Of a DNA stretch of 64,000 nucleotides, positions 1 to 64,000 are shown piece after piece. The stretch is from Flavobacterium pectinovorum (GTDB taxonomy: Bacteria > Bacteroidota > Bacteroidia > Flavobacteriales > Flavobacteriaceae): the NCBI RefSeq assembly GCF_900142715.1, contig NZ_FRBX01000004.1, forward strand, positions 310,001-374,000, in the 5' to 3' direction. A program made the position numbers and the translations under genes. Below the pieces are notes generated by a model that had not been told where the DNA came from, ran no database searches, and worked only from the letters and a program-made list of their open reading frames with translations. Within the stretch, counting starts at the first letter, position 1, and every line of letters starts with the position of its first letter.

Positions 1-74
1 TTTTGGTTCCTGCTGAGATTAATGCATTTATTTTGAGTGGAAATGCTTCAATTTTAGAAATTTACATTTCATAG
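1..74 (+). CDS. 3' end of an unidentified gene
   Basis: Frame 3 is open from the left edge and ends at a TAG at 72-74, giving 23 residues that finish with ASILEIYIS. The next gene's promoter begins only about 20 bases further on, which fits this being the true end of an upstream gene. Too little is visible to name a family. The stretch is short enough to be open by chance, so this is a weak call. Confidence 0.5.
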   Translation, partial: LVPAEINAFILSGNASILEIYIS

Positions 75-96
75 CACGTAATAAAAAGATTATATG

Positions 97-104
97 TACT
101 TTTG
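97..104 (+). promoter_or_regulatory. Bacteroidota -7 promoter box
   Basis: TACTTTTG matches the flavobacterial TAnnTTTG -7 consensus and lies 28 bases upstream of the ATG at 132. No convincing -33 TTTG is visible at the expected distance. Confidence 0.55.
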
Positions 105-131
105 CAGTCGCAAATTAAAATTAAAATAAAA

Positions 132-398
132 ATGGCAAACGTTAAGAATTTAAAGAAAGACATCAATTTCGTATTAGGGGATATTATTGAGGCAATTTAC
201 TTATTTGAAATGTCTACAACAGGAAATCCTACTCCGGAAACGAATGCTTTGATCGACCAGGCTATAGCTGCTTTTGATACTTTGATCACAAAAGTGAATG
301 CAAAGAACGTTGAAAACAAAAAAGCACACTTCAAACAAATAAATGTTGAATTGGAAGAAACTGCTAATCAATTGATTGCTAAAATCAACGAATTGTAA
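132..398 (+). CDS. small conserved hypothetical protein (88 aa)
   Basis: This encodes a small, probably cytoplasmic protein beginning MANVKNLKKDINFV. It has no signal peptide or membrane segment and looks mostly helical, with a Lys-rich start, an acidic middle and a C-terminal heptad-like helix ending in AKINEL. I recognise it only as a small protein of the kind common in Flavobacteriia, with no known function. The frame can be read back to a TTG at 102, but that overlaps the -7 promoter box, so the ATG at 132 is the likely start. It is a single-gene unit followed by the first tRNA-Thr cassette. Confidence 0.75.
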   Translation: MANVKNLKKDINFVLGDIIEAIYLFEMSTTGNPTPETNALIDQAIAAFDTLITKVNAKNVENKKAHFKQINVELEETANQLIAKINEL

Positions 399-430
399 GC
401 AAAAAAAAGTATAAAAAGTTTGATTTTTTA

Positions 431-461
431 TTTGGAAAAACGAAAAACAGGCTTATCTTTG
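431..461 (+). promoter_or_regulatory. promoter of tRNA-Thr copy 1
   Basis: TTTG at 431-434, 19 bases, then TATCTTTG at 454-461 form a complete flavobacterial promoter. It ends 15 bases before the tRNA 5' end. Confidence 0.8.
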
Positions 462-476
462 CACCCGTAATGAGTC

Positions 477-550
477 GCCAGCGTAGCTCAGTTGGCTAGA
501 GCAGCTGATTTGTAATCAGCAGGTCGTGGGTTCGAGTCCCTCCGCCGGCT
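477..550 (+). tRNA. tRNA-Thr (anticodon TGT), copy 1
   Basis: A complete 74-nt cloverleaf is present: acceptor GCCAGCG (477-483) with CGCCGGC (543-549), D arm GCTC...GAGC, anticodon stem GCTGA/TCAGC with loop TTTGTAA, and T loop TTCGAGT. The anticodon TGT reads ACA (Thr). The 3' CCA is not encoded, because CAA follows the discriminator T at 550. The fourth acceptor pair is an A480-C546 mismatch and the T stem has a U-U mismatch. It is identical to the copy at 653-726 and has its own promoter and terminator. Confidence 0.97.
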
Positions 551-555
551 CAACA

Positions 556-583
556 AAACCATCACTTTTAGTGGTGGTTTTTT
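556..583 (+). terminator. terminator of tRNA-Thr copy 1
   Basis: AAACCATCACT and AGTGGTGGTTT pair over 11 bp (one G-T) with a TTT loop and run into a T tract. Confidence 0.85.
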
Positions 584-606
584 CTTTAAAATACTTGTAA
601 ATTTAT

Positions 607-637
607 TTTGGAAATATAAAAAACCATTTTATCTTTG
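607..637 (+). promoter_or_regulatory. promoter of tRNA-Thr copy 2
   Basis: TTTG at 607-610, 19 bases, then TATCTTTG at 630-637. This has the same spacing as the promoter of copy 1. Confidence 0.8.
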
Positions 638-652
638 CACCCGTAATGAGTC

Positions 653-726
653 GCCAGCGTAGCTCAGTTGGCTAGAGCAGCTGATTTGTAATCAGCAGGT
701 CGTGGGTTCGAGTCCCTCCGCCGGCT
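653..726 (+). tRNA. tRNA-Thr (anticodon TGT), copy 2
   Basis: This is a second 74-nt tRNA-Thr, identical base for base to the copy at 477-550. The identity runs from 629 to 731 (matching 453-555), so it covers the -7 box, leader, tRNA and first trailer bases, while the terminators differ. That pattern indicates a local tandem duplication of the cassette. The A-C acceptor mismatch is present here too (A656-C722). CCA is not encoded. Confidence 0.97.
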
Positions 727-732
727 CAACAT

Positions 733-763
733 AAAACCATCACTGAAAAGTGATGGTTTTTTT
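733..763 (+). terminator. terminator of tRNA-Thr copy 2
   Basis: AAAACCATCACT and AGTGATGGTTTT form a 12-bp stem with a GAAA loop, followed by T residues to 763. Confidence 0.88.
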
Positions 764-830
764 GTTTAAATACTACAAGGGATTTTTATTTTTTACAATT
801 CTAGATAATTTTTATTTGAAATAAAATTCT

Positions 831-838
831 TACATTTG
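831..838 (+). promoter_or_regulatory. -7 promoter box
   Basis: TACATTTG matches TAnnTTTG, 22 bases before the ATG at 860. No -33 box is seen at the usual spacing. Confidence 0.5.
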
Positions 839-859
839 TATTTTTATGCAGATATACAA

Positions 860-1183
860 ATGGGGAATGTTTCGGTTTTTGAGAAAAGTGAATTTAAGAT
901 TGATAACTCTGTCAATGAATATGTAAAAGTATTGCCTAAAAAGCGTAATATTCTTGCTATTGTTGGTTTTACAGGTTTCGGAATCATGATTTTTACTGCA
1001 CTTATTTTAATGCTGCAAGGACCTTTAATCGAAACTCTGACATCATCTACAGAAATTGTTGCACTACCCGGGCTGGTAAACTATTTTGCACTTGTGTTTG
1101 CTGCTTTTTGGTTTGTTTGTTTAATTGTGCTGCTTTTATATTTGTATTGCAAGCTTGTGATAAAAGTTGTAAAAGGATTTTAA
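860..1183 (+). CDS. small two-helix membrane protein (107 aa)
   Basis: The protein begins MGNVSVFEKSEFK and has two predicted membrane helices, one from about residue 30 (ILAIVGFTGFGIMIFTALIL) and one around residues 70-98. The N-terminal 28 residues are polar, and the second helix runs into a short basic end. I do not recognise a family. The frame can be opened upstream at a TTG at 836, but that codon lies in the -7 box, so the ATG at 860 is chosen. It is monocistronic and convergent with the HMG-CoA reductase gene. Confidence 0.65.
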   Translation: MGNVSVFEKSEFKIDNSVNEYVKVLPKKRNILAIVGFTGFGIMIFTALILMLQGPLIETLTSSTEIVALPGLVNYFALVFAAFWFVCLIVLLLYLYCKLVIKVVKGF

Positions 1184-1215
1184 GGTAGTTTGTTACTAAA
1201 ATCTATATCTGTTTT

Positions 1216-2475
1216 TTATCTTCCAAGTGTTTGATGCGCAGATGTAAAATGCCCCGATGACATTGCTGATAAAATTGAAATTTCACCTGCCAGGCATACA
1301 GCAACTGCTATTTCGGCAAGTTTCCCGCTTTTTCCGGGACCATAGCAATCCATTAATTCAAGACATTCTTTTTGTGTCGGAAACGAAGTTCCACCGCCAA
1401 CACTGCCTACAATTATGTTAGACATGGTAATTGAACAGTACAAATCGTTATTTTCATCGATCTCCATTCTTGTAATTGCAGTAGCAGCCTCGCCGGTACA
1501 GGCAACATCTTGTCCGCATGCTATAAATAAAGCAGCAAGTGCATTAGCAGTCTGTGTTGCAATACCACTTGCGCCAACTTTTAAACACCCAGATGAGCTT
1601 ATTTTCCATTGTTGGCATAATAGTTCTGCAGTTGTCTTAAGTACAGATTCAATGACATCTCTTTTTAATGTGATTTCGGCAGTGACTTTTTTTCCTCGAA
1701 CTTTTGTGGTTAATGGAGTTACTTTTTTATCTCCCGATGTATTTCCTTCAATGGTCCAATAAACAGGTTCAATTGGGCAATTACTTAGAATATACTTGCA
1801 AATTTTATCTGTACAAATAGTAACCATATTTTGACCTGATGCATCTCCTGAAGTATATTCAAATTTGAGAATTAAAATATTTCCTTCTATGCTTATCCCC
1901 AAATCGTTAAGGACTGCATAATTACTGGTTTCGCGGGTTAAAATAGAGAATATTTCTTTGTTTTCTGATACCCAGGCAACAAATTTTGCCAGATCAATTA
2001 AATTTTTAAATTTGAATGTCGGTGTTCTTTGTACACCTTCTTGTAATGTAATTACAGTAATTGTTCCAGATTCTCTGCAAGCTTTTGTGCCTCTGTTATA
2101 GGATGCAATTAAAGCTCCTTCGGTAGTGGCAAGAGGAACATAAAACGGGCCTTGAGCAGAACTTCCATTTATTAATAATGGACCAATAATTCCTGTAGGA
2201 ATCTGGCTCATGCCGATATAATTCTCAATATTGCCTTTTAAGCTTTGATTGTCGTTAAATGTTTTTTCTCCAGACAAATAATCAACATTTGATTTTAAGT
2301 GCTGCCGAATAAAATTTAAACGTAATTCTTGTCCGTTTTTTGAGTACGGATCCTGTATAGGAACTTTTTCTAATTCTAAATTAGATTGTGGATGATAGGA
2401 TTCTAGTTTTTCAATAGCTAATGAATTAATAAAATCATATTTTCCATAACTGATAATACTAAGTGGATTCTTCAT
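1216..2475 (-). CDS. hydroxymethylglutaryl-CoA reductase
   Basis: This enzyme reduces HMG-CoA to mevalonate, the committed step of the mevalonate route that Flavobacteriia use for isoprenoids. Landmarks in order are ENYIGMSQIPTGIIGPL (about 84-100), TTEGALIASYNRG with the catalytic Glu at 119, SGDASGQNMV, VRGKKVTAE with the expected catalytic Lys, ACGQD with the catalytic Asp, MSNIIVGSVGGGTSFP, and a C-terminal GHFTSAH with the probable catalytic His at 414. The C-terminal wording (VGGGT...GE...GH...SAH) resembles class I, NADPH-type reductases more than the class II degradative type, which is my reading without an alignment. No N-terminal membrane anchor is present, as expected in bacteria. 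It appears monocistronic. Confidence 0.9.
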   Translation of the reverse strand: MKNPLSIISYGKYDFINSLAIEKLESYHPQSNLELEKVPIQDPYSKNGQELRLNFIRQHLKSNVDYLSGEKTFNDNQSLKGNIENYIGMSQIPTGIIGPLLINGSSAQGPFYVPLATTEGALIASYNRGTKACRESGTITVITLQEGVQRTPTFKFKNLIDLAKFVAWVSENKEIFSILTRETSNYAVLNDLGISIEGNILILKFEYTSGDASGQNMVTICTDKICKYILSNCPIEPVYWTIEGNTSGDKKVTPLTTKVRGKKVTAEITLKRDVIESVLKTTAELLCQQWKISSSGCLKVGASGIATQTANALAALFIACGQDVACTGEAATAITRMEIDENNDLYCSITMSNIIVGSVGGGTSFPTQKECLELMDCYGPGKSGKLAEIAVAVCLAGEISILSAMSSGHFTSAHQTLGR

Positions 2476-2614
2476 AATTTATTATTTTATGAAGCTAAGT
2501 TACTACAAAATAAAAATAAAATAATTATTGATTTTTACTTTTTAACATATAATTATTTAATTATCAGGTATTTATGATTTTTCTATTAAAATATGAAAAA
2601 AAGGCAATAAAAAA

Positions 2615-2641
2615 ATCCTGTTCTATTAATAAGAACAGGAT
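2615..2641 (-). terminator. terminator of the DUF4369-like lipoprotein gene
   Basis: ATCCTGTTCT and AGAACAGGAT form a perfect 10-bp stem with a 7-nt loop. Read on the minus strand it is followed by a T tract. Confidence 0.8.
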
Positions 2642-2704
2642 GAAAAGGTATAAATAAAACAGCTATTTTTTAGTTAAATTGCTGATTTTTAAGGTTGTGC
2701 AAAA

Positions 2705-3421
2705 TTATTTTTGTTCTTCTTTTTTTATTTCAGCAACAAACTTGGTTAATTTTTTACCGTAAAGTGACTGTGCAACTTTTGGAGTCATTGATTTTTGAAT
2801 GGTATCAAGAAACTTTACATTGATGTCATAAATTTCTGCCAAAGCAATATAAGGTGCTATTTCGTGATCTTTATGGTTTATTGCAAAGTTGGTAGCGTAT
2901 AGATATCTTCTTTTGATATTAGACTGTTGTTTTGTGTCTATACTATCAACTGCTTTCTGGTCTTGTCTTTTTATTGCATTAAATTTTGATTCAACCAAAG
3001 AAAGGTTTTCGTCATTAAAGCGTGAATTGATTTTTTTGTATTCTTCGTATAATTCCTGATTTTTAGATCCTGTAATTTTAGCTCCGTAAATGAAATTGTC
3101 AAGGTTGGTATCAATATTCATATCGCCTGGTTCAGCAAAGAATAAAATATTATTGTCTAATGAATTGGTTACTCCGCGATCAAGGAATAAATATAGTACT
3201 TCTGGTGATTCTAATTTAATATTACTTTCAAAAGACGAGTTTCCGTCTATTTTAATAGAGTCAATTGCAATAAGTGAAGTATCAACAACTCTTTGGATAT
3301 ATAAAGTTCCGTTTTTTAATCCTTTAATATTTCCTGTTAAGTGTAAACCGTCAGTAGATTCTTTTTTGCTGCATGATGCTAAAAGTGCAATCGCAGCAAA
3401 GGCAATAATTGATTTTTTCAT
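2705..3421 (-). CDS. DUF4369-like lipoprotein
   Basis: This encodes a 238-aa lipoprotein with signal peptide MKKSIIAFAAIALLASC, the lipidated Cys being residue 17. The following beta-rich segment (LHLTGNIKGLKNGTLYIQRV...DSIKIDG...F) has the layout of DUF4369, the N-terminal domain often found in Bacteroidota thioredoxin-like envelope proteins. Here no thioredoxin domain follows. The rest is helical and charged and ends in a Lys/Glu-rich tail. The function is unknown and an envelope location is expected. It lies between its own terminator and the terminator of the upstream lipoprotein gene, so it is probably a single-gene unit. Confidence 0.75.
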   Translation of the reverse strand: MKKSIIAFAAIALLASCSKKESTDGLHLTGNIKGLKNGTLYIQRVVDTSLIAIDSIKIDGNSSFESNIKLESPEVLYLFLDRGVTNSLDNNILFFAEPGDMNIDTNLDNFIYGAKITGSKNQELYEEYKKINSRFNDENLSLVESKFNAIKRQDQKAVDSIDTKQQSNIKRRYLYATNFAINHKDHEIAPYIALAEIYDINVKFLDTIQKSMTPKVAQSLYGKKLTKFVAEIKKEEQK

Positions 3422-3499
3422 TGGTTTTTAGATTTTGCTGCAAAATAAAGAAAATAGTTTGAATGTGAAGATGTAGCTGTTTAATTTTTAATAAAAATA

Positions 3500-3529
3500 A
3501 AATCCCAATCTATTTCTAAATTGGGATTT
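3500..3529 (-). terminator. terminator of the lipoprotein gene at 3555
   Basis: AATCCCAAT and ATTGGGATT pair with an 11-nt loop. On the minus strand a T-rich tract (TTATTTTTATT) follows. Confidence 0.65.
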
Positions 3530-3554
3530 GTTTATTTTTTTAAAAATGAATCTG

Positions 3555-4376
3555 TTACATAGATAAATTATAGGCAGTTCCATTCTCGTGATAGTAAGTG
3601 TATTTATTGTCACATTCGTTGTTTCCGTAATCTACAATTCCATTCAAATAACCTCCCACAACTTGCAATTCTCCTTTTGAAATAAACTCGCAGGAGTATT
3701 TTTTAACTAATGTTTCTTTAACGGTCAATGTCAAAGTTCCTCCTTTTTCGGTGGTTACTGTGTGGGTTCCATCAGGTATTTCATAAATATTATCTTCTAA
3801 TACGTATGGCGTATCAACACCTGCTGTTTGTTTTGTGGTAAACGTTCCTGAATTTAAAAAAACTCTTCCTTGTAAATCCGTAAATTTTCCGTTAGTTACT
3901 TTTCTTGTCCATTGTGGTACTGTGGCAATAGTTGTTGTGTTGGTATACTCAATTGTTCCTTCAAGTTTTAAACCTGCAATAGAGTAATTGATTCTTTCGA
4001 TTGTCATTTTGCTTCCAGGCGTAATAATCGGGCCAGTAAGAGTAATTTTTAGTTTTCCCTTTCTTTCAAGCTGATTGATAGTACAGCCTGTGCCGTAATC
4101 TACTGTAAATACTTTTGGATAGGCTGTTCCGTTTGGCATTGCTACTGTAATTGTAGCGCAGGTTATTGGTCCGGTTTCAGTGGTTTTTGCGGTTTCGGCA
4201 GAAACAGTTACAGATAAACCCGTTTTAACATCCATTTCGTTTGCTGCGTCAATTGCAACAGAAGCACCAACGGCAGATGGATCTGTTTGATTAACAATAT
4301 CATCACTGCTGGAACAGGAAACATAAATCAGTGCTGTTGTACAAATAGTTAGGGTTAAAAGAATAATTTTCCTCAT
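3555..4376 (-). CDS. secreted lipoprotein of unknown function (273 aa)
   Basis: The signal peptide ends in a lipobox with Cys at about residue 21, followed by SSSDD. That acidic stretch after the Cys resembles the lipoprotein surface-export signal described for flavobacteria, so surface exposure is likely. The mature part is rich in Thr and beta-strand patterns. It has paired cysteines (PITCATITV and GTGCTIN; later YSCEF and NNECDNKY) that could form disulfides. I cannot assign a family. It is a single gene on the minus strand with its own terminator. Confidence 0.7.
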   Translation of the reverse strand: MRKIILLTLTICTTALIYVSCSSSDDIVNQTDPSAVGASVAIDAANEMDVKTGLSVTVSAETAKTTETGPITCATITVAMPNGTAYPKVFTVDYGTGCTINQLERKGKLKITLTGPIITPGSKMTIERINYSIAGLKLEGTIEYTNTTTIATVPQWTRKVTNGKFTDLQGRVFLNSGTFTTKQTAGVDTPYVLEDNIYEIPDGTHTVTTEKGGTLTLTVKETLVKKYSCEFISKGELQVVGGYLNGIVDYGNNECDNKYTYYHENGTAYNLSM

Positions 4377-4445
4377 AATGATTTTGGTTTAAGTTAGAAA
4401 TAAGGGCCATCAAAAATAAGAAAAAAAAGAAATTAGCCTAAAAAA

Positions 4446-4471
4446 AATCCTGTTGGCTTATTTACAGGATT
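4446..4471 (-). terminator. hairpin terminator downstream of the gene at 4499
   Basis: AATCCTGT and ACAGGATT form an 8-bp stem with a loop of about 10 nt. On the minus strand it is followed by a run of seven T. Confidence 0.65.
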
Positions 4472-4498
4472 ATATATAGATATTTATGTAAAAATATT

Positions 4499-5755
4499 TT
4501 ATAAAGAAATTGATTTTTTTTCTAACAAACTAGGTAATATTACTTTCATACAGCTTTGTCCTATTGTGCTGTAATCCCAATAACATTTATGCATTTTAAT
4601 GCTATTTAATGAAAAAAAAGTTACTAACCCAGAACGGTCTGATGTGATTTCATAATTGATGTTTTCCGGAGTACGCGGAATGTCTTTTATACCAAATTCG
4701 GCTTCACCTCGTTTGTCATCCCTTCTGAAATTGGTTGAGAAAACGTCCAAAATAGAATAAACATTTATCCAATTCAGTTTATCTTTCATTACGCTGCACC
4801 TTCTTTCGTAAAATATTGGGTAGTAAGCATTAATAAATTCGAATGGATTTCCGATCGTGATAAGGAGTTTCGTTAATTTTTGAATATTATCAGATGGAGG
4901 AATTTCTGCAATTGGAAAAAGGGCATCAATGGCAAGTATGCATCCAAAACTATAGGTGTGAAAATGAATTTCAGGATTAGGTTCATTCTCTGCGATGTAT
5001 TCAATTAACTGATCCAGATTTCCTAATAATATCTGACTTTGATCTCCGTTTGTAATATAACTGTCGACACAGGAAAATTCGGTGGCAAGTGAAGTTAGTA
5101 TTGTTTTAGATTTTGGTGCAAACAAAAGTACTAAAGTTGTTATTGAAAGTATTGTCTTTCCAATAGCGCTCAGGGTTTTATTGCTTTCAGTAACACAAAT
5201 TATTTTTTTTATATTAAAGAAGCGAAGAGCTGCATTAGTTTTTTCTATTAAACCGGAGCCATTATTTGTGCTGTTTAAAATTATTTCAATGCATGCCGGG
5301 ACTAAAAAAAGGATACATAATGAGATTGTAAATAACATTAGAAAAGCATACAAGGTTTGATATGGTCTGCTAAAACCATCTCCATTGAATAATCGCAACG
5401 TGATCTGAGGGAGTTTTTTTATAATTAACGTAAATAAGAGTAGATTTTTTATAATGATATTGTGACGTTCAAATCTATTAGTTAGAATTTGATGGTACTG
5501 AAAATCATACATTTTATAAATTAGTTGCCCCTCAACGTTTTTGTTGTCTTTATCCTTTCTACTTTTTCTGTAAAGATTAACAACTGTACATTCTTTATCT
5601 ATGGGATAGATTTTTTTTTCAATTTTAAGATAATAAAAAGTGCCATCTGTTTTAAAACTTAATTCATTTTTAAGTCTTTCCACATATTTTTCGACTGTTT
5701 CGTTGTCAATAGATTGACCGAGACCTGTAATATAAATTCCTATTTTGTTTGACAT
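4499..5755 (-). CDS. membrane protein with alpha/beta-hydrolase-like signature
   Basis: This 418-aa protein starts MSNKIGIYITGLGQSIDNE, a core strand plus glycine turn as in alpha/beta hydrolases. It has membrane segments around residues 135-160 (FLMLFTISLCILFLVPA) and 200-220 (TILSITTLVLLFAP). Near residue 270, IHFHTYSFGCILAIDALFP looks like a lipase nucleophile elbow with Ser in YSFG in place of the usual GHSxG. I infer a membrane-bound lipase or esterase-like protein, but no family is recognised and the catalytic Asp and His cannot be fixed. It lies 85 bases downstream of the patatin gene on the same strand and may be co-expressed with it. Confidence 0.6.
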   Translation of the reverse strand: MSNKIGIYITGLGQSIDNETVEKYVERLKNELSFKTDGTFYYLKIEKKIYPIDKECTVVNLYRKSRKDKDNKNVEGQLIYKMYDFQYHQILTNRFERHNIIIKNLLLFTLIIKKLPQITLRLFNGDGFSRPYQTLYAFLMLFTISLCILFLVPACIEIILNSTNNGSGLIEKTNAALRFFNIKKIICVTESNKTLSAIGKTILSITTLVLLFAPKSKTILTSLATEFSCVDSYITNGDQSQILLGNLDQLIEYIAENEPNPEIHFHTYSFGCILAIDALFPIAEIPPSDNIQKLTKLLITIGNPFEFINAYYPIFYERRCSVMKDKLNWINVYSILDVFSTNFRRDDKRGEAEFGIKDIPRTPENINYEITSDRSGLVTFFSLNSIKMHKCYWDYSTIGQSCMKVILPSLLEKKSISL

Positions 5756-5807
5756 TGGATTTGTTTTAAGTTTATGAAAACTTCAGGTTTCAGGAAAATT
5801 GCAAATC

Positions 5808-5841
5808 ATTTTCAACCAAATTTTGCTATCTGGTTGAAAAT
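5808..5841 (-). terminator. hairpin between the patatin and hydrolase-like genes
   Basis: ATTTTCAACCA (5808-5818) pairs perfectly with TGGTTGAAAAT (5831-5841) around a 12-nt loop and overlaps the end of the patatin stop codon. No T tract follows on the minus strand, so it may protect or process mRNA rather than terminate fully. Confidence 0.5.
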
Positions 5842-7106
5842 TAAACAGTTCTATAGTATTTGCTCTTTGCTTTTCGTATATCTTTATATTTCTCCCAGTC
5901 AAATTTGGTTAAGAATTCTGAGGCTTTTTGGGCACCTCGAATGAAGAGATCAATTTTAGCATCTTCGGTCATATTGAAATTAAGCCAATTATGACCGCCC
6001 GTATCAATGTATCCTATCAGGTTTCTAAAATCGGGATTTTTTATTAAAAATTCTGAATCATAACCATATCTTGCTGTGTCAAACATGGAACTAATTATAT
6101 TGGTTATTTTTTCATTTTTATTAACTTCATTTTTGTCATAACCCAGTTTTACGCCAAAAGTAGGTGAGGCCGGCACAGTTAAATTTTCATGAAAAATATC
6201 AATCGGAAAATTTGAAATGATACCGCCATCCATAAAAATAACTTCAGATGGCACAGAAGTTCGTAACCCTGTGGCTTCATTCCATTTTTCCCAGGATTCA
6301 ACGCCTGTCGGAATGTTTTTAATTCTAAACGGACTAAAAAACAGAGGTATTGACATGGAGGCTCTCACAAAATCGGCAGGGTTTTGAACATCAGGGTTTG
6401 AGTAAAACAAATCAATCATTTTAGGGAACACAATTTTACTTTCGGTAGTAATATCAGCAGTAATTATTGCCATATTACTCCAATGATCCGCTCTGGTGTA
6501 TTCTTCTCTGTCGCCTTGTTGAACCTTATTGATTAAGTACAATTTATTTTGATCTGAAACACCTTTCAAACGTAAAGCCTTTAAATCGGCATAATTTTTT
6601 ATTCCTTTTTGTGAAAGAAGATTCGAAATCCATTGATAGAAATTATTGCCGGGATTTAATCCAAGATCATCTTTAAAATTATCCACTACCTGACATCCTT
6701 TCATAATTAATTTTAAGTTTCCCGAATCACTTAGTAAAGCATCAATAAATTCGCGGGCATCGTGATCTCCATCTACAAAATCATTTAAGTTTTTATTACA
6801 TAAACAGTCTAATATCCATTCTGATTTTTCGATATCGCAAGTTCCGGCAGCGGCCATAAGCATGGTGTTAATGCTTCCGGCAGAAGTGCCGGCCAGACTT
6901 AAAAACCGAATACCCATTTGTTCTAAAACATAAACATAGCCAACTAAAGCAATTCCTAATACGCCACCTCCTTCCTGAACCAGATCAACATATTGGTTGT
7001 TGTTGAGATCGATAATATCTGAAAATTTTTTACCATTTATTTCCTTTCTCAAATCCCTTAATATTGCTAAGACTTCTCCATTTTCAGTAAATTTTCTCTT
7101 ATCCAT
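5841..7106 (-). CDS. patatin-like phospholipase
   Basis: Patatin-fold enzymes hydrolyse acyl chains of lipids with a Ser-Asp dyad. The motifs are visible in order: the oxyanion loop EGGGVLG (45-51), the nucleophile elbow GTSAG (73-77, Ser75), and the Asp motif DGGIISNFP near residue 295. The protein is 421 aa with no signal peptide, so it should act in the cytoplasm or at the inner membrane. The C-terminal third is helical and of unknown function. The downstream neighbour is the membrane hydrolase-like gene at 4499. Patatins can be housekeeping lipases or effectors of defence systems, but no nucleotide-cyclase or other defence partner is visible here. Confidence 0.9.
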
Positions 7107-7260
7107 AATATTTTTATTTAAATATTGATAATCAGTAACTTGCGATTTTTTGAAGAAATAAAATTAGAGAAATAGTTATTTAAAAAATAGAGTATAAACA
7201 CCCTTTTTTCAGAGGTGAATTATTGTTAAATAATTGATTGTAAGTTTTTTATAAATAAAA

Positions 7261-7291
7261 AAAACCTGCAAGTATATTACTTGCAGGTTTT
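7261..7291 (-). terminator. htpG terminator
   Basis: AAAACCTGCAAGT and ACTTGCAGGTTTT form a perfect 13-bp stem with an ATATT loop. On the minus strand a T tract follows. Confidence 0.9.
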
Positions 7292-7316
7292 GTATTTAAA
7301 GTAGATTTAAAAAATC

Positions 7317-9200
7317 TTATTTAATCATTTCAAAACTTCTTTTTACGAAAGCTGTTAAAGCTTCTCCTTTTAGTAAATTTTGCGATAATTTAGCTAAATC
7401 TAAAGCTTGTTTTACCAAATGTTCCTGATGTGTTTTGTCTTCCGTATTCAAAATACTGGTAGCCAAATCAGAATTGGTATTAACTACTAAATTATACATT
7501 TCAGGCATATTACCCATTCCGAACATTCCGCCGCCACCAGATTGGCTCATTTCTTTCATTCTACGCATAAATTCAGGTTGCGTAATAATAAAGGGAGCTG
7601 CCTGGCTGTCCATAGCTTCTAACTGTACAGAATATGCTTTTGGAATATAAGCTTCTAATGAAGTTTTTAACGTTTCTTTTTCTTCGTCAGATAACTTAGA
7701 AATTGTGTTTTCGTCTTTTTTGATCAAATTATCAATATGATCAGAGTCAACACGTACAAAAGTTACATCTTTATTATCACCTTCAATTTTTTGAATCAAG
7801 TGCGAAATAATCGGAGAATCTAAAAGCAATACTTCATATCCTTTATCTTTTGCAGTTTCGATATAAGAGTGCTGAGCATCTTTATTTCCTGCATAAAGAA
7901 CTACTAATTTTCCGTCTTTGTCGGTTTGTTTTTCTTTTAATTTCTCTTTTAATTCTTCAAGAGTAAAGTAAGTATCATCTACAGTTGGGTATAAAACAAA
8001 TGCACCTGCTTTTTCATAGAATTTATCTTCAGAAAGCATTCCGTATTCTAAAACGATTTTAATATCGTTCCATTTTGCTTCAAAATCAGCACGGTTTTCG
8101 TTGAATAATGCTTTTAATTTGTCAGCAACTTTACGGGTAATGTAGTTTGAGATTTTCTTAACCGCACCATCCGCTTGTAAGCCAGAACGAGAAACGTTCA
8201 ATGGAATATCCGGAGAATCGATTACCCCTTTTAGCATTGTCAAAAATTCAGGTACAATTCCTTCTACATTATCTGTAACGTAAACCTGGTTTTGGTACAA
8301 TTGAATTTTATCTTTCTGAATTTGCATGTCAGAACCTAACTTAGGGAAATATAAAATTCCGGTTAAGTTAAACGGATAATCTACATTTAAGTGAATGTTG
8401 AATAACGGATCTTCAAACTGCATTGGATACAACTCTCTGTAGAAGTTTTTATAATCTTCGTCAGATAATTCAGTTGGTTGTTTTGTCCACGCCGGGTTTG
8501 GATTATTGATGATATTATCTGTTTCAACAGTTTCGTTTACGTAGTCCTCAGGAGCATCTTCCGGTTTAGGAAGTGTTTCTGTTCTTGTTCCGAATTTAAT
8601 CGGAATAGGCATAAATTTATTGTACTTATTTAATAAACCACTGATTTTAGAATCTTCTAAAAATTCTAAAGAATCTTCGGCAACATGTAATATGATTTCA
8701 GTTCCGCGTGAAGTTTTGTCAGCTGGCTCTAAAGTAAATTCAGGACTTCCGTCGCATGTCCAATGTGCAGCTGGCTCGTCTTTGTATGATTTTGTAATAA
8801 TTTCTACTTTTTCAGCAACCATAAAAGCAGAATAGAAACCAAGACCAAAGTGTCCGATAATTCCAGAATCTTTAGCAGAATCTTTGTATTTATCAAGAAA
8901 CTCTTCGGCTCCTGAAAACGCAACCTGATTGATGTATTTTTCTACTTCATCAGCAGTCATACCCAAACCCTGGTCGATAATGTGGATCTTTTTACCTTCT
9001 TTATCAACTTTGATTTCAATAGTAGGATTTCCGTATTCTACTTTAGCTTCACCAATGCTTATTAGGTGTTTTAGTTTTAAAGTAGCATCGGTTCCATTTG
9101 AAACCAATTCACGTAAGAAAATCTCGTGATCGCTGTATAAGAACTTTTTGATTAAGGGAAAGATGTTTTCTACTGAAACATTAATTTTACCTGTTGTCAT
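7317..9200 (-). CDS. htpG: chaperone HtpG (Hsp90)
   Basis: This is the ATP-dependent Hsp90 chaperone of the cytosol, 627 aa and full length for bacterial HtpG. The N-terminal GHKL ATPase domain shows FLRELVSNGTDATLKL (the E/N ATP-binding helix), IIDQGLGMT, and the lid GIIGHFGLGFYSAFMVA. The middle domain follows with YFPKLGSDMQIQKDKIQLYQ and the Arg finger region LNVSRSGLQ. The C-terminal dimerisation domain contains a Gly/Met-rich loop (MSQSGGGGMFGMGNMPEM). It stands alone with its own terminator and no heat-shock operator is recognised. Confidence 0.98.
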   Translation of the reverse strand: MTTGKINVSVENIFPLIKKFLYSDHEIFLRELVSNGTDATLKLKHLISIGEAKVEYGNPTIEIKVDKEGKKIHIIDQGLGMTADEVEKYINQVAFSGAEEFLDKYKDSAKDSGIIGHFGLGFYSAFMVAEKVEIITKSYKDEPAAHWTCDGSPEFTLEPADKTSRGTEIILHVAEDSLEFLEDSKISGLLNKYNKFMPIPIKFGTRTETLPKPEDAPEDYVNETVETDNIINNPNPAWTKQPTELSDEDYKNFYRELYPMQFEDPLFNIHLNVDYPFNLTGILYFPKLGSDMQIQKDKIQLYQNQVYVTDNVEGIVPEFLTMLKGVIDSPDIPLNVSRSGLQADGAVKKISNYITRKVADKLKALFNENRADFEAKWNDIKIVLEYGMLSEDKFYEKAGAFVLYPTVDDTYFTLEELKEKLKEKQTDKDGKLVVLYAGNKDAQHSYIETAKDKGYEVLLLDSPIISHLIQKIEGDNKDVTFVRVDSDHIDNLIKKDENTISKLSDEEKETLKTSLEAYIPKAYSVQLEAMDSQAAPFIITQPEFMRRMKEMSQSGGGGMFGMGNMPEMYNLVVNTNSDLATSILNTEDKTHQEHLVKQALDLAKLSQNLLKGEALTAFVKRSFEMIK

Positions 9201-9341
9201 ATTTTATAAATTTAGTTTAACGTGATGATTTTCATTTCTTCAAATAGAATACCAATTGTTTTTAAGATGACAAAATGGCGTAAGTGTTAATTTTGAAAGA
9301 AAATAATTAGATTTTAAAACCCAACTTATTTCAATGAATTG

Positions 9342-9349
9342 TATCTTTG
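9342..9349 (+). promoter_or_regulatory. -7 box of the lipocalin/OmpA lipoprotein operon
   Basis: TATCTTTG matches TAnnTTTG. The next gene's ATG is 53 bases downstream. The -33 region is not clear. Confidence 0.6.
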
Positions 9350-9401
9350 TGGTACAATAATTGTTAAATGTGTAAGTATTAACTTAAAAAATATGTACAA
9401 A

Positions 9402-9902
9402 ATGAAGAAAATCATTTTCATTTGCATGATCGCCACGATGTTTTTTGCGTGTAAATCATCTTCGTCAACTGCTTCAAATGAGGCGACTACGCTTTCGACT
9501 AAACTTGACAGGCCCACTCAGGTAGCGCTTAAAGGAAATTGGGTTCTTACCAATGTTTCTTACCCAGGTTCTGATTATATCAAGGTAAATTCTTTTGATC
9601 TTGCAGATTCTAAATGTTTCATTGGTAGTACCTGGAATTTTATTTCAAATAATAATAAAGGTACGATGACATTAAATGCTCCAAGTTGTACTGCATTTAC
9701 ATCTCCAATTGTATGGAGTATTAACAATCAGGGACTTTTTGTTCTTAAAATTGTAGATCCGGGATTAAAAGCAAAAAATGTAAAATCTGGATATTTGCTA
9801 AAAGTAGCAGGATTAACTGACAACTCTTTTCAGTTAATAGACAACATTAACGTTGGCGGACAAACTAAAGATGTAACTTACCAATTTCAAAGAGCTAATT
9901 AA
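9402..9902 (+). CDS. lipocalin-like lipoprotein
   Basis: Lipoprotein of 166 aa with signal peptide MKKIIFICMIATMFFAC (Cys17). The mature part contains LKGNWVLTNVSYPG, followed by alternating beta strands with CFIGSTWNF and a second Cys in LNAPSCTAF. It resembles the lipocalin-family envelope lipoproteins common in Flavobacteriia. The ligand is unknown. The frame extends back to a TTG at 9339 and a second ATG at 9393. The ATG at 9402 gives a standard signal peptide, and the TTG overlaps the promoter. The OmpA-like gene starts 18 bases downstream, so the two are probably one operon with roles in the outer membrane. Confidence 0.8.
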   Translation: MKKIIFICMIATMFFACKSSSSTASNEATTLSTKLDRPTQVALKGNWVLTNVSYPGSDYIKVNSFDLADSKCFIGSTWNFISNNNKGTMTLNAPSCTAFTSPIVWSINNQGLFVLKIVDPGLKAKNVKSGYLLKVAGLTDNSFQLIDNINVGGQTKDVTYQFQRAN

Positions 9903-9920
9903 TATTAAAAAGAATAAAAG

Positions 9921-10616
9921 ATGAAAAAGATAACAGTTTTAGGATTGAGCAGTTTACTTGTGTTAGTTAGTTTTTTTGCAAGTTGCGATTCAGTTAAAAA
10001 TGCAAATAATACCCAAAAAGGTGCAGGAATTGGTGTAGTAGCCGGTGGACTTATTGGTGGTATTTTAGGAAATAATTTAGGAAAAGGCGGTAACGCTGCT
10101 TTAGGTGCTGCAATTGGTGCTGCCGTTGGTGGTGGAACAGGAGCTCTTATTGGAAACAAAATGGACAAACAAGCCCGTGAAATCGATCAGGCTTTACCAG
10201 GTGCAGATGTTGAAAGAGTAGGAGAAGGGATTCACTTAACTCTTAATGAAAATGCTGTACGTTTTGATACAAATAAATCTACTTTGACTACTCAGGCAAA
10301 GGCAAATTTAGATAAATTAGTTCCTGTATTTAATGATTACGGAGATACTGATATTCAAATTTTTGGTTATACTGATAATACTGGTAAACCAGAATATAAC
10401 TTGACACTTTCTGGACAAAGAGCTGCGTCTGTACAGGCTTATTTGGTTTCAAAAGGTTTAAAATCAAGCCGTTTCAAAACTTCAGGTTTAGGAATAGCAG
10501 ATCCTATTGCAACAAATGATACTCCGGAAGGAAGATCTCAAAACCGTCGAGTTGAGTTTTCAATTACTGCAAACGACAAGATGGTAAATGATGCAAAAGC
10601 AGAAGCTGGAAAATAA
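9921..10616 (+). CDS. OmpA-family lipoprotein with glycine zipper
   Basis: This 231-aa protein combines a lipoprotein signal (Cys near residue 22, SFFASCDSVKN), a glycine-zipper region (GVVAGGLIGGILGNNLGKGG and following, about 35-75) and a C-terminal OmpA domain (about 105-220). The OmpA domain contains VRFDTNKSTLT, FGYTDNTGKPEYN, LSGQRAASVQAYL and the peptidoglycan-contacting EGRSQNRRVEFSI. It should anchor the outer membrane to peptidoglycan non-covalently, like YiaD/Pal-type proteins. It follows the lipocalin-like gene by 18 bases and ends in a strong terminator. Confidence 0.9.
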   Translation: MKKITVLGLSSLLVLVSFFASCDSVKNANNTQKGAGIGVVAGGLIGGILGNNLGKGGNAALGAAIGAAVGGGTGALIGNKMDKQAREIDQALPGADVERVGEGIHLTLNENAVRFDTNKSTLTTQAKANLDKLVPVFNDYGDTDIQIFGYTDNTGKPEYNLTLSGQRAASVQAYLVSKGLKSSRFKTSGLGIADPIATNDTPEGRSQNRRVEFSITANDKMVNDAKAEAGK

Positions 10617-10637
10617 TTTCCATCACAATATAATTTT

Positions 10638-10671
10638 AAAAAAGCTGTTTCAATTGAAGCAGCTTTTTTTT
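10638..10671 (+). terminator. terminator of the OmpA-like gene
   Basis: AAAAAAGCTG and CAGCTTTTTT pair around TTTCAATTGAAG, which can itself close further. A T run follows. Confidence 0.85.
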
Positions 10672-10700
10672 GACATTAGAAATTAAACATTGTAAATTTG
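10669..10700 (+). promoter_or_regulatory. promoter of the ABC ATPase gene
   Basis: TTTG at 10669-10672, 20 bases, then TAAATTTG at 10693-10700, followed by the ATG at 10719. The -33 box overlaps the T tract of the preceding terminator. Confidence 0.7.
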
Positions 10701-10718
10701 CTCTCTCAATTATAACTC

Positions 10719-11669
10719 ATGCTCGACATAAAAAATATTTCTTTTTCGTATACAGATAAATCGGTTATTAATAACGTTTCTTTTACCATAGAAAAAGGTC
10801 AGAATATTGCTATTATTGGCGAAAGTGGCTGCGGAAAAAGTACGCTGCTTAAACTTATGTATGGTTTATATGATCTTGATGAAGGTGAGATTTTCTATAA
10901 TGAAAAACCTATTTTAGGTCCAAAATATAATTTAGTTCCGGGAATGCCATTCATGAAATATCTGGCGCAGGATTTTGATTTGTCTCCGTTTGAAACCGTA
11001 GCAGAAAATGTTGGAAAGTTTCTTTCGAATGGTTTTGCAAATATGAAAAAACTTCGTGTTCAGGAATTATTGGAAATGGTTGAAATGGATCAATTCTCTA
11101 ATGTAAAAGCAAAGTTTTTAAGTGGTGGACAACAGCAAAGAGTAGCATTGGTTCGTGTTTTGGCTTTAGAGCCGGAAGTTATTCTACTCGATGAACCATT
11201 TAGTCAAATAGATGCTTTTCGTAAAAATGCTTTACGAAGAAATTTATTTCGATATTTAAAACAAAAAGGAATTACTGTTATTATTGCAACTCACGATAGT
11301 ACAGATGCTTTATCGTTTGCTGATGAAGCAATTGTAATGCGAAACGGTGAAGTTGTCATAAAAGACAATCCAACAAAAATTTACGAAAATCCCGAAACTA
11401 AATACGTAGCCTCCCTTTTTGGAGAGGTAAACGAAATTGCAACTCATTTGTTAGTTTCTTACGAAGATGAAACGCATAAAACGCTGGTTTATCCGCACCA
11501 ATTTAAAATGGTTCCGGAATCTAAATTACCTGTAAAAATTCGAAGAACTTACTTTAGAGGAAATCATTATTTGATAGAATCAGTTTATAAAAGACAATTA
11601 GTATTTTTTGAAAGTGAAATTGATTTACCGCTTGAAGAGAATGTTTTTCTAGCCTTAAATTATTTATAA
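10719..11669 (+). CDS. ABC transporter ATP-binding protein, importer-like
   Basis: This is a 316-aa nucleotide-binding subunit. It shows Walker A GESGCGKST (34-42), the signature LSGGQQQRVALVRVLA, Walker B VILLDEPFSQID and the switch His in ATHDS. After the ATPase core (to about residue 235), about 80 residues form a C-terminal regulatory domain of the TOBE kind (PVKIRRTYFRGNHYLIESVY), as in PotA, CysA or FbpC ATPases. That suggests an uptake system for anions or iron. No permease or binding protein is adjacent, so it is an orphan here and its substrate is unknown. Confidence 0.85.
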   Translation: MLDIKNISFSYTDKSVINNVSFTIEKGQNIAIIGESGCGKSTLLKLMYGLYDLDEGEIFYNEKPILGPKYNLVPGMPFMKYLAQDFDLSPFETVAENVGKFLSNGFANMKKLRVQELLEMVEMDQFSNVKAKFLSGGQQQRVALVRVLALEPEVILLDEPFSQIDAFRKNALRRNLFRYLKQKGITVIIATHDSTDALSFADEAIVMRNGEVVIKDNPTKIYENPETKYVASLFGEVNEIATHLLVSYEDETHKTLVYPHQFKMVPESKLPVKIRRTYFRGNHYLIESVYKRQLVFFESEIDLPLEENVFLALNYL

Positions 11670-11674
11670 GAAAC

Positions 11675-11712
11675 AAAAGCCATAAACATTAAAAGGTGTT
11701 TGTGGCTTTTTT
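11675..11712 (+). terminator. terminator of the ABC ATPase gene
   Basis: AAAAGCC and GGCTTTT close a hairpin whose stem continues imperfectly through AAACA/TGTTT. A T run follows. Confidence 0.75.
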
Positions 11713-11848
11713 AATTTATTGCTGTTTTTTGTCCCAAAATCTGCTATTCTTTCAATAAAAGAATAGTATCTACTTTATAATTAAACTTAATTAAATTGCT
11801 AATAACGAAAAAAATAGTAATTTGTACGCTTATGTTTTAAAGTATACT

Positions 11849-11856
11849 TAAATTTG
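11849..11856 (+). promoter_or_regulatory. -7 box of fabH
   Basis: TAAATTTG matches TAnnTTTG, 33 bases before the ATG at 11890. Confidence 0.55.
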
Positions 11857-11889
11857 CAATCCAAATTTTTAACAAATAATAAAAAGAAT

Positions 11890-12897
11890 ATGTATCATTC
11901 AAAAATAGCGGGCTTAGGATATTATGTTCCTTCAAATGTTGTCACCAATGATGATTTGTCTAAGTTAATTGATACCAATGATGAATGGATTCAGGAAAGA
12001 ACCGGAATTCAGGAGCGAAGACATATTATTCGTGGAGAAGATACTACGACTTCAATGGGTGTAAAAGCAGCTAAAATTGCAATAGAACGTTCTGGCGTTG
12101 CCAAAGAAGATATTGATTTTGTAGTTTTTGCCACATTAAGCCCTGATTATTATTTTCCTGGCCCCGGAGTTTTAGTGCAACGTGATTTAGGATTAAGAAC
12201 TGTAGGAGCATTAGATGTTAGAAACCAATGTTCAGGTTTTGTTTATGCAATTTCAGTTGCTGATCAATACATTAAAACCGGAATGTATAAAAATATTTTG
12301 GTAATTGGTTCAGAGGTTCATTCAACAGGACTAGATATGACAACCCGTGGACGCGGTGTTTCGGTAATTTTTGGAGATGGAGCAGGAGCAGCCGTTTTAA
12401 GCCGTGAAGAAGATTTAACAAAAGGGATTCTATCTACACACTTGCATTCAGAAGGACAGCATGCCGAAGAATTGGCGTTGCAGGCACCAGGAATGGGAGC
12501 GCGCTGGGTAACTGATATTTTGGCTGATAATGACCCAAATGACGAAAGTTATTATCCTTATATGAACGGTCAGTTTGTATTTAAAAATGCTGTAGTTCGT
12601 TTTGCTGAGGTAATTAACGAAGGTTTAGAAGCAAATGGCTTACAGGTTTCAGATATTGATATGTTGATTCCGCACCAGGCAAATTTGAGAATTTCTCAGT
12701 TCATTCAAAATAAGTTCAAATTATCGGATGATCAGGTACACAATAATATTCAAAAGTATGGAAATACGACTGCAGCCTCTATTCCGATTGCTTTAACAGA
12801 AGCTTGGGAACAAGGAAAAATCAAATCTGGAGATACCGTTGTTTTAGCTGCTTTTGGTAGTGGATTTACGTGGGCAAGTGCTATTATTAAATGGTAG
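11890..12897 (+). CDS. fabH: beta-ketoacyl-ACP synthase III
   Basis: FabH condenses acyl-CoA with malonyl-ACP to start fatty-acid synthesis. In Flavobacteriia branched primers are common. The 335-aa protein has the Cys-His-Asn triad in NQCSGF (Cys114), PHQANLRI and GNTTAASIP, plus the typical AGLGYYVPSNVV start and FGDGAGAAVLS. The frame extends to a TTG at 11854 inside the -7 promoter box, so the ATG at 11890 is used. It appears monocistronic. Many genomes have several FabH paralogues, so this may be one of several. Confidence 0.95.
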   Translation: MYHSKIAGLGYYVPSNVVTNDDLSKLIDTNDEWIQERTGIQERRHIIRGEDTTTSMGVKAAKIAIERSGVAKEDIDFVVFATLSPDYYFPGPGVLVQRDLGLRTVGALDVRNQCSGFVYAISVADQYIKTGMYKNILVIGSEVHSTGLDMTTRGRGVSVIFGDGAGAAVLSREEDLTKGILSTHLHSEGQHAEELALQAPGMGARWVTDILADNDPNDESYYPYMNGQFVFKNAVVRFAEVINEGLEANGLQVSDIDMLIPHQANLRISQFIQNKFKLSDDQVHNNIQKYGNTTAASIPIALTEAWEQGKIKSGDTVVLAAFGSGFTWASAIIKW

Positions 12898-12921
12898 TTT
12901 GATTCGTTTGAAATAATATTT

Positions 12922-12953
12922 AAAACCTGCTCTGGAATGGAGCAGGTTTTTTT
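12922..12953 (+). terminator. fabH terminator
   Basis: CCTGCTC and GAGCAGG form the core of the stem, flanked by AAAA and TTTT and followed by more T. Confidence 0.85.
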
Positions 12954-13017
12954 ATAATTTAGTATTTTGTTATGGAGTTTTACAGAAATGACAAACTAAT
13001 TTAGAGTGTTTAATAAA

Positions 13018-13689
13018 ATGAAAAAAAATCAACTAGAAATAGCGTGCTTTAATTATGAATCAGCGTTAATTGCTCAGGAAAACGGGGCAGATCGAATTGA
13101 GTTATGCGAAAACATGCAACTTGGCGGAACAACTCCAAATTCAATTTTGGTAGTCAAAGTACGTGAAAATCTGAGTATTAAAATGCATGTGATTATAAGA
13201 CCTCGCGGTGGAAATTTCGTTTATTCTGATGAGGAACTTACAGAGATGAAGCAAGACATTAAACAGTATAAAAAACTAGGCGTTGATGGTTTTGTTTTTG
13301 GAATTTTAAAAGAGGATGGAAGTGTCAACAAAAAACAAAATAAAGAATTAGTGCATTTAGCACATCCACTTTCCTGTACTTTTCATCGGGCTTTTGATGT
13401 AGTTAAGGATATTGAAAAATCGTTGGAAGATGTAATTGATTGTGGTTTTAAAACAATTTTAACTTCAGGACAGGGAATAAATGTAGAAGAGGGGATTTTT
13501 ACTTTGGCCAAAATTCAGCAATTAGCAAAAGACAGAATTGAAATCATGCCTGGAGGAGGTTTGCGATCTTCAAATATTGAATTATTGCAGGAACAATTAG
13601 AACCTACATTTTATCATTCATCTGCCATTACCGGAAAGACTGAAACCGCCAATCCGGAAGAAATAAAAGAACTGAAGAATTTTTTATAA
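13018..13689 (+). CDS. cutC: CutC family protein
   Basis: CutC is a TIM-barrel cytoplasmic protein historically linked to copper homeostasis, although its biochemical role is disputed. The 223-aa sequence shows LEIACFNYESALIAQENGAD, RIELCENMQLGGTTPN, MHVIIRPRGGNF, TFHRAFDVV, TSGQG and EIMPGGGLR, all at the expected order and spacing. A GTG at 13006 is in frame, but the ATG at 13018 starts next to the conserved region and is preferred. It is a single gene that converges on the TonB receptor gene across a shared bidirectional terminator. Confidence 0.92.
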   Translation: MKKNQLEIACFNYESALIAQENGADRIELCENMQLGGTTPNSILVVKVRENLSIKMHVIIRPRGGNFVYSDEELTEMKQDIKQYKKLGVDGFVFGILKEDGSVNKKQNKELVHLAHPLSCTFHRAFDVVKDIEKSLEDVIDCGFKTILTSGQGINVEEGIFTLAKIQQLAKDRIEIMPGGGLRSSNIELLQEQLEPTFYHSSAITGKTETANPEEIKELKNFL

Positions 13690-13706
13690 GGCGATTAGTA
13701 AAACAA

Positions 13707-13740
13707 GAAAAGCCTGGAGTTGGCATACTCCAGGCTTTTC
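13707..13740. terminator. bidirectional terminator between cutC and the TonB receptor
   Basis: GAAAAGCCTGGAGT and ACTCCAGGCTTTTC are a perfect 14-bp inverted repeat with a 6-nt loop. On the plus strand TTTTCT follows. On the minus strand the 5' AAACAAGAAA becomes a T-rich tail, so it can serve both convergent genes. Confidence 0.88.
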
Positions 13741-13782
13741 TTTTCTACAAGAACTATTAAAATCTACTAATAAAAGACGGAT

Positions 13783-16197
13783 TTAAAACATTCCACCACC
13801 ACCTTTATTAGTGTTATCTTCTCTTTGTTTACGTTGCAGGTTTTTGATTGTTGCACCTCCAAAGTTGTATGTTAATCCTAAATAAACAGTTTGACTCTCC
13901 CATTTAAATTGTCCAGATTGTGGATAAGGATACATAGTGTCAAACGCATATTTCATTGTATTAAATACGTCATTGAAACGTAAACTGATATTCATCTTGT
14001 TGTCTAACAATGTATAACGTGAACCAATGTCCATTTTGTACATTTCATGGCTATTATTTTGCAATCCGTCAACAGCACCTCTGTAAAAACCGAATAATAA
14101 AAAGCTTAAACGTTTATTTACTTTAAAGTTTGAGTTCATACGCCCGTTAAAAGCAGACACAGTAATTTTTCTTTCTAAAGGACTACTTGTTTTTGTCAGA
14201 GGATCATATAAAAACACAACACCTTGTTGGTTAATGCTTGAGAAATCAATAGATGGCTGTATATCCCACCATTTTGTAATTTTATAATTAAATGAAACCT
14301 CAAAACCATAAGCTGTATTATGATCATAATTGGTGAAGGTCATAATCTGTTTTTCCTGGCTAGGATCTGTTTCATCAGGGTATAATATTCTGCTAATCTG
14401 ATCATTGATACTTCTAACGAAAACACCTGCAGTAAAACTTCCTTTTTCTAAAGTTTTAGTATAATTTACTTCCACAGAGTTTGTAAACTGAGGTCTTAAC
14501 TCAGGATTTCCTAATGAAGTTACAAGTGGTGTAGAAAACTCACGAATAGGTTTTGTCTGCTCTAAGCTTGGGCGATCTACACGACGGCTATAGCTAAATT
14601 GAAGTGTGTTTTTCTCGTTCAGGTTATAAGTAAAATAGGCTGATGGATATAAAGTAATGTAGTCATCATCAAATTTTTCAAGACCATGATTTAAATTGGC
14701 GGCTACTTTATAACTTTCAAAACGAGCACCTAACTGATAACTGAATTTTTTGTATTTCTGACCAAATGTTACGTATGCAGAATAAATATCAGTATCGTAA
14801 GTGTAGTCAGAAACCGCAAGTGCAGCAAGTGGGTTTCCGGTAATATAATCATTACCTGTTCTTGTAATTCTGGCTTCGGCACCGGCTTCAAGAGTAGTTT
14901 TTTCGTTTAACGGATTTACATAATCAATATTCACAGTGCTTAATTTACGAGTTCCTTTAATATAATCATCATAAATTACGCTATTGACAGTATTGTCAAT
15001 TTTTGTTGACTGCGTATCAAAAGAAGCATTTTGAGTTTCTTTATTGTCGCTGTAATTTGCTTCAAAATCTAAAGTATGACCTTCTTTTTTAAAGATGTGT
15101 TTGAAAGCTAAATTATAAGTTCCTACCTGATCAGGACCTGTATATTTTGATTTTTGATAAATATTTGATATATCAGTATCCGTTACATTATTGTAATCAA
15201 TATCGGTGTTTACAAAACCTTTTCCATTCGATTTATTTTGATTCGTATAAATTGAAAGCGTATTATGGTCGTTGATCAAATAGTCCATTCCAATTTTATA
15301 CAGGTAAGAATCATTATCATTTACAACATCAATTTTTTGAACGATATCCTGATCTGCTCTTTTTATAAATCCATCATTATAATATGTTCCGAAATTTTGC
15401 CCCACATTTCCGAAGAAGTTTACTTTACCTGTTTTGTAATTCAAATCTAACGATTGATTGTATTTTGCAGTTTCCCCAAAAGTGATTCCGCCGCTATAAC
15501 TTCCGTTAAATCCGGTATTTGCATTCTTGTGTAATATGATATTGATAATTCCGGACATTCCTTCCGGATTGTATTTAGCACTAGGGTTTGTAATCAATTC
15601 AATTTTTTTGATTGAAGTTGACGGAATTTGTTTTAGCAATTGTGCCGGATCAATATTTGATGGTCTTCCGTCAATTAAAACACGCACATTATCATTTCCA
15701 CGAAGTGAAAGTTTTCCGTCCTGATCAACATTAACAGAAGGAATATTGTTCATAATGTCTGATGCTGAAGCTCCCGCAGTAGTCAGATCTTTACCAACAG
15801 TAATTACTTTTCTGTCGATTTTTTGTTCAATTGTTGAGCGTTCACTAACGATGTTCACGCCTTTTAGCTGAGTTGCTTCTTCCTCAAGAGAGATATTTAC
15901 TGTTGCTGTTTTTTTGTTATCACTTAAAATAACAGAGCCAATATATTTTCTAAATCCAATGTACTGAATTTCGATAGTATAACTTTTTAAAGCTAAGTTT
16001 TTAATACTGAAATCTCCATTGTCATCGGTATTAACTCCGGAAACTACTTTTCCGTTATCTTTAATCGAAACTGTAGCATAAGAAATTGGTGTGTTAGTCG
16101 ATTTTTCGATAATTTTTCCCGAGACTGTTCCTGAATTTTGGGCTTGTGCTGTTGTTATTACCCCTAGTAATACGAACAGAAAGAATTTTAATTTCAT
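13783..16197 (-). CDS. TonB-dependent outer-membrane receptor, beta-barrel family
   Basis: This is an 804-aa outer-membrane protein with a cleavable signal (FVLLGVITTAQAQ). Next come a carboxypeptidase-regulatory-like Ig domain (about 24-100, GTVSGKIIEKSTNTPISYATV), a short plug with LSLRGNDNVRVLIDGRPSN and GMSGIINIIL, and a C-terminal barrel of the outer-membrane beta-barrel family that is distinct from SusC. It ends in an unusual Lys/Gly-rich tail (TNKGGGGMF). No lipoprotein partner is adjacent, so the ligand is unknown; siderophores or peptides are possible. It is divergent from argS across 313 bases. Confidence 0.88.
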   Translation of the reverse strand: MKLKFFLFVLLGVITTAQAQNSGTVSGKIIEKSTNTPISYATVSIKDNGKVVSGVNTDDNGDFSIKNLALKSYTIEIQYIGFRKYIGSVILSDNKKTATVNISLEEEATQLKGVNIVSERSTIEQKIDRKVITVGKDLTTAGASASDIMNNIPSVNVDQDGKLSLRGNDNVRVLIDGRPSNIDPAQLLKQIPSTSIKKIELITNPSAKYNPEGMSGIINIILHKNANTGFNGSYSGGITFGETAKYNQSLDLNYKTGKVNFFGNVGQNFGTYYNDGFIKRADQDIVQKIDVVNDNDSYLYKIGMDYLINDHNTLSIYTNQNKSNGKGFVNTDIDYNNVTDTDISNIYQKSKYTGPDQVGTYNLAFKHIFKKEGHTLDFEANYSDNKETQNASFDTQSTKIDNTVNSVIYDDYIKGTRKLSTVNIDYVNPLNEKTTLEAGAEARITRTGNDYITGNPLAALAVSDYTYDTDIYSAYVTFGQKYKKFSYQLGARFESYKVAANLNHGLEKFDDDYITLYPSAYFTYNLNEKNTLQFSYSRRVDRPSLEQTKPIREFSTPLVTSLGNPELRPQFTNSVEVNYTKTLEKGSFTAGVFVRSINDQISRILYPDETDPSQEKQIMTFTNYDHNTAYGFEVSFNYKITKWWDIQPSIDFSSINQQGVVFLYDPLTKTSSPLERKITVSAFNGRMNSNFKVNKRLSFLLFGFYRGAVDGLQNNSHEMYKMDIGSRYTLLDNKMNISLRFNDVFNTMKYAFDTMYPYPQSGQFKWESQTVYLGLTYNFGGATIKNLQRKQREDNTNKGGGGMF

Positions 16198-16510
16198 AGT
16201 TTAGTAAATGATTATTTTGATTGATTGATGATGATTTTTGTTTGTAATTTTCTTTGTATAATTATTTTTGATTTTCTAAGTAAGACTCTTTCCTTAACGA
16301 TTTGTTACAGGAAAATATTAATTAAAAATTAAAATTTTCGTAGATACTCTATTTTATAAGAGATTAGCGTTTTAATTTTTTGATAATTTTAACAACTAAA
16401 ACAATTCGTTTTTTGAGAAATTCGAATCGGGATATGTTATTTTATATCTTTTTCGTTTTCTGTAATTGGTGAATAAGCAGTATCTTTGCTCACTTTAAAA
16501 ATAAGTTTAC
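16198..16510. other. 313-base divergent intergenic region
   Basis: It separates the minus-strand TonB receptor from argS. It contains the argS -7 box at 16481-16488 and is otherwise AT-rich. I see no repeat, hairpin or gene in it, and no clear promoter for the receptor. Confidence 0.6.
16481..16488 (+). promoter_or_regulatory. -7 box of argS
   Basis: TATCTTTG matches TAnnTTTG, 22 bases before the ATG at 16511. Confidence 0.65.
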
Positions 16511-18289
16511 ATGTCATTATCACAAATTCTTACACCTTCTATACAAAAATCAATACAAGCACTATTTGATGTTACTGTTGATAAAATCGAATTTCAAACT
16601 ACCAGAAAAGAGTTTGAAGGCGATATTACAATGGTAATTTTTCCTTTGTTAAAAATGACTAAAAGCAATCCTGCTGAATTAGGAAATAAAATTGGGAATT
16701 ATCTGGTTGAAAATGTAACCGAAGTGGCGCGCTTTAATGTTGTGTCTGGCTTTTTGAATATTGTAATTTCTGATAGTTATTATTTGAATTTCTTTAATGA
16801 AATCAAAGACAATTTAAAATTTGGATATGTAGCGCCGAATCCGAATGAAAAAGCAATTATGGTGGAATACTCTTCGCCAAATACTAATAAGCCTTTGCAT
16901 TTAGGTCACGTTCGTAATAATTTATTAGGATATTCTGTTGCTGAAATTATTAAAGCGTCGGGTAAAAAAGTCTATAAAACCCAAATTATCAATGATCGTG
17001 GAATTCATATTTGTAAATCAATGCTTGCCTGGGAAAAATTCGGAAACGGAGAAACTCCAGAAAGTTCAAATTTAAAAGGTGATAAATTAGTTGGTAAGTA
17101 TTATGTTGAATTTGATAAAGCTTATAAAGCCGAAATCAATCAATTAGTACAAGCAGGTAAAACCGAAGAAGAAGCAAAAAAACAAGCGCCAATTATTGTT
17201 GAAGCACAAGATATGCTGAAAAAATGGGAAGCTGGTGATGAAAAAGTAATAGATCTTTGGAAAATGATGAACCAATGGGTTTATGATGGTTTTGCTACCA
17301 CTTATACCAATCTTGGAGTTAATTTTGATAAATATTACTACGAAAGCAATACTTATTTATTAGGAAAAGATGTTGTTCAGGTTGGGCTTGATAAAGGTGT
17401 TTTCGAAAAAGATCCGGATGGTTCAGTTTGGATTGATTTAACCGATGAAGGTTTAGACCGTAAAATTGTATTGCGTTCAGACGGAACTGCAGTTTACATG
17501 ACTCAGGATATTGGAACAGCAATTCAGCGTGTAAAAGATATGCCGGATGTTGGTGGTATGGTTTATACGGTTGGAAACGAACAGGATTACCACTTTAAAG
17601 TTTTGTTTTTAATCCTGAAAAAACTTGGTTTTGACTGGGCTTCAAGTTTATATCATTTATCATACGGAATGGTGGATTTACCATCAGGAAAAATGAAAAG
17701 CCGTGAAGGAACTGTTGTAGATGCCGATGATTTGATGCAGGATATGACAGATACAGCCAAACAAATTTCTGAAGGGTTAGGAAAACTGGATAGTTATTCT
17801 GCAGAAGAAAAAGCAAAACTATATAAAACGATTGGTCTTGGTGCTTTGAAATATTATATTTTAAAAGTAGATCCAAAAAAACGTATTTTATTTAATCCTG
17901 AAGAATCTGTTGATTTTGCCGGAAATACAGGCCCGTTTATACAATATACATACGCGAGAATCCAATCCATTATTCGTAAAGCTGATTTTGATTTTTCAGC
18001 TAAAACAGCAATAGAAGAGCTTCATGAAAAAGAAAAAGAATTGGTAAAACAAATTGAACTTTTCCCGGAAGTAATTCAAAATGCGGCGCAAAATCATAGT
18101 CCGGCCTTAATTGCAAATTACACGTATGATTTGGTAAAGGAATATAACTCATTCTATCAGTCAGTTCATATTTTAGGTGAAACAGATTTAACAAAAAAAA
18201 TATTCAGAGTACAGCTTTCTCAAAAAGTGGCTGAGGTAATTAAAGCAGCATTTACTTTGCTAGGAATCGAAGTTCCGGAAAGAATGTAG
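16511..18289 (+). CDS. argS: arginine--tRNA ligase
   Basis: ArgS charges tRNA-Arg using ATP. The 592-aa protein is full length. It has the N-terminal tRNA D-loop domain, the class I signature in SSPNTNKPLHLGHVRNN (HLGH form of HIGH), the KMSKS-equivalent SGKMKSREGTVV, and a C-terminal helical anticodon-binding domain (DLVKEYNSFYQSVHILGE) ending in LLGIEVPERM. It is a single gene with its own -7 box and a strong terminator. Confidence 0.98.
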   Translation: MSLSQILTPSIQKSIQALFDVTVDKIEFQTTRKEFEGDITMVIFPLLKMTKSNPAELGNKIGNYLVENVTEVARFNVVSGFLNIVISDSYYLNFFNEIKDNLKFGYVAPNPNEKAIMVEYSSPNTNKPLHLGHVRNNLLGYSVAEIIKASGKKVYKTQIINDRGIHICKSMLAWEKFGNGETPESSNLKGDKLVGKYYVEFDKAYKAEINQLVQAGKTEEEAKKQAPIIVEAQDMLKKWEAGDEKVIDLWKMMNQWVYDGFATTYTNLGVNFDKYYYESNTYLLGKDVVQVGLDKGVFEKDPDGSVWIDLTDEGLDRKIVLRSDGTAVYMTQDIGTAIQRVKDMPDVGGMVYTVGNEQDYHFKVLFLILKKLGFDWASSLYHLSYGMVDLPSGKMKSREGTVVDADDLMQDMTDTAKQISEGLGKLDSYSAEEKAKLYKTIGLGALKYYILKVDPKKRILFNPEESVDFAGNTGPFIQYTYARIQSIIRKADFDFSAKTAIEELHEKEKELVKQIELFPEVIQNAAQNHSPALIANYTYDLVKEYNSFYQSVHILGETDLTKKIFRVQLSQKVAEVIKAAFTLLGIEVPERM

Positions 18290-18309
18290 AAATAAAATAA
18301 TTTTATTTG

Positions 18310-18339
18310 AAGCCGATAGTTGAAAAACTATCGGCTTTT
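18310..18339 (+). terminator. argS terminator (GCCGATAGTT type)
   Basis: AAGCCGATAGTT (18310-18321) and AACTATCGGCTT (18326-18337) form a perfect 12-bp stem with a GAAA loop and a T tail. The same 12-bp stem recurs at 23391 and 29795. Confidence 0.93.
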
Positions 18340-18391
18340 TTATGTTTAATAATTTAAAGTGTTATTTGTAAAATACTGTTAATTAGTAGAT

Positions 18392-18554
18392 TAATTTTGT
18401 AAATCTATTTTTTTTGTAGTAATTTTATTATATGACTAAATAGTTCTATGATAGGGAACTTATTTTTTATTTTTATCTATTTTGAATTAGTAAGCTTTTA
18501 GTAAAAATAAAAGGTGAAACCGTCTGAAATAGGGATTTTAGACGGTTTTTTTTA
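18392..18554 (+). ncRNA. candidate leader/sRNA upstream of susC-1
   Basis: TTTG at 18365-18368 and TAATTTTG at 18392-18399 (23-base spacing) could drive a transcript of about 150 nt. It would end at the intrinsic terminator at 18518-18554. The 3' part (18461-18554) is clearly related to 23531-23624 upstream of the second susC gene. Shared blocks include CTATTTTGAATTAGTA and the terminator stem, with one compensatory pair change. It lies between argS and susC and encodes no protein. It could be a transcription attenuator for the uptake operon or an independent small RNA. The sequence relationship is observed and the function is inferred. Confidence 0.55.
18518..18554 (+). terminator. terminator closing the susC-1 leader
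   Basis: AACCGTCT (18518-18525) pairs with AGACGGTT (18540-18547). The stem continues through GAAAT/ATTTT to an AGGG tetraloop, giving 13 bp. A run of eight T (18546-18553) follows. It lies 172 bases upstream of the susC start. Confidence 0.88.
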
Positions 18555-18725
18555 TTTTTTTGAAACATCGAATATTCATAAATTCTTCCCGTAAATTCTG
18601 TTAACACAAATTGATTATCCTAATTAAATAAGTAAATTCATCGTTTTAATTTGTTAAACGCTGCTAAAATATTGTTAAAATTGTTATTTTTTAATAATTT
18701 GCATGAATAACCTTAAACAATATTA

Positions 18726-21700
18726 ATGATGAAACAACAATTAAAAGGATTTATAGTATTTCTTTTAATGCTATCTCAATTAGCATTTTCACAAGAAAGA
18801 ACTGTTTCGGGAACCGTTTCTGATAATGCAGGTATGCCAATTCCGGGTGTTACCGTATCAGTTAAGGGAACAAATAATGCAACACAAACTGATTTTGATG
18901 GTAAGTACTCTATAAAGGCTTCACCAGATCAAATTTTGTTATTTACCTACATCGGTATGAAAGCAAATGAAGAACCTGCATCATCTACTACAGTGAATGC
19001 AAAACTACTTGGAGACGCTATGGAACTCGAAGGCGTGGTTGTAGTAGCTTTCGGAACTCAAAAAAAATCTGAGATTACCGGTGCGGTTACTAAAATTGAT
19101 GCCGCAGCTTTAGAAAATACTCAGGCCTCAAATGCAATTCAATCTTTAACCGGTAAAGTTTCGGGGGTGCAAATTAGTGCAAACTCAGGACAACCCGGAG
19201 ATCCGCCTCAGGTACGTTTTAGAGGTATCGGATCAATTTCTTCCTCAAATACGCCATTGTACGTTGTAGATGGTTTTCCGTACAACGGAGATATAAATGC
19301 CATAGCCACTCAGGATATCGAATCTATCAGTTTCCTGAAAGATGCCTCATCAAACGCATTATATGGTAGCAGAGGAGCAAACGGAGTTATTATTGTTACA
19401 ACAAAAAAAGGAAAAAAAGGGAAATTAAAAGTTACTTACGAAACTAAAATAGGAGTTAACTCAAGAGCTGTTCCTGAATACAATATGATTACAGATCCAG
19501 GAGATTATTATAAAACAGTCTATAACCGTATTAGAAATGGTTTGATTTACGACGGTGAAACAGCTGCCGATGCATCAACAATCGCAGCACAAACCTTAAT
19601 TACTGGGGATACTTATTCTTTAGGATATAACAATTACAATGTGCCTAATGATCAGGTAATAGATCCTGCCACAGGACAACTTAATCCTAATGCCAGATTA
19701 TTATATCACGATGACTGGGCCAAAGAATTGTTTAGAGACGCTACAAGAACAGAACATTTTTTAAGTTTATCATCCAGCACAGATAATCTTAGTTCCTATT
19801 TATCTGTGGGCTATCTTAAAGATGAAGGATATACAATTAATTCAAATTTTAAACGTGCAACAGTTAGAGCAAATGTCGATTACAATGTTACCAGCAAAAT
19901 AAAAGTGGGAACAAATTTAAACTTTGCCAATACAGATCAAAACGCACCAATATCTCAGGTTGGATCTGCTACTTATAGCAATTTATTTAGCTGGGCGAGA
20001 AATATTGCGCCAATTTATCCTGTTTGGGAAAGAGACGCCAGCGGAAATTTTGTAAATGACCAGGATGGAAATAGGGCTTATGATTTTAATGATTCAGGAG
20101 ATCGTCCATATGGAGCAAATCTTAATCCTTATGCCACAACATTATTAAATACAAATTTAAACGAAGAGAATAAATTTGGAGCGAGAGGATATGTTTCGAT
20201 TGATTTTTTCAAGGATTTTAATTTTAGATATAATCTTGGATATGATTTATTGTCCGGGTATTATTTAAATATCACTACCGGAGAAGGAGGAGACGATGAA
20301 GGTGTAAATGGTCGAAATTCTACCGCAACATCAAACGATTACACCATTACAAACCAGCAGCTTTTATCCTGGAAAAAAACATTCGGAAGTCATTCACTGG
20401 ATATCCTTGTCGGACATGAATCATCTGATTACAAATCAAAAATGTTAGCGGGCCAAAAATCTGGTGCGGTTATTCCAAATTTGCCTATTTTAAGCAACGG
20501 AACAAAATATGTATACGTAGATGGATATAACGATTTGTATAATGTTGAAGGTTATTTTTCAAGGTTAAACTATAATTACAAAGAAAAATATTTTATCAAT
20601 GCCAGTTTCAGACGAGACGGATCGTCTGTATTTGCACCTGAAAACCGATGGGGTAATTTCTATGGTTTTGGGGCAGCCTGGTCGATAATGAAGGAATCTT
20701 TCTTCCCTAAGTCAAAAGTGATTACAAACTTAAGAATAAAAGGTAGTTATGGTGAACAAGGAAATGATAATATATTTTATCCGGGAACATCACAAATAAG
20801 CCATCGTTCTTATTTTGGAAGTGCACGAAATTACTATGCTTACCAAACCCAGTATGAAATTGTACCAGACGCTGATGGAAATGCAAGTGTTCTAACAGTA
20901 TATCAGGGAAATAGGGATATTAAATGGGAGAAATCTGCCAATATGAATGTTGGTTTTGAAATTGAATTATTCAACAGAGTGAATATAGAAGCTGAATATT
21001 TTGAAAGAAAGGTGAGTGATTTAATTTATAATAAACCAAATTCGCCTTCAACAGGGGTTTCATTTGTTACTGAGAATGTCGGTGACATGAATAATAAAGG
21101 TGTAGAGGTTAATATAGGAATTGATGCCATTAAAACAGAAGATATTGACTTTAATATTTGGGTTAACGGGACTCATTATAAAAATGAAGTGACATCATTG
21201 CCAAGTCCATTTACAAACGGAATTTTTCGTTTTGAAGAAGGAGCTCCGGCTTACGCATTTTATTTGAGAGAATTTGCAGGCGTTGATAAAACAAATGGAG
21301 ATGCACTATGGTATATGGATGTAAAAGATGCTTCCGGAAACGTAACTGGTCGAACCACAACAAATGTTTACGGAAATTCAACGCAATATTTAAGCGATAA
21401 AGATGCAAACCCGGATGTATATGGTGGATTTGGAACAATCTTTAGATATAAAAACATAACATTCCAGGCTAGTTTTGCTTATCAATTTGGAGGGTATATG
21501 TTTGATGGTGTTTATCAAACTGCCATGTATTCAGGTTCAGACAATATTGGACAAAATTATCACAAAGATGTACAAAAAGCATGGTCTGTTGATAATCCAA
21601 ATTCTGATATTCCGAGAATTGATCATATTTCAACTTTACAAATGTCAGCTTCAGATTATTTCTTAATAAAATCAGATTATCTAAGCATACAGGATGTTTC

Positions 21701-21914
21701 CATATCATATGATTTTAAAAATAGCAGACTTGAAGATATCGGAATTCAATCTACTAAATTTAGTTTAATGGGTTCCAATTTAGCATTGTGGTCAGAAAGA
21801 AAAGGGATGGATCCAAGGTTAAATAATCTGGGGTCAAGAACCAATAATGGGCAATCCTTAAATGTATATGGAGTTATGAAAACTATTTCCTTTGGTTTAA
21901 CAGTAAATTTTTAA
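18726..21914 (+). CDS. SusC/RagA-type TonB-linked outer-membrane transporter 1
   Basis: This is a 1062-aa TonB-dependent importer. The signal peptide ends at QLAFSQ. A carboxypeptidase-like Ig domain (about 24-100) shows VSGTVSDNAGMPIPGVTV and TDFDGKYSI. Next come the TonB-contact and plug segment with AFGTQKKSEITGAV and ALYGSRGANGVIIVTTKKG (about 115-235), then the long barrel ending in F (SFGLTVNF). SusC proteins pair with SusD lipoproteins to import bulky nutrients. The susD gene starts 4 bases after this stop. No glycoside hydrolase or protease gene lies nearby, so the substrate is unknown. An ATG three bases downstream (18729) is an equally possible start. Confidence 0.96.
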   Translation: MMKQQLKGFIVFLLMLSQLAFSQERTVSGTVSDNAGMPIPGVTVSVKGTNNATQTDFDGKYSIKASPDQILLFTYIGMKANEEPASSTTVNAKLLGDAMELEGVVVVAFGTQKKSEITGAVTKIDAAALENTQASNAIQSLTGKVSGVQISANSGQPGDPPQVRFRGIGSISSSNTPLYVVDGFPYNGDINAIATQDIESISFLKDASSNALYGSRGANGVIIVTTKKGKKGKLKVTYETKIGVNSRAVPEYNMITDPGDYYKTVYNRIRNGLIYDGETAADASTIAAQTLITGDTYSLGYNNYNVPNDQVIDPATGQLNPNARLLYHDDWAKELFRDATRTEHFLSLSSSTDNLSSYLSVGYLKDEGYTINSNFKRATVRANVDYNVTSKIKVGTNLNFANTDQNAPISQVGSATYSNLFSWARNIAPIYPVWERDASGNFVNDQDGNRAYDFNDSGDRPYGANLNPYATTLLNTNLNEENKFGARGYVSIDFFKDFNFRYNLGYDLLSGYYLNITTGEGGDDEGVNGRNSTATSNDYTITNQQLLSWKKTFGSHSLDILVGHESSDYKSKMLAGQKSGAVIPNLPILSNGTKYVYVDGYNDLYNVEGYFSRLNYNYKEKYFINASFRRDGSSVFAPENRWGNFYGFGAAWSIMKESFFPKSKVITNLRIKGSYGEQGNDNIFYPGTSQISHRSYFGSARNYYAYQTQYEIVPDADGNASVLTVYQGNRDIKWEKSANMNVGFEIELFNRVNIEAEYFERKVSDLIYNKPNSPSTGVSFVTENVGDMNNKGVEVNIGIDAIKTEDIDFNIWVNGTHYKNEVTSLPSPFTNGIFRFEEGAPAYAFYLREFAGVDKTNGDALWYMDVKDASGNVTGRTTTNVYGNSTQYLSDKDANPDVYGGFGTIFRYKNITFQASFAYQFGGYMFDGVYQTAMYSGSDNIGQNYHKDVQKAWSVDNPNSDIPRIDHISTLQMSASDYFLIKSDYLSIQDVSISYDFKNSRLEDIGIQSTKFSLMGSNLALWSERKGMDPRLNNLGSRTNNGQSLNVYGVMKTISFGLTVNF

Positions 21915-21918
21915 GAAC

Positions 21919-23367
21919 ATGAGAAAATTAATTATACTTACATTGTCATTGTTCATATTCACAGGTTGTTCTGACGATTTTTTAGATACAGTGCCTGAGT
22001 CAACTATCAATGATGAACAACTTGCCACATCTGCTGCTGCAAATGCAGCGATTATAAACGGAGTTTATTCTGCACTTAGATCTTATGGATTATCGGTGTC
22101 TGGAAACCATGAAGATTATGGACACAAATCAATACTTGCAGCAACAGACATGATGTCAAATGATATGCTAATGACCAAATCAAGCTGGTATGGTTCTTTT
22201 TATAATTATTTGGGAAGACAACAAACAAACAGCAGATCGAGATTAGCGTGGAGTATCTACTATCCACAAATTAAAACAGTAAACGTGGTATTGACTGCGG
22301 TTCCGGCCGATGCTGCGACCGACGATGAGCTGAAGAAAATTAGAGGAGAGGCTTTGGCATTAAGAGGTTATTTTTATTTTATGTTAGCCCGCATGTATGG
22401 ACCAACATATATTGGAAATGAAGATGAACTTTCTGTGCCGCTTTATACTCAGGTGACTCTAGAAGGTGCACCAAGATCAACTGTGGCAGAAGTGTATGCT
22501 GTCATTGAAAAAGATTTATTAGAATCTATTCAATTATTAGAAGGAATTCCCAGTGGAGGTGTTGCTGCTGTAAATCAAAGTGTTGCACAAGCATTTTTGG
22601 CTGATGTTTACCTGGAAATGGGGAAATATGCTGAAGCTGCACCACTTGCTAACGCCGCCAGACAAAATTATCCATTGTTGTCAAAAAGTGTATGGTTAAA
22701 TGGTTTTTACGATCTTACACTTAACGGAGATACCATGTGGGGTGCAACGATAACTTCTGCACAAAGTAGTTTTGTGGCCAGTTTCTTTTCTCATTTTGAC
22801 AATACAAACGCTGATGGATATGCGGGAGGATTAGAAATTTATAAAAACATTGACAAAAATCTGTATAATAGCATATCAGATACTGATTATAGAAAAACTG
22901 CTTTTGTTGCACCGGGCGGAAGTACAATATATCCTTCATTACCGGAATATGCCAATATAAAATTTAGAGATCCAACGGTTGATGCCGGCGATTATATTTA
23001 TTTAAGATCTGCTGCAATGTATTATATAGAAGCTGAAGCTCTTGCAAAATCAGGAAATGAGCCTGGTGCAAGACAAGTTTTATATGATATTACTATAACA
23101 AGAGATCCATCATATGTCCTGTCTACCAATAGTGGAACAGCTTTAATAGATGAAATCATACTTCAAAAAAGGATTGAACTATGGGGTGAAGGATATGCCT
23201 GGTTTGATATGAAACGATTAAAGGTGCCGCTGACAAGAGATTATCCAGGCTCAAATCATGCAACCTTTGGAAAATTTAATATTCCTGTTGGAGATAACAG
23301 GTTCATATTCCAGGTTCCACAAGCAGAAATAGATGCCAACCCATTAATTGATCAAAGTCCATTATAA
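21919..23367 (+). CDS. SusD/RagB family nutrient-binding lipoprotein 1
   Basis: This is the surface lipoprotein partner of the SusC protein encoded 4 bases upstream. The 482-aa protein has signal peptide MRKLIILTLSLFIFTGC with Cys17 followed by SDD, which fits the flavobacterial surface-export signal. The typical SusD helices are present: LRGYFYFMLARMYGP, the TPR-like repeats, and near the C-terminus IELWGEGYAWFDMKRLKVPL and FQVPQAEIDANPLI. SusD forms the lid that captures ligand. The ligand cannot be deduced. A GCCGATAGTT-type terminator ends the operon. Confidence 0.95.
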   Translation: MRKLIILTLSLFIFTGCSDDFLDTVPESTINDEQLATSAAANAAIINGVYSALRSYGLSVSGNHEDYGHKSILAATDMMSNDMLMTKSSWYGSFYNYLGRQQTNSRSRLAWSIYYPQIKTVNVVLTAVPADAATDDELKKIRGEALALRGYFYFMLARMYGPTYIGNEDELSVPLYTQVTLEGAPRSTVAEVYAVIEKDLLESIQLLEGIPSGGVAAVNQSVAQAFLADVYLEMGKYAEAAPLANAARQNYPLLSKSVWLNGFYDLTLNGDTMWGATITSAQSSFVASFFSHFDNTNADGYAGGLEIYKNIDKNLYNSISDTDYRKTAFVAPGGSTIYPSLPEYANIKFRDPTVDAGDYIYLRSAAMYYIEAEALAKSGNEPGARQVLYDITITRDPSYVLSTNSGTALIDEIILQKRIELWGEGYAWFDMKRLKVPLTRDYPGSNHATFGKFNIPVGDNRFIFQVPQAEIDANPLIDQSPL

Positions 23368-23390
23368 AACACATTTATTTTTAAATAGAG

Positions 23391-23419
23391 AAGCCGATAG
23401 TTTTAAAACTATCGGCTTT
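23391..23419 (+). terminator. susD-1 terminator (GCCGATAGTT type)
   Basis: AAGCCGATAGTT (23391-23402) and AACTATCGGCTT (23407-23418) form the same 12-bp stem as at 18310, with a TTAA loop. The T tail is short. Confidence 0.88.
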
Positions 23420-23470
23420 ATTTGTTATTATTTAAACGTATTATCCCTACAAATACTTTCAGTCTAATAT

Positions 23471-23624
23471 TACTTTTGCATTTTATTATAGAAATAAATA
23501 CAGATTTCAGTCTGTTAAAAATACCCTCCTTATATTTATTTTTAACTATTTTGAATTAGTACCCTATTTAGTGAAGATTATAAAAGGACCACCGTTTGAA
23601 TTAATTTTTGAACGGTTTTTTTTA
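23471..23624 (+). ncRNA. candidate leader/sRNA upstream of susC-2
   Basis: TACTTTTG at 23471-23478 is a good -7 box, and a transcript from about 23484 would end at the terminator at 23591-23624, giving about 140 nt. The segment aligns with 18392-18554. Shared blocks are ATTTTATTATA near the 5' end, CTATTTTGAATTAGTA, an AAAAGG block, ACCGTnTGAA and ACGGTTTTTTTTAT. Where the first copy has C18524-G18541 in the terminator stem, this one has T23596-A23611, which keeps the pairing. No -33 box is evident. It is a leader attenuator or small RNA by inference. Confidence 0.55.
23591..23624 (+). terminator. terminator closing the susC-2 leader
   Basis: ACCGTT and AACGGT pair, and the stem extends through TGAA/TTTG to a loop of about 6 nt. 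Eight T (23616-23623) follow. The susC-2 start codon is 309 bases downstream. Confidence 0.83.
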
Positions 23625-23932
23625 TGTCTTTTTTTAAAGTTTTGTAAGATGGGATTCTAAAAATTATTAATTGTTTTTCGACATAAAAAATCTTAAAAAC
23701 TATCATTTTTAGTTTTAATAGAATTTGTTGATTAAAAAAATATTCGTACAAAGCAGAATCCTTATTTATGACATAACTGTTTTGTTGAAAATATGTTACC
23801 ATAAACTCCACTTAAAATTCAGAATTAAAAGTAATATTTTGGTTACTTTTTTAAATGTTAAATGATAATATTTTCTTGTTAAAATTGTATTAATTTGATA
23901 AGTTGCGCTCAATTAATCAAAATGATAAAATA

Positions 23933-26900
23933 ATGAAACAAAAAATGAAGGTATTTGGGATGCTTTTTTTTGCTTTTGCTATGCAGCTTACATTTGCACA
24001 AGAGAAAAAAATTACAGGAACCGTTTCAGACAATACAGGCATACCATTGCCGGGGGTAACTGTATTAATTAAAGGAACTCAAACCGGTGCGCAAACTGAT
24101 TTTGATGGAAAATATGCAATTAAAGCGGAATCAAATCAAATTTTAATATTTAGTTATATTGGAATGAAAACGCAGGAAATTGCGGCAAGTTCCTCGGTTA
24201 TTAATGTAAAATTAGCAGATGCTGCCGCACAAGAACTTGAAAGCGTTGTTGTAACTGCTTTTGGTATTAAGAGACAAAAAAAATCTTTGGGTTATGCTAC
24301 GACAACCTTAAAATCAGAACAGCTTACGGCTGTAGTTAATACAAATCCATTTGAAACACTTTCAGGAAAAATTGCCGGGGTTGATATTACTGCACCCTCG
24401 CAGCCTGGAGCTTCTACTAAAGTTGTTATTCGTGGTTTGAATACCATAACAGGAAATTCAGGTCCTCTATATATTGTTGACGGATCTCCAATTAATAATA
24501 CAGCAACAGGAACGAGTAATGACGGAGTTGCTTCTTCTAAAAGATCTTATGATTCAGGAAATGGTGTAAGTGATATTGATCCTAATAATATAGAAAGCAT
24601 GACAGTTCTTAAAGGAGCTGCAGCATCTGCCTTATATGGTTCAAGAGCAGGTGGCGGAGTTATTATCATTACAACTAAAAAAGGAAAATCTAATTCAGGA
24701 ATAAAAGTTGATATGCTTGCTTCAACAGAATTAAGCGAAGCAGCAAGAGTTTCTCACTTACAAAATCAATTTGGACAAGGCTGGAATGGCGTTGGATATT
24801 CAGGAACTAACACATACAGTAATGAAAATGGTTCTTGGGGACCTGCATTTAATGGAGAAGTGAGACCTTGGGGAACAGTATATAATAACAGTCAGCAAAT
24901 TAAACCTTATGTTGGATTAAAAAATAATATTAGAGATTTTTACGATACAGGTTTATTATCTACACAATCGATAAATCTTAGCGGTGGAGGAGATGCTTCA
25001 GATTTCTCTTTGGTGTTTTCAAATGTAAATAGTGATGGAATTATACCAACTGATGCTGATTTATACAGAAAACAATCGTTAGGTTTTAATGGTGGTTTGA
25101 AATCGAAAAAATTCACATTAAGAACCGCGTTGAATTATGTTTACAAAAATCAAAGTGCTGTAAACACAGGACAAGGTGATGATGCTGGCCAAGGATCTAC
25201 ATTACAACAGGATTTATTACAGATTCCGAGAGATATTAGTGTGGTAGATTTAAGAGATTACAAAGGAAATGTTTTTAATACTCCTGATTATTATTTCACT
25301 CCTTATTCTTCAAATCCTTATTTCTCAATTAATGAGAACAGTACAAAAATATATGGAAATAATATTTTTGGAAACGTAAATTTAAGTTATAAAATAACAG
25401 ATAAAATAACAGCTTCATGGCAAGTGGGCGGTAACTTAAGACAAGAAAGATTGAAAAGTTACGGAGCTATTGTAGATTATCTTCCAGGAACTCCACAGGC
25501 TATTGCAAAAACCAATAAAGTTGTAGGTGGAGTTACAGAAGGCAGATCTGAATATAGTGAGTTTGATACATTTTTCAATGTTAACTATAATACTAATTTA
25601 GGAGAGAATTGGAATTTTAATCTTTTAGGAGGTTTCAACTATAACAAAAGGGAATCTGATGAATTAACAAATTCAATAACAAATCTTGGAGTTGCTAATT
25701 ACTATGAGCTTTCAAACACTCCATTTAGAGCAAAAATTTTGCAAACTAACACTTTAAGAAAAACCGGGGCGGTTTATGCATCTGCAGAGTTTGCTTTCAA
25801 AAATAAATATTTTGCTACATTAACGGGCAGGGAAGACATTACATCTACTTTACCGATTGGCAACAATGCCTATTTTTACCCAGCTTTATCTTTAGGTGCT
25901 ATCGTAATTGATAATGGGGATACTTTTTTAAAATTAAGAGGTTCAGCTTCTAAAATTGCAAATGATACTAGTCCTTATTCAACTGAAAACTCATATGTTT
26001 CAGGGGTTGCTTCTGCTAATTTTGGACAAATTTTATCTCCGCTTGGAGGTATTAGTTACTATGAAGCCGCAGGAAAACTTGGTAATTCGGAATTAAAGCC
26101 AGAAACTACAATTGAATATGAAGTTGGAGCAGAAGGATCATTTTTCAAAAACAGAATCAATTATGATATTGCTTTATATCATAAAACAACTTCTGATTTG
26201 ATTGTGAACTTGCCTTTGGATCCCTCAACCGGATTTACAACTAAGGCGATTAATGCCGGAGATCTTGTAAATAAAGGTATTGAGCTTTCTATTACTGCAA
26301 GTCCAATCAAAAATACAAATTTCTCCTGGAGCGTGACTTACACTTTCACTAAAAACCTTAATGAAGTTACTAAATTAGCTGATGGTTTTGACCGAATTGA
26401 TTTAGCAACGGCCTATGGTATTACTTATTCGGCTGCTAAAGGAGAGCCAATAGGTACATTTTATTCTCAAGTTCCAAAAATTAATGCTGCAGGACAATAT
26501 GTAGTAAACGCAGATACAGGATTGTATGAAGTAAGTGGTGATCTTCAAAAAATTGGGAATTCGCAACGTGATTTTGTAATGGGACTTCAAAATACTTTCA
26601 AATACAAAAACTTTAATCTAGGGTTCTCATTAGACTGGAAACAAGGGGGTGAATTTTATTCATATACTAAAAGACTATCTCATTTCACAGGAAATGGTAT
26701 TGAAACTACTTATAATGACAGAAATCCATTTATTGTTCCTAATTCTGTTAATGAACACATTGATGTTGTAAAAGATGTTGTAACAAATGAAGAAAAAAAA
26801 GTTATCACTTATACAGAAAACACAACTCCTATAGCTTGGGATAAAGTATCTACCTTTTACAATACCTCAAATAATCCGGGCATCGAACCAACTCATGTAA

Positions 26901-27157
26901 TTGATAAAACATACATAAGATTAAGAGAAATTAATTTGACTTACAACTTCTCTTCTGATTTTACCAAAAATATCGGATTAAACAAAATGTCACTTGGTAT
27001 TTATGGAAGAAACTTATTCATGTGGACTCCGGGAGATAATCCATATACAGATCCTGAAGTAGGAACTTATGGAACTGGTGTACTTTCAGACTTTGGAGAA
27101 TTTGGATCTAACCCTTCACAAAGATCTTTAGGTGGAGTTTTAAAATTATCATTCTAA
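23933..27157 (+). CDS. SusC/RagA-type TonB-linked outer-membrane transporter 2
   Basis: The second SusC-type importer has 1074 aa from the ATG at 23933. The frame opens at a TTG at 23903, but that would precede the signal peptide MKQKMKVFGMLFFAFAMQLT. The order is the same as in the first copy: an Ig-like regulatory domain (ITGTVSDNTGIPLPGVTV, TDFDGKYAI), plug (VVVTAFGIKRQKKSLGYATT; ALYGSRAGGGVIIITTKKGKS) and barrel ending GGVLKLSF. The AFGIKRQKKSLGYA plug start marks a different SusC subgroup, the one that usually travels with SusD-like_2 lipoproteins. That matches the next gene, 14 bases downstream. Confidence 0.95.
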   Translation: MKQKMKVFGMLFFAFAMQLTFAQEKKITGTVSDNTGIPLPGVTVLIKGTQTGAQTDFDGKYAIKAESNQILIFSYIGMKTQEIAASSSVINVKLADAAAQELESVVVTAFGIKRQKKSLGYATTTLKSEQLTAVVNTNPFETLSGKIAGVDITAPSQPGASTKVVIRGLNTITGNSGPLYIVDGSPINNTATGTSNDGVASSKRSYDSGNGVSDIDPNNIESMTVLKGAAASALYGSRAGGGVIIITTKKGKSNSGIKVDMLASTELSEAARVSHLQNQFGQGWNGVGYSGTNTYSNENGSWGPAFNGEVRPWGTVYNNSQQIKPYVGLKNNIRDFYDTGLLSTQSINLSGGGDASDFSLVFSNVNSDGIIPTDADLYRKQSLGFNGGLKSKKFTLRTALNYVYKNQSAVNTGQGDDAGQGSTLQQDLLQIPRDISVVDLRDYKGNVFNTPDYYFTPYSSNPYFSINENSTKIYGNNIFGNVNLSYKITDKITASWQVGGNLRQERLKSYGAIVDYLPGTPQAIAKTNKVVGGVTEGRSEYSEFDTFFNVNYNTNLGENWNFNLLGGFNYNKRESDELTNSITNLGVANYYELSNTPFRAKILQTNTLRKTGAVYASAEFAFKNKYFATLTGREDITSTLPIGNNAYFYPALSLGAIVIDNGDTFLKLRGSASKIANDTSPYSTENSYVSGVASANFGQILSPLGGISYYEAAGKLGNSELKPETTIEYEVGAEGSFFKNRINYDIALYHKTTSDLIVNLPLDPSTGFTTKAINAGDLVNKGIELSITASPIKNTNFSWSVTYTFTKNLNEVTKLADGFDRIDLATAYGITYSAAKGEPIGTFYSQVPKINAAGQYVVNADTGLYEVSGDLQKIGNSQRDFVMGLQNTFKYKNFNLGFSLDWKQGGEFYSYTKRLSHFTGNGIETTYNDRNPFIVPNSVNEHIDVVKDVVTNEEKKVITYTENTTPIAWDKVSTFYNTSNNPGIEPTHVIDKTYIRLREINLTYNFSSDFTKNIGLNKMSLGIYGRNLFMWTPGDNPYTDPEVGTYGTGVLSDFGEFGSNPSQRSLGGVLKLSF

Positions 27158-27171
27158 AATTATATAGAAAA

Positions 27172-28599
27172 ATGAAAAAAATAGCAACATTAATTACAGT
27201 ACTATTCTTATTAGTCTCATGTGATGAAACATTTGATATTAATAGAAATCCCGATACTTTGCCTTCCGGACAAGCAAATAGTACTATCCTTCCTGCAGGT
27301 ATAGTGGGTCTTGCAGGTGCGCAAGGATCTTATTACGCTTTAATTGGCGGATTTTGGTCTCAATTTTGGACACAAAATAATACTTCCAATCAATATAAAA
27401 ATGTTGATTCTTATACTATTGGAACAAACGATTATCAACCAGCATGGACTGCTATGTACGATGCTTTGAATGATATCAGAGTTGTAAAAATACAGGCATT
27501 AGCAGAAGAAAACTGGAATTATTACTTAATGGCAACAATTCTTGAAGTAGAAGGCTCTCAGGTAATGACCGATTTATATGATGCTATTCCGTACGCTGAA
27601 GCAAATAATATAAATATTTTGCAGCCAAAATTCAATACAGGCAAAGAAACATACAATCTTATGATTGCTGATTTAAAATTAGCGCTATCAAAAGACCTAA
27701 GTTCTTCTAAGGGAACTGCACCTGCAGCTGATGATTTACTTTTTAAAGGTGAAATGGCTAACTGGACAAAATTTGGTAATACTTTATTGCTAAAATTACA
27801 CATGAGATTAACAGCAGCTGACCCGGCACTAGCCGAATCAGGAATAAAAGCATTAATCGATTCAGGTGCCCAATTTTTAGATGTTGATGCCGCATTGACT
27901 CAATTTGTAGATGCAGCCGATCAAAGTAACCCATTATATGAGTCTGACAGAAGAAAATTAAATAGTACTTTGAACCTTAAGGCTAGTAAAACATTGTACT
28001 CTTATCTACAAGTTAACGCTGATCCTCGTTTAAATAAATATTATGGAGCCGGAAGTCCAAATAATCAAGGTGATTTTGAAAATAAAGCAACCAATCTTTC
28101 CCAAGTATTATTAAGCCCGTTAACACCTGTATTTTTTATCAGTAAGGAAGAGAGCAGTTTTTTACAAGCAGAAGCACTAACAAGATATTATGGTGGAGCG
28201 GGAGCTAAAGCTAAATACGATTTAGGCGTTCAGGCTTCAATAACAAGATTTGGAGGAAACGCAGAAACATTTGTTGCTGCCGGAGGTAAATACGAATTTC
28301 CCGCAACAGGGACTGATGCACAAATTGAGGCAATTATTACTCAAAAATGGATTGCAAGTTTCCCCGGAAATGGATATGAATCTTTTCTGGAGCAAAATAG
28401 AACCGGATACCCAAAAATATCTAATGTTTCTCAAGTTAGCGAATCTTATGTTCCCGGACAATTTGCAGTATCTGTAGAAAATGTAACAGGAGGGAAATTC
28501 CCAAAAAGGATTGTTTTGCCTAGTATCGTAAAATCAAGAAATCCAAATGCACCGGCTTTACAGGCAATAACGGCTCCGGTATGGTGGAATGTTAACTAA
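27172..28599 (+). CDS. SusD-like lipoprotein 2 (SusD-like_2 group)
   Basis: A 475-aa lipoprotein with signal peptide MKKIATLITVLFLLVSC and the mature start DETFDINRNPDTLPSG. The NRNP start, the SQFWTQNN segment, WNYYLMATILEVEGSQVMTDLYD and FISKEESSFLQAEALTRY are features of the SusD-like_2 group rather than the classical SusD seen at 21919. It is the presumed ligand-binding lid for the SusC protein at 23933. It is followed by two more small lipoproteins in the same operon. The substrate is unknown. Confidence 0.9.
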   Translation: MKKIATLITVLFLLVSCDETFDINRNPDTLPSGQANSTILPAGIVGLAGAQGSYYALIGGFWSQFWTQNNTSNQYKNVDSYTIGTNDYQPAWTAMYDALNDIRVVKIQALAEENWNYYLMATILEVEGSQVMTDLYDAIPYAEANNINILQPKFNTGKETYNLMIADLKLALSKDLSSSKGTAPAADDLLFKGEMANWTKFGNTLLLKLHMRLTAADPALAESGIKALIDSGAQFLDVDAALTQFVDAADQSNPLYESDRRKLNSTLNLKASKTLYSYLQVNADPRLNKYYGAGSPNNQGDFENKATNLSQVLLSPLTPVFFISKEESSFLQAEALTRYYGGAGAKAKYDLGVQASITRFGGNAETFVAAGGKYEFPATGTDAQIEAIITQKWIASFPGNGYESFLEQNRTGYPKISNVSQVSESYVPGQFAVSVENVTGGKFPKRIVLPSIVKSRNPNAPALQAITAPVWWNVN

Positions 28600-28611
28600 A
28601 AAAAGCAAAAA

Positions 28612-29247
28612 ATGAAAAAAATATTTATACTAGCAATGATAGTTTCCGGACTATTGTTTACTTCTTGTGAAACAGATTCTACAGACCACGTATCGCAAAT
28701 AACGCATTACGCAAATATGTCCATGAATGGTGATGCGCTCGTTGTTTTAACGCAAGGCGAAACATATACAGAACAAGGGGCTGAAGCTGAATCTAGTGGA
28801 GAAAAATTAGATGTTAAAATTGATGGTACAGTTGATACAAGTAAACCAGCTGTATATAAAATTAAATACGCTGCAATAAATAGTGATGGATTTCCAGCTT
28901 ATATAACACGTACCGTAATTGTTTTAAGTGATAAGCCAAGCACAATAGATTTGTCTGGTACCTTTGTGAGAAGCGGTAACAACAATATTGTCACAAAACT
29001 GGGTGATAGAAAGTACAAATGCGATAATGCTACGGGATTTGATGTTAATGATAATAAAATAACTTTAGAATTCTATAATATAGATGATAAACAAATTTAT
29101 GCGCCATATCAGGAAAAAACTTCTACATCTGGTATTTCTGCAGAAAGCAACAACGGAATTATAACAGACCCGAACCATTGGCAATGGTCTATTATTGCTT
29201 CATCAACCTTTGGAACAGCAGATAGAAAATTTACACGATCAAATTAA
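28612..29247 (+). CDS. surface lipoprotein with DUF5011-like Ig domain
   Basis: A 211-aa lipoprotein with signal MKKIFILAMIVSGLLFTSC. Residues about 40-100 read as a bacterial Ig-like domain: VLTQGETYTEQGAEAESSGE and SKPAVYKIKYAAINSDGFPA follow the pattern 'a thing required to be extended yet evenly spaced' seen in DUF5011-type domains, ending in RTVIVL. The C-terminal half (LSGTFVRSGNNNIVTKLGD onward) resembles the second domain of BT_2262-like proteins. Such proteins accompany SusC/SusD pairs and probably sit on the cell surface as accessory binding modules. It starts 12 bases after the SusD gene and is followed closely by the gene at 29258. Confidence 0.75.
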   Translation: MKKIFILAMIVSGLLFTSCETDSTDHVSQITHYANMSMNGDALVVLTQGETYTEQGAEAESSGEKLDVKIDGTVDTSKPAVYKIKYAAINSDGFPAYITRTVIVLSDKPSTIDLSGTFVRSGNNNIVTKLGDRKYKCDNATGFDVNDNKITLEFYNIDDKQIYAPYQEKTSTSGISAESNNGIITDPNHWQWSIIASSTFGTADRKFTRSN

Positions 29248-29257
29248 AATTTTTAAA

Positions 29258-29743
29258 ATGAAAAAAATAAAACAATTTACAACAAGCATAATTGCAACAG
29301 TACTTATACTTTCTTCATTTATGGCTTGTGACGAAGTTGGTGAAACTACTACGGGAGGAACATCAGCTAAAAATTTGGCAGGTGAATGGTTTATTGATGC
29401 GTCTGATGCATCTGGAAAAGTTTCAGAACACGAATTATTTTCTACTTATAATACGGCAGCCAACAATAATACTTTGTGGCTAGACGATCAGAATTCGTTT
29501 AAAAAATTCAAAATCAAAGTTACTTTTGAGAAAGAAGGTTCATTTTCAGCTTCATCTGCTTCAAATGAATATGGTTCTGTAACAGTAACTATTACAAATG
29601 GTAAAGTTGAAAAAGAAGCTGCTGTTTCCAAAGGAGGTCATAAAGTTGATAAGATTTCCTTTAAAGCAGAATTCAGTAATGAGCCAGGAGTACTCTATTC
29701 TTATGAAGGAAGTAGAAGAACTGGTTTTAGTGAAGATGAATAG
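29258..29743 (+). CDS. lipid-binding-hydrolase-like lipoprotein
   Basis: A 161-aa lipoprotein from the ATG at 29258; the open frame upstream to 29195 only overlaps the preceding gene. The signal ends LILSSFMAC. The mature protein has LAGEWFIDASDASGKV followed by a run of beta strands (FKIKVTFEKEGSF, YGSVTVTITNGKVE, KISFKAEF), a calycin-like pattern. It resembles the putative lipid-binding family (PF12888) found as the last gene of SusC / SusD-like_2 operons. That assignment rests on context and general shape. The C-terminal acidic GFSEDE is short. The third GCCGATAGTT-type terminator closes the operon. Confidence 0.7.
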   Translation: MKKIKQFTTSIIATVLILSSFMACDEVGETTTGGTSAKNLAGEWFIDASDASGKVSEHELFSTYNTAANNNTLWLDDQNSFKKFKIKVTFEKEGSFSASSASNEYGSVTVTITNGKVEKEAAVSKGGHKVDKISFKAEFSNEPGVLYSYEGSRRTGFSEDE

Positions 29744-29791
29744 CAATGTGTTAAATTTTGAGATTGCAAAGTCTAAGGTTTCATTAAATAA

Positions 29792-29825
29792 AAAAAGCCG
29801 ATAGTTCCAGAACTATCGGCTTTTT
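29792..29825 (+). terminator. terminator of the second uptake operon (GCCGATAGTT type)
   Basis: AAGCCGATAGTT (29795-29806) and AACTATCGGCTT (29811-29822) form the same stem as at 18310 and 23391, here with a CCAG loop. It is flanked by A and T runs, so it can also serve the convergent gene at 29844. Confidence 0.93.
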
Positions 29826-29843
29826 GCAACTAACTCAAATATT

Positions 29844-30746
29844 TTATTTTACAAACTTGTTGATGATTGCATCAGTTTCTGCTTTTGTAGCATTTGGTTT
29901 CAAATCAAACAAAAGAGAATAAAGAGCTTTTCTGTCCACTTTAGCTTCCAGGTTTAGGTCTTGGTGTCTGTCAAAAAGAGTTTGCCATTTGTCACGAACA
30001 TTTTTCCAAAGGGCACTATTTTCCTTCCACCATTTTTGACCGGCAATACATTTAATGTCCGGAACTTTAGTATAAATATCCATTCCTTTTTCTTCTGCTA
30101 ATAAAACATCTTTTCCACTTTCATCTCTAATGAGTTTAGCGTTGTCTTGTTCGTGGTTCCAACCTGTAGCAGTGATTTCGTGAATGTTTCTTCTTTTTAA
30201 TACATTATAGTCGTTACGCTTGGTTTGTTCTCTTCTTGGCAGAGGAGCATCAGCAACGTTTGACCAGTAATTTTCTCCATCAACATGTACCCAAGTTGAA
30301 GATCCTTCATATCTTGGACTATCGTCTACTTGAAATACTTTTTGAGTCCATTGACCTTTAACGGCTTTCTTGTCTAATTTTTTATATTTCCAAGAGGTGC
30401 CCTTGTCAAATGAATATAAGTCTGTGTTTTCATAAAGCCAGTCTTGTCTCCAGTGTTTGATAATCATGTCGTCACTTACAATTAATAAGTGTTGCATTAC
30501 GATTTTGTTTGGAGTGTCTTCAAGTAACTCAACCCATTCCAATGCAGATTCGTGTTTAGTTTCTGAAGGCTTATAAGTAAGAGAATCCTTTGGGTATTGA
30601 AAAGTTTCAGTAAAATTGAATTTTACTTCATAACAACCACACATCGATTTAATCGATTTAATGTCTTGTTGCTTTTTATCCTGACTAAAGCCAAGACTGC
30701 ACGCCAAAGCCATTACGGCTGAAAAATAAAGACTTTTTGAAATCAT
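29844..30746 (-). CDS. DUF6607-like periplasmic protein
   Basis: A 300-aa exported protein with a Sec signal (SAVMALACSLGFSQ) and no lipobox. The mature part contains SMCGCYEVKFNFTETF, whose CxC could bind metal or form a disulfide. It then has a Trp/Tyr-rich beta region (IIKHWRQDWLYE, GTSWKYKK, GQWTQKVFQVDDSPRYEGSS) and a helical C-terminus. I place it with the DUF6607 family from memory; no activity is known. It is divergent from the TonB receptor and HmuY-like genes, with overlapping promoter regions, which suggests joint regulation and a role in haem or iron handling. Confidence 0.7.
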   Translation of the reverse strand: MISKSLYFSAVMALACSLGFSQDKKQQDIKSIKSMCGCYEVKFNFTETFQYPKDSLTYKPSETKHESALEWVELLEDTPNKIVMQHLLIVSDDMIIKHWRQDWLYENTDLYSFDKGTSWKYKKLDKKAVKGQWTQKVFQVDDSPRYEGSSTWVHVDGENYWSNVADAPLPRREQTKRNDYNVLKRRNIHEITATGWNHEQDNAKLIRDESGKDVLLAEEKGMDIYTKVPDIKCIAGQKWWKENSALWKNVRDKWQTLFDRHQDLNLEAKVDRKALYSLLFDLKPNATKAETDAIINKFVK

Positions 30747-30775
30747 AACTTAAATTGTTTTGTTTTTAATTTTCG

Positions 30776-30824
30776 CAAATATATACATTTTATTTAGAAC
30801 AAATAAAAATAGTTTATATATTTG
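30776..30824. promoter_or_regulatory. divergent promoters with shared inverted-repeat operator candidate
   Basis: A -7 box TATATTTG lies on the plus strand at 30817-30824 and the identical box lies on the minus strand at 30783-30776. Between them TTTTATTT (30788-30795), AGAAC, AAATAAAA (30801-30808) make a perfect 8-bp inverted repeat. It falls where the -33 regions of both promoters should lie, so one bound regulator could control both directions. A metalloregulator such as Fur is a guess; no Fur consensus is present. Confidence 0.55.
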
Positions 30825-30851
30825 CTCCATTATTAAGACTGAATAAAAATA

Positions 30852-32918
30852 ATGAAAATTAAAATTACTCTTTTTGCTGCGTTTCTTTTTTGTCAGATTT
30901 CTGTTGCTCAGGAAGAGAAAAAAGACAGTACTGCCACAAATGAATTATCAGAAGTCAAGGTTGTTACAGGAACAAGAACTGAGAGGGTACTTTCGTCATT
31001 ACCACTACCGATGACAGTAATTACATCTGAGGCAATTGCAAAAACAGGTGTTACAAGATTAAATGAAATTCTAAATGAACAGACGGGAATTATTTTGATT
31101 CCAGACGAAAGCGGATTTGAAGGGGTTCAGATGCAAGGCTTAGATGCGGCGTATACAATGATTCTTATTGATGGAGTTCCGCTTGTTGGAAGAAGTTCAG
31201 GAGTTTTGGATTTATCACGAGTTTCTGTTGGAAATATAGAGAGAATTGAGATTGTAAAAGGTGCTTCATCTGCTTTATATGGTTCAGAAGCTATGGGTGG
31301 AGTAATTAATGTAATTACAAAAAGACCTAAAAAAGATATGTTTTCAGGTAGCCTTTCATATCGCTATGGTACATTCAATACTAATGATGCGAATGCTAAT
31401 TTACTTTGGAAAAAGAAGAAGTTTGCAGCCAATTTGTTCGCAAATTTTTATTCATCTGATGGATATGATTTAGATAAAAGTACTCCACTACAAAACGTAG
31501 AAAGATATTATAATACCACAATTCAGCCAAAACTGTATTATGATTTTTCAGAAAATTTAAAATTAACAGTAAGCAATCGTTTTTATAACCAGAACATGAA
31601 TAATGTGGCTATTATTGAATCTGCAAATTATAAAGGAGATGCAAAAGAAAATGAGTGGAATTCACAAATTAAGTTAGAGCACAAATGGAATTCTAAGTTT
31701 TATTCTGAATATGAATTGTACACTACAAATTATAAAAATAATGCTTTTTTAAATGATGAAAACAATGTGCTTTTTGAAAACACATATTACAATCAATGGC
31801 TTTTTCGACCAGAAGCTAGAACTACATGGTCAATTAAAAATGACAAATTAACGGGAGGAATTGGGCTAAATTATGAAACTTTGGATAGAACCTATTTTGA
31901 TAAAAATGTGAATTTTAATTCTCAATATGTTTTTCTACAATACGATTTTAATCCAACAGATAAGATAAATATTCTTGCTGGATTTAGATATGATAGTCAT
32001 AGTGAATACGCATCGCAGTTAAGTCCGAAATTAGCAGTAAACTATAAATTCAACAATAACTTCTCTTTAAAAGGTTCGGTAGGATATGGTTATAAAGCGC
32101 CAGATTTCCGTCAGCTGTTTTTTGATTTTACAAATCCATCAGTGGGATATACTGTATTAGGTTACAACGTTGCTGAAGACCGTCTGAATCAACTTGATAC
32201 GCAAGGTCAGCTTTTATATAGAGTTGAAGGCATAAGTTTTAATAAACCATTGGAAGCAGAAAGTTCTGTTAACTTTAATTTTGGAACTTTTTACAAGAAA
32301 AATAAATTAAGATTAGACATAAATGCTTTCTATAATTCAATATCTAATTTAATTGATACTAGAGTAATAGCACAAAAAACAAATGGACAAAATGTTTTTA
32401 GTTACTTCAACATTAGTAAAATTTTTACTTACGGTGTTGAGTATAATTCTACCTACGATTTTACGAAAGAATTTTCAGTATCACTGGGATATCAATATTT
32501 AATCGCTAAAGATAAATCTGTTATTGACAATTTTGAAGATTATCAATATATCCGCAATGACCAATTGCAAACAATTCAAATTAATAAATCAGATTATTTC
32601 GGATTATACAATAGATCCAAGCATACGGCCAACATTAAATTTGATTACAATATTTCAAAAATAAAAACAGATATCAATTTGCGTATTTTCTATAGAAGTA
32701 AATACGGGATGTTTGATAGTAATGCAAATCAAATTCTTGACAAGTACGACCAATTTGTTGGTGATTATTTTATAACCAATTTGTCAATTTCAAAATACAT
32801 TACCGATAAATTAATACTTCAGGCCGGAGCTAATAATTTACTTGATTTTACAGATCCGGGTGAAATTACTAATCTGGCAGGAAGGCAGCTTTTTGCACGA
32901 ATTCAATATAATTTTTAA
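30852..32918 (+). CDS. TonB-dependent receptor (probable haem/iron uptake)
   Basis: A 688-aa classical TonB receptor of the size of siderophore or haem receptors. It has a signal peptide (FLFCQISVAQ), a TonB-box region with SEVKVVTGTRTERVLSSLPL, plug motifs (LDAAYTMILIDGVPLVGRSS; RIEIVKGASSALYGSEAMGG; VINVITKRP) and a 22-strand-type barrel ending in aromatic F (LFARIQYNF). The HmuY-like lipoprotein gene follows 26 bases downstream, which suggests haem as the ligand. The TGTRTERVLSSLPLPMTVIT plug start is typical of this group. It is divergent from the DUF6607-like gene. Confidence 0.88.
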   Translation: MKIKITLFAAFLFCQISVAQEEKKDSTATNELSEVKVVTGTRTERVLSSLPLPMTVITSEAIAKTGVTRLNEILNEQTGIILIPDESGFEGVQMQGLDAAYTMILIDGVPLVGRSSGVLDLSRVSVGNIERIEIVKGASSALYGSEAMGGVINVITKRPKKDMFSGSLSYRYGTFNTNDANANLLWKKKKFAANLFANFYSSDGYDLDKSTPLQNVERYYNTTIQPKLYYDFSENLKLTVSNRFYNQNMNNVAIIESANYKGDAKENEWNSQIKLEHKWNSKFYSEYELYTTNYKNNAFLNDENNVLFENTYYNQWLFRPEARTTWSIKNDKLTGGIGLNYETLDRTYFDKNVNFNSQYVFLQYDFNPTDKINILAGFRYDSHSEYASQLSPKLAVNYKFNNNFSLKGSVGYGYKAPDFRQLFFDFTNPSVGYTVLGYNVAEDRLNQLDTQGQLLYRVEGISFNKPLEAESSVNFNFGTFYKKNKLRLDINAFYNSISNLIDTRVIAQKTNGQNVFSYFNISKIFTYGVEYNSTYDFTKEFSVSLGYQYLIAKDKSVIDNFEDYQYIRNDQLQTIQINKSDYFGLYNRSKHTANIKFDYNISKIKTDINLRIFYRSKYGMFDSNANQILDKYDQFVGDYFITNLSISKYITDKLILQAGANNLLDFTDPGEITNLAGRQLFARIQYNF

Positions 32919-32944
32919 TAAACATTTATTTAAACACCTTTACC

Positions 32945-33571
32945 ATGAAAACAAAATTTTTAAAACTTTCTCTTTTAGCATTAATGATTTTTACTGCATC
33001 TTGTAGTAGTGATGATGATAAAAACGATACAATTCCAGCAGTTGAAACTGTAAAAGTTTCAGATCTTTATGCTCCCCAAACAGGAGGACAAGGACAAGCA
33101 GTTGGTGGTGCATTTACAAAATTCAGTTTTTCTGAAAACAAAATCGTGACAAACGATAATTGGGATATTGCTTTCCGCGGAACTACAATTATTGTAAATG
33201 GAGGAGACGAAATTGGTATTACAGATGAACCAACAAGAACAGGATCTGGTGCTGTAAGTATCGTTTCTGGTACATTTGCTAGTGTAACTGCATTTCCAGT
33301 AGCAACAACTTTCCAACAAGATGGTGCGACTGTTTATGCAATTCCGACAGGTAGTGGAAACGGATGGTACAACTATAATACTTCAACAAACATTATTTCT
33401 CCACTTGCAGGAAAAGTATTTGTAGTAAAAACACATGATGGTAAATATGCAAAATTCGAAATTTTAAGCTACTATCAAGGTGCACCTGCAAATCCAGATC
33501 CAGCAACAGCTGTAGCAAGATATTTCACATTCAATTTTGCTTACCAGGCTAATAGCACAACTACATTCTAA
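32945..33571 (+). CDS. HmuY-family haem-binding lipoprotein
   Basis: A 208-aa lipoprotein with signal MKTKFLKLSLLALMIFTASC followed by SSDDDK, a good flavobacterial surface-export signal. The mature part is all beta and carries HmuY landmarks: FTKFSFSENKIVTNDNWDIAFRG as the first sheet, TIIVNGGDEIG, and near the end VFVVKTHDGKYAKFEILSYY. In Porphyromonas HmuY strips haem from host proteins and hands it to the TonB receptor HmuR. Here it follows its receptor by 26 bases and ends the operon at a strong terminator. The haem-ligating residues cannot be fixed by eye, so another iron or porphyrin ligand is possible. Confidence 0.8.
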   Translation: MKTKFLKLSLLALMIFTASCSSDDDKNDTIPAVETVKVSDLYAPQTGGQGQAVGGAFTKFSFSENKIVTNDNWDIAFRGTTIIVNGGDEIGITDEPTRTGSGAVSIVSGTFASVTAFPVATTFQQDGATVYAIPTGSGNGWYNYNTSTNIISPLAGKVFVVKTHDGKYAKFEILSYYQGAPANPDPATAVARYFTFNFAYQANSTTTF

Positions 33572-33654
33572 GAAATATTTTGTTGTAGTAAAATAATAAA
33601 CAACATTCAAAAATCTAGTTAATCATTAGCTTTGTTTTTTTTATTTTTTTTGAG

Positions 33655-33685
33655 AGAGGTCAGATTTATCTGACCTCTTTTTTTA
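33655..33685 (+). terminator. terminator of the HmuY operon
   Basis: AGAGGTCAGA and TCTGACCTCT form a perfect 10-bp stem with a TTTA loop and a T tail. Confidence 0.92.
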
Positions 33686-33719
33686 TTGTTAAAAAGAATA
33701 ATAAATTAAGGTTTAATTC

Positions 33720-33727
33720 TATCTTTG
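33720..33727 (+). promoter_or_regulatory. -7 box of the SGNH-SGNH-MBOAT operon
   Basis: TATCTTTG matches TAnnTTTG. The first gene starts 79 bases downstream, leaving an untranslated leader with no clear structure. Confidence 0.6.
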
Positions 33728-33806
33728 CAGGTATTTTTTATAAGGAATTAACAAAAATTAAGATGAAATTTTTGTGAGTCTATTCTTCAAAATTTATAAT
33801 TACTAA

Positions 33807-35288
33807 GTGAACACAAAATCATATTTTTTTCAGTCTTTTGCCATTGTTGCATTAGCATTTATAGCTTTTATAGGATTTAAACAAGTGTTGCCGAATAAGA
33901 TATTTCCGGACAGCAAGATCGATTCTAAAAGTGTACTTATAGACAGCTTACTTCTGGAGTCGGTTGCAAATGATTCTTTATCTGAAGAAAGCGACAGTAT
34001 TGCCGAAATTGAGAAAAAGGAAGCTCAGGAAAAAATTGTTTTTGATGCAACAGAAGGAATTGAATTTCCAACAGAAACTTTTGAAAACTATAAAGGATAC
34101 CAATACCTGATCTCTTTTTACGAGAAATTATATCAGTTAGAAAAAAATCCGCAAGCCAAAGTAAGAATTGCTTATTACGGTGATTCGATGACTGATGGTG
34201 ATTTAATTGTTCAGGATGTTCGAAATAATTATCAGGAACGTTTTGGCGGAAACGGAGTTGGTTTCGTTTCTATAACTTCAGAATCTGCTGCGTCCAGAGG
34301 CTCGGTGAAATCGTCTTATTCTAAAAACTGGAAAGCACAATCGTATCTCAATGTAAAACATCCAATAAACCCTTTTGGTGTAAACGGGCACGTTTTCTTT
34401 GCAAATGATAAGGCAAATCCAACCTGGGTGCAATACGAAGCCGGACTTAATAAACACGTATCTGTATTAGATAATCCAACTTTGTTTTACGGAAAATCGC
34501 ATCGAAAAGGAAATGTCAATTTTATTATAGGAAAAGATACATTGCGAAAAAATCTAGTTCCCAATAACTTAGTCAATACCCTAAAAGTAACGTCAGGGAG
34601 TATCAAAGCCTTTAAGGCCAATTTCGTTCAGGCAGATTCAATTCCTATTTATGGTTTTAATTTTGATAACGGAAGCGGAGTTCATGTAGATAACTTCTCG
34701 CAAAGAGGAAATTCCGGGCTGCCAATTTCTATGTTTGATGCCAATGTGATGCAGGCTTTTAACAACCATTTAAAGTATGATCTGGTTGTACTTCATTACG
34801 GAACAAATGTGTTAAATTACGGAACCAAAAATTATTCATGGTACGAAAAAGGAATGAAAAAAACCGTAAATAAAATCAAAGAATCTTTTCCGGGAGTTTC
34901 TATATTAATTGTTTCAACCGCTGATAAATCAACCAAATATGATTTGGAAATGAAAACAGATTCGGCCGTTGTTCCTTTAATGAAGGCACAAAAAAGATAT
35001 TCACTTGAAACTGAGTCGGGATTTGTAAATTTATACACGCTAATGGGCGGAGACGGATCGATGGTGAAATGGGTTGATGAAGCTCCGGCAAAAGCCAATA
35101 AAGATTACACACATTTTAATCAACGTGGTGCAAAAGCAATTGGTAATTTATTGTATGATCAGCTAAACAAAGGATACGAACAATATAAAGCGCTGCGCGA
35201 AAAACGCGATGTTGTCGCTAAACCCAAAACAGTCAGAAGAGCAAAGGCAGATTCTGTATCTGTTAAAAAAGATAGTGTAAATGAATAA
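33807..35288 (+). CDS. SGNH-hydrolase-like exported protein
   Basis: A 493-aa protein with an N-terminal membrane or signal segment (SFAIVALAFIAFIGF). A Ser/Glu-rich linker follows, then an SGNH (GDSL-like) fold: block I RIAYYGDSMTDGD, block III LHYGTNVLNYG, and block V DYTHFNQRGAKA (Asp-x-x-His). The extra domain between blocks I and III resembles those of AlgJ/AlgX-type acetyltransferases or esterases. The start is a GTG immediately after an in-frame TAA, and no in-frame ATG is near. It overlaps the next gene by 8 bases and belongs with the LysM-SGNH and MBOAT genes in one operon, so periplasmic acyl transfer to a glycan is the likely role. Confidence 0.8.
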   Translation: MNTKSYFFQSFAIVALAFIAFIGFKQVLPNKIFPDSKIDSKSVLIDSLLLESVANDSLSEESDSIAEIEKKEAQEKIVFDATEGIEFPTETFENYKGYQYLISFYEKLYQLEKNPQAKVRIAYYGDSMTDGDLIVQDVRNNYQERFGGNGVGFVSITSESAASRGSVKSSYSKNWKAQSYLNVKHPINPFGVNGHVFFANDKANPTWVQYEAGLNKHVSVLDNPTLFYGKSHRKGNVNFIIGKDTLRKNLVPNNLVNTLKVTSGSIKAFKANFVQADSIPIYGFNFDNGSGVHVDNFSQRGNSGLPISMFDANVMQAFNNHLKYDLVVLHYGTNVLNYGTKNYSWYEKGMKKTVNKIKESFPGVSILIVSTADKSTKYDLEMKTDSAVVPLMKAQKRYSLETESGFVNLYTLMGGDGSMVKWVDEAPAKANKDYTHFNQRGAKAIGNLLYDQLNKGYEQYKALREKRDVVAKPKTVRRAKADSVSVKKDSVNE

Positions 35289-36702
35289 ACTTATTATCCT
35301 CTTTTGTTGTCTTTTTTTCTCGATAAATAATCAGGCGCAAAAGTCAGTCTCACTTTTAATAACTAAAAATATGATTAGTAAAATCGATAGCGCAACGATT
35401 GAATCTTACATGGGTAATCACATTTATAATGCAGAAGTATTAGAAAGTGTTTTTAAAAGATTAAAAGAAAACGAAGGCGATAATAAACAAAAAATAAATA
35501 TTGTACATATTGGCGACTCTCACATTCAGGGAGATTTAATGACCAATAAAATTAGAAAAATTTTGCAGCAGCAATTCGGAAATGCAGGCCGTGGTTTTGT
35601 TTTTCCGTATCAATTGGCAAAAACAAATGGGTCTTATAACGAAAGATTTTATTCGAACAGAGTCTGGGAAAGTTATCGAAATATTTATCCGGTAAAAAAC
35701 AGACCCATCGGTTTAAGCGGAATTGGATTGTGGAGAGATAATGGAGGTTTTGCAGTACAATTGAGTATAAAAGATGCGGCATACAAATTTAATTCTATCC
35801 ATATTATTACGCCTCAAAACCAGAATATGTTTGATTTGGCAATATCATCTCAAACCAATATTATTCAGTCGACAGAGCGAAAAGTAATTACACATAAAAT
35901 TAAAAAAGGAGAAGCAATTTCGGTAATTGCAGACAAATACAATATTTCAGTAGCCGAAATAAAAAGAGCAAATAATCTGAAATCAAATAATATTCGTGCC
36001 GGAAGAACTTTAAAAATTCCAACAAACGAAACAAAACCGAAAGAGATTAAAAACTCTGAATTTGTTCCTTTAAATCTGGAATCTGACGCATTTTCTCATT
36101 ATTATAAATCAGAGAAAGCATTAGATAAAATTTACCTGATTCCAAATAAAAATGCATCAGAATTTGAGCTTAACGGACTTGTTTTAGAGAAAGATGCTCC
36201 GGGAATAACCTACAGCGGAATTGGAGTAAACGGCGCTAAATTCTCTGATTACAATAAATATCCTTTGTTTTTTGAGCAGTTAAAATCTTTGCATCCTGAT
36301 TTGTTGATTTTTTCTCTCGGAACAAATGAAAGTTACGACAATATGGAAGCTTCGGCTTATATCAGACAATTGCGCGAATTTATAAGTAATCTGAAAGATC
36401 AAAAAATTGATGTTCCGATAATTGTTATGACACCTCCGCCATCATTGCACAGAGGAAGAAAACCAAATGTGTATGTTAAAGATTATGCAGAACGAATTAA
36501 TAGTTCTGCAGAAAAAGATGATTTTGCAGTTTGGGATTTGTACGATGAATTTGGTGGAATAACAGGAGTTCGAAAATTAAGAGCAGAAGGATTAATAGGT
36601 CCCGATTTTGTCCATTATTCTAAAAAAGGATACGAAAAACAAGCAAAATTGTTTGCCGAAGCATTTTTAAAAGCATACGATAATTTTAAATCAAAAAAGT
36701 AA
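35281..36702 (+). CDS. SGNH-hydrolase-like protein with LysM domain
   Basis: A 473-aa exported protein (signal LFCCLFFSINNQAQ) with an SGNH fold interrupted by a LysM module. Block I is VHIGDSHIQGD (Ser80). The LysM module at about 199-246 reads HKIKKGEAISVIADKYNIS, AEIKRANNLKSNNIRAGRTL. Block III is FSLGTNESYD and block V is GPDFVHYSKKGY. LysM binds GlcNAc polymers, chiefly peptidoglycan, so the enzyme is likely positioned on the cell wall. It overlaps the upstream SGNH gene by 8 bases, and the MBOAT gene follows one base after its stop. This supports a three-protein O-acyl transfer system. Confidence 0.85.
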   Translation: MNKLIILFCCLFFSINNQAQKSVSLLITKNMISKIDSATIESYMGNHIYNAEVLESVFKRLKENEGDNKQKINIVHIGDSHIQGDLMTNKIRKILQQQFGNAGRGFVFPYQLAKTNGSYNERFYSNRVWESYRNIYPVKNRPIGLSGIGLWRDNGGFAVQLSIKDAAYKFNSIHIITPQNQNMFDLAISSQTNIIQSTERKVITHKIKKGEAISVIADKYNISVAEIKRANNLKSNNIRAGRTLKIPTNETKPKEIKNSEFVPLNLESDAFSHYYKSEKALDKIYLIPNKNASEFELNGLVLEKDAPGITYSGIGVNGAKFSDYNKYPLFFEQLKSLHPDLLIFSLGTNESYDNMEASAYIRQLREFISNLKDQKIDVPIIVMTPPPSLHRGRKPNVYVKDYAERINSSAEKDDFAVWDLYDEFGGITGVRKLRAEGLIGPDFVHYSKKGYEKQAKLFAEAFLKAYDNFKSKK

Positions 36703-36703
36703 G

Positions 36704-38383
36704 TTGATAACAAGTAATAGCATAAATAATTGGTTTGTTCAGAATTTTGGAGAAATTACATTAGAGCAGGTCAAAAGTTGGTTCATATATAATCCCGACG
36801 AAAAATTATTATTCAATACAGGATTGTTTCTTGGGTTGTTTTTAGTTTTCTATTTTGTCTACGCCTTTTTACGTAAAACATTTTATTTACGATTAACCTA
36901 CGTTATTCTGTTCTCGCTTTTCTTTTACTATAAGTCAAGCGGAATTTACTTTTTACTTTTATTGCTTTCTTCGGTCGTAGATTATGGCTTGAGTCAGATT
37001 ATTTATAGAGAAACAAAAGACAGCACCAAGAAAATATATCTGGTTATAAGTGTGATCCTGAACTTAGGATTGCTTGGTTATTTCAAGTATATGAATTTCA
37101 TGATTGTTACGTACAATGACATGTTCAACGGTCATTTTGCTTTGCATAATATTTTTCTTCCTGTCGGAATTTCGTTTTATACTTTTCAGTCAATGAGTTA
37201 TATTATCGAGATTTACCGTGAAGAAATCAAGCCAACAAAAAACTACATCGAATATTTATTTTTCGTTTCGTTTTTTCCGCAATTAGTGGCCGGACCAATT
37301 GTTAGGGCAAAAGATTTTTTACCACAGATTTACCAAAAATTAAACCTTACCAAACAAGATGTAAATAACGCTTTGTTTCTTATTATTGGCGGATTAATTA
37401 AGAAAACCGTAATTTCAAATTACATCTCGATAAACTTCGTAGATCGTGTTTTTGATACACCGATGACCTATACTTCTTTCGAAAATTTAATGGCTTCTTA
37501 CGGATATGCCATTCAGATTTATTGTGATTTTTCTGGATATTCAGATATGGCAATCGGAATCGCTTTGTTATTAGGATTTAAATTACCAGCCAACTTTAGA
37601 ACGCCTTATAAATCAGTATCGATTACAGATTTCTGGAGAAGATGGCACATTTCATTATCAACCTGGCTGAAAGATTTCTTGTATATTTCTATTGGTGGAA
37701 ATAGAGAAGGCACATTCGCAGGATATTTATTTCCAAGTTTATTTTTCTTTGGATTATTGCTTTGGGGAATTTCAAATGTAAACGAAAGCTTTATTCCGTT
37801 AGCAATAGCAATTGGATCAATTGGAGTTTTCTGTTTGACATTTTTACTTTCGAAGAAAAAAAATCAAACACTTGTAACCAATTTCAATTTATTCACCACA
37901 ATGCTTCTAGGCGGGTTGTGGCACGGAGCAGGAGCACAATTTATTATCTGGGGAGCATTACACGGATTAGCATTAGCAGTTCATAAAATATTTATGGAAC
38001 TATTCCCTTCCAAAAAAGAAGGTTCTAATTTCTTATGGAAATTTTTTTCAATCGTAATTACTTTTCATTTTGTAGTTTTCTGTTGGATCTTTTTCCGTGC
38101 CAGAGATTTTGAAACAGCTTTGCAGGTAATTAATAATATTGGTCAGTTAACATTCGAACCAGAACAATGGAAAGTGATAGCTTTAGGATACAAAAATGTA
38201 TTTTTATTAATGCTGTTTGGTTACGTTTGGCATTTTTTACCGGAAATTATTACCGACAAAATGAAATGGGCTTTCGACAATACACCATTAGTGGCAAAAG
38301 CAATAATTCTGGGATTCGTTTATTGGATAGTTTATGCGACAGCCGTTGCAGGCTCACAGCCATTTATTTATTTCCAATTCTAA
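36704..38383 (+). CDS. MBOAT-family membrane O-acyltransferase (AlgI/PatA-like)
   Basis: A 559-aa polytopic membrane protein of the membrane-bound O-acyltransferase family. These proteins carry acyl groups across the inner membrane for transfer to polysaccharide, peptidoglycan or teichoic acid. Landmarks are FLPVGISFYTFQSMSYIIE, FFPQLVAGPIVRAKDFLPQ, IYCDFSGYSDMAIGIA, DFWRRWHISLSTWLKDFLYI (His315) and the catalytic GGLWHGAGAQFIIWG (His407). The likely start is a TTG at 36704, one base after the stop of the LysM-SGNH gene, with no suitable ATG; translational coupling is implied. A hairpin at 38409 ends the operon. Confidence 0.93.
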   Translation: MITSNSINNWFVQNFGEITLEQVKSWFIYNPDEKLLFNTGLFLGLFLVFYFVYAFLRKTFYLRLTYVILFSLFFYYKSSGIYFLLLLLSSVVDYGLSQIIYRETKDSTKKIYLVISVILNLGLLGYFKYMNFMIVTYNDMFNGHFALHNIFLPVGISFYTFQSMSYIIEIYREEIKPTKNYIEYLFFVSFFPQLVAGPIVRAKDFLPQIYQKLNLTKQDVNNALFLIIGGLIKKTVISNYISINFVDRVFDTPMTYTSFENLMASYGYAIQIYCDFSGYSDMAIGIALLLGFKLPANFRTPYKSVSITDFWRRWHISLSTWLKDFLYISIGGNREGTFAGYLFPSLFFFGLLLWGISNVNESFIPLAIAIGSIGVFCLTFLLSKKKNQTLVTNFNLFTTMLLGGLWHGAGAQFIIWGALHGLALAVHKIFMELFPSKKEGSNFLWKFFSIVITFHFVVFCWIFFRARDFETALQVINNIGQLTFEPEQWKVIALGYKNVFLLMLFGYVWHFLPEIITDKMKWAFDNTPLVAKAIILGFVYWIVYATAVAGSQPFIYFQF

Positions 38384-38408
38384 TGATATTGCCACGAAGG
38401 CACAAAGG

Positions 38409-38440
38409 CGCAAGGATTTATTTCTTTGCGCTTTTTTTTC
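38409..38440 (+). terminator. terminator of the MBOAT operon
   Basis: GCGCAAG and CTTTGCGC close a hairpin followed by TTTTTTTT, inside the palindromic repeat. Confidence 0.75.
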
Positions 38441-38584
38441 ACACAGATTTCGCAGATTTTTTCATACTTAATCTAAAAAATAATCTGCCTAATCTACTAA
38501 ATCTGCGTGAAACCAATAAACTTTACGAGCAAAAAAAACTTCGCGCCTTAGTGCCTTAGTGGCAAAAATGCCCTTAAATAAAAA

Positions 38585-38615
38585 TTGCCTAAAATATCTA
38601 ATTAGATTATCTTTG
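38585..38615 (+). promoter_or_regulatory. ffh promoter
   Basis: TTG at 38585-38587, 20 bases, then TATCTTTG at 38608-38615. The ATG follows at 38638. Confidence 0.7.
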
Positions 38616-38637
38616 CACTTCAAATAAAGAAAATAGT

Positions 38638-39990
38638 ATGTTTGATAATTTAAGTGATAAGTTAGATAAAGCCTTCCATATATTAAAAGGACACGGTAAA
38701 ATTACAGAAGTAAACGTTGCCGATACCTTAAAAGAAGTTCGTCGTGCCTTATTAGACGCCGATGTTAACTTTAAAATTGCCAAAGATTTTACAACCAAAG
38801 TAAAAGAAAAAGCAATAGGTCAGGACGTATTAACTACGCTTCAGCCAGGACAATTATTGGTGAAGCTGGTAAAAGATGAGTTGACCGAATTAATGGGTGG
38901 TGATGTTGCAGGAATTAATCTTTCTGGAACTCCTTCAGTTATTTTAATGTCAGGATTGCAAGGTTCTGGTAAAACAACTTTCTCAGGAAAATTAGCCAAT
39001 TTTCTAAAAACAAAGAAAAACAAAAAACCACTTCTTGTTGCTTGTGATATCTATCGTCCTGCGGCGATCAATCAGTTGCATGTTGTGGGAGACCAAATAG
39101 GTGTTGAGGTTTACTCAGAGCCGGAAAATAAAAATCCTGTTGAAATTGCTCAAAATGCAATCAAACATGCCAAAGCAAACGGTTTTAACGTCGTAATTGT
39201 CGATACAGCTGGTCGTTTGGCAGTAGATCAGGAAATGATGGATGAAATTGCTCGTGTTCACAAAGCAATCCAGCCACAGGAAACATTGTTCGTTGTTGAT
39301 GCAATGACAGGACAAGATGCTGTAAATACAGCAAAAGCCTTCAACGATATCTTAAACTTTGATGGAGTTATTTTAACCAAATTAGATGGAGATACTCGTG
39401 GTGGAGCTGCAATTTCGATTAAATCGGTTGTAAACAAACCAATCAAATTTGTGGGTACAGGCGAGAAGATGGAAGCAATTGATGTTTTCTATCCAGATCG
39501 TATGGCCGAGCGTATCTTAGGTATGGGAGACGTTGTGTCTCTTGTAGAAAGAGCGCAGGAACAATTTGACGAAGAAGAAGCCAGAAAACTTCAAAAGAAA
39601 ATCGCTAAAAACGAATTTGGTTTTGATGATTTCTTAACGCAAATTCAGCAAGTAAAGAAAATGGGTAATATGAAAGACCTGGTAGGAATGATACCGGGAG
39701 CTTCAAAAGCCATGAAAGATGTAGAAATAGAAGATGACGCTTTTAAACATATAGAAGCAATCATACATTCGATGACGCCAATCGAAAGAAGCAAACCTGC
39801 CATTATCGACGTAAAAAGAAAAGCCAGAATCGCAAAAGGTTCGGGAACGAAAGTCGAGCAGGTAAATCAGTTAATGAAGCAGTTTGACCAAATGAGCAAA
39901 ATGATGAAAATGATGCAAGGTCCGGGCGGAAAAAACCTGATGAAAATGATGGGAGGCATGAAAGGAATGCCAGGCGGAATGCCGAGATAA
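38638..39990 (+). CDS. ffh: signal recognition particle protein
   Basis: Ffh binds signal sequences of nascent membrane proteins and, with 4.5S RNA and FtsY, delivers ribosomes to the translocon. The 450-aa protein has the N helical domain, the G domain with P-loop GLQGSGKTT (106-114), CDIYRPAA, DTAGRLAVD and TKLDGDTRGGAA, then the Met-rich M domain (from about 325) with the RNA-binding segment near KAMKDVEI/RKARIAKGSGT. A Met/Gly-rich tail (MMGGMKGMPGGMPR) ends it. It is monocistronic; folD follows after a palindromic repeat. Confidence 0.98.
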   Translation: MFDNLSDKLDKAFHILKGHGKITEVNVADTLKEVRRALLDADVNFKIAKDFTTKVKEKAIGQDVLTTLQPGQLLVKLVKDELTELMGGDVAGINLSGTPSVILMSGLQGSGKTTFSGKLANFLKTKKNKKPLLVACDIYRPAAINQLHVVGDQIGVEVYSEPENKNPVEIAQNAIKHAKANGFNVVIVDTAGRLAVDQEMMDEIARVHKAIQPQETLFVVDAMTGQDAVNTAKAFNDILNFDGVILTKLDGDTRGGAAISIKSVVNKPIKFVGTGEKMEAIDVFYPDRMAERILGMGDVVSLVERAQEQFDEEEARKLQKKIAKNEFGFDDFLTQIQQVKKMGNMKDLVGMIPGASKAMKDVEIEDDAFKHIEAIIHSMTPIERSKPAIIDVKRKARIAKGSGTKVEQVNQLMKQFDQMSKMMKMMQGPGGKNLMKMMGGMKGMPGGMPR

Positions 39991-40001
39991 TAAAATAAAA
40001 A

Positions 40002-40095
40002 GTTTCAAGTTTCAGGTTTCAGTTTATGAGACAGAAATTTGAAACTTTTTTCGATAAAATAGTTTCGCCCCAACTTGAAACCTGAAACTTGAAAC
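40002..40095. repeat. inverted repeat between ffh and folD
   Basis: GTTTCAAGTTTCAGGTTTCA (40002-40021) is repeated inverted, perfectly over 20 bp, at 40076-40095. The interior contains TTTTTTCGATAA. The gap at 56829-56883 shows the same design: GTTTCAAGTTTCA, TTTTTTCGATAA, TGAAACTTGAAC. The two are members of one dispersed family. It could fold as a terminator for ffh. Confidence 0.7.
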
Positions 40096-40121
40096 AAAAA
40101 TTAAACCTGAAAAATTAAGAA

Positions 40122-41006
40122 ATGCAACTACTAGACGGTAAAAAAACATCTGAAGACATTAAAAACGAAATTGCAGCCGAAGTTCAATTAATAAAAGCAG
40201 CCGGAGGAAAAGTACCTCATTTAGCAGCCGTTATAGTTGGTACAAATGGAGCAAGTTTAACCTACGTAGGAAGTAAAGTAAAATCTTGCCAGCAAATTGG
40301 CTTCGATTCAACTTTAGTCGCTTTACCAGAAGATATTACCGAAGCAGATTTATTAGCTAAAATTGCAGAACTAAACGAAGATGATAATCTTGACGGGTAT
40401 ATCGTTCAGTTGCCATTGCCAAAGCATATAGACGAACAAAAAATCTTATTAGCAATCGATCCGGATAAAGATGTAGATGGTTTTCATCCAACAAATTTTG
40501 GAAGAATGGCTTTGGAAATGGAAAGTTTTATTCCTGCAACTCCATTCGGAATTATGCAATTGTTAGAGCGTTACAAAGTAGAAACTGCCGGAAAGCATAC
40601 TGTAGTGATTGGAAGAAGCCACATCGTAGGCCGACCAATGAGTATCTTAATGAGTCGTAAAGGAAATCCTGGAGATTCAACCGTTACGTTGACACACAGC
40701 CGTACTAAAAACTTAGCAGAATTTACTAAAAATGCAGATATCATTATTACAGCTTTGGGAGTTCCTGAATTTTTAAAAGGTGATATGGTTAAAGACGGAG
40801 TTGTAATTGTAGATGTTGGAATTACCCGTGTTGAAGATACATCAAACTCAAAAGGTTATGTAATAAAAGGCGATGTTGATTTTGACGAAGTTAGCAAAAA
40901 AGCATCATTCATTACACCAGTTCCAGGTGGAGTAGGACCAATGACAATTGCCATGTTACTTCAAAACACGCTTTTAGCAAGAAAAATGAGAAGCGCAAGA
41001 AAATAA
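40122..41006 (+). CDS. folD: methylenetetrahydrofolate dehydrogenase/cyclohydrolase
   Basis: FolD converts 5,10-methylene-THF to 10-formyl-THF in the cytosol, supplying one-carbon units for purines and formyl-Met-tRNA. The 294-aa protein shows the N-terminal catalytic region with [15 protein letters not shown] (catalytic Lys in SKVKSC) and [13 protein letters not shown]. The NADP-binding half has [31 protein letters not shown] and the family signature [19 protein letters not shown]. It is a single gene with its own terminator. Confidence 0.97.
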
Positions 41007-41025
41007 TTCTCTTTCTAATATATAC

Positions 41026-41054
41026 AAAGCCTGTTCTATTGAACAGGCTTTTTT
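41026..41054 (+). terminator. folD terminator
   Basis: AAAGCCTGTTC and GAACAGGCTTT form an 11-bp stem with a TATT loop and a T tail. Confidence 0.92.
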
Positions 41055-41284
41055 GTATTACACAACTAAAAATTTTCCAAAACATAGATACATAAAATCT
41101 AAGTTCTAAAACAATTTTAAACTTCAAAGCTTTGCGAACTTAAAATGTGTAAGGAATTAAAAACAAATGACTTGTGTTCTTTTTCAGTTGAAAAGTTGGA
41201 ATTTGGAATTTTTAAATTTGGAATTTAAGTATCCTTTTAATATTTAATTAATACTTTAAAGTTTCGGTTCTTAAAAATAAAGGA

Positions 41285-41292
41285 TACTTTTG
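41285..41292 (+). promoter_or_regulatory. -7 box of the CorA-like gene
   Basis: TACTTTTG matches TAnnTTTG, 110 bases upstream of the ATG, within the right arm of an 11-bp inverted repeat. Confidence 0.5.
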
Positions 41293-41402
41293 CCACACTT
41301 TAAAAAACACTTCTCCAAATGGACGATTATTATTCGTTAGTATTAAATTAAAAACAGCTTTTGAAAATTTCAAAATGCTGCGATAAAACCCTGTATTTTG
41401 AA

Positions 41403-42329
41403 ATGAAAGCCTTTTACACAAACAACAACGGATTAATCGAAATCTCAAAATGGACTCCAAACTGCTGGATAAACATCGAATCTCCATCAGAAACAGAAAA
41501 AAAATATTTACTCGAAGAACTCCAAATTCCCGAAGCATTTTACAACGATATTGAAGATATCGACGAAAGACCCCGTATCGAAATCGAAGATGGCTGGACG
41601 CTTATCATCATGCGCGTTCCTATAAAAAGTGACGATGTTAAACTACCTTTTCAAACTATTCCGCTTGGTGTCATTTTTAAAGATGATATCTGCGTAACCA
41701 TTACATTTTACAAAACAGAAATCATACATGATTTTATGTTGTATTCACGACGAAAAAACATTCAGGTTAAGGATAATTCCGACTGGGTTTTGAGATTGCT
41801 TCTCTCTTCAAGTGTTTGGTATTTAAAATACCTAAAGCAAATTAATCAAAAGATAAAATTGGCCGAAGACAATTTAGAAAAGTCAATCAAAAATGAAGAA
41901 TTACAAGCATTGCTTCAAATCGAAAAATGTTTGGTTTTCTTTATTACCTCATTAAAAGCCAACGATGTTTTGTTTCATCGCATAAAAAACCTAAAAGCAT
42001 ATAAAGCAAACTACGATTTAGATTTGCTCGAAGATGTCGAAATCGAATTAAGCCAGGCGCAGGATACTGCTAATATATACAGCAATATCTTAACCGGAAT
42101 GATGGATGCGTATGCTTCAGTAATATCCAATAATATGAACAATATTATGAAACAAATGACATCCATTTCGATCATTTTAATGATTCCAACCTTAATCGCA
42201 AGTTTGTACGGAATGAACGTGCCAAACGGTTTAGAAGAAAGTAAATACGGTATTTGGATTCTTCTTTTTGTTTCAGTTATTTTGTCTTCTTTCGGGGTGT
42301 TTTTATTCAAACGCAGAAGATGGTTCTGA
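41403..42329 (+). CDS. CorA-family divalent cation transporter
   Basis: A 308-aa member of the CorA metal-ion transporter family, which passes Mg2+ (in some members Co2+, Ni2+ or Zn2+) through a pentameric inner-membrane pore. The cytoplasmic domain (about 1-245) ends in a long helix. Two C-terminal membrane helices are separated by the signature loop YGMNVPNG, and a basic tail (FKRRRWF) follows. The frame runs back to a TTG at 41361, but the ATG at 41403 (MKAFYTNNN) gives the normal N-terminus. Ion specificity cannot be read from the sequence. It has its own -7 box and terminator. Confidence 0.92.
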   Translation: MKAFYTNNNGLIEISKWTPNCWINIESPSETEKKYLLEELQIPEAFYNDIEDIDERPRIEIEDGWTLIIMRVPIKSDDVKLPFQTIPLGVIFKDDICVTITFYKTEIIHDFMLYSRRKNIQVKDNSDWVLRLLLSSSVWYLKYLKQINQKIKLAEDNLEKSIKNEELQALLQIEKCLVFFITSLKANDVLFHRIKNLKAYKANYDLDLLEDVEIELSQAQDTANIYSNILTGMMDAYASVISNNMNNIMKQMTSISIILMIPTLIASLYGMNVPNGLEESKYGIWILLFVSVILSSFGVFLFKRRRWF

Positions 42330-42356
42330 TAAATTAAAATTTCTAATTCATATACA

Positions 42357-42385
42357 AAAGCCTATTCAATCGATTAGGCTTTTTC
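42357..42385 (+). terminator. terminator of the CorA-like gene
   Basis: AAAAGCCTA and TAGGCTTTT pair around a 10-nt loop and continue into T. Confidence 0.85.
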
Positions 42386-42404
42386 GTTTTTATGCATTGG
42401 GCGT

Positions 42405-42466
42405 GACCGTATTTGCAAAAGGCGCTCCAATCTTGTCGCATATGTGCGCCTTTTGCAAATACGGTC
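42405..42466. repeat. perfect 21-bp GC-rich inverted repeat
   Basis: The arm at 42405-42425 (starting GACCGTATTTGCAAAAGG) is the exact reverse complement of 42446-42466, with a 20-nt loop between. It is followed by GC-rich sequence (CGGGCTATCCGCTCCGCGGC) that stands out from the AT-rich surroundings. It looks like a dispersed palindromic element, perhaps a REP or MITE-like sequence. Confidence 0.75.
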
Positions 42467-42820
42467 GGGCTATCCGCTCCGCGGCGGCGGACAGCTCCTA
42501 TCCCTCACGCGGCTCTCCGGTAATAACAAATCTCGTTCCTGTATGGTTTTCAAAACCTTTTATTCATAATATCATTCCCAAATTATCTATAATCTCAAAT
42601 CCCAGAGGGATGCAATATTTATAGAATTTTTCAGTGTAAAGAATAACAAACCCCAGCTGGGTGACATCTTTAAGTTAAATGCGGTGAATAATATATCGTT
42701 CCGACGGAACTCTCTTGTCTGGCGAACATATTTACTATAAATATTACGCTCCTTTGGAGCTTATTATTTATAATATTTGAATTAAAAACTAAATACATCT
42801 TTAAAAAATCACTTTTTTTA

Positions 42821-42861
42821 TTTGTCAATCCAAAATAAATAATAACTTTGTAACTCAAAGT
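42821..42861 (+). promoter_or_regulatory. promoter with overlapping palindromic operator candidate
   Basis: TTTG (42821-42824), 18 bases, then TAACTTTG (42843-42850) form a full promoter. The palindrome ACTTTG-TAACT-CAAAGT (42845-42861) covers the -7 box and is followed by ACTTT. The same ACTTTG-N5-CAAAGT-ACTTT occurs at 43804-43824, before the third gene of the locus. Confidence 0.65.
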
Positions 42862-42870
42862 ACTTTAATC

Positions 42871-43485
42871 ATGAATCAGAAGCATCAAGAAGATTTATCA
42901 CACATTCGTTCCATGATGGAGCGTTCTTCCAGATTTATATCATTAAGCGGGCTCTCAGGAGTTTTTGCCGGACTTTCTGCTTTAATTGGCGGATTGTATG
43001 TTTATCAGTTATTCAAAATAAACGGGATAAATTATCTTGATGGAGAACATATTTTATTGGATGGCAACTTAGTTTCTGAATTAATTTCCAGCGGATTAAT
43101 CATTTTGATATTTGCTTTTGTTTTCGGAATCTTTTTTACTATCAGAAAAAGTAAAAAGTACAATTTACCAATCTGGACAACGGCAACAAAAAAAATGCTT
43201 TTCAATTTGGCAATTCCATTAGCAGTTGGCGGCATATTTTGTCTGGCACTTATATACCATAAGATTTTTATTCTGGTAGCACCAACAACTTTAATTTTTT
43301 ACGGATTAGCCTTGATAAATGCAGAAAAATATACATTTTCAGATGTTAAATATCTTGGTTTTAGCCAGCTTATTTTAGGATGCATTTCTTTGTTTTTCAT
43401 TGGATATGGTTTAATTTTTTGGATCATAGGTTTTGGAATTTTGCATATCTTGTACGGACTAATCATGTTCAAAAAATACAAATAA
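42871..43485 (+). CDS. membrane protein of unknown function (204 aa)
   Basis: The protein starts with a hydrophilic MNQKHQEDLSHIRSMMERSSRF segment and then has about six hydrophobic helices (SGLSGVFAGLSALIGGLYVY; LISSGLIILIFAFVFGIFF; LAIPLAVGGIFCLALIY; further helices to 195). The N-terminal helix with RSMMERSS is typical of a flavobacterial family that precedes a small winged-helix regulator; no activity is known. The regulator gene starts 4 bases downstream, so the two are co-transcribed from the promoter at 42821. Confidence 0.75.
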   Translation: MNQKHQEDLSHIRSMMERSSRFISLSGLSGVFAGLSALIGGLYVYQLFKINGINYLDGEHILLDGNLVSELISSGLIILIFAFVFGIFFTIRKSKKYNLPIWTTATKKMLFNLAIPLAVGGIFCLALIYHKIFILVAPTTLIFYGLALINAEKYTFSDVKYLGFSQLILGCISLFFIGYGLIFWIIGFGILHILYGLIMFKKYK

Positions 43486-43489
43486 TCCA

Positions 43490-43786
43490 ATGGGAATCAT
43501 TGATAAACTAAATAAAGATTTTGAAAGCCGTGTCAGATTGGGAATCATGTCCATTCTGATGGTCAATGATTGGATTGATTTTACCGAAATGAAAACTCTT
43601 TTGGATATAACAGATGGTAATTTGGCAAGCCATTCTTCGGCATTAGAAAAATCAGAATATATTGAAGTTAAGAAAGAATTCGTAGGCAAAAAGCCCAAAA
43701 CATCATATAGAGTGACCAATAGAGGACGCGCGGCCTTTAATGAACACTTATCGAGTCTTGAAAAATTAATGAAATCTAACAAGTAA
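43490..43786 (+). CDS. winged-helix transcriptional regulator (98 aa)
   Basis: A compact winged helix-turn-helix protein of the DNA-binding type PF13601 (related to MarR/PadR). Helix 1 is ESRVRLGIMSILMVNDWIDF, the recognition segment is TDGNLASHSSALEKSEYIEV, and the wing is KKPKTSYRVTNRGRAAFNEHL. No ligand domain is present. It is co-transcribed with the membrane protein upstream, and a further membrane protein gene follows 52 bases downstream with its own copy of the palindrome. Autoregulation through ACTTTG-N5-CAAAGT is the simplest model, by inference. Confidence 0.88.
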   Translation: MGIIDKLNKDFESRVRLGIMSILMVNDWIDFTEMKTLLDITDGNLASHSSALEKSEYIEVKKEFVGKKPKTSYRVTNRGRAAFNEHLSSLEKLMKSNK

Positions 43787-43803
43787 AATTTTTTTATCTA
43801 AAT

Positions 43804-43824
43804 ACTTTGAAATACAAAGTACTT
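43804..43824 (+). promoter_or_regulatory. second copy of the ACTTTG-N5-CAAAGT palindrome
   Basis: ACTTTG-AAATA-CAAAGT (43804-43820) plus ACTTT lies 18 bases before the ATG at 43839. It overlaps a weak -7 box (TACTTTG at 43803-43809). It matches the element at 42845 in all symmetric positions. Confidence 0.6.
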
Positions 43825-43838
43825 TTAAAATTTAAATC

Positions 43839-45227
43839 ATGAAAAAACATCATTTTATTTTAGCATGCAGTATTATTTTTACACTGCTTTTTTACAAAGA
43901 GTCAATAGGAGTAAACCTCGCTATTTTTGGACTGGTTTTAACAGGCTTGATTTGTTATTTCTTTCAGGATCGATTCACAGACCGCTCACACTTAGTTTTA
44001 GTGCTTACATCTGTTCTATCGTGTTTTGCTTTTGCCTGGTACGGCGATTTTGTGTCATTCCTTGCTATGTTCATGTCAATTGTTTTTTTACAGTTTAAAA
44101 CGCATGACGTACAGCTTAAAATAATGCAGGTTTTTCCGCTTGTATTTGTAAACGGAGTTACTTCGTTAGGGCGTGTTTTTATGTTTAGCCAATGGCTTCC
44201 GGAAAAGAAAATACATAATAATTTTGCCAAAAAATTAATAGCCTACTTTATCATTCCGGTTGTTTTTGTAGCGCTATTTTTTACGGTCTATTCTTTTGGA
44301 AGTGATCATTTTTCTTCTCTGTTTACAGATTATCAATTAGATCTTGATATTTGGCAGTTGCTCGTAATTACTATTTTAGGGTTTTATATTTCGTTTACTT
44401 TTTGGAATTACTGGATTCCCGAAGTTTGTTACGATCTCAATCCAAAATTAAACAATGAGTTTTCTAACAATGAGAAAGCAGTAAACGAAAACACATTCTC
44501 ATTTCTGGATTTAAATTTCGAGCGAAAAAGCGGCGAAATCACTTTATTACTTTTAAACGTAATGCTCTTAATTTTTATAGTAACGTATAATTACGAACAA
44601 TTTTTTGAAGTAATCGAAACCTCAAAATTAAGCGCAGATACACATGAAAGAGTAAATGCAATCATTTTTTCTATCATTATGGCTGTTGGAGTAATTCTGT
44701 TTTATTTTAAGGGCGGATTCAATTTTGATGAAAAAGCAACAAATCTAAAACGCCTGTCTAAAATCTGGATTGTATTAAACGGAGCTTTGATTTTGAGTAC
44801 AGCCGTAAAAAACTCAGAATACGTTTCATTCTTCGGATTGACTTATAAAAGATTGGGCGTTTATGCATTTTTAATACTGGCTATTATTGGTTTAGTATAC
44901 GCCTTTTTAAAAATTGCCAAACAAAAAACAAACGCCTATCTTTTCAATCAAATGGTTTGGTATTTTTATGGAACGGTACTTTTGTGCAGCTTTTTTAATT
45001 GGGGAGGTCTGATTACAAATTATAACATCGCTGTAAACAAGGGAGTCGAACCAAAATTTTTAAGCGAATTAAATTTTAATGACGAAACCCGTAGAGAATA
45101 TTTTTTACTTCATAATCTGGATGGACAATACAGCGAGATACAGCGAGAAAATGAAATTAAAAGATATCAAAACGAAACTGTTTTATCGAAGATATTGTAT
45201 TACGAATTTTTAAACGAGAAAAAATAA
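43839..45227 (+). CDS. polytopic membrane protein, DUF4153/DUF4173-like
   Basis: A 462-aa inner-membrane protein with about ten hydrophobic helices. It starts HFILACSIIFTLLFYKESIG and includes SHLVLVLTSVLSCFAFAWYGD and a central FYISFTFWNYWIPE. A soluble C-terminal segment (YSEIQRENEIKRYQNET) follows. The layout matches the DUF4153/DUF4173 membrane proteins, whose function is unknown. It shares the palindromic operator candidate with the winged-helix regulator operon upstream, so it is probably part of the same regulon. It ends in a strong terminator. Confidence 0.75.
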   Translation: MKKHHFILACSIIFTLLFYKESIGVNLAIFGLVLTGLICYFFQDRFTDRSHLVLVLTSVLSCFAFAWYGDFVSFLAMFMSIVFLQFKTHDVQLKIMQVFPLVFVNGVTSLGRVFMFSQWLPEKKIHNNFAKKLIAYFIIPVVFVALFFTVYSFGSDHFSSLFTDYQLDLDIWQLLVITILGFYISFTFWNYWIPEVCYDLNPKLNNEFSNNEKAVNENTFSFLDLNFERKSGEITLLLLNVMLLIFIVTYNYEQFFEVIETSKLSADTHERVNAIIFSIIMAVGVILFYFKGGFNFDEKATNLKRLSKIWIVLNGALILSTAVKNSEYVSFFGLTYKRLGVYAFLILAIIGLVYAFLKIAKQKTNAYLFNQMVWYFYGTVLLCSFFNWGGLITNYNIAVNKGVEPKFLSELNFNDETRREYFLLHNLDGQYSEIQRENEIKRYQNETVLSKILYYEFLNEKK

Positions 45228-45234
45228 GTTTACT

Positions 45235-45267
45235 AAATCCCATTCAATTTTGAATGGGATTTTTTTT
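45235..45267 (+). terminator. terminator of the DUF4153-like gene
   Basis: AAATCCCATTCA and TGAATGGGATTT form a perfect 12-bp stem with an ATTT loop and a long T run. Confidence 0.93.
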
Positions 45268-45370
45268 GATAGTTATAATTGTAAGTCAAGTTTTATAAAG
45301 GTTTGCGGTTAATAATTGTTAATTAATACAGTTATTACAAAGGCTTAAAACTTATTAAGAAAATGTTTAC

Positions 45371-45378
45371 TATATTTG
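45371..45378 (+). promoter_or_regulatory. -7 box of the gene at 45484
   Basis: TATATTTG matches TAnnTTTG, 105 bases before the ATG. Confidence 0.5.
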
Positions 45379-45483
45379 GTTTCCAAAAACTTGAAATTTT
45401 ATATGTTTTTAATTGAATAAAGTGAGATGTTTCTTAAAAATATAATTAATCAATAAATAAATCTAACCCTAAAAACAAAACCC

Positions 45484-45993
45484 ATGACAAAAACTACTCT
45501 TACAGGACCAGGACCAGAAGGCAAAATTTATCCACCAGGTAAATGCATGAAACCTGAAAGCCAAAGTAGAATAACAAAAAAAACACCTATAAGTTTTCCG
45601 GAGAATAAATCACCAATTCCTTTTGCTCCAATTGTTCAGGCTACATTAAAGGAGGATGGAACGTTTCAGGTTAGGGCAGTTTTTTTGGTTGCTCGTAAAC
45701 CAAAAGGACAAAAAGAAGTTGAGGACGATAAAGAAGGCGAATTAGATTTTGATATTTATCAAAATTGGTATGTAGATCTACATGGAAAGCGCCAACTGCA
45801 ATTTTTTATAGCTTATGATATACTGGATGACCCAGAAAAAGAGTTTGATGTTTATGAAGCAAGTTTTAAAGCTGAACCATACCCTTATGGAAAAGATACA
45901 TTTGCAGAAATAGAAACAATTCAAACTTTTCTGTGGGATATAGATCCTGAAACTTCGAGAGGAACAGAAACGGTTGTTCAACATGGAGGATAG
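45484..45993 (+). CDS. unknown protein (169 aa)
   Basis: I do not recognise this protein. It begins MTKTTLTGPGPEGKIYPPGK, without a signal peptide or membrane segment. It has a Pro/Gly/Lys-rich first 50 residues, then a beta-rich core (PIVQATLKEDGTFQVRAVFLV; DFDIYQNWYVDLHGKRQLQF) and an acidic C-terminus (ETIQTFLWDIDPETSRG). The Pro/Gly-rich start looks flexible. It stands alone between a terminator and a 17-bp palindrome and precedes the two-component system and the lectin/GH18 genes. Like those two proteins it lacks an export signal. Confidence 0.65.
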   Translation: MTKTTLTGPGPEGKIYPPGKCMKPESQSRITKKTPISFPENKSPIPFAPIVQATLKEDGTFQVRAVFLVARKPKGQKEVEDDKEGELDFDIYQNWYVDLHGKRQLQFFIAYDILDDPEKEFDVYEASFKAEPYPYGKDTFAEIETIQTFLWDIDPETSRGTETVVQHGG

Positions 45994-46050
45994 TATTTTT
46001 TTATACTTAAATTTCCCAAATTAGAAATATAGTCTTCAAAAAAGATTGCG

Positions 46051-46087
46051 AAATATATACTAGCAAAAACTTTGCTAGTATATATTT
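46051..46087. repeat. perfect 17-bp inverted repeat before the histidine kinase
   Basis: AAATATATACTAGCAAA (46051-46067) and TTTGCTAGTATATATTT (46071-46087) are exact reverse complements with a 3-nt loop AAC, ending 26 bases before the kinase ATG. There is no T tract. It may terminate or protect the upstream mRNA, act as an operator, or fold in the kinase leader. Confidence 0.75.
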
Positions 46088-46113
46088 ACAATAATTTAAC
46101 CTATATATAAAAA

Positions 46114-47856
46114 ATGCTTAATATTAAATTATTATTATTTTTTTCATTGTTGTTTAATTCATTTTTTATCTTCTCACAAGAAAATATTCATGAAAATAAT
46201 TTGTTTAGGAATGAAATAAAAGCCACGGTAATTAGATTTAAAGAGGAGGTTAATTTTAATAAAGCAGCATCTTCTTTTTTGGAAAAAAACTGGGATTCAA
46301 CTCTGGTTTATTCTATGAGACAAATTGCTTTAACCAAAAACATTAAGCTTTTAGATTATTGTCATTATTTTAGAGGGATAAGTTTTAAAGAAAAAAAACT
46401 TATAAATGAATCAAAAAATGAATTTGGAAAGGTCTCTATAGCTTTTCAATTCAATTATAAAGTAAAAAATAATCTTGGTGAAATTGCATTAGAGCAAAAG
46501 GATTTTAAAAAAGCTTTGTTTTATTTTCAACAGATAGAAAAGTTATCTGATAAGGATAGCTATGATATAATAAATAGTATCGTTTTACATAATATTGGAT
46601 TGTGTTATTTACATCTTAAAAAAATTGATAAAGCAGAGATATATTTATTCAAAAGTTCAAAATTACAAGAGATAGAAAAAGATACATTATTACTTATTGG
46701 ATCTTATATTGATCTTGCTAATCTGTATTATGAACAATATAAGGATAATCAGGCTATTCCTTATTTTGAGAAAGCGTATCATTTATCAAAAAAAGTAAAA
46801 TCATTTGAGCTTAAAAGAGTTGCTACTTTAAATATGGCGGCAGTTGAGGAAAATAGAAAAAATTTTCCATTAGCATTAGTTTACAGAAAAGAATACGAAA
46901 CATGGAAGGATTCCTTAAACGATCAAAATAAAGTTTGGGCTGTTGCCCAAGTAGAAAAGAAGTTTGCTGTAAAACAAAAACAAAAAGAAGTAGATGTTCT
47001 TGCAGCTGAAAATAAAGCAAAAATTGCCGAAAGAAATGGGTTTCTCATTTCTTCGGTTTTGCTTTTAATTTTGTTTGGAACCGGAGTTTATTTTTACAGA
47101 CAGAAAATTAGAAACAATAGAATCATTCTCGCTCAGAAAAATGAGCTGGACGAATTAAATGCCACAAAAGATAAACTATTTTCTATTGTTAGCCACGATT
47201 TGCGATCATCAGTAAACGCACTAAAAACAAGCAACGGTAAATTGATGGAGAATCTGGAAAATAAAAATTTTACAGAACTCGATGTTTTGCTGCATAACAA
47301 TAGTACAATTGCAAATGGAGCTTATAATTTGCTGGATAACTTGCTTAATTGGGCTTTATTGCAAACCAAACAGGCTTATTTTTATCAGGAATCATTGCAT
47401 TTGGCTACCATTGTACAGCATGTAGAATACAATTATAAACCATTGATGTTAAACGCAAACCTCAATTTTAAAAGCGATGTTTCAAAAACAGATTACGTTT
47501 TTGCAGATATGGATTCGCTTAAAATAATTATTCGAAACATGTTAGATAATGCGATTAAATTTTCAAAAGAAAACGGTACAATTTCGATTTATTCCAGACC
47601 TTCATCAGAAGAATTTTGTTATTTAGTGATCGAAGATACCGGATTGGGAATGAATGAAACAACGCGACAAGAATTATTAAAAGAAACACTTTTGCTTTCG
47701 AAAAAGAAAAATGACGACATAATAGGTACCGGATTAGGAATGCAGTTATGCAAAAGCCTGATTCGTAAAAATGGCGGAAAACTCGAAATAGAAAGTGAAG
47801 AAAATGTTGGAACAAAAATGATTATAATATTGCCAAAGTTTAAAAATCATGGATAA
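46114..47856 (+). CDS. TPR-containing sensor histidine kinase
   Basis: A 580-aa two-component sensor. The signal segment (LLLFFSLLFNSFFIFSQ) leads into a periplasmic TPR region (about 60-265, e.g. HNIGLCYLHLKKIDKAEIYL and IDLANLYYEQYKDNQAIPYF). One membrane helix (LISSVLLLILFGTGVYFY, about 310-328) and a coiled linker follow. The kinase core has the phospho-acceptor His361 in SIVSHDLRSS, the N box IIIRNMLDNAIKFS, G1 IEDTGLGM and G2 GTGLGMQLCKSLI. It overlaps the LytTR regulator gene by 8 bases and so forms a cognate pair with it. The targets may include the lectin and GH18 genes just downstream; that is inference. Confidence 0.93.
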   Translation: MLNIKLLLFFSLLFNSFFIFSQENIHENNLFRNEIKATVIRFKEEVNFNKAASSFLEKNWDSTLVYSMRQIALTKNIKLLDYCHYFRGISFKEKKLINESKNEFGKVSIAFQFNYKVKNNLGEIALEQKDFKKALFYFQQIEKLSDKDSYDIINSIVLHNIGLCYLHLKKIDKAEIYLFKSSKLQEIEKDTLLLIGSYIDLANLYYEQYKDNQAIPYFEKAYHLSKKVKSFELKRVATLNMAAVEENRKNFPLALVYRKEYETWKDSLNDQNKVWAVAQVEKKFAVKQKQKEVDVLAAENKAKIAERNGFLISSVLLLILFGTGVYFYRQKIRNNRIILAQKNELDELNATKDKLFSIVSHDLRSSVNALKTSNGKLMENLENKNFTELDVLLHNNSTIANGAYNLLDNLLNWALLQTKQAYFYQESLHLATIVQHVEYNYKPLMLNANLNFKSDVSKTDYVFADMDSLKIIIRNMLDNAIKFSKENGTISIYSRPSSEEFCYLVIEDTGLGMNETTRQELLKETLLLSKKKNDDIIGTGLGMQLCKSLIRKNGGKLEIESEENVGTKMIIILPKFKNHG

Positions 47857-48595
47857 TATTAATGTCCTCATCATAGAAGATACTGTTGCAGAAAGTGATG
47901 CACTTGTAAAAGTACTTACCGAAAATAATTATAACATTGTGGGAATTGCACGGACTTATCAGGACGCGCTCACCATGTTTTACCAAAACACGGTTGATAT
48001 TGTTGTTATTGATGTTTTCCTAGATGGAAAACCAGACGGAATTACTTTTGCAGAAACTATAAATATCGTTCCAAACGGTGTAAAGCCTTTTGTTTTTTTA
48101 ACGAGTTCAAAAGACCGTCAAATTTTTGAAAGAGCAAAATTGACAAGACCTTTTAGTTTTTTAATGAAACCGTTTAATGAACTTGAGATTTTGTATGCGC
48201 TGGAAATGGCTGTCGAAAAATTTTACGAACAGACGAATGTTTTTCACAGTGAAGATCAGAATACCGTAATAAGTAACGATACACTTTTTATCAAAAAAAA
48301 TAAATCTTTAAAGAAAGTCAAAATTGAAGATATTGTTTACATCGAGGTCGAAGATCGCTATTGTAATATTATTACAGATGTTGAAAAATTTGTAATTCTA
48401 ATTTCATTGACTAAAATCATCCATCTTTTAGATCCGGCTAAATTTTGCCAAACACATCGTAATTATATCGTGAACATAAGTAAAATAGAAGAAATAATAG
48501 TCAATGATAATTTGGTTATCTTAAAAGGTAATCACAAAGTTACCTTAAGTGATAAATACAAAGATTTCGTGAAAAACTTCAGAATCTTAAAGTAA
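47849..48595 (+). CDS. LytTR-family response regulator
   Basis: A 248-aa response regulator. The receiver domain (1-125) shows IIEDTVAE with acidic Glu10/Asp11, the phospho-acceptor Asp55 in VVIDVFLDG, FLTSSKD with the conserved Thr/Ser, and MKPF with the Lys. The C-terminal LytTR DNA-binding domain (about 145-245) has LFIKKNKSLKKVKIEDIVYI, RYCNIITD and FCQTHRNYIVNISKIEEI. It is translationally coupled to the upstream kinase by an 8-base overlap. LytTR proteins bind pairs of short direct repeats; I could not pick such sites with confidence. Confidence 0.95.
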   Translation: MDNINVLIIEDTVAESDALVKVLTENNYNIVGIARTYQDALTMFYQNTVDIVVIDVFLDGKPDGITFAETINIVPNGVKPFVFLTSSKDRQIFERAKLTRPFSFLMKPFNELEILYALEMAVEKFYEQTNVFHSEDQNTVISNDTLFIKKNKSLKKVKIEDIVYIEVEDRYCNIITDVEKFVILISLTKIIHLLDPAKFCQTHRNYIVNISKIEEIIVNDNLVILKGNHKVTLSDKYKDFVKNFRILK

Positions 48596-48917
48596 TAAAT
48601 TATTTAAATTACTGATTTACAATGAAAAAACCTTCGTAGATGCGAAGGTTTTTTTTTGCTCCCATACCTCGGTTTTTGTTTTTTATGACATTGATTATCA
48701 ATCTTGTAACATATTTGCGATGTCAGATAAAGTTCTGCAATACTTTTACTACAGAAATTAAATAAAGCTAGCGTGTTTGATTTTCATTACTAGTAATCAG
48801 TTAATTACAAATTAATCATTTGTAAAAGTGGAGTTCTGTAACCACCTAAAAAACGAGGAGTATCTGAAAAGCCAAAAGAGTAGGAACAAACAAATCAATA
48901 AATTAAAATTTAATATC
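48596..48917. other. 322-base region upstream of the lectin gene
   Basis: It holds the two-component operon terminator (48625-48657), a 12-bp palindrome ATTACTAGTAAT (48786-48797), and AT-rich sequence. I find no clear TAnnTTTG box, so expression of the lectin may depend on an activator or another sigma factor. An in-frame extension of the lectin frame to 48828 is unlikely to be translated. Confidence 0.5.
48625..48657 (+). terminator. terminator of the kinase/LytTR operon
   Basis: AAAAAACCTTCG and CGAAGGTTTTTT pair over 12 bp with a 6-nt loop and a long T tract. Confidence 0.93.
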
Positions 48918-49262
48918 ATGGCAACATTTAAAGTGAATATCCCGGCAGGCCCAATTTGGAGCCAACAAGACGCAAACGAAAAAGCTCCTTTAGTAGCAGC
49001 TGCACACCAAGGAAAATGGACAGGACAATGGAATACTGTTGTAGACAGTCAAATGAGTGTAGTTGAATTAGAACTAAACGTTAAAAACGGAGGTAAAAAC
49101 GAATACAAAACCAACGTTTTGGCTGGTCCGTTATGGAGTAATGATGAAGCTCAAAAAGTAGGATCTGTAATTGCTGCATCATATGGTGCTGAATTTACAG
49201 GACAATGGTCTACAATTGTAGAAGGGCAAATGAGTGTAATTGAGATTAAATATACATTCTAA
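48918..49262 (+). CDS. MVL-type mannan-binding lectin
   Basis: This 114-aa protein is two tandem homologous repeats: residues about 4-53 (NIPAGPIWSQQDANEKAPLV; HQGKWTGQWNTVVD; QMSVVELEL) and 62-112 (NVLAGPLWSNDEAQKVGSVI; YGAEFTGQWSTIVEGQMSVI; EIKYTF). It closely matches the lectin MVL of the cyanobacterium Microcystis viridis, which binds Man-beta1,4-GlcNAc cores of N-glycans. No signal peptide is present, as in MVL. The ATG at 48918 gives a start like MVL's; the upstream in-frame extension lacks an ATG. The GH18 gene lies 97 bases downstream. The 3' end of the gene forms one arm of a perfect 20-bp inverted repeat. Confidence 0.93.
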   Translation: MATFKVNIPAGPIWSQQDANEKAPLVAAAHQGKWTGQWNTVVDSQMSVVELELNVKNGGKNEYKTNVLAGPLWSNDEAQKVGSVIAASYGAEFTGQWSTIVEGQMSVIEIKYTF

Positions 49263-49280
49263 TCTCAATTACACTCATTT
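49228..49280 (+). repeat. 20-bp perfect inverted repeat across the lectin stop codon
   Basis: The arm 49228-49247 (AAATGAGTGTAATTGAGATT) lies in the last codons of the lectin gene, and its exact reverse complement lies at 49261-49280. The 13-nt loop reaches the first base of the stop codon. No T tract follows directly. As RNA this would be a very stable 3' hairpin. Confidence 0.88.
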
Positions 49281-49290
49281 TGAGTAAATA

Positions 49291-49327
49291 AAACTAGAAA
49301 TGCTTCTATTGTATTTCTAGTTTTTTT
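49291..49327 (+). terminator. terminator between lectin and GH18 genes
   Basis: AAACTAGAAAT and ATTTCTAGTTT pair around an 11-nt loop and run into seven T. Read-through or a separate promoter would be needed for the GH18 gene, whose ATG is 33 bases downstream. Confidence 0.8.
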
Positions 49328-49359
49328 GTTTAACCAAAAATAATTTAAAAATTTATAAA

Positions 49360-50460
49360 ATGGCCTGGATAAAAAAACCAAATGTGGCAATGTTTAAAGG
49401 TGCCAATTGGAATACTTTAATCAAAAGAGTTCCAAATTGCTCGCCTGAACAAGCCAAACGTATCGCTTTGAAAAATCCTGATATTAGTTTCTTTTTCTTT
49501 TGTAGAGAATATATGGTTCTTGAAACTTTAGGAGATAAGGGGATTTTCAACCCCGGAGATGCCGTATTCTTTAGTGGTGAACCTTGGTACGGTAGCGCAC
49601 CTCAATGTGATTCATACGAAAAAACAGGAATGTCTGTTGCATATGTAAGCATAGAAAAATTGCAAACACCGGGTTGCTACACTATGGCAGATGGTAGTGC
49701 AGCAGTTGATGTTGTTTGTCTTTTTTCGGCAAATATTAATAAAAAACCTTTTCCGCAAGGACAGGTAGAATTGGCTCCAAAAACACAAGTTCCTGCCGGA
49801 TATCCATATATAGTAGGAACTTCAGATTATGCGGCACTTACAGCTGCAGATATTCAAAAATTGCAAAATAAAGGAATTACAGTATTACTTTCTGTATTAA
49901 ACAATCATGATGGAACAGGTTGGTCTGAGTTTCCAGATGAAGCAACAGCAGTCAATTTTGCCCAGCAATTAAAAGAAGTGGTAGACAGAATAGGTTTAGA
50001 CGGAATAGATATTGATGATGAGTATAGCGATAATCCGGAACCAAATCCGTCTTCGTTAGTGACGGTTACTACAAAAATGCAGGAAATTATGCCCGATAAA
50101 ATTATTTCAAAAGCTTTATGGGATGATTTTGCCTATTTTACGCCAAAATATCAAAACAGAACACTGGCAGATAACCTGACTTATGGCTGGGAAATGGGTT
50201 ATGGTGGAAAACCAAAAGATCGTCTTCCTGTTTATACCACTTTTGGCATGGCAAAAAATACGCTTGTTTGCGGTTTTTGGTCAGGACAGCCTTCACACAC
50301 ATCTTCTCCCTCACAAGATGTTTCCTGGTTAAAAGAAAATGGCTATGAAGGTGTTATGGTGTATGCTTTTCAGCAGCAGTCTAATATTGATTTATTAGGA
50401 GATCTTGTAAATGACTGGAACGGAGCAGGGAACTGGAACAAAACACCAAATTGCCCGTAA
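49360..50460 (+). CDS. GH18 endo-beta-N-acetylglucosaminidase-like protein
   Basis: A 366-aa protein whose C-terminal part (about 145-350) is a GH18 barrel. The catalytic DxxDxDxE is complete in LDGIDIDDEYSD (Asp214, Asp217, Asp219, Glu221). DGIDIDDEY is the form seen in EndoH/EndoF1-type enzymes, which cut between the two core GlcNAc residues of N-glycans, rather than in processive chitinases. Residues 1-105 form a separate, unrecognised module (NPDISFFFFCREYMVLE; NPGDAVFFSGEPWYGSAPQC). No signal peptide is present. It sits directly behind the MVL lectin gene, which recognises the same glycan core, and ends at a bidirectional terminator shared with rluF. Confidence 0.82.
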   Translation: MAWIKKPNVAMFKGANWNTLIKRVPNCSPEQAKRIALKNPDISFFFFCREYMVLETLGDKGIFNPGDAVFFSGEPWYGSAPQCDSYEKTGMSVAYVSIEKLQTPGCYTMADGSAAVDVVCLFSANINKKPFPQGQVELAPKTQVPAGYPYIVGTSDYAALTAADIQKLQNKGITVLLSVLNNHDGTGWSEFPDEATAVNFAQQLKEVVDRIGLDGIDIDDEYSDNPEPNPSSLVTVTTKMQEIMPDKIISKALWDDFAYFTPKYQNRTLADNLTYGWEMGYGGKPKDRLPVYTTFGMAKNTLVCGFWSGQPSHTSSPSQDVSWLKENGYEGVMVYAFQQQSNIDLLGDLVNDWNGAGNWNKTPNCP

Positions 50461-50483
50461 TTTACTTTCCGGTAATCAAAAAC

Positions 50484-50508
50484 AAAACCCCGAATTATTC
50501 GGGGTTTT
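50484..50508. terminator. bidirectional terminator between the GH18 gene and rluF
   Basis: AAAACCCCGAA and TTCGGGGTTTT are a perfect 11-bp inverted repeat with a 3-nt loop, flanked by A-rich and T-rich sequence. It lies between convergent genes. Confidence 0.92.
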
Positions 50509-50524
50509 ATATGAAATTCTAAAA

Positions 50525-51337
50525 CTAATAATCTCCTTTTTTCTTAAATCGGGGATCGTGTTTGGATATAAATTCTGTTCTTCGTCTTGGGGCTTCTTCT
50601 TTTGGTAGACTTGCTTCCTCAGTTTTGCTCGAAGGTTCAATTAAACGATTTAATTCTTTAATTTCTGCATCGGTTAAATCGCGATAACGGCCAACCGGAA
50701 TATCTAATGAAATATTAATAATTCTGATACGTTTTAAAGCCGTTACATCATAGCCCAAATATTCACACATTCTACGAATCTGACGATTTAATCCCTGCGT
50801 CAGGATAATTTTAAATGTGTATTTACTAATCTGCTCTACCTTACATTTTCGTGTAACAGTATCCAGAATCGGAACACCATTTCCCATTCGCTCAATAAAA
50901 CGATCCGTAATAGGTTTGTTTACCGTAACCGTATATTCTTTTTCGTGATTATTTCTGGCGCGCAAAATCTTGTTTACGATGTCACCATCATTCGTCATAA
51001 AAATTAATCCTTCACTGGCTTTATCCAATCTTCCAATCGGAAAAATACGTTTAGGATAATTAATATAATCCACAATATTATTTCGAACTTCTAAATTGGT
51101 CGTGCATTCAATTCCGGTGGGTTTGTTAAATGCCAGATAAACCATTTTTTCATGTTTCTCAACAATCAATTTTCCATCAATGCGTACTTCATCATCTGGC
51201 GAAACTTTGGTTCCCATTTCCGGCACAACGCCATTTATTGTTACACGTCCTTCTTCAATTAATTTATCGGCTTCACGACGGGAACAATAACCTGTTTCAC
51301 CAATAAATTTATTTAGACGTTTTAAATTCTCTTCCAT
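50525..51337 (-). CDS. rluF: 23S rRNA pseudouridine(2604) synthase
   Basis: A 270-aa RsuA/RluF-type pseudouridine synthase. It has an N-terminal S4 RNA-binding domain ([29 protein letters not shown]), the catalytic Asp in [20 protein letters not shown], and the C-terminal motif [20 protein letters not shown]. The order and the [12 protein letters not shown] segment point to RluF (23S U2604) over RsuA or RluB, though RluB cannot be ruled out by eye. A charged tail ([19 protein letters not shown]) extends the C-terminus. It is a single gene on the minus strand. Confidence 0.9.
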
Positions 51338-51533
51338 CTTGCAAAAGTAAGGAAAAATTCAATTTTAGACTTTAGAATTTAGATTTTAGATTGTTGGACT
51401 TCTTAGAATTTACACATTTCTCAGAATTAAGATTAGTTTTTTAATCAAAGAGAATAAACCTTAGCACCTTAGAATCTCAGAACCTTAAAAGAAAACCTTT
51501 GCCTCTTTGAGCCTCTGCAGCTTTGAACCTTTC
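51338..51533. repeat. dispersed-repeat region downstream of the ABM gene
   Basis: The gap is made of short repeated phrases (TTTAGAATTTAGATTTTAGA; ACCTTAGAATCTCAGAACC) and ends with a 40-bp element at 51492-51531. That element matches 53871-53910 at 35 of 40 positions in the same orientation. Related ACCTTAGAATCTTAG sequence recurs at about 58299. These resemble dispersed intergenic repeats. Confidence 0.6.
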
Positions 51534-51878
51534 TCAAGAATGAAACTCAGAGCTATCCTGAGGTGTTTCTTTTCTGTCAAACATTCCGTAATCACGAACA
51601 ACATGTGCGATTCTCAAATGGTAATCTTTAAAAATTTCATTTCTTCCTTTTGCTTGGGCATAACGATGCATTTCAAGATTTCTCCATTGTTGAATACTCT
51701 CTTCATCTCTCCAAAATGATAAAGACAAAACTTTTTTGGGATCAGTAAAACTTTGAAAACGCTCGATCGAAATAAATCCATCAATATGACTTAATTCAGG
51801 TTTTAAATTGGCAGCGATGTCAAGATATTCCTCTTTTTTTCCTTCATTGGGAACTACTTCAAAAATTACAGCTATCAT
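51534..51878 (-). CDS. antibiotic biosynthesis monooxygenase (ABM) domain protein
   Basis: A 114-aa ABM-fold protein, a small dimeric ferredoxin-like barrel found in cofactor-free oxygenases and haem-degrading enzymes. It shows MIAVIFEVVPNEGKKEEYLD, the central GFISIERFQSFTDPKKVLSLSFW and IQQWRNLEMHRYAQAKGRNEIF with conserved His. It lies 10 bases downstream of the cytochrome P450 gene on the same strand, so the two form an operon. A joint oxidative or detoxifying role is likely but the substrate is unknown. Confidence 0.88.
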   Translation of the reverse strand: MIAVIFEVVPNEGKKEEYLDIAANLKPELSHIDGFISIERFQSFTDPKKVLSLSFWRDEESIQQWRNLEMHRYAQAKGRNEIFKDYHLRIAHVVRDYGMFDRKETPQDSSEFHS

Positions 51879-51888
51879 ATTTTGTGTT

Positions 51889-53043
51889 TTAGTTATTTAT
51901 TCTAATCCAGATATTTTTTGGCAATCTGGCATTGATTAAAGGTTCATATTCAATCTTATTTTCTAATAATGCAATCGTTTTGTACTCATTTACTAAATAA
52001 GATAAAGCTTCTGTTGCTAAATTGATAGAAAAATATTTAGCCAGGCACATATGTCCGCCAATTCCAAAAGTCAGGTTTTCATGATTATTAAATCTTTCAA
52101 TACTAAAATCCATTGCATTTTCGAATTTCTGAGAATCACGATTTGCCGAAGCCAGAACAATCAATATCGAATCATTTTTTTTAATTTGGCTTTCGCCGAT
52201 ATAAAAATCTTCGATCGAAATTCTTCTTGTATTATGAATTGGCGGGTCAAATCGCAAAGTTTCTATCACCGATTTTTCTATTTCTGTTTTATTTGAAAAA
52301 GTTTTATTCTGAAAAATGTGTAATAAAGAATTACTCAGGATTCCGCGCCCGGCATCATAACTTTGAATGCATAAACCAATGAAATTACTAATTAGCATTG
52401 CAGTAATTTCTTCAGCAATAATGCTGTGTTTTTCTGAAATTTTGATTAATAAAGACTTGTAAAACGGTAATAAAGAAAGATGTTTTTCTATAATGGAGTA
52501 TAATTTTTCTGCATTTTCATTAATTAACTTTACTTGTTCCTCCGTCTTTTTTGGAAGCATTATTTTGCTGAACGAATCTATTTTTTCAATAATAAAATCA
52601 CAATCTATTTCTTCAAAACCAAAACTTTTTAAAACACTAAGAATGGGTAATTTTTTGCAAACAGAATTTACCCAATCAATTTTGTTATCGCTTAAATCCT
52701 TTTGAATTAATTGAGAAATAATTTGATCAATCGCAATAGATTTCAGGTTTGAAAACACCAACATAGCAATTTCACGCGTAATTTCATGTTGAATACCGTT
52801 TGATAAACGAGTTAGATTATTCAGGATTTGTAAAGCAGAATCATTTAGGTTGTGTTCATTATTCGGATTTACAATCGGAATTTCAACTTGAGAATTCTTT
52901 AAAATCTCAACACAATATTCGTAAGAGTAAATTACCCAGTTTTGATTGGTTTCATCCCAATAAACCGGATTTTTATCCAACATTAATTTATAAATAGAAT
53001 ACGGATCTTTAACATCAGATTGAAAGAATAAACTAGAAGACAT
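51889..53043 (-). CDS. cytochrome P450
   Basis: A 384-aa soluble bacterial P450 monooxygenase. The K-helix ExxR is in VIETLRFDPPIHNTRR. The haem-binding loop is LTFGIGGHMCLAKYF with proximal Cys333. In the I helix the segment IGLCIQSYDAGRGILSNSL replaces the usual A-G-x-D/E-T-T. By my alignment the acidic residue is kept but the proton-relay Thr is Ala, which is unusual. The ATG at 53043 (MSSSLFFQ) is chosen over the 29-codon extension to 53130, which would overlap the divergent regulator gene. The ABM gene is downstream, 10 bases away. No ferredoxin partner is adjacent. Confidence 0.88.
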   Translation of the reverse strand: MSSSLFFQSDVKDPYSIYKLMLDKNPVYWDETNQNWVIYSYEYCVEILKNSQVEIPIVNPNNEHNLNDSALQILNNLTRLSNGIQHEITREIAMLVFSNLKSIAIDQIISQLIQKDLSDNKIDWVNSVCKKLPILSVLKSFGFEEIDCDFIIEKIDSFSKIMLPKKTEEQVKLINENAEKLYSIIEKHLSLLPFYKSLLIKISEKHSIIAEEITAMLISNFIGLCIQSYDAGRGILSNSLLHIFQNKTFSNKTEIEKSVIETLRFDPPIHNTRRISIEDFYIGESQIKKNDSILIVLASANRDSQKFENAMDFSIERFNNHENLTFGIGGHMCLAKYFSINLATEALSYLVNEYKTIALLENKIEYEPLINARLPKNIWIRINN

Positions 53044-53060
53044 ATTTGATTTGTTTTTAG

Positions 53061-53077
53061 CAAAGTTATTTAACTTT
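53061..53077 (-). promoter_or_regulatory. P450 promoter -7 box inside a palindrome
   Basis: On the minus strand TAACTTTG (53068-53061) matches TAnnTTTG. It lies in the palindrome AAAGTTA-TT-TAACTTT (53062-53077), a typical operator geometry for an ArsR repressor. The regulator's own start is 42 bases away on the other strand. Confidence 0.6.
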
Positions 53078-53118
53078 ACAAGCGAATACTTCAGTTTGTA
53101 TTTAACTATGAAATCTAT

Positions 53119-53799
53119 ATGGAAGATCAATTTATAAAAACAGCGACCTTAATTGGCGACCCGACACGTGCGGCAATAATGTGGACATTGCTCGACGGAA
53201 GAGCTTTTACAGCAACAGAACTTGCCATAGTGGCCAATACTTCTCCACAAAATATAAGTATGCATTTGACCAAACTTTTAGAAGGAGATTTGCTTTCTGT
53301 AGAAAAGCAAGGTCGTCATAAATATTACAGATTTTCAAATAAAGAAGTAGCTTACGCTATAGAAGCAATGGCAAATCTTATTCCTAAACCAGAAATTCGA
53401 TTAAAGAAAGAAAAGGACACTTATCCTCCCATAAAATATTGCAGAACCTGCTACGATCATTTGGCTGGAAAAATCGGCGTTGCTTTGACCGATAGTTTAT
53501 TAGAACAAAAAATAATTCTGAACACGAACGATACTTTTCAAATTAGTTCTGAAGGCGAAAAATGGTTTTCTGATTTTGGAATTAATATAGAAGAAGCCCA
53601 AAAACAAAAAAGAATATTTTTAAAACCTTGCCTGGACTGGAGCGAAAGGCGAAATCATTTGGCAGGTTCAATTGGTGCGCTGCTTTTAAATAAAATGATA
53701 ACCGAAGACTGGCTCAGAAAAACTAAAAATTCAAGAGCCATAATTATTACCGGAAAAGGAGAAAAGGAGTTGTTAAAGTATTTTAAGATTGTTGTTTAG
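53119..53799 (+). CDS. ArsR-family transcriptional regulator
   Basis: A 226-aa regulator with an N-terminal ArsR winged helix (about 1-90): IGDPTRAAIMWTLLDGRAF, TATELAIVANTSPQNISMHL, TKLLEGDLLSVEKQGRHKYY. No classical ELCV metal-binding box is seen in helix 3. The C-terminal 130 residues, with CRTCYDHLAGKIGVALTDSL and KPCLDWSERRNHLAGSIGAL, contain paired Cys (CRTC, KPC) and repeated HLAG motifs that may sense a ligand or redox state. It is divergent from the P450-ABM pair and is its likely repressor. Confidence 0.9.
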   Translation: MEDQFIKTATLIGDPTRAAIMWTLLDGRAFTATELAIVANTSPQNISMHLTKLLEGDLLSVEKQGRHKYYRFSNKEVAYAIEAMANLIPKPEIRLKKEKDTYPPIKYCRTCYDHLAGKIGVALTDSLLEQKIILNTNDTFQISSEGEKWFSDFGINIEEAQKQKRIFLKPCLDWSERRNHLAGSIGALLLNKMITEDWLRKTKNSRAIIITGKGEKELLKYFKIVV

Positions 53800-53870
53800 A
53801 CTTTTTAGATTGTTAGATTTTTAGACTTATATTTATAATAAAGTTTGTCATTTACCTGAAAACTTAATTA

Positions 53871-53910
53871 AAAACCTTTGTCCCTTTGAAGCTCTGCACC
53901 TTTGAACCTT
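53871..53910 (+). repeat. 40-bp direct repeat, copy 2
   Basis: AAAACCTTTG...TCTGCACCTTTGAACCTT matches 51492-51531 at 35 of 40 positions in the same orientation. The two copies bracket the ABM-P450-ArsR genes. The last bases overlap the stop codon of the hydrolase gene. Confidence 0.7.
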
Positions 53911-54766
53911 AAGAAGAAAACAAAAATGCAATAACTTTCTCATACAATTCATCATCATGCATACCGTGGCCTAGACCTTTGGTTTCTATAAATTGACTGT
54001 TTTTCCAGTTACTGGCTATTTTTTTACCTTCTTCAAAAGCAACAATTTTATCTGATGTATCGTGCGCAATTAACCCGGAAACATTAAATTCTGAAGCGAA
54101 TCTTTGTCCGGAGAAATCTTCGAGTTTAAAGTTGAAGCGATTCATGAATTTGCTTTCTAAAAGTGAAAACATTTTAGTATTCAGACTTAACATCGAAACA
54201 TAATTATCAATCAAAGTTTTTAAATCTGATGGCGCTCCTAAAATCACCATTTTGTTAATGCTGGTATTCGGAAACAAATATTGATGGTATACACAAGCCG
54301 CACCGCCAATAGAATGACCAATAATAATTTCTGGTTGGTATTTTTCGACAGTCTTATTGATAAATTCAGCATAAAGCGGAACATTAAATTCCTTTCCGCT
54401 GCTTTGTCCGTGTGCCGGAGCGTCTATGGCGATAATAGTACTTCCTGATTTTTGAAGATGAGGTAACGTTTTTTTCCAACGCGAAGCATTGCTTTCCCAT
54501 CCGTGAACCAAAAGGATTTTGGTTTCATTTCCTTTCCAGATATAAGTTTGAAAATGATGTTCGTTATGGTGAAACGTTTCTGTTTCTGTATTTTTTAAAA
54601 CTTTGGGTAAAGTATCTTTTTGTAATCTGCCTATTCTTGGCTGACTAAAAAGTGCATATGAAAGTTCTACAGCTTTTTGCGGACGCACATAACTCAGGAA
54701 GTTAATATATTGCCCAACTGATTTCAATGTAATGAAGCGAATTCCTTTTTTAATTCCCAAAACCAA
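53909..54766 (-). CDS. alpha/beta-hydrolase
   Basis: A 285-aa alpha/beta-hydrolase fold enzyme. It has the oxyanion strand turn LLVHGWESNASRW (about 86-97), IIAIDAPAHGQSSG, the nucleophile elbow GHSIGG (Ser152) and the C-terminal catalytic His in KGLGHGMHDDELYEKV (about 268). The N-terminal 45 residues are hydrophobic and basic and may bring it to the membrane. The frame begins at a TTG at 54766; an in-frame TAA lies 8 codons upstream and no ATG is available, so the start is uncertain. The substrate is unknown. Confidence 0.85.
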   Translation of the reverse strand: MVLGIKKGIRFITLKSVGQYINFLSYVRPQKAVELSYALFSQPRIGRLQKDTLPKVLKNTETETFHHNEHHFQTYIWKGNETKILLVHGWESNASRWKKTLPHLQKSGSTIIAIDAPAHGQSSGKEFNVPLYAEFINKTVEKYQPEIIIGHSIGGAACVYHQYLFPNTSINKMVILGAPSDLKTLIDNYVSMLSLNTKMFSLLESKFMNRFNFKLEDFSGQRFASEFNVSGLIAHDTSDKIVAFEEGKKIASNWKNSQFIETKGLGHGMHDDELYEKVIAFLFSS

Positions 54767-54814
54767 TAGTTTAATGATAAAATATAATTATTCGAAACCT
54801 GATCAAAAAGTATC

Positions 54815-54893
54815 GCCACGAATTTCACAAATTTAGCACGATTTTTTATTCTTAGTAGATAAAAATTAGTGAAATTAGTGAAATTCGTGGCGA
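54815..54893. repeat. palindromic repeat CGCCACGAATTTCAC...
   Basis: CGCCACGAATTTCAC (54815-54829) is repeated inverted without mismatch at 54879-54893, and the interior is partly self-complementary (AAATTTAGCAC against TTAGTGAAATT). It has the same style as the element at 38391, which also contains GCCACGAA. Confidence 0.7.
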
Positions 54894-54903
54894 AAAATTT
54901 TAT

Positions 54904-54931
54904 GCAAAAAAAATCCCGATTTAATCGGGAT
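54904..54931 (-). terminator. terminator of the coiled-coil protein gene
   Basis: ATCCCGAT and ATCGGGAT close an 8-bp stem with a 3-nt loop. On the minus strand eight T follow. Confidence 0.88.
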
Positions 54932-54939
54932 CTTATTAT

Positions 54940-55719
54940 TTAGAATTTAGAGAACAATTGTTCCATTTTTTCCTTTTCTTCTTCAGCTAATGCGCTGTCA
55001 ACCAAAATTCTTCCAGAGTGCTCATCAGTGATGATTTTCTTTCTTGAAGCAATTTCTACCTGAGTTTGAGGCGGAATTGTAAAGAATGATCCTGCAGAAG
55101 CTCCTCTTTCGATAGAAACAACCGCTAAACCATTACGAACACTACTTCTGATTCTGTTGTAAGCTGCTAATAATCTTTCTTCAATTTGACCTGAAAATTC
55201 AGCAGATTTCTCAGATAAGAAGATTTCTTCTTTTTGAGTTTCAGACATAATTGCATCCAATTCAGATTTTTTATGTTTTAAATGCGAACTTTTAGCGTCA
55301 AGTTTTTCTTTTAAATTAGAAATAACTTCTTTTTTATGTTCGATAGAAGCTTTCATTTCTTTGATTTGCTTTTCAGCCAATTGAATTTCTAATTCTTGAA
55401 ATTCAACCTCTTTTGTCAAAGAATTAAATTCTCTGTTATTACGAACTGATTCTTGTTGTTTTGTGTATTTTTTGATAACCTCTTTATGCTCATCAATAGC
55501 ATTTTTCTTAGCTTTGATAAGATCTTCAATAACCTCAAGTTCACTTTTCAGTTTCTCTGAACGAGTGCTCAAACCTGCAACTTCATCTTCTAAATCTTCC
55601 ACTTCTAAAGGAAGTTCTCCTCTTACGTTTCTGATTTCGTCAATTCTAGAGTCAATAAGCTGTAAATCGTATATTGCTCTTAACTTGTCCTCAACACTTA
55701 ATTCTTTCGTATTCGCCAT
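54940..55719 (-). CDS. coiled-coil protein of the C4-type zinc-ribbon family, lacking the cysteines
   Basis: A 259-aa cytoplasmic protein: a long antiparallel coiled coil (about 10-185, SVEDKLRAIYDLQLIDSRID to EIFLSEKSAEFSGQIEERLL), then a C-terminal module corresponding to the zf-RING_7 zinc ribbon. In the family that module carries CxxC...CxxC before GRILY. Here it reads IERGASAGSFFTIPPQ and ITDEHSGRILVD, with no Cys in the whole protein. The fold (IPPQ, SGRIL) is kept but zinc binding must be lost. It lies 3 bases downstream of the NIF3 gene, so they form an operon; a regulatory role is suggested for the family. Confidence 0.85.
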   Translation of the reverse strand: MANTKELSVEDKLRAIYDLQLIDSRIDEIRNVRGELPLEVEDLEDEVAGLSTRSEKLKSELEVIEDLIKAKKNAIDEHKEVIKKYTKQQESVRNNREFNSLTKEVEFQELEIQLAEKQIKEMKASIEHKKEVISNLKEKLDAKSSHLKHKKSELDAIMSETQKEEIFLSEKSAEFSGQIEERLLAAYNRIRSSVRNGLAVVSIERGASAGSFFTIPPQTQVEIASRKKIITDEHSGRILVDSALAEEEKEKMEQLFSKF

Positions 55720-55722
55720 ATT

Positions 55723-56817
55723 CTATAAGTACTTAACTGGATTTGTATTTTCTTCTGATAAAATGATTGCAAAATTAAGGATTTTTTTTCGAAGATAATC
55801 AACAATATAGTTTTTTGTATAGCGTTCGCTCTCAAAATGACCAATATCGGCTAAAAGTAACTTGTTTTCGGCTTCATAAAACTGATGGTATTTTAAATCG
55901 GCAGTCAAAAAAGCATCGGCTCCGGCCATAATTGCATTTTTAATGGCAAAACTTCCTGAGCCTCCCAAAACGGCAACTTTCCTGATTTTCTTGTCTAAAA
56001 AGTCAGAATGGCGAATTCCATCGGCAAGCATTTTATCTTTTACGAATTTTAAAAACTCTTTTTCATCCATTTCAGTTTCAAATTCACCAATCATTCCCAG
56101 GCCAATATTTTGATGCGAATTTTGAAGATCGTAAACTTCATAAGCAACTTCTTCGTAAATATGATTGGCAAATAATGCTTTTAAAATTCTGGATTGCAAG
56201 TGTTTTTCAAAAATAACTTCGATTTTTATTTCTGTTCCGGTATGTAATTTTCCTCTTTCTCCAATTACGGGATTACTGTCTTCATTTCCTTGAAAAGTAA
56301 AAAAACCTTCGGTATTAAAACTGCAGTTATCATAATTACCAATAGTTCCTGCACCAGCTTCAAACATTGCATTTCGAACTTTGTCTGAGTTTTCGGGAGT
56401 TGTGTAAGTAACTAATTTTTGAATGAAATTTTGTTTCGGAATCAAAACCTTTGTATTTATCAATCCCAAGGCATCACAGAAAATTTTATTAACGCCTTGT
56501 GAATGATTGTCAAGAGCGGTGTGAACAGCATAAATTGCAATATCGTTTTTGATTGCTTTTAAAATGGCACGCTCCACATAATTTTTACCTGTAATCTTTT
56601 TAATTCCGGAGAATAAAATTGGGTGAAAACAAACAACCAAATTGCAATTTTTAGCAATAGCTTCTTCGATTACATTTTCCAAAGCATCATGACAAACTAA
56701 AACTCCTGTACTTTCAGTTTCAGAATTTCCAACCAAAAGCCCGACATTATCAAAATCTTCGGCGTAAGCCAAAGGAGCCATTTCTTCAAGAACTTCTATT
56801 ATATTTTTGATTTTCAT
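55723..56817 (-). CDS. NIF3-family dinuclear metal-centre protein
   Basis: A 364-aa NIF3/YbgI-type protein, which forms toroidal hexamers with a di-metal site. Some members act as GTP cyclohydrolase I type 2, but in general the function is unknown. Motifs are AYAEDFDNVGLLVG, VCFHPILFSG (metal-binding His), YAVHTALDNHSQGVN, the inserted PII-like middle domain (about 130-235), and near the C-terminus VAVLGGSGSFAI, ADAFLTADLKYHQF and DIGHFESER with Glu/His ligands. The ATG at 56817 is chosen, because the frame upstream runs into a dispersed repeat. It is transcribed with the coiled-coil gene. Confidence 0.92.
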   Translation of the reverse strand: MKIKNIIEVLEEMAPLAYAEDFDNVGLLVGNSETESTGVLVCHDALENVIEEAIAKNCNLVVCFHPILFSGIKKITGKNYVERAILKAIKNDIAIYAVHTALDNHSQGVNKIFCDALGLINTKVLIPKQNFIQKLVTYTTPENSDKVRNAMFEAGAGTIGNYDNCSFNTEGFFTFQGNEDSNPVIGERGKLHTGTEIKIEVIFEKHLQSRILKALFANHIYEEVAYEVYDLQNSHQNIGLGMIGEFETEMDEKEFLKFVKDKMLADGIRHSDFLDKKIRKVAVLGGSGSFAIKNAIMAGADAFLTADLKYHQFYEAENKLLLADIGHFESERYTKNYIVDYLRKKILNFAIILSEENTNPVKYL

Positions 56818-57006
56818 TTGAATTTTTGTTTCAAGTTTCAAAGTTTTAGGTTTCAGGTTTTTTCGATAATCTGAAACTTGAACAAATTAACGAAAAAAAA
56901 GTACTTCGTAAATCTACAACTTGTTTAAATTGATCGGTGTCTAATTTAAATTATTTAAATCAATGATTTACATTTCTTATATTTGTATTTCAAAAAAATA
57001 CTTAGC
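56818..57006. repeat. GTTTCAAG-type repeat and promoter of the gene at 57007
   Basis: 56829-56883 carries GTTTCAAGTTTCA, TTTTTTCGATAA and TGAAACTTGAAC, the same design as at 40002-40095. Next is a -7 box TATATTTG at 56978-56985, 21 bases before the ATG at 57007. Confidence 0.6.
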
Positions 57007-57276
57007 ATGACTACAGTTACAATGAAAATTAATGAGCGTACAAAAGCAGGAAAAGCTTTCATGGCAATTTTGTCCGACGTCATTAATAACGGGGTTGTTG
57101 GTGTCGAAATTGTAGAAATAAATTCTAATAAACTTATTAAAAAAGATAGTGTTTACAATTCTGAATTTGTAAAAATCGTTTTAGAATCAGCTAAAAGAGG
57201 TGATTATAAAGAAGTCGATCCAAAAAATATATGGGGAAGTTTAATTTCTGAAACGGGACATTATTCTGATAAATAA
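57007..57276 (+). CDS. small hypothetical protein, antitoxin-like (89 aa)
   Basis: The protein begins MTTVTMKINERTKAGKAFMA and has a short amphipathic strand (TVTMKINERT), a hydrophobic helix (FMAILSDVINN) and a charged C-terminus (FVKIVLESAKRGDYKEVDPK). A beta-strand followed by helices of this size is seen in antitoxins, but no toxin gene is adjacent; lpxK starts 4 bases downstream. The frame extends to 56983, but that start overlaps the promoter. I assign no function. Confidence 0.65.
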   Translation: MTTVTMKINERTKAGKAFMAILSDVINNGVVGVEIVEINSNKLIKKDSVYNSEFVKIVLESAKRGDYKEVDPKNIWGSLISETGHYSDK

Positions 57277-57280
57277 CTTT

Positions 57281-58312
57281 ATGAAATTACTTCGAATATT
57301 ACTTTTTCCTTTCGCCGTTTTATACGGATTCATTACTTCCATCAGGAATTTTCTTTTTGATAAAGGAATTCTGAAATCAACTTCATTTGATATTCCCGTT
57401 ATTGCCGTTGGAAATTTGAGTGTTGGCGGAACAGGAAAAACTCCTCAAATTGAATATTTAATTCGATTATTATCTGATAAATATAAAATTGCCACTTTAA
57501 GCCGTGGTTATAAACGTAAATCGGAAGGTTTTGTTTTGGCAGATGCTACTTCAAATGCCGAAATATTGGGTGATGAACCTTTTCAGTTTTATCAAAAATT
57601 CCCCAATGTTCAGGTTGCTGTTGATGCAAACAGAACCAACGGAATTACACAATTGCTTTCTCAAAAAATAAAACCTCAAATAATTTTACTGGATGATGCT
57701 TATCAACATCGAAAAGTAAAAGCTGGTTTTTATATTTTACTAACTTCCTATGATGATTTGTACGCGGATGATTTTATGCTGCCAACCGGGAATTTACGTG
57801 AAAGCAGGAGCGGGGCCAGTCGTGCCAAAATTGTCATTGTAACAAAATGCCCGAAGAATTTATCTGACGAAAAGCAAAGTGAAATCTGGAAAAAATTAAA
57901 ACTAAGCAGTTCCCAGCAATTGTATTTTACTTTTATAGATTATGATGACGCAATCTATGGTAAAGACGAAAAGATTGCTGTAAATGAAATTAGAAATGAG
58001 TCAAAATTACTTTTGGCCGGAATTGCAAAACCAACTCCATTTTTTGATTACTTAAAAAACGAAAACGACGAATGTCTGACTTTTCCCGACCATCATCATT
58101 TTTCTGAAAAAGATTTAGAAATGATTCAGAATAAAGCTCAAAACAAAAAGATCATTACAACAGAAAAAGATTATGTTCGCTTAAAAGATTCAAAACTGAT
58201 TTCGCAGTTGTATTATTTACCAATAAAAAGCACGTTCATCAATAACAAACAAAATTTTGATGCAACGATTTTAGAATACTTAGACAAGTGTTTAATAACC
58301 TTAGAATCTTAG
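57281..58312 (+). CDS. lpxK: tetraacyldisaccharide 4'-kinase
   Basis: LpxK phosphorylates the 4' position of the lipid A disaccharide on the inner membrane, using ATP, in the sixth step of lipid A synthesis. The 343-aa protein has an N-terminal membrane-associated helix (LRILLFPFAVLYGFITSIRN), the P-loop NLSVGGTGKTP (about 46-56), LSRGYKRKSEGFVL, ILLDDAYQHRKVKAG and the C-terminal FPDHHHFSEKD. All conserved elements are in place. It is co-transcribed with the small gene 4 bases upstream and converges on the hybrid kinase gene. Confidence 0.96.
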   Translation: MKLLRILLFPFAVLYGFITSIRNFLFDKGILKSTSFDIPVIAVGNLSVGGTGKTPQIEYLIRLLSDKYKIATLSRGYKRKSEGFVLADATSNAEILGDEPFQFYQKFPNVQVAVDANRTNGITQLLSQKIKPQIILLDDAYQHRKVKAGFYILLTSYDDLYADDFMLPTGNLRESRSGASRAKIVIVTKCPKNLSDEKQSEIWKKLKLSSSQQLYFTFIDYDDAIYGKDEKIAVNEIRNESKLLLAGIAKPTPFFDYLKNENDECLTFPDHHHFSEKDLEMIQNKAQNKKIITTEKDYVRLKDSKLISQLYYLPIKSTFINNKQNFDATILEYLDKCLITLES

Positions 58313-58336
58313 CCTCTCAGAATCTTTAAAAAAAAA

Positions 58337-60508
58337 CTAATCGAAAAATTTAGCAATTGTACTGTAAAATTCATCAGGTACAAAAGGTTTTGTAATGACA
58401 TCGTTCATTCCAAAAGCTAAAAGCATGTCCTTGTTTTCGTCAAGTGAAATAGCTGTTAATGCAATAATTGGAGTTGTTTTATCGTATTCACGAATTTGCT
58501 TGGTGGCAGTTGTTCCGTTGATTCCGGGCAGATGAACATCCATTAAAATCATATCAAAATGTTTTACTTTTAAAAGCTCTACGGCATCTTCGCCATTATC
58601 GATTATTTCGCAATAAATAGCTTTATTTTCGAGCATTTTTCGAGTAATCATCTGATTGATTTTGTTGTCTTCAATCAATAAAATAGATTTGTGTTTTAGT
58701 TGTTTATCGTTGTATGATTTTACTTCTTCAGCTTTTTCAATTGGTTCATTGTTAATGCTGAAATCTAGTTTAAAAGTAAAGGTAGAACCTTTACCTACTT
58801 CACTTTTTAATTTAATTTCTCCGCCTAAAAGCTCAATAAGTTTTTTTACAATAGTAAGTCCCAAACCGGTTCCGCCATATTTTCGGTTAACTTCTACAGA
58901 ACCTTGCGAGAAGCTTTCAAAAACAGTTTGTAATTTATCTTCAGGAATACCAATTCCGGTATCGACAATTTCAAAGTAAATGGTTGCATTCTCTTCACTT
59001 TTATCAAATAATTTTGCAATCACATTTACGTTTCCGTTTTGTGTGAATTTTAAAGCGTTATTAATTAAATTCAATATAATTTGAGAAACTTTTGTTGAAT
59101 CGCCAATTAAGCTATCAGGAATTTCTTTGTCTATTTCAAGATTAAAATAATTTTTGTTGGCAGTTGCCAACTCTTTTAAAGAACCCTGAATATTAAAAAG
59201 TAATTCTTTTAAATTAAAACTAATATGTTCGACTTCAACTTTTGTAGAATCTATTTTGTTTATTTCCAGAATTTCATTGATAAAAGTAGTAAGATAATTT
59301 CCGGAGAATTTTAATGATTCAAGGTATTTTAATTGCTTTTTCTTCGGATGATCTTCAAGAAGTAAATGTGTGATTCCGTTTATAGCGTTTAGTGGTGTTC
59401 TAAGTTCGTGACTTACAGTAGATAAAAATTCAGATCTGGCTTTTGATGCTTTTTCTGCCTTGTTTTTGGCCAGAATAAGTTCTTTGTTTTTTTCTTTTAA
59501 AAGTAAATTATTCTGATTTCGTATAATATTGTTTTTATATAAAGCCAAACTCAAAAGCGATAAAATAGAAATCAGGGCAATTGCCAAAATGCTGACAAGC
59601 TTGGAATAGCGATAAGTTTTTAACTGAATTTTTTCTTCACTTTCCCGTTGTAAAGTATTGTTTAAAGATTGATTTTTTTTGAATCTTTCGAATTCATTCA
59701 AATCAATTTTGGCATTTTTTAACTTTAAAATATAGTTTTCTATTTGATAATGTTCGTCCAGATAAGAATAGGCGAGATCAAAATTTCGGTTTTGTTTGTA
59801 ATACTGACTTATAGCTAAAACAATTTTTGACTTCTGAATCAAATCAGTTGTTTTTGAGTTAAGTTCCAGGGCATTGTCGTAATAAATAATTGCCGAGTCG
59901 TTTTGTTTAAGTTGGGTCTCGATTAAACCAAGCTGATAATAAGAATCGATTTTGGTTTTTAAAACAGAAGAATTGTCAGGTTTTTTGATTATTGTCTGAA
60001 AGGTTTTTGTTGCGGCTTTTAAATCGTTACTGGTTTTAAATGCCATCGCTTTTTGATAGTTTAAAATTTCGGCACTATCAACAATATTTAATCTTTTAAG
60101 TAGCTTATGGGCTTTTTTATAATAAATATCAGCCGTTTTATGATTGCCTTTTGCAGTATTGGTTACTCCAATATAATGTAGTGCCAAAGCTTCGGTGCAA
60201 GTTGGTTTTAAGTTATCAAACAATGAAACGCTTTTATGAAAGTTTTTTAATGCTGCGTCAAATTTTTGCTGATTGTAGTAAATTTTTCCAAGCTTAAAAG
60301 TCTGGTTGGCTAAACCCTCAGATTTGTGATTGGTCTCGCAAAAATCTATGGATTTTTGTGTAAAGAAAATAGCCTGATCGTATTTTTTAGCCTTTAGATT
60401 GGTGTTGGCTAACTTGTTGTAATAGAAAATACTATCTATATTCTGCTTAGTTTGAGAATACAAAATTGAAGTAAAAAAACTAATTAGAATTAAAAGGTGG
60501 TATTTCAT
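58337..60508 (-). CDS. TPR-containing hybrid sensor histidine kinase
   Basis: A 723-aa hybrid kinase. The signal segment (LLILISFFTSILYSQ) precedes periplasmic TPR repeats (about 30-255). One membrane helix (SILAIALISILSLLSLALY) and a coiled linker follow. The kinase core has His367 in STVSHELRTPLNAI, N box IILNLINNALKFT, G1 EIVDTGIGIPED and G2 GGTGLGLTIVKKLI. The C-terminal receiver domain (about 605-723) has phospho-acceptor Asp657 in ILMDVHLPG and ITKPF with the Lys. No output regulator is adjacent, so its partner is unknown. The ATG at 60508 is used over a TTG at 60517. Confidence 0.95.
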   Translation of the reverse strand: MKYHLLILISFFTSILYSQTKQNIDSIFYYNKLANTNLKAKKYDQAIFFTQKSIDFCETNHKSEGLANQTFKLGKIYYNQQKFDAALKNFHKSVSLFDNLKPTCTEALALHYIGVTNTAKGNHKTADIYYKKAHKLLKRLNIVDSAEILNYQKAMAFKTSNDLKAATKTFQTIIKKPDNSSVLKTKIDSYYQLGLIETQLKQNDSAIIYYDNALELNSKTTDLIQKSKIVLAISQYYKQNRNFDLAYSYLDEHYQIENYILKLKNAKIDLNEFERFKKNQSLNNTLQRESEEKIQLKTYRYSKLVSILAIALISILSLLSLALYKNNIIRNQNNLLLKEKNKELILAKNKAEKASKARSEFLSTVSHELRTPLNAINGITHLLLEDHPKKKQLKYLESLKFSGNYLTTFINEILEINKIDSTKVEVEHISFNLKELLFNIQGSLKELATANKNYFNLEIDKEIPDSLIGDSTKVSQIILNLINNALKFTQNGNVNVIAKLFDKSEENATIYFEIVDTGIGIPEDKLQTVFESFSQGSVEVNRKYGGTGLGLTIVKKLIELLGGEIKLKSEVGKGSTFTFKLDFSINNEPIEKAEEVKSYNDKQLKHKSILLIEDNKINQMITRKMLENKAIYCEIIDNGEDAVELLKVKHFDMILMDVHLPGINGTTATKQIREYDKTTPIIALTAISLDENKDMLLAFGMNDVITKPFVPDEFYSTIAKFFD

Positions 60509-60533
60509 GTATTGCAATGCTTTTACAATGAAT

Positions 60534-61532
60534 TTATGTTTTTCTCATCAGTAAAATCAAATCAATTAATCGTGATGAATAGCCAATTTCGTTATCGTAC
60601 CAACCTACAACTTTTACCATCTTATCAATTACAGATGTAAGTTGTGCATCGAATAAACACGAATTTGTATTGCCAATTATATCAACCGAAACGATCGGAT
60701 CTTCTGTATAATCTAATATTCCTTTTAAATTTGTATTTGAGGCTTTTTCGAATGCTTTGTTAATCTCTTCAATAGTTACGGCGCGCTTTACATTAAATGT
60801 TATATCGGTTAATGAACCATCTGGAACCGGTACACGAATTCCACAGCCACCTATTTTCTCATGCAATTTAGGAAAAATTTTTGTTAATGCCTTAGCTGCA
60901 CCTGTAGTTGTTGGAACAATTGACTGACTTGCACCTCTGGCCCTGCGTAAATCCTTATGTGGCTGGTCATGAAGACTTTGGTCGGTGGTGTAAGAATGTA
61001 TCGTTGTTATGTATGCTTGCTCGATTCCGCACAATTCATCGATGATTTTTATCATCGGAGCGGCATTGTTTGTCGTACAGCTTGCATTTGAAACGATAAG
61101 TTCACTTCCGTCTAAAATATGGTCATTTACTCCTAAAACTACTGTTTTTATAGTGTCAACTTCTGATGGAGCCGAAAGAATTACTCTTTTTGCGCCTGCA
61201 ATAATATGCGTATTTAATTCTTCGTGCGTTTTATATTTTCCTGTTGCTTCTACTACGAAATCAATGTTATGACTTTTCCAGTCTAAATTTGAAATGCTTT
61301 TTTCATGAAAAAATAAAAAATGTTTTCCATCAACAATAATGCTTTCTTCGTCGTGACTTACCTTGAAAGGTAAAACACCATGTATACTGTCGTATTTTAT
61401 TAAATGCGACATGGTTTTATTATCAGCAATGTCATTGATCGCAACAACTTCAATTTCAGGGTGGTTTAAAAGAAGACGAAATAAATTTCTGCCAATTCTT
61501 CCAAAACCGTTAATAGCAATTCTAGTTTTCAA
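60534..61532 (-). CDS. gap: glyceraldehyde-3-phosphate dehydrogenase, type I
   Basis: GAPDH oxidises glyceraldehyde-3-phosphate to 1,3-bisphosphoglycerate. The 332-aa protein has the Rossmann start IAINGFGRIGRN, AINDI with Asp34 favouring NAD over NADP, the catalytic SNASCTTNNAAP (Cys152), THIS-type TTIHSYTTDQ (His179), GAAKALTKIFP and WYDNEIGYSSR. Flavobacteria often carry two GAPDH genes; whether this is the glycolytic or a second copy cannot be told here. It lies 91 bases downstream of lipA, with a large hairpin in between. Confidence 0.96.
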   Translation of the reverse strand: MKTRIAINGFGRIGRNLFRLLLNHPEIEVVAINDIADNKTMSHLIKYDSIHGVLPFKVSHDEESIIVDGKHFLFFHEKSISNLDWKSHNIDFVVEATGKYKTHEELNTHIIAGAKRVILSAPSEVDTIKTVVLGVNDHILDGSELIVSNASCTTNNAAPMIKIIDELCGIEQAYITTIHSYTTDQSLHDQPHKDLRRARGASQSIVPTTTGAAKALTKIFPKLHEKIGGCGIRVPVPDGSLTDITFNVKRAVTIEEINKAFEKASNTNLKGILDYTEDPIVSVDIIGNTNSCLFDAQLTSVIDKMVKVVGWYDNEIGYSSRLIDLILLMRKT

Positions 61533-61541
61533 GATTTACGT

Positions 61542-61617
61542 TTATTTGTTTAATCGTTTAACTGTTTATTCGTTTTAATATCTTGACGATTAAACGAATA
61601 AACAGTTAAACAAATAA
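61542..61617. repeat. long inverted repeat between lipA and gap
   Basis: The right arm 61592-61617 (26 nt, ending AGTTAAACAAATAA) is the reverse complement of the left arm 61542-61575, apart from an 8-nt insertion in the left arm (TCGTTTAA, a local duplication of GTTTAATC). It could separate lipA transcription from gap. Confidence 0.8.
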
Positions 61618-61623
61618 CCTTTT

Positions 61624-62490
61624 TTATAAAATGTGTTTTTGTGCTTTGTATGAAGAACGAACTAATGGGCCGCTTTCAACGTGACGGAAACCTAATTCTA
61701 AACCAAATTTTTCATATTTAGCAAATTGATCCGGGGTAATAAATTCTTTTACAGGTAAATGTTTTTTACTTGGCTGCAGGTATTGGCCAATAGTAACAAC
61801 GTCTACATTTGCATTACGTAAATCAGTCATGGTTTGAAAAACTTCTTCTTCAGTTTCTCCAAGACCCAGCATAATACCAGATTTAGTTCTGTTGATTCCT
61901 TTTTCTTTTAAGTAACGCAAAACTTCAAGGCTGCGATCATATTTGGCCTGAATACGTACTTCGCGTGTTAAACGGCGAACGGTTTCAACATTATGCGAAA
62001 CCACTTCAGGATTCGCTTCTACAATTCTGTCAATGTTTCTTTCAATTCCCTGAAAATCCGGAATTAAAGTCTCCAGAGTAGTATTTGGATTCATTCTGCG
62101 AATAGCTTTCACAGTTTCAATCCAGATAATGGATCCGCCATCTTTTAAATCATCTCTGTCAACACTTGTAATTACGGCATGTTTAATGTTCATGATTTTT
62201 ATAGAACGGGCTACTTTTTCAGGTTCGTCCCAGTCTACCGTTTCAGGTCTTCCGGTTTTTACACCGCAAAAACCGCATGAACGTGTACAAACGTTACCTA
62301 AAATCATAAAAGTTGCTGTTCCTTCTCCCCAACATTCACCCATATTTGGGCAGCTTCCGGAAGTACAAATAGTATTTAAGCTGTATTTATCGACTAAACC
62401 ACGTAGTTCAGTGTATTTTTGTCCAATTGGAAGTTTTACCTTCAACCATTTAGGTTTTACGGTTGGTATATTTTCAATGACTGTTTCCAT
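61624..62490 (-). CDS. lipA: lipoyl synthase
   Basis: LipA is a radical-SAM enzyme that inserts two sulfurs into octanoyl groups on lipoyl domains. The 288-aa protein carries both clusters: the auxiliary CX4CX5C in [12 protein letters not shown] (Cys42, 47, 53) and the radical-SAM CX3CX2C in CTRSCGFC (Cys68, 72, 75). The C-terminal SSYKAQ supplies the expected RSSY-like Ser ligand (VRSSYKA). Length and order are normal. Its -7 box TATCTTTG lies on the minus strand at 62516-62509, 18 bases before the start. Confidence 0.98.
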
Positions 62491-62508
62491 ATATCAAAAT
62501 TCAAAAGA

Positions 62509-62516
62509 CAAAGATA
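62509..62516 (-). promoter_or_regulatory. -7 box of lipA
   Basis: TATCTTTG on the minus strand matches TAnnTTTG. Confidence 0.6.
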
Positions 62517-62788
62517 AGCAATGTAGTTTATTTGGAGATTCGTTTATAGTTTAATTTGAAATTGTATTTTAGAGATTTTAAGAAAATCATTTTGCTAATT
62601 GTTTGGCTAATGTGTTAAAATATTGCGTTAAAAAAATGATGAAGCGATTTAATGCCGTGCTTTTTTATTCTTTTAAGGCTATAAAATGAATAATTATGAT
62701 ATTAGGTTGAATTTTAGTCATTTAAAAATTATACCTTTATTTGTTAAAAAATATGTTTGCAAAGGGTAAAATGATATTTTCTTAATAG

Positions 62789-62796
62789 TACATTTG
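62789..62796 (+). promoter_or_regulatory. -7 box of the M48 protease gene
   Basis: TACATTTG matches TAnnTTTG, 26 bases before the ATG at 62823. Confidence 0.6.
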
Positions 62797-62822
62797 TTGT
62801 TAAATTGTAATAATTAAAAAAC

Positions 62823-63692
62823 ATGAAAAAGAAATTAATTGTAATGGGAGTTTTTGCTGCTTTCGGATTTACTAAAATGAATGCGCAGATTAATTTTGGA
62901 GAAAAAGCAATAGGTGCTGTTCAAAAAGGTGTTACGGGTTTTACCTTTAGTAATGCCGATGCTGCAGCATTATCTAAAGCCGCAGTGGATAAAATGGATG
63001 CAGAACATGAAATCGCTCCAGCAACAGATGGATACGCTATAAGACTTAACAGAGTTTTTGGAAAACATACAGCGGGTGAAGGTTATACTTTAAACTATAA
63101 AGTCTATAAATTAAAAGAAGTAAATGCTTTTGCTACCGCAGATGGAAGCGTTCGTGTATATTCTGGATTAATGGATATTATGGATGACAACGAATTATTG
63201 GCGGTTATTGGTCACGAAATTGGTCACGTTGCTAATAATGATTCCAGAGATGCAATTAAGGCAGCTTATAAAAAAGAGGCTTTAATGGATGCCGCAGCTT
63301 CTCAATCAACAACAGTTGCAAGTGTTACAGATAGTCAGTTAGGAAAAATAGGAAGCTCAATTATCGATAGTAAATTTAGCCGTAAGCAAGAAGCAGATGC
63401 TGATTTGTTCTCGTATAATTTCCTTAAAAAGAATGGTTACAATGTAAATGCTGAAGAATCTGCTTTTAGAATTCTGGCTAAAATGAGTGAAGGAACAGAA
63501 GCTTCGTTTATTGATAAAATGATGAGTTCGCATCCGGATTCTAAACAAAGAGCTGATGATGCTAAGAGCAGAGCTGAGAAAGATGGTGTGTATAAAGCGT
63601 ATGTACAGCAAAAAATTGTAAATACAGTTCCGGCTAAAGCTACAACGACTAAGAAAACAACCACAAAGAAAGCTACAACTAAAAAGAAATAA
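62823..63692 (+). CDS. exported M48-family metalloprotease
   Basis: A 289-aa zinc protease of the HtpX/LoiP kind, which degrades or assembles envelope proteins. The signal peptide is MKKKLIVMGVFAAFGFTKMNAQ with no lipobox. The catalytic HEIGH (131-135) sits in VIGHEIGHVANND, and the third ligand is the Glu in FSRKQEADADLFSY (about 190). The C-terminus is an unusual Lys/Thr repeat tail (KATTTKKTTTKKATTKKK) that may bind nucleic acid, peptidoglycan or acidic polymers. It is a single gene with its own promoter box and terminator. Confidence 0.93.
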   Translation: MKKKLIVMGVFAAFGFTKMNAQINFGEKAIGAVQKGVTGFTFSNADAAALSKAAVDKMDAEHEIAPATDGYAIRLNRVFGKHTAGEGYTLNYKVYKLKEVNAFATADGSVRVYSGLMDIMDDNELLAVIGHEIGHVANNDSRDAIKAAYKKEALMDAAASQSTTVASVTDSQLGKIGSSIIDSKFSRKQEADADLFSYNFLKKNGYNVNAEESAFRILAKMSEGTEASFIDKMMSSHPDSKQRADDAKSRAEKDGVYKAYVQQKIVNTVPAKATTTKKTTTKKATTKKK

Positions 63693-63714
63693 TATTTTGA
63701 AGTAATAAAAATAG

Positions 63715-63749
63715 ACCCGACAAGTTTTTTAAAATTTGTCGGGTTTTTT
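63715..63749. terminator. terminator between the M48 gene and the PH-domain gene
   Basis: ACCCGACAA and TTGTCGGGT pair around a loop of about 12 nt, with a T tract on the plus side. It lies between convergent genes. Confidence 0.85.
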
Positions 63750-63759
63750 AATTTGTGGA

Positions 63760-64000
63760 TTAACCTAAAACATGATGTGCCAAAACTTTTTGTACTTCAT
63801 ACACATTTACCGATTTAGTAAATTGCTTTACAATACTAGGCTGTAATTCACTTGAAACCCAAATTTTTAATTCAGCATCAAGATCAAAAGTTCCTGCTGT
63901 TTCAATACTAAAACGAGTAATGCTTTTGTAAGCGATTGATTTGTATTCTGTTTTGCTTCCTGTAATTCCTTGTACATCAACTAAGATTAATCTTTTATTT
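63760..64000 (-). CDS. PH-domain protein, 3' part only
   Basis: Reading the minus strand from the right edge gives an open frame of 79 residues ending VLAHHVLG and a TAA at 63762-63760. The visible segment (KRLILVDVQGITGSKTEYKS, SIAYKSITRFSIETAG, DLDAELKIWVSS) is the bacterial PH-domain pattern of PF08000: a short DUF-type cytoplasmic protein of about 125 residues. The start lies beyond the window. Its function is unknown. Transcription converges on the M48 protease gene. Confidence 0.82.
   Translation of the reverse strand, partial: NKRLILVDVQGITGSKTEYKSIAYKSITRFSIETAGTFDLDAELKIWVSSELQPSIVKQFTKSVNVYEVQKVLAHHVLG

Follow-up and report, generated by a model that had tools for sequence, protein, structure and literature searches.

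To our knowledge, control of SusCD uptake by small RNAs (sRNAs) after transcription has been described mainly from Bacteroides. The FopS sRNAs of B. thetaiotaomicron are multicopy, terminator-ended RNAs of approximately 65–70 nt that share a seed complementary to susC start regions, carry this seed in a single-stranded 5′ region that precedes the terminator, bear a site for the protein RbpB and block the translation of a susC in vitro at its start region; they belong to Bacteroidaceae, and their structure has reportedly been deposited in Rfam (PMC11697453). GibS of the same species, encoded at a single locus, binds the start regions of metabolic mRNAs (PMC7366714, PMC11697453). Rfp18 of Flavobacterium psychrophilum is a structured sRNA that is linked to metalloprotease mRNAs, widely conserved in Flavobacterium, including F. 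psychrophilum and F. columnare, and predicted to pair with its targets via one stem-loop (PMC9723704). OppZ and CarZ of Vibrio cholerae are released from operon 3′ ends, pair with mRNAs and repress their own operon (PMC7398697).

In this study, two stretches in front of the susC genes in a window of 64,000 nucleotides (the whole stretch of F. pectinovorum DNA that was analysed) were investigated together with their relatives. Judged by sequence, the two are paralogues that represent a single structured RNA (BLAST E 2e-12), in which a promoter-like box is followed by a long hairpin with an invariant apical loop of 19–20 nt (UUUUGAAUUAGUAnnCUUU) and then by an intrinsic terminator (Table 1). The initial annotation had described a shared sequence, pairing terminator stems in both copies, a compensatory change between them (C18524–G18541 against T23596–A23611) and TAnnTTTG boxes upstream, and all of these were confirmed; the shared sequence CTATTTTGAATTAGTA lies at 18477–18492 and 23546–23561 and has no other exact copy in the 5.6-Mb genome. 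A longer second hairpin (hairpin 1 in Table 1) with the conserved block in its apical loop, and the complementarity of this block to the start region of another susC, had been overlooked. Near-identical terminators (GCCGATAGTT..AACTATCGGC) stand at 18309–18340, after argS, and at 23390–23420, after susD1, and their word recurs at other Flavobacterium terminators.

Table 1. Features of the two RNA copies and of the surrounding argS–DUF6607 locus (window coordinates)
Feature	Position	Strand	Basis or remark
argS, constant upstream border	16511..18289	+	90–97% identical across species
Copy 1 promoter box, TAnnTTTG (−7 type), TAATTTTG	18392..18399	+	predicted RNA start ~18405
Copy 1 hairpin 1, whose long stem carries the seed loop	18460..18517	+	predicted fold; arm-swap test
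Copy 1 apical loop, the seed TTTTGAATTAGTAAGCTTT, complementary to the distant susC leader	18480..18498	+	pairing energies, fold
Copy 1 intrinsic terminator	18519..18554	+	stem 18519–18546 plus T run
susC1–susD1 cassette between the two RNA copies, variable across species	18726..23367	+	locus comparison
Copy 2 promoter box, TAnnTTTG, TACTTTTG	23471..23478	+	predicted RNA start ~23485
Copy 2 hairpin 1	23527..23588	+	predicted fold
Copy 2 apical loop containing the seed	23549..23568	+	fold, pairing energies
Copy 2 intrinsic terminator	23591..23624	+	sequence, terminator covariation
susC2–susD2 cassette with Ig-like and lipid-binding accessory genes	23933..29743	+	annotation
DUF6607 gene, constant downstream border, convergent	29844..30746	-	locus comparison

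BLAST recovered homologues from related genomes; these were aligned, and a covariance model was built from 14 homologues. Family copies are predicted to fold as two hairpins, although a few isolated minimum-energy folds deviate in detail. In hairpin 1, approximately 16 pairs form the stem under the almost invariant loop; hairpin 2 is the terminator. Both sides have changed in 4 of the 7 terminator stem pairs of the alignment. The lower stem of hairpin 1 is strongly variable in sequence with pairing kept (e.g. UCCAAAU/GUUUGGA, UCUCUUAG/CUAAGAGA and CCCUUUAU/AUAAAGGG). When the 3′ arms of hairpin 1 were permuted among 57 copies, which were treated without correction for relatedness, the copies' own arms gave −555.4 kcal/mol against −466.4 ± 13.8 kcal/mol for swapped arms, and 0 of 20000 permutations were as good. 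Most stem positions have several pair types, as tabulated from each copy's own minimum-energy fold; the upper stem alone gave no covariation signal above shuffles. A TAnnTTTG box occurs within 150 nt upstream of 35 of the 63 family copies, against 11.4 ± 3.1 in shuffles. Approximately half of the copies, many of them distal, have no clear box; such distal copies may arise from the susD message that precedes them. The seed box itself was rejected as a promoter element, because, as read from the sequence, TATTTTG has one base fewer than TAnnTTTG and is not accompanied by a −33 element at suitable spacing. The promoter box, intrinsic terminator and conserved structure expected of a trans-acting base-pairing sRNA, for which no open reading frame is needed, are all present, and the RNA is very probably an independent sRNA.

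The covariance model detected the RNA in 52 of the 398 sampled Flavobacterium genomes (species) at E ≤ 2e-6, with one or two copies each, and nearly all carriers have genomes larger than 4.5 Mb. These E values in 52 species, together with the BLAST match between the window copies, place the RNA family far beyond chance. Outside Flavobacterium, the model found nothing convincing in 299 genomes spread across the family Flavobacteriaceae; the sole match with E < 0.001 (G498) was rejected, as the intact seed is missing. A search of named genomes with an exact pattern yielded 49 stretches; one was labelled just Flavobacteriaceae, and the others all came from Flavobacterium, including F. johnsoniae, F. 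pectinovorum, F. anhuiense, F. denitrificans and F. chilense. In the distal copies L207:6545, L208:3964, L209:7034 and L198:10589, the seed is altered to GGATTAG or GGATAAG; such copies may have a different target or be decaying.

Complementarity indicates a distant susC as the target and not the adjacent susC1 or susC2, whose start regions pair weakly with the RNA and were rejected. The antisense match to the seed lies 145 kb away in the leader of another susC (G000:C9, approximately 183.4 kb, minus strand), which adjoins rpsL–rpsG and is followed by a SusD-like_2 gene. This leader (UACUAAUUCAAAAUAUUUAAAAAUGAA) is complementary to the RNA loop plus 5′ arm, with the AUG spanned, and the pairing includes a perfect 15-nt core in 53 of 63 copies; the whole duplex has a median length of 27 nt with one U–C mismatch, which stands mid-duplex in nearly all species. 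Among the 51 susC-type start regions of this genome, the rps-linked leader reached −34.6 kcal/mol against −20.1 kcal/mol for the next best; with a lead of approximately 14 kcal/mol over the other 50, it is a clear outlier. Compared with dinucleotide shuffles, the pairing gave z = −6.5 and −4.7 for the two window copies, and the seed loop is mostly unpaired in the predicted RNA. The 12-mer searched for occurs seven times in the genome, once antisense at a start codon; three further occurrences looked like chance and were set aside. The leader is present in 26 of 26 RNA-carrying genomes searched with a query that included the leader itself. It is conserved equally in species without the sRNA, so that it must be constrained for other reasons too and its conservation alone proves nothing. 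Because the seed is nearly invariant, there is little sRNA–target covariation to count; G103 has one compensating change plus one lost pair. The RNA's own stem also depends on the 5′ arm, which is the part complementary to the AUG region.

On balance, we consider it reasonably likely that a trans-acting sRNA pairs with the rps-linked susC leader and represses that SusCD importer. Each stretch would give rise to an independent sRNA of approximately 140–150 nt comprising hairpin 1 with the seed loop and the terminator hairpin, transcribed from its own promoter. Acting in trans, loop and 5′ arm would anneal to the AUG and the short leader of the rps-linked susC, and the duplex would block ribosome access, thereby lowering the default SusCD importer. 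By means of an sRNA encoded at argS–DUF6607, an alternative SusCD locus may be able to lower the default SusCD, which would balance the two systems; the RNAs that share the loop and lie behind M16-peptidase genes and ilvC would target the same message. Translational repression of the rps-linked susCD is suggested by the analogy with FopS, for which such repression has been demonstrated, and by the tuning of translation initiation in F. johnsoniae by A-rich bases immediately before the AUG (PMC6847099). If this mechanism holds, environmental flavobacteria would have their own level of sRNA control, in which the target is named and the seed is open to mutation, and the way in which one SusCD system turns down another would be explained. 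F. johnsoniae is genetically tractable.

The seed is also reused in other RNAs of the genus. Of the 398 Flavobacterium genomes, 116 contain the 16-mer TTTTGAATTAGTAAGC, compared with two matches for the reversed control, and its frequency in other genera is at chance level (three matches against two in the control). Among approximately 80 seed loci inspected, half are preceded by ilvC, and the seed there is embedded in a conserved stretch of approximately 350 nt that carries no annotation. Most of the other loci directly follow the stop codon of an M16-peptidase, thioredoxin-like or DsbD gene in a SusCD-type gene cluster. The loop was observed behind M16-peptidase, thioredoxin-like or DsbD genes at L354, L352, L393, L398, L403 and L409–L411. 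The ilvC–acs stretch L245 (G000:C4, approximately 1459560–1460000) is noncoding and strongly conserved, has a terminator of its own and carries the seed loop; its homologues are L227–L229, L232–L236 and L246, and the copies scanned had no Rfam match at E 0.1. Some folds of the seed-reuse loci expose the loop, and others do not clearly do so. Pairing with the rps-linked susC leader is also predicted for the ilvC and M16 versions (z = −4.9 and −4.3). Tentatively, and with somewhat less than even probability, the argS-linked sRNA, the 3′UTR hairpins of M16, thioredoxin and SusCD loci and the ilvC–acs RNA may form a genus-wide shared-seed network converging on one susC leader, in which case expression of an alternative peptide or nutrient system would silence the default SusCD importer. 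Autoregulation of the M16 operon via its own 3′UTR loop was rejected, as no antisense site was found in the M16 loci examined, some of which included the susC start.

The initial annotation had offered two readings, a family of small RNAs encoded next to SusC/D operons or a transcription attenuator for these operons, and the locus survey and the covariance-model homologues support the former. With neighbours identified using a small set of query proteins, the order at the locus is argS, RNA, zero to two species-specific susCD cassettes and DUF6607; in two-copy species, the RNAs usually flank a cassette at a distance of approximately 5 kb, as in the window. The interval at 18290–29843 of the window is a hotspot in which susCD cassettes vary and the flanking sRNA copies stay. 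A cis-acting leader whose terminator readthrough controls the adjacent susC would suit both window copies, which lie upstream of susC with the terminator in between; however, an attenuator should precede the gene that it controls and share its transcript. Approximately 20 distinct copies are followed directly by the convergent DUF6607 gene and not by susC; these include sites with nothing else detected between argS, RNA and DUF6607 (at least five genomes); examples of RNA and terminator between argS and DUF6607 without susC are L120, L126, L197, L217 and L218. The covariance search proposed with the initial annotation yielded homologues with further covarying pairs; many of these homologues do not lie upstream of a susC. 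Moreover, the adjacent susC is approximately 30–75% identical between species, whereas the RNA stays constant; each window susC has, as read from the sequence, promoter-like sequence of its own past the RNA terminator; and no alternative antiterminator fold is evident in the predicted structures. The empty sites, and the retention of the RNA while cassettes change, mark it as a constant element and not a susC leader, and attenuation, largely refuted by the copies without downstream susC, is highly improbable. Changing cassettes between persistent copies approximately 5 kb apart in several species could also mean that the repeats are homologous flanks for cassette exchange with no regulatory RNA role. 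Recombination requires DNA identity, yet the stems diverge with pairing kept, and single copies persist at empty sites, which leaves exchange flanks as a barely credible explanation.

Two further alternatives concern the role of the conserved loop. An sRNA with the same seed might act positively on the susC leader, for example by protection of a very short leader or prevention of decay, or might serve mainly other mRNA targets; the complementarity would be the same, and the pairing comparison covered 51 susC-type start regions. We regard this as unlikely, because the duplex would cover the AUG and the A-rich bases before it, which tune initiation (PMC6847099) and so favour repression, and because the single antisense start-codon occurrence of the 12-mer argues against other targets. 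It is distinctly unlikely that the shared loop is recognised by an RNA-binding protein, or serves as a DNA operator, and that its match to the susC leader is secondary. Recurrence of the loop in unrelated 3′UTRs and intergenic RNAs and the RbpB site of FopS sRNAs (PMC11697453) would fit a protein site, but the complementarity runs well past the shared loop over 27 nt including the AUG, and a covarying stem and a terminator would be superfluous in a DNA operator.

The repressor sRNA that we favour fits a general kind, the trans-acting sRNA with a susC target, and resembles FopS in being multicopy and terminator-ended with a shared seed complementary to the susC translation start region. In contrast to FopS, it is predicted to be about twice as long, its seed forms the apical loop of the covarying hairpin 1, and it is restricted to Flavobacterium. 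No FopS or GibS match was found in the window at Rfam gathering scores, and Rfam gave no match in related loci at E 0.1 or at 18370–18580 at E 10, in agreement with the earlier statement that no named RNA family fits. On the features tested, namely the Rfam match and the seed position, the RNA does not appear to be a FopS member, and its mode of action would be FopS-like by analogy. GibS differs in targets, seeds and sequence. As described, Rfp18 differs in its link to metalloprotease mRNAs and its wide conservation in the genus, whereas the argS-locus RNA family is confined to large-genome Flavobacterium species. OppZ and CarZ resemble the M16- and ilvC-linked relatives; however, they repress their own operon, whereas the apparent target of the Flavobacterium RNA is another locus and the window copies have promoter boxes of their own. 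As regards a 3′UTR-derived origin, a terminator intervenes between argS or susD1 and the boxes of the window copies, several distal copies have no clear box, and the M16-linked relatives stand directly behind stop codons. No description of the RNA was found in the open-access literature, to which the search was confined, and the family appears previously undescribed there. Elsewhere in the window, a DUF805 cis-regulatory RNA (RF03081, 68.9 bits) was recognised at 48823–48890.
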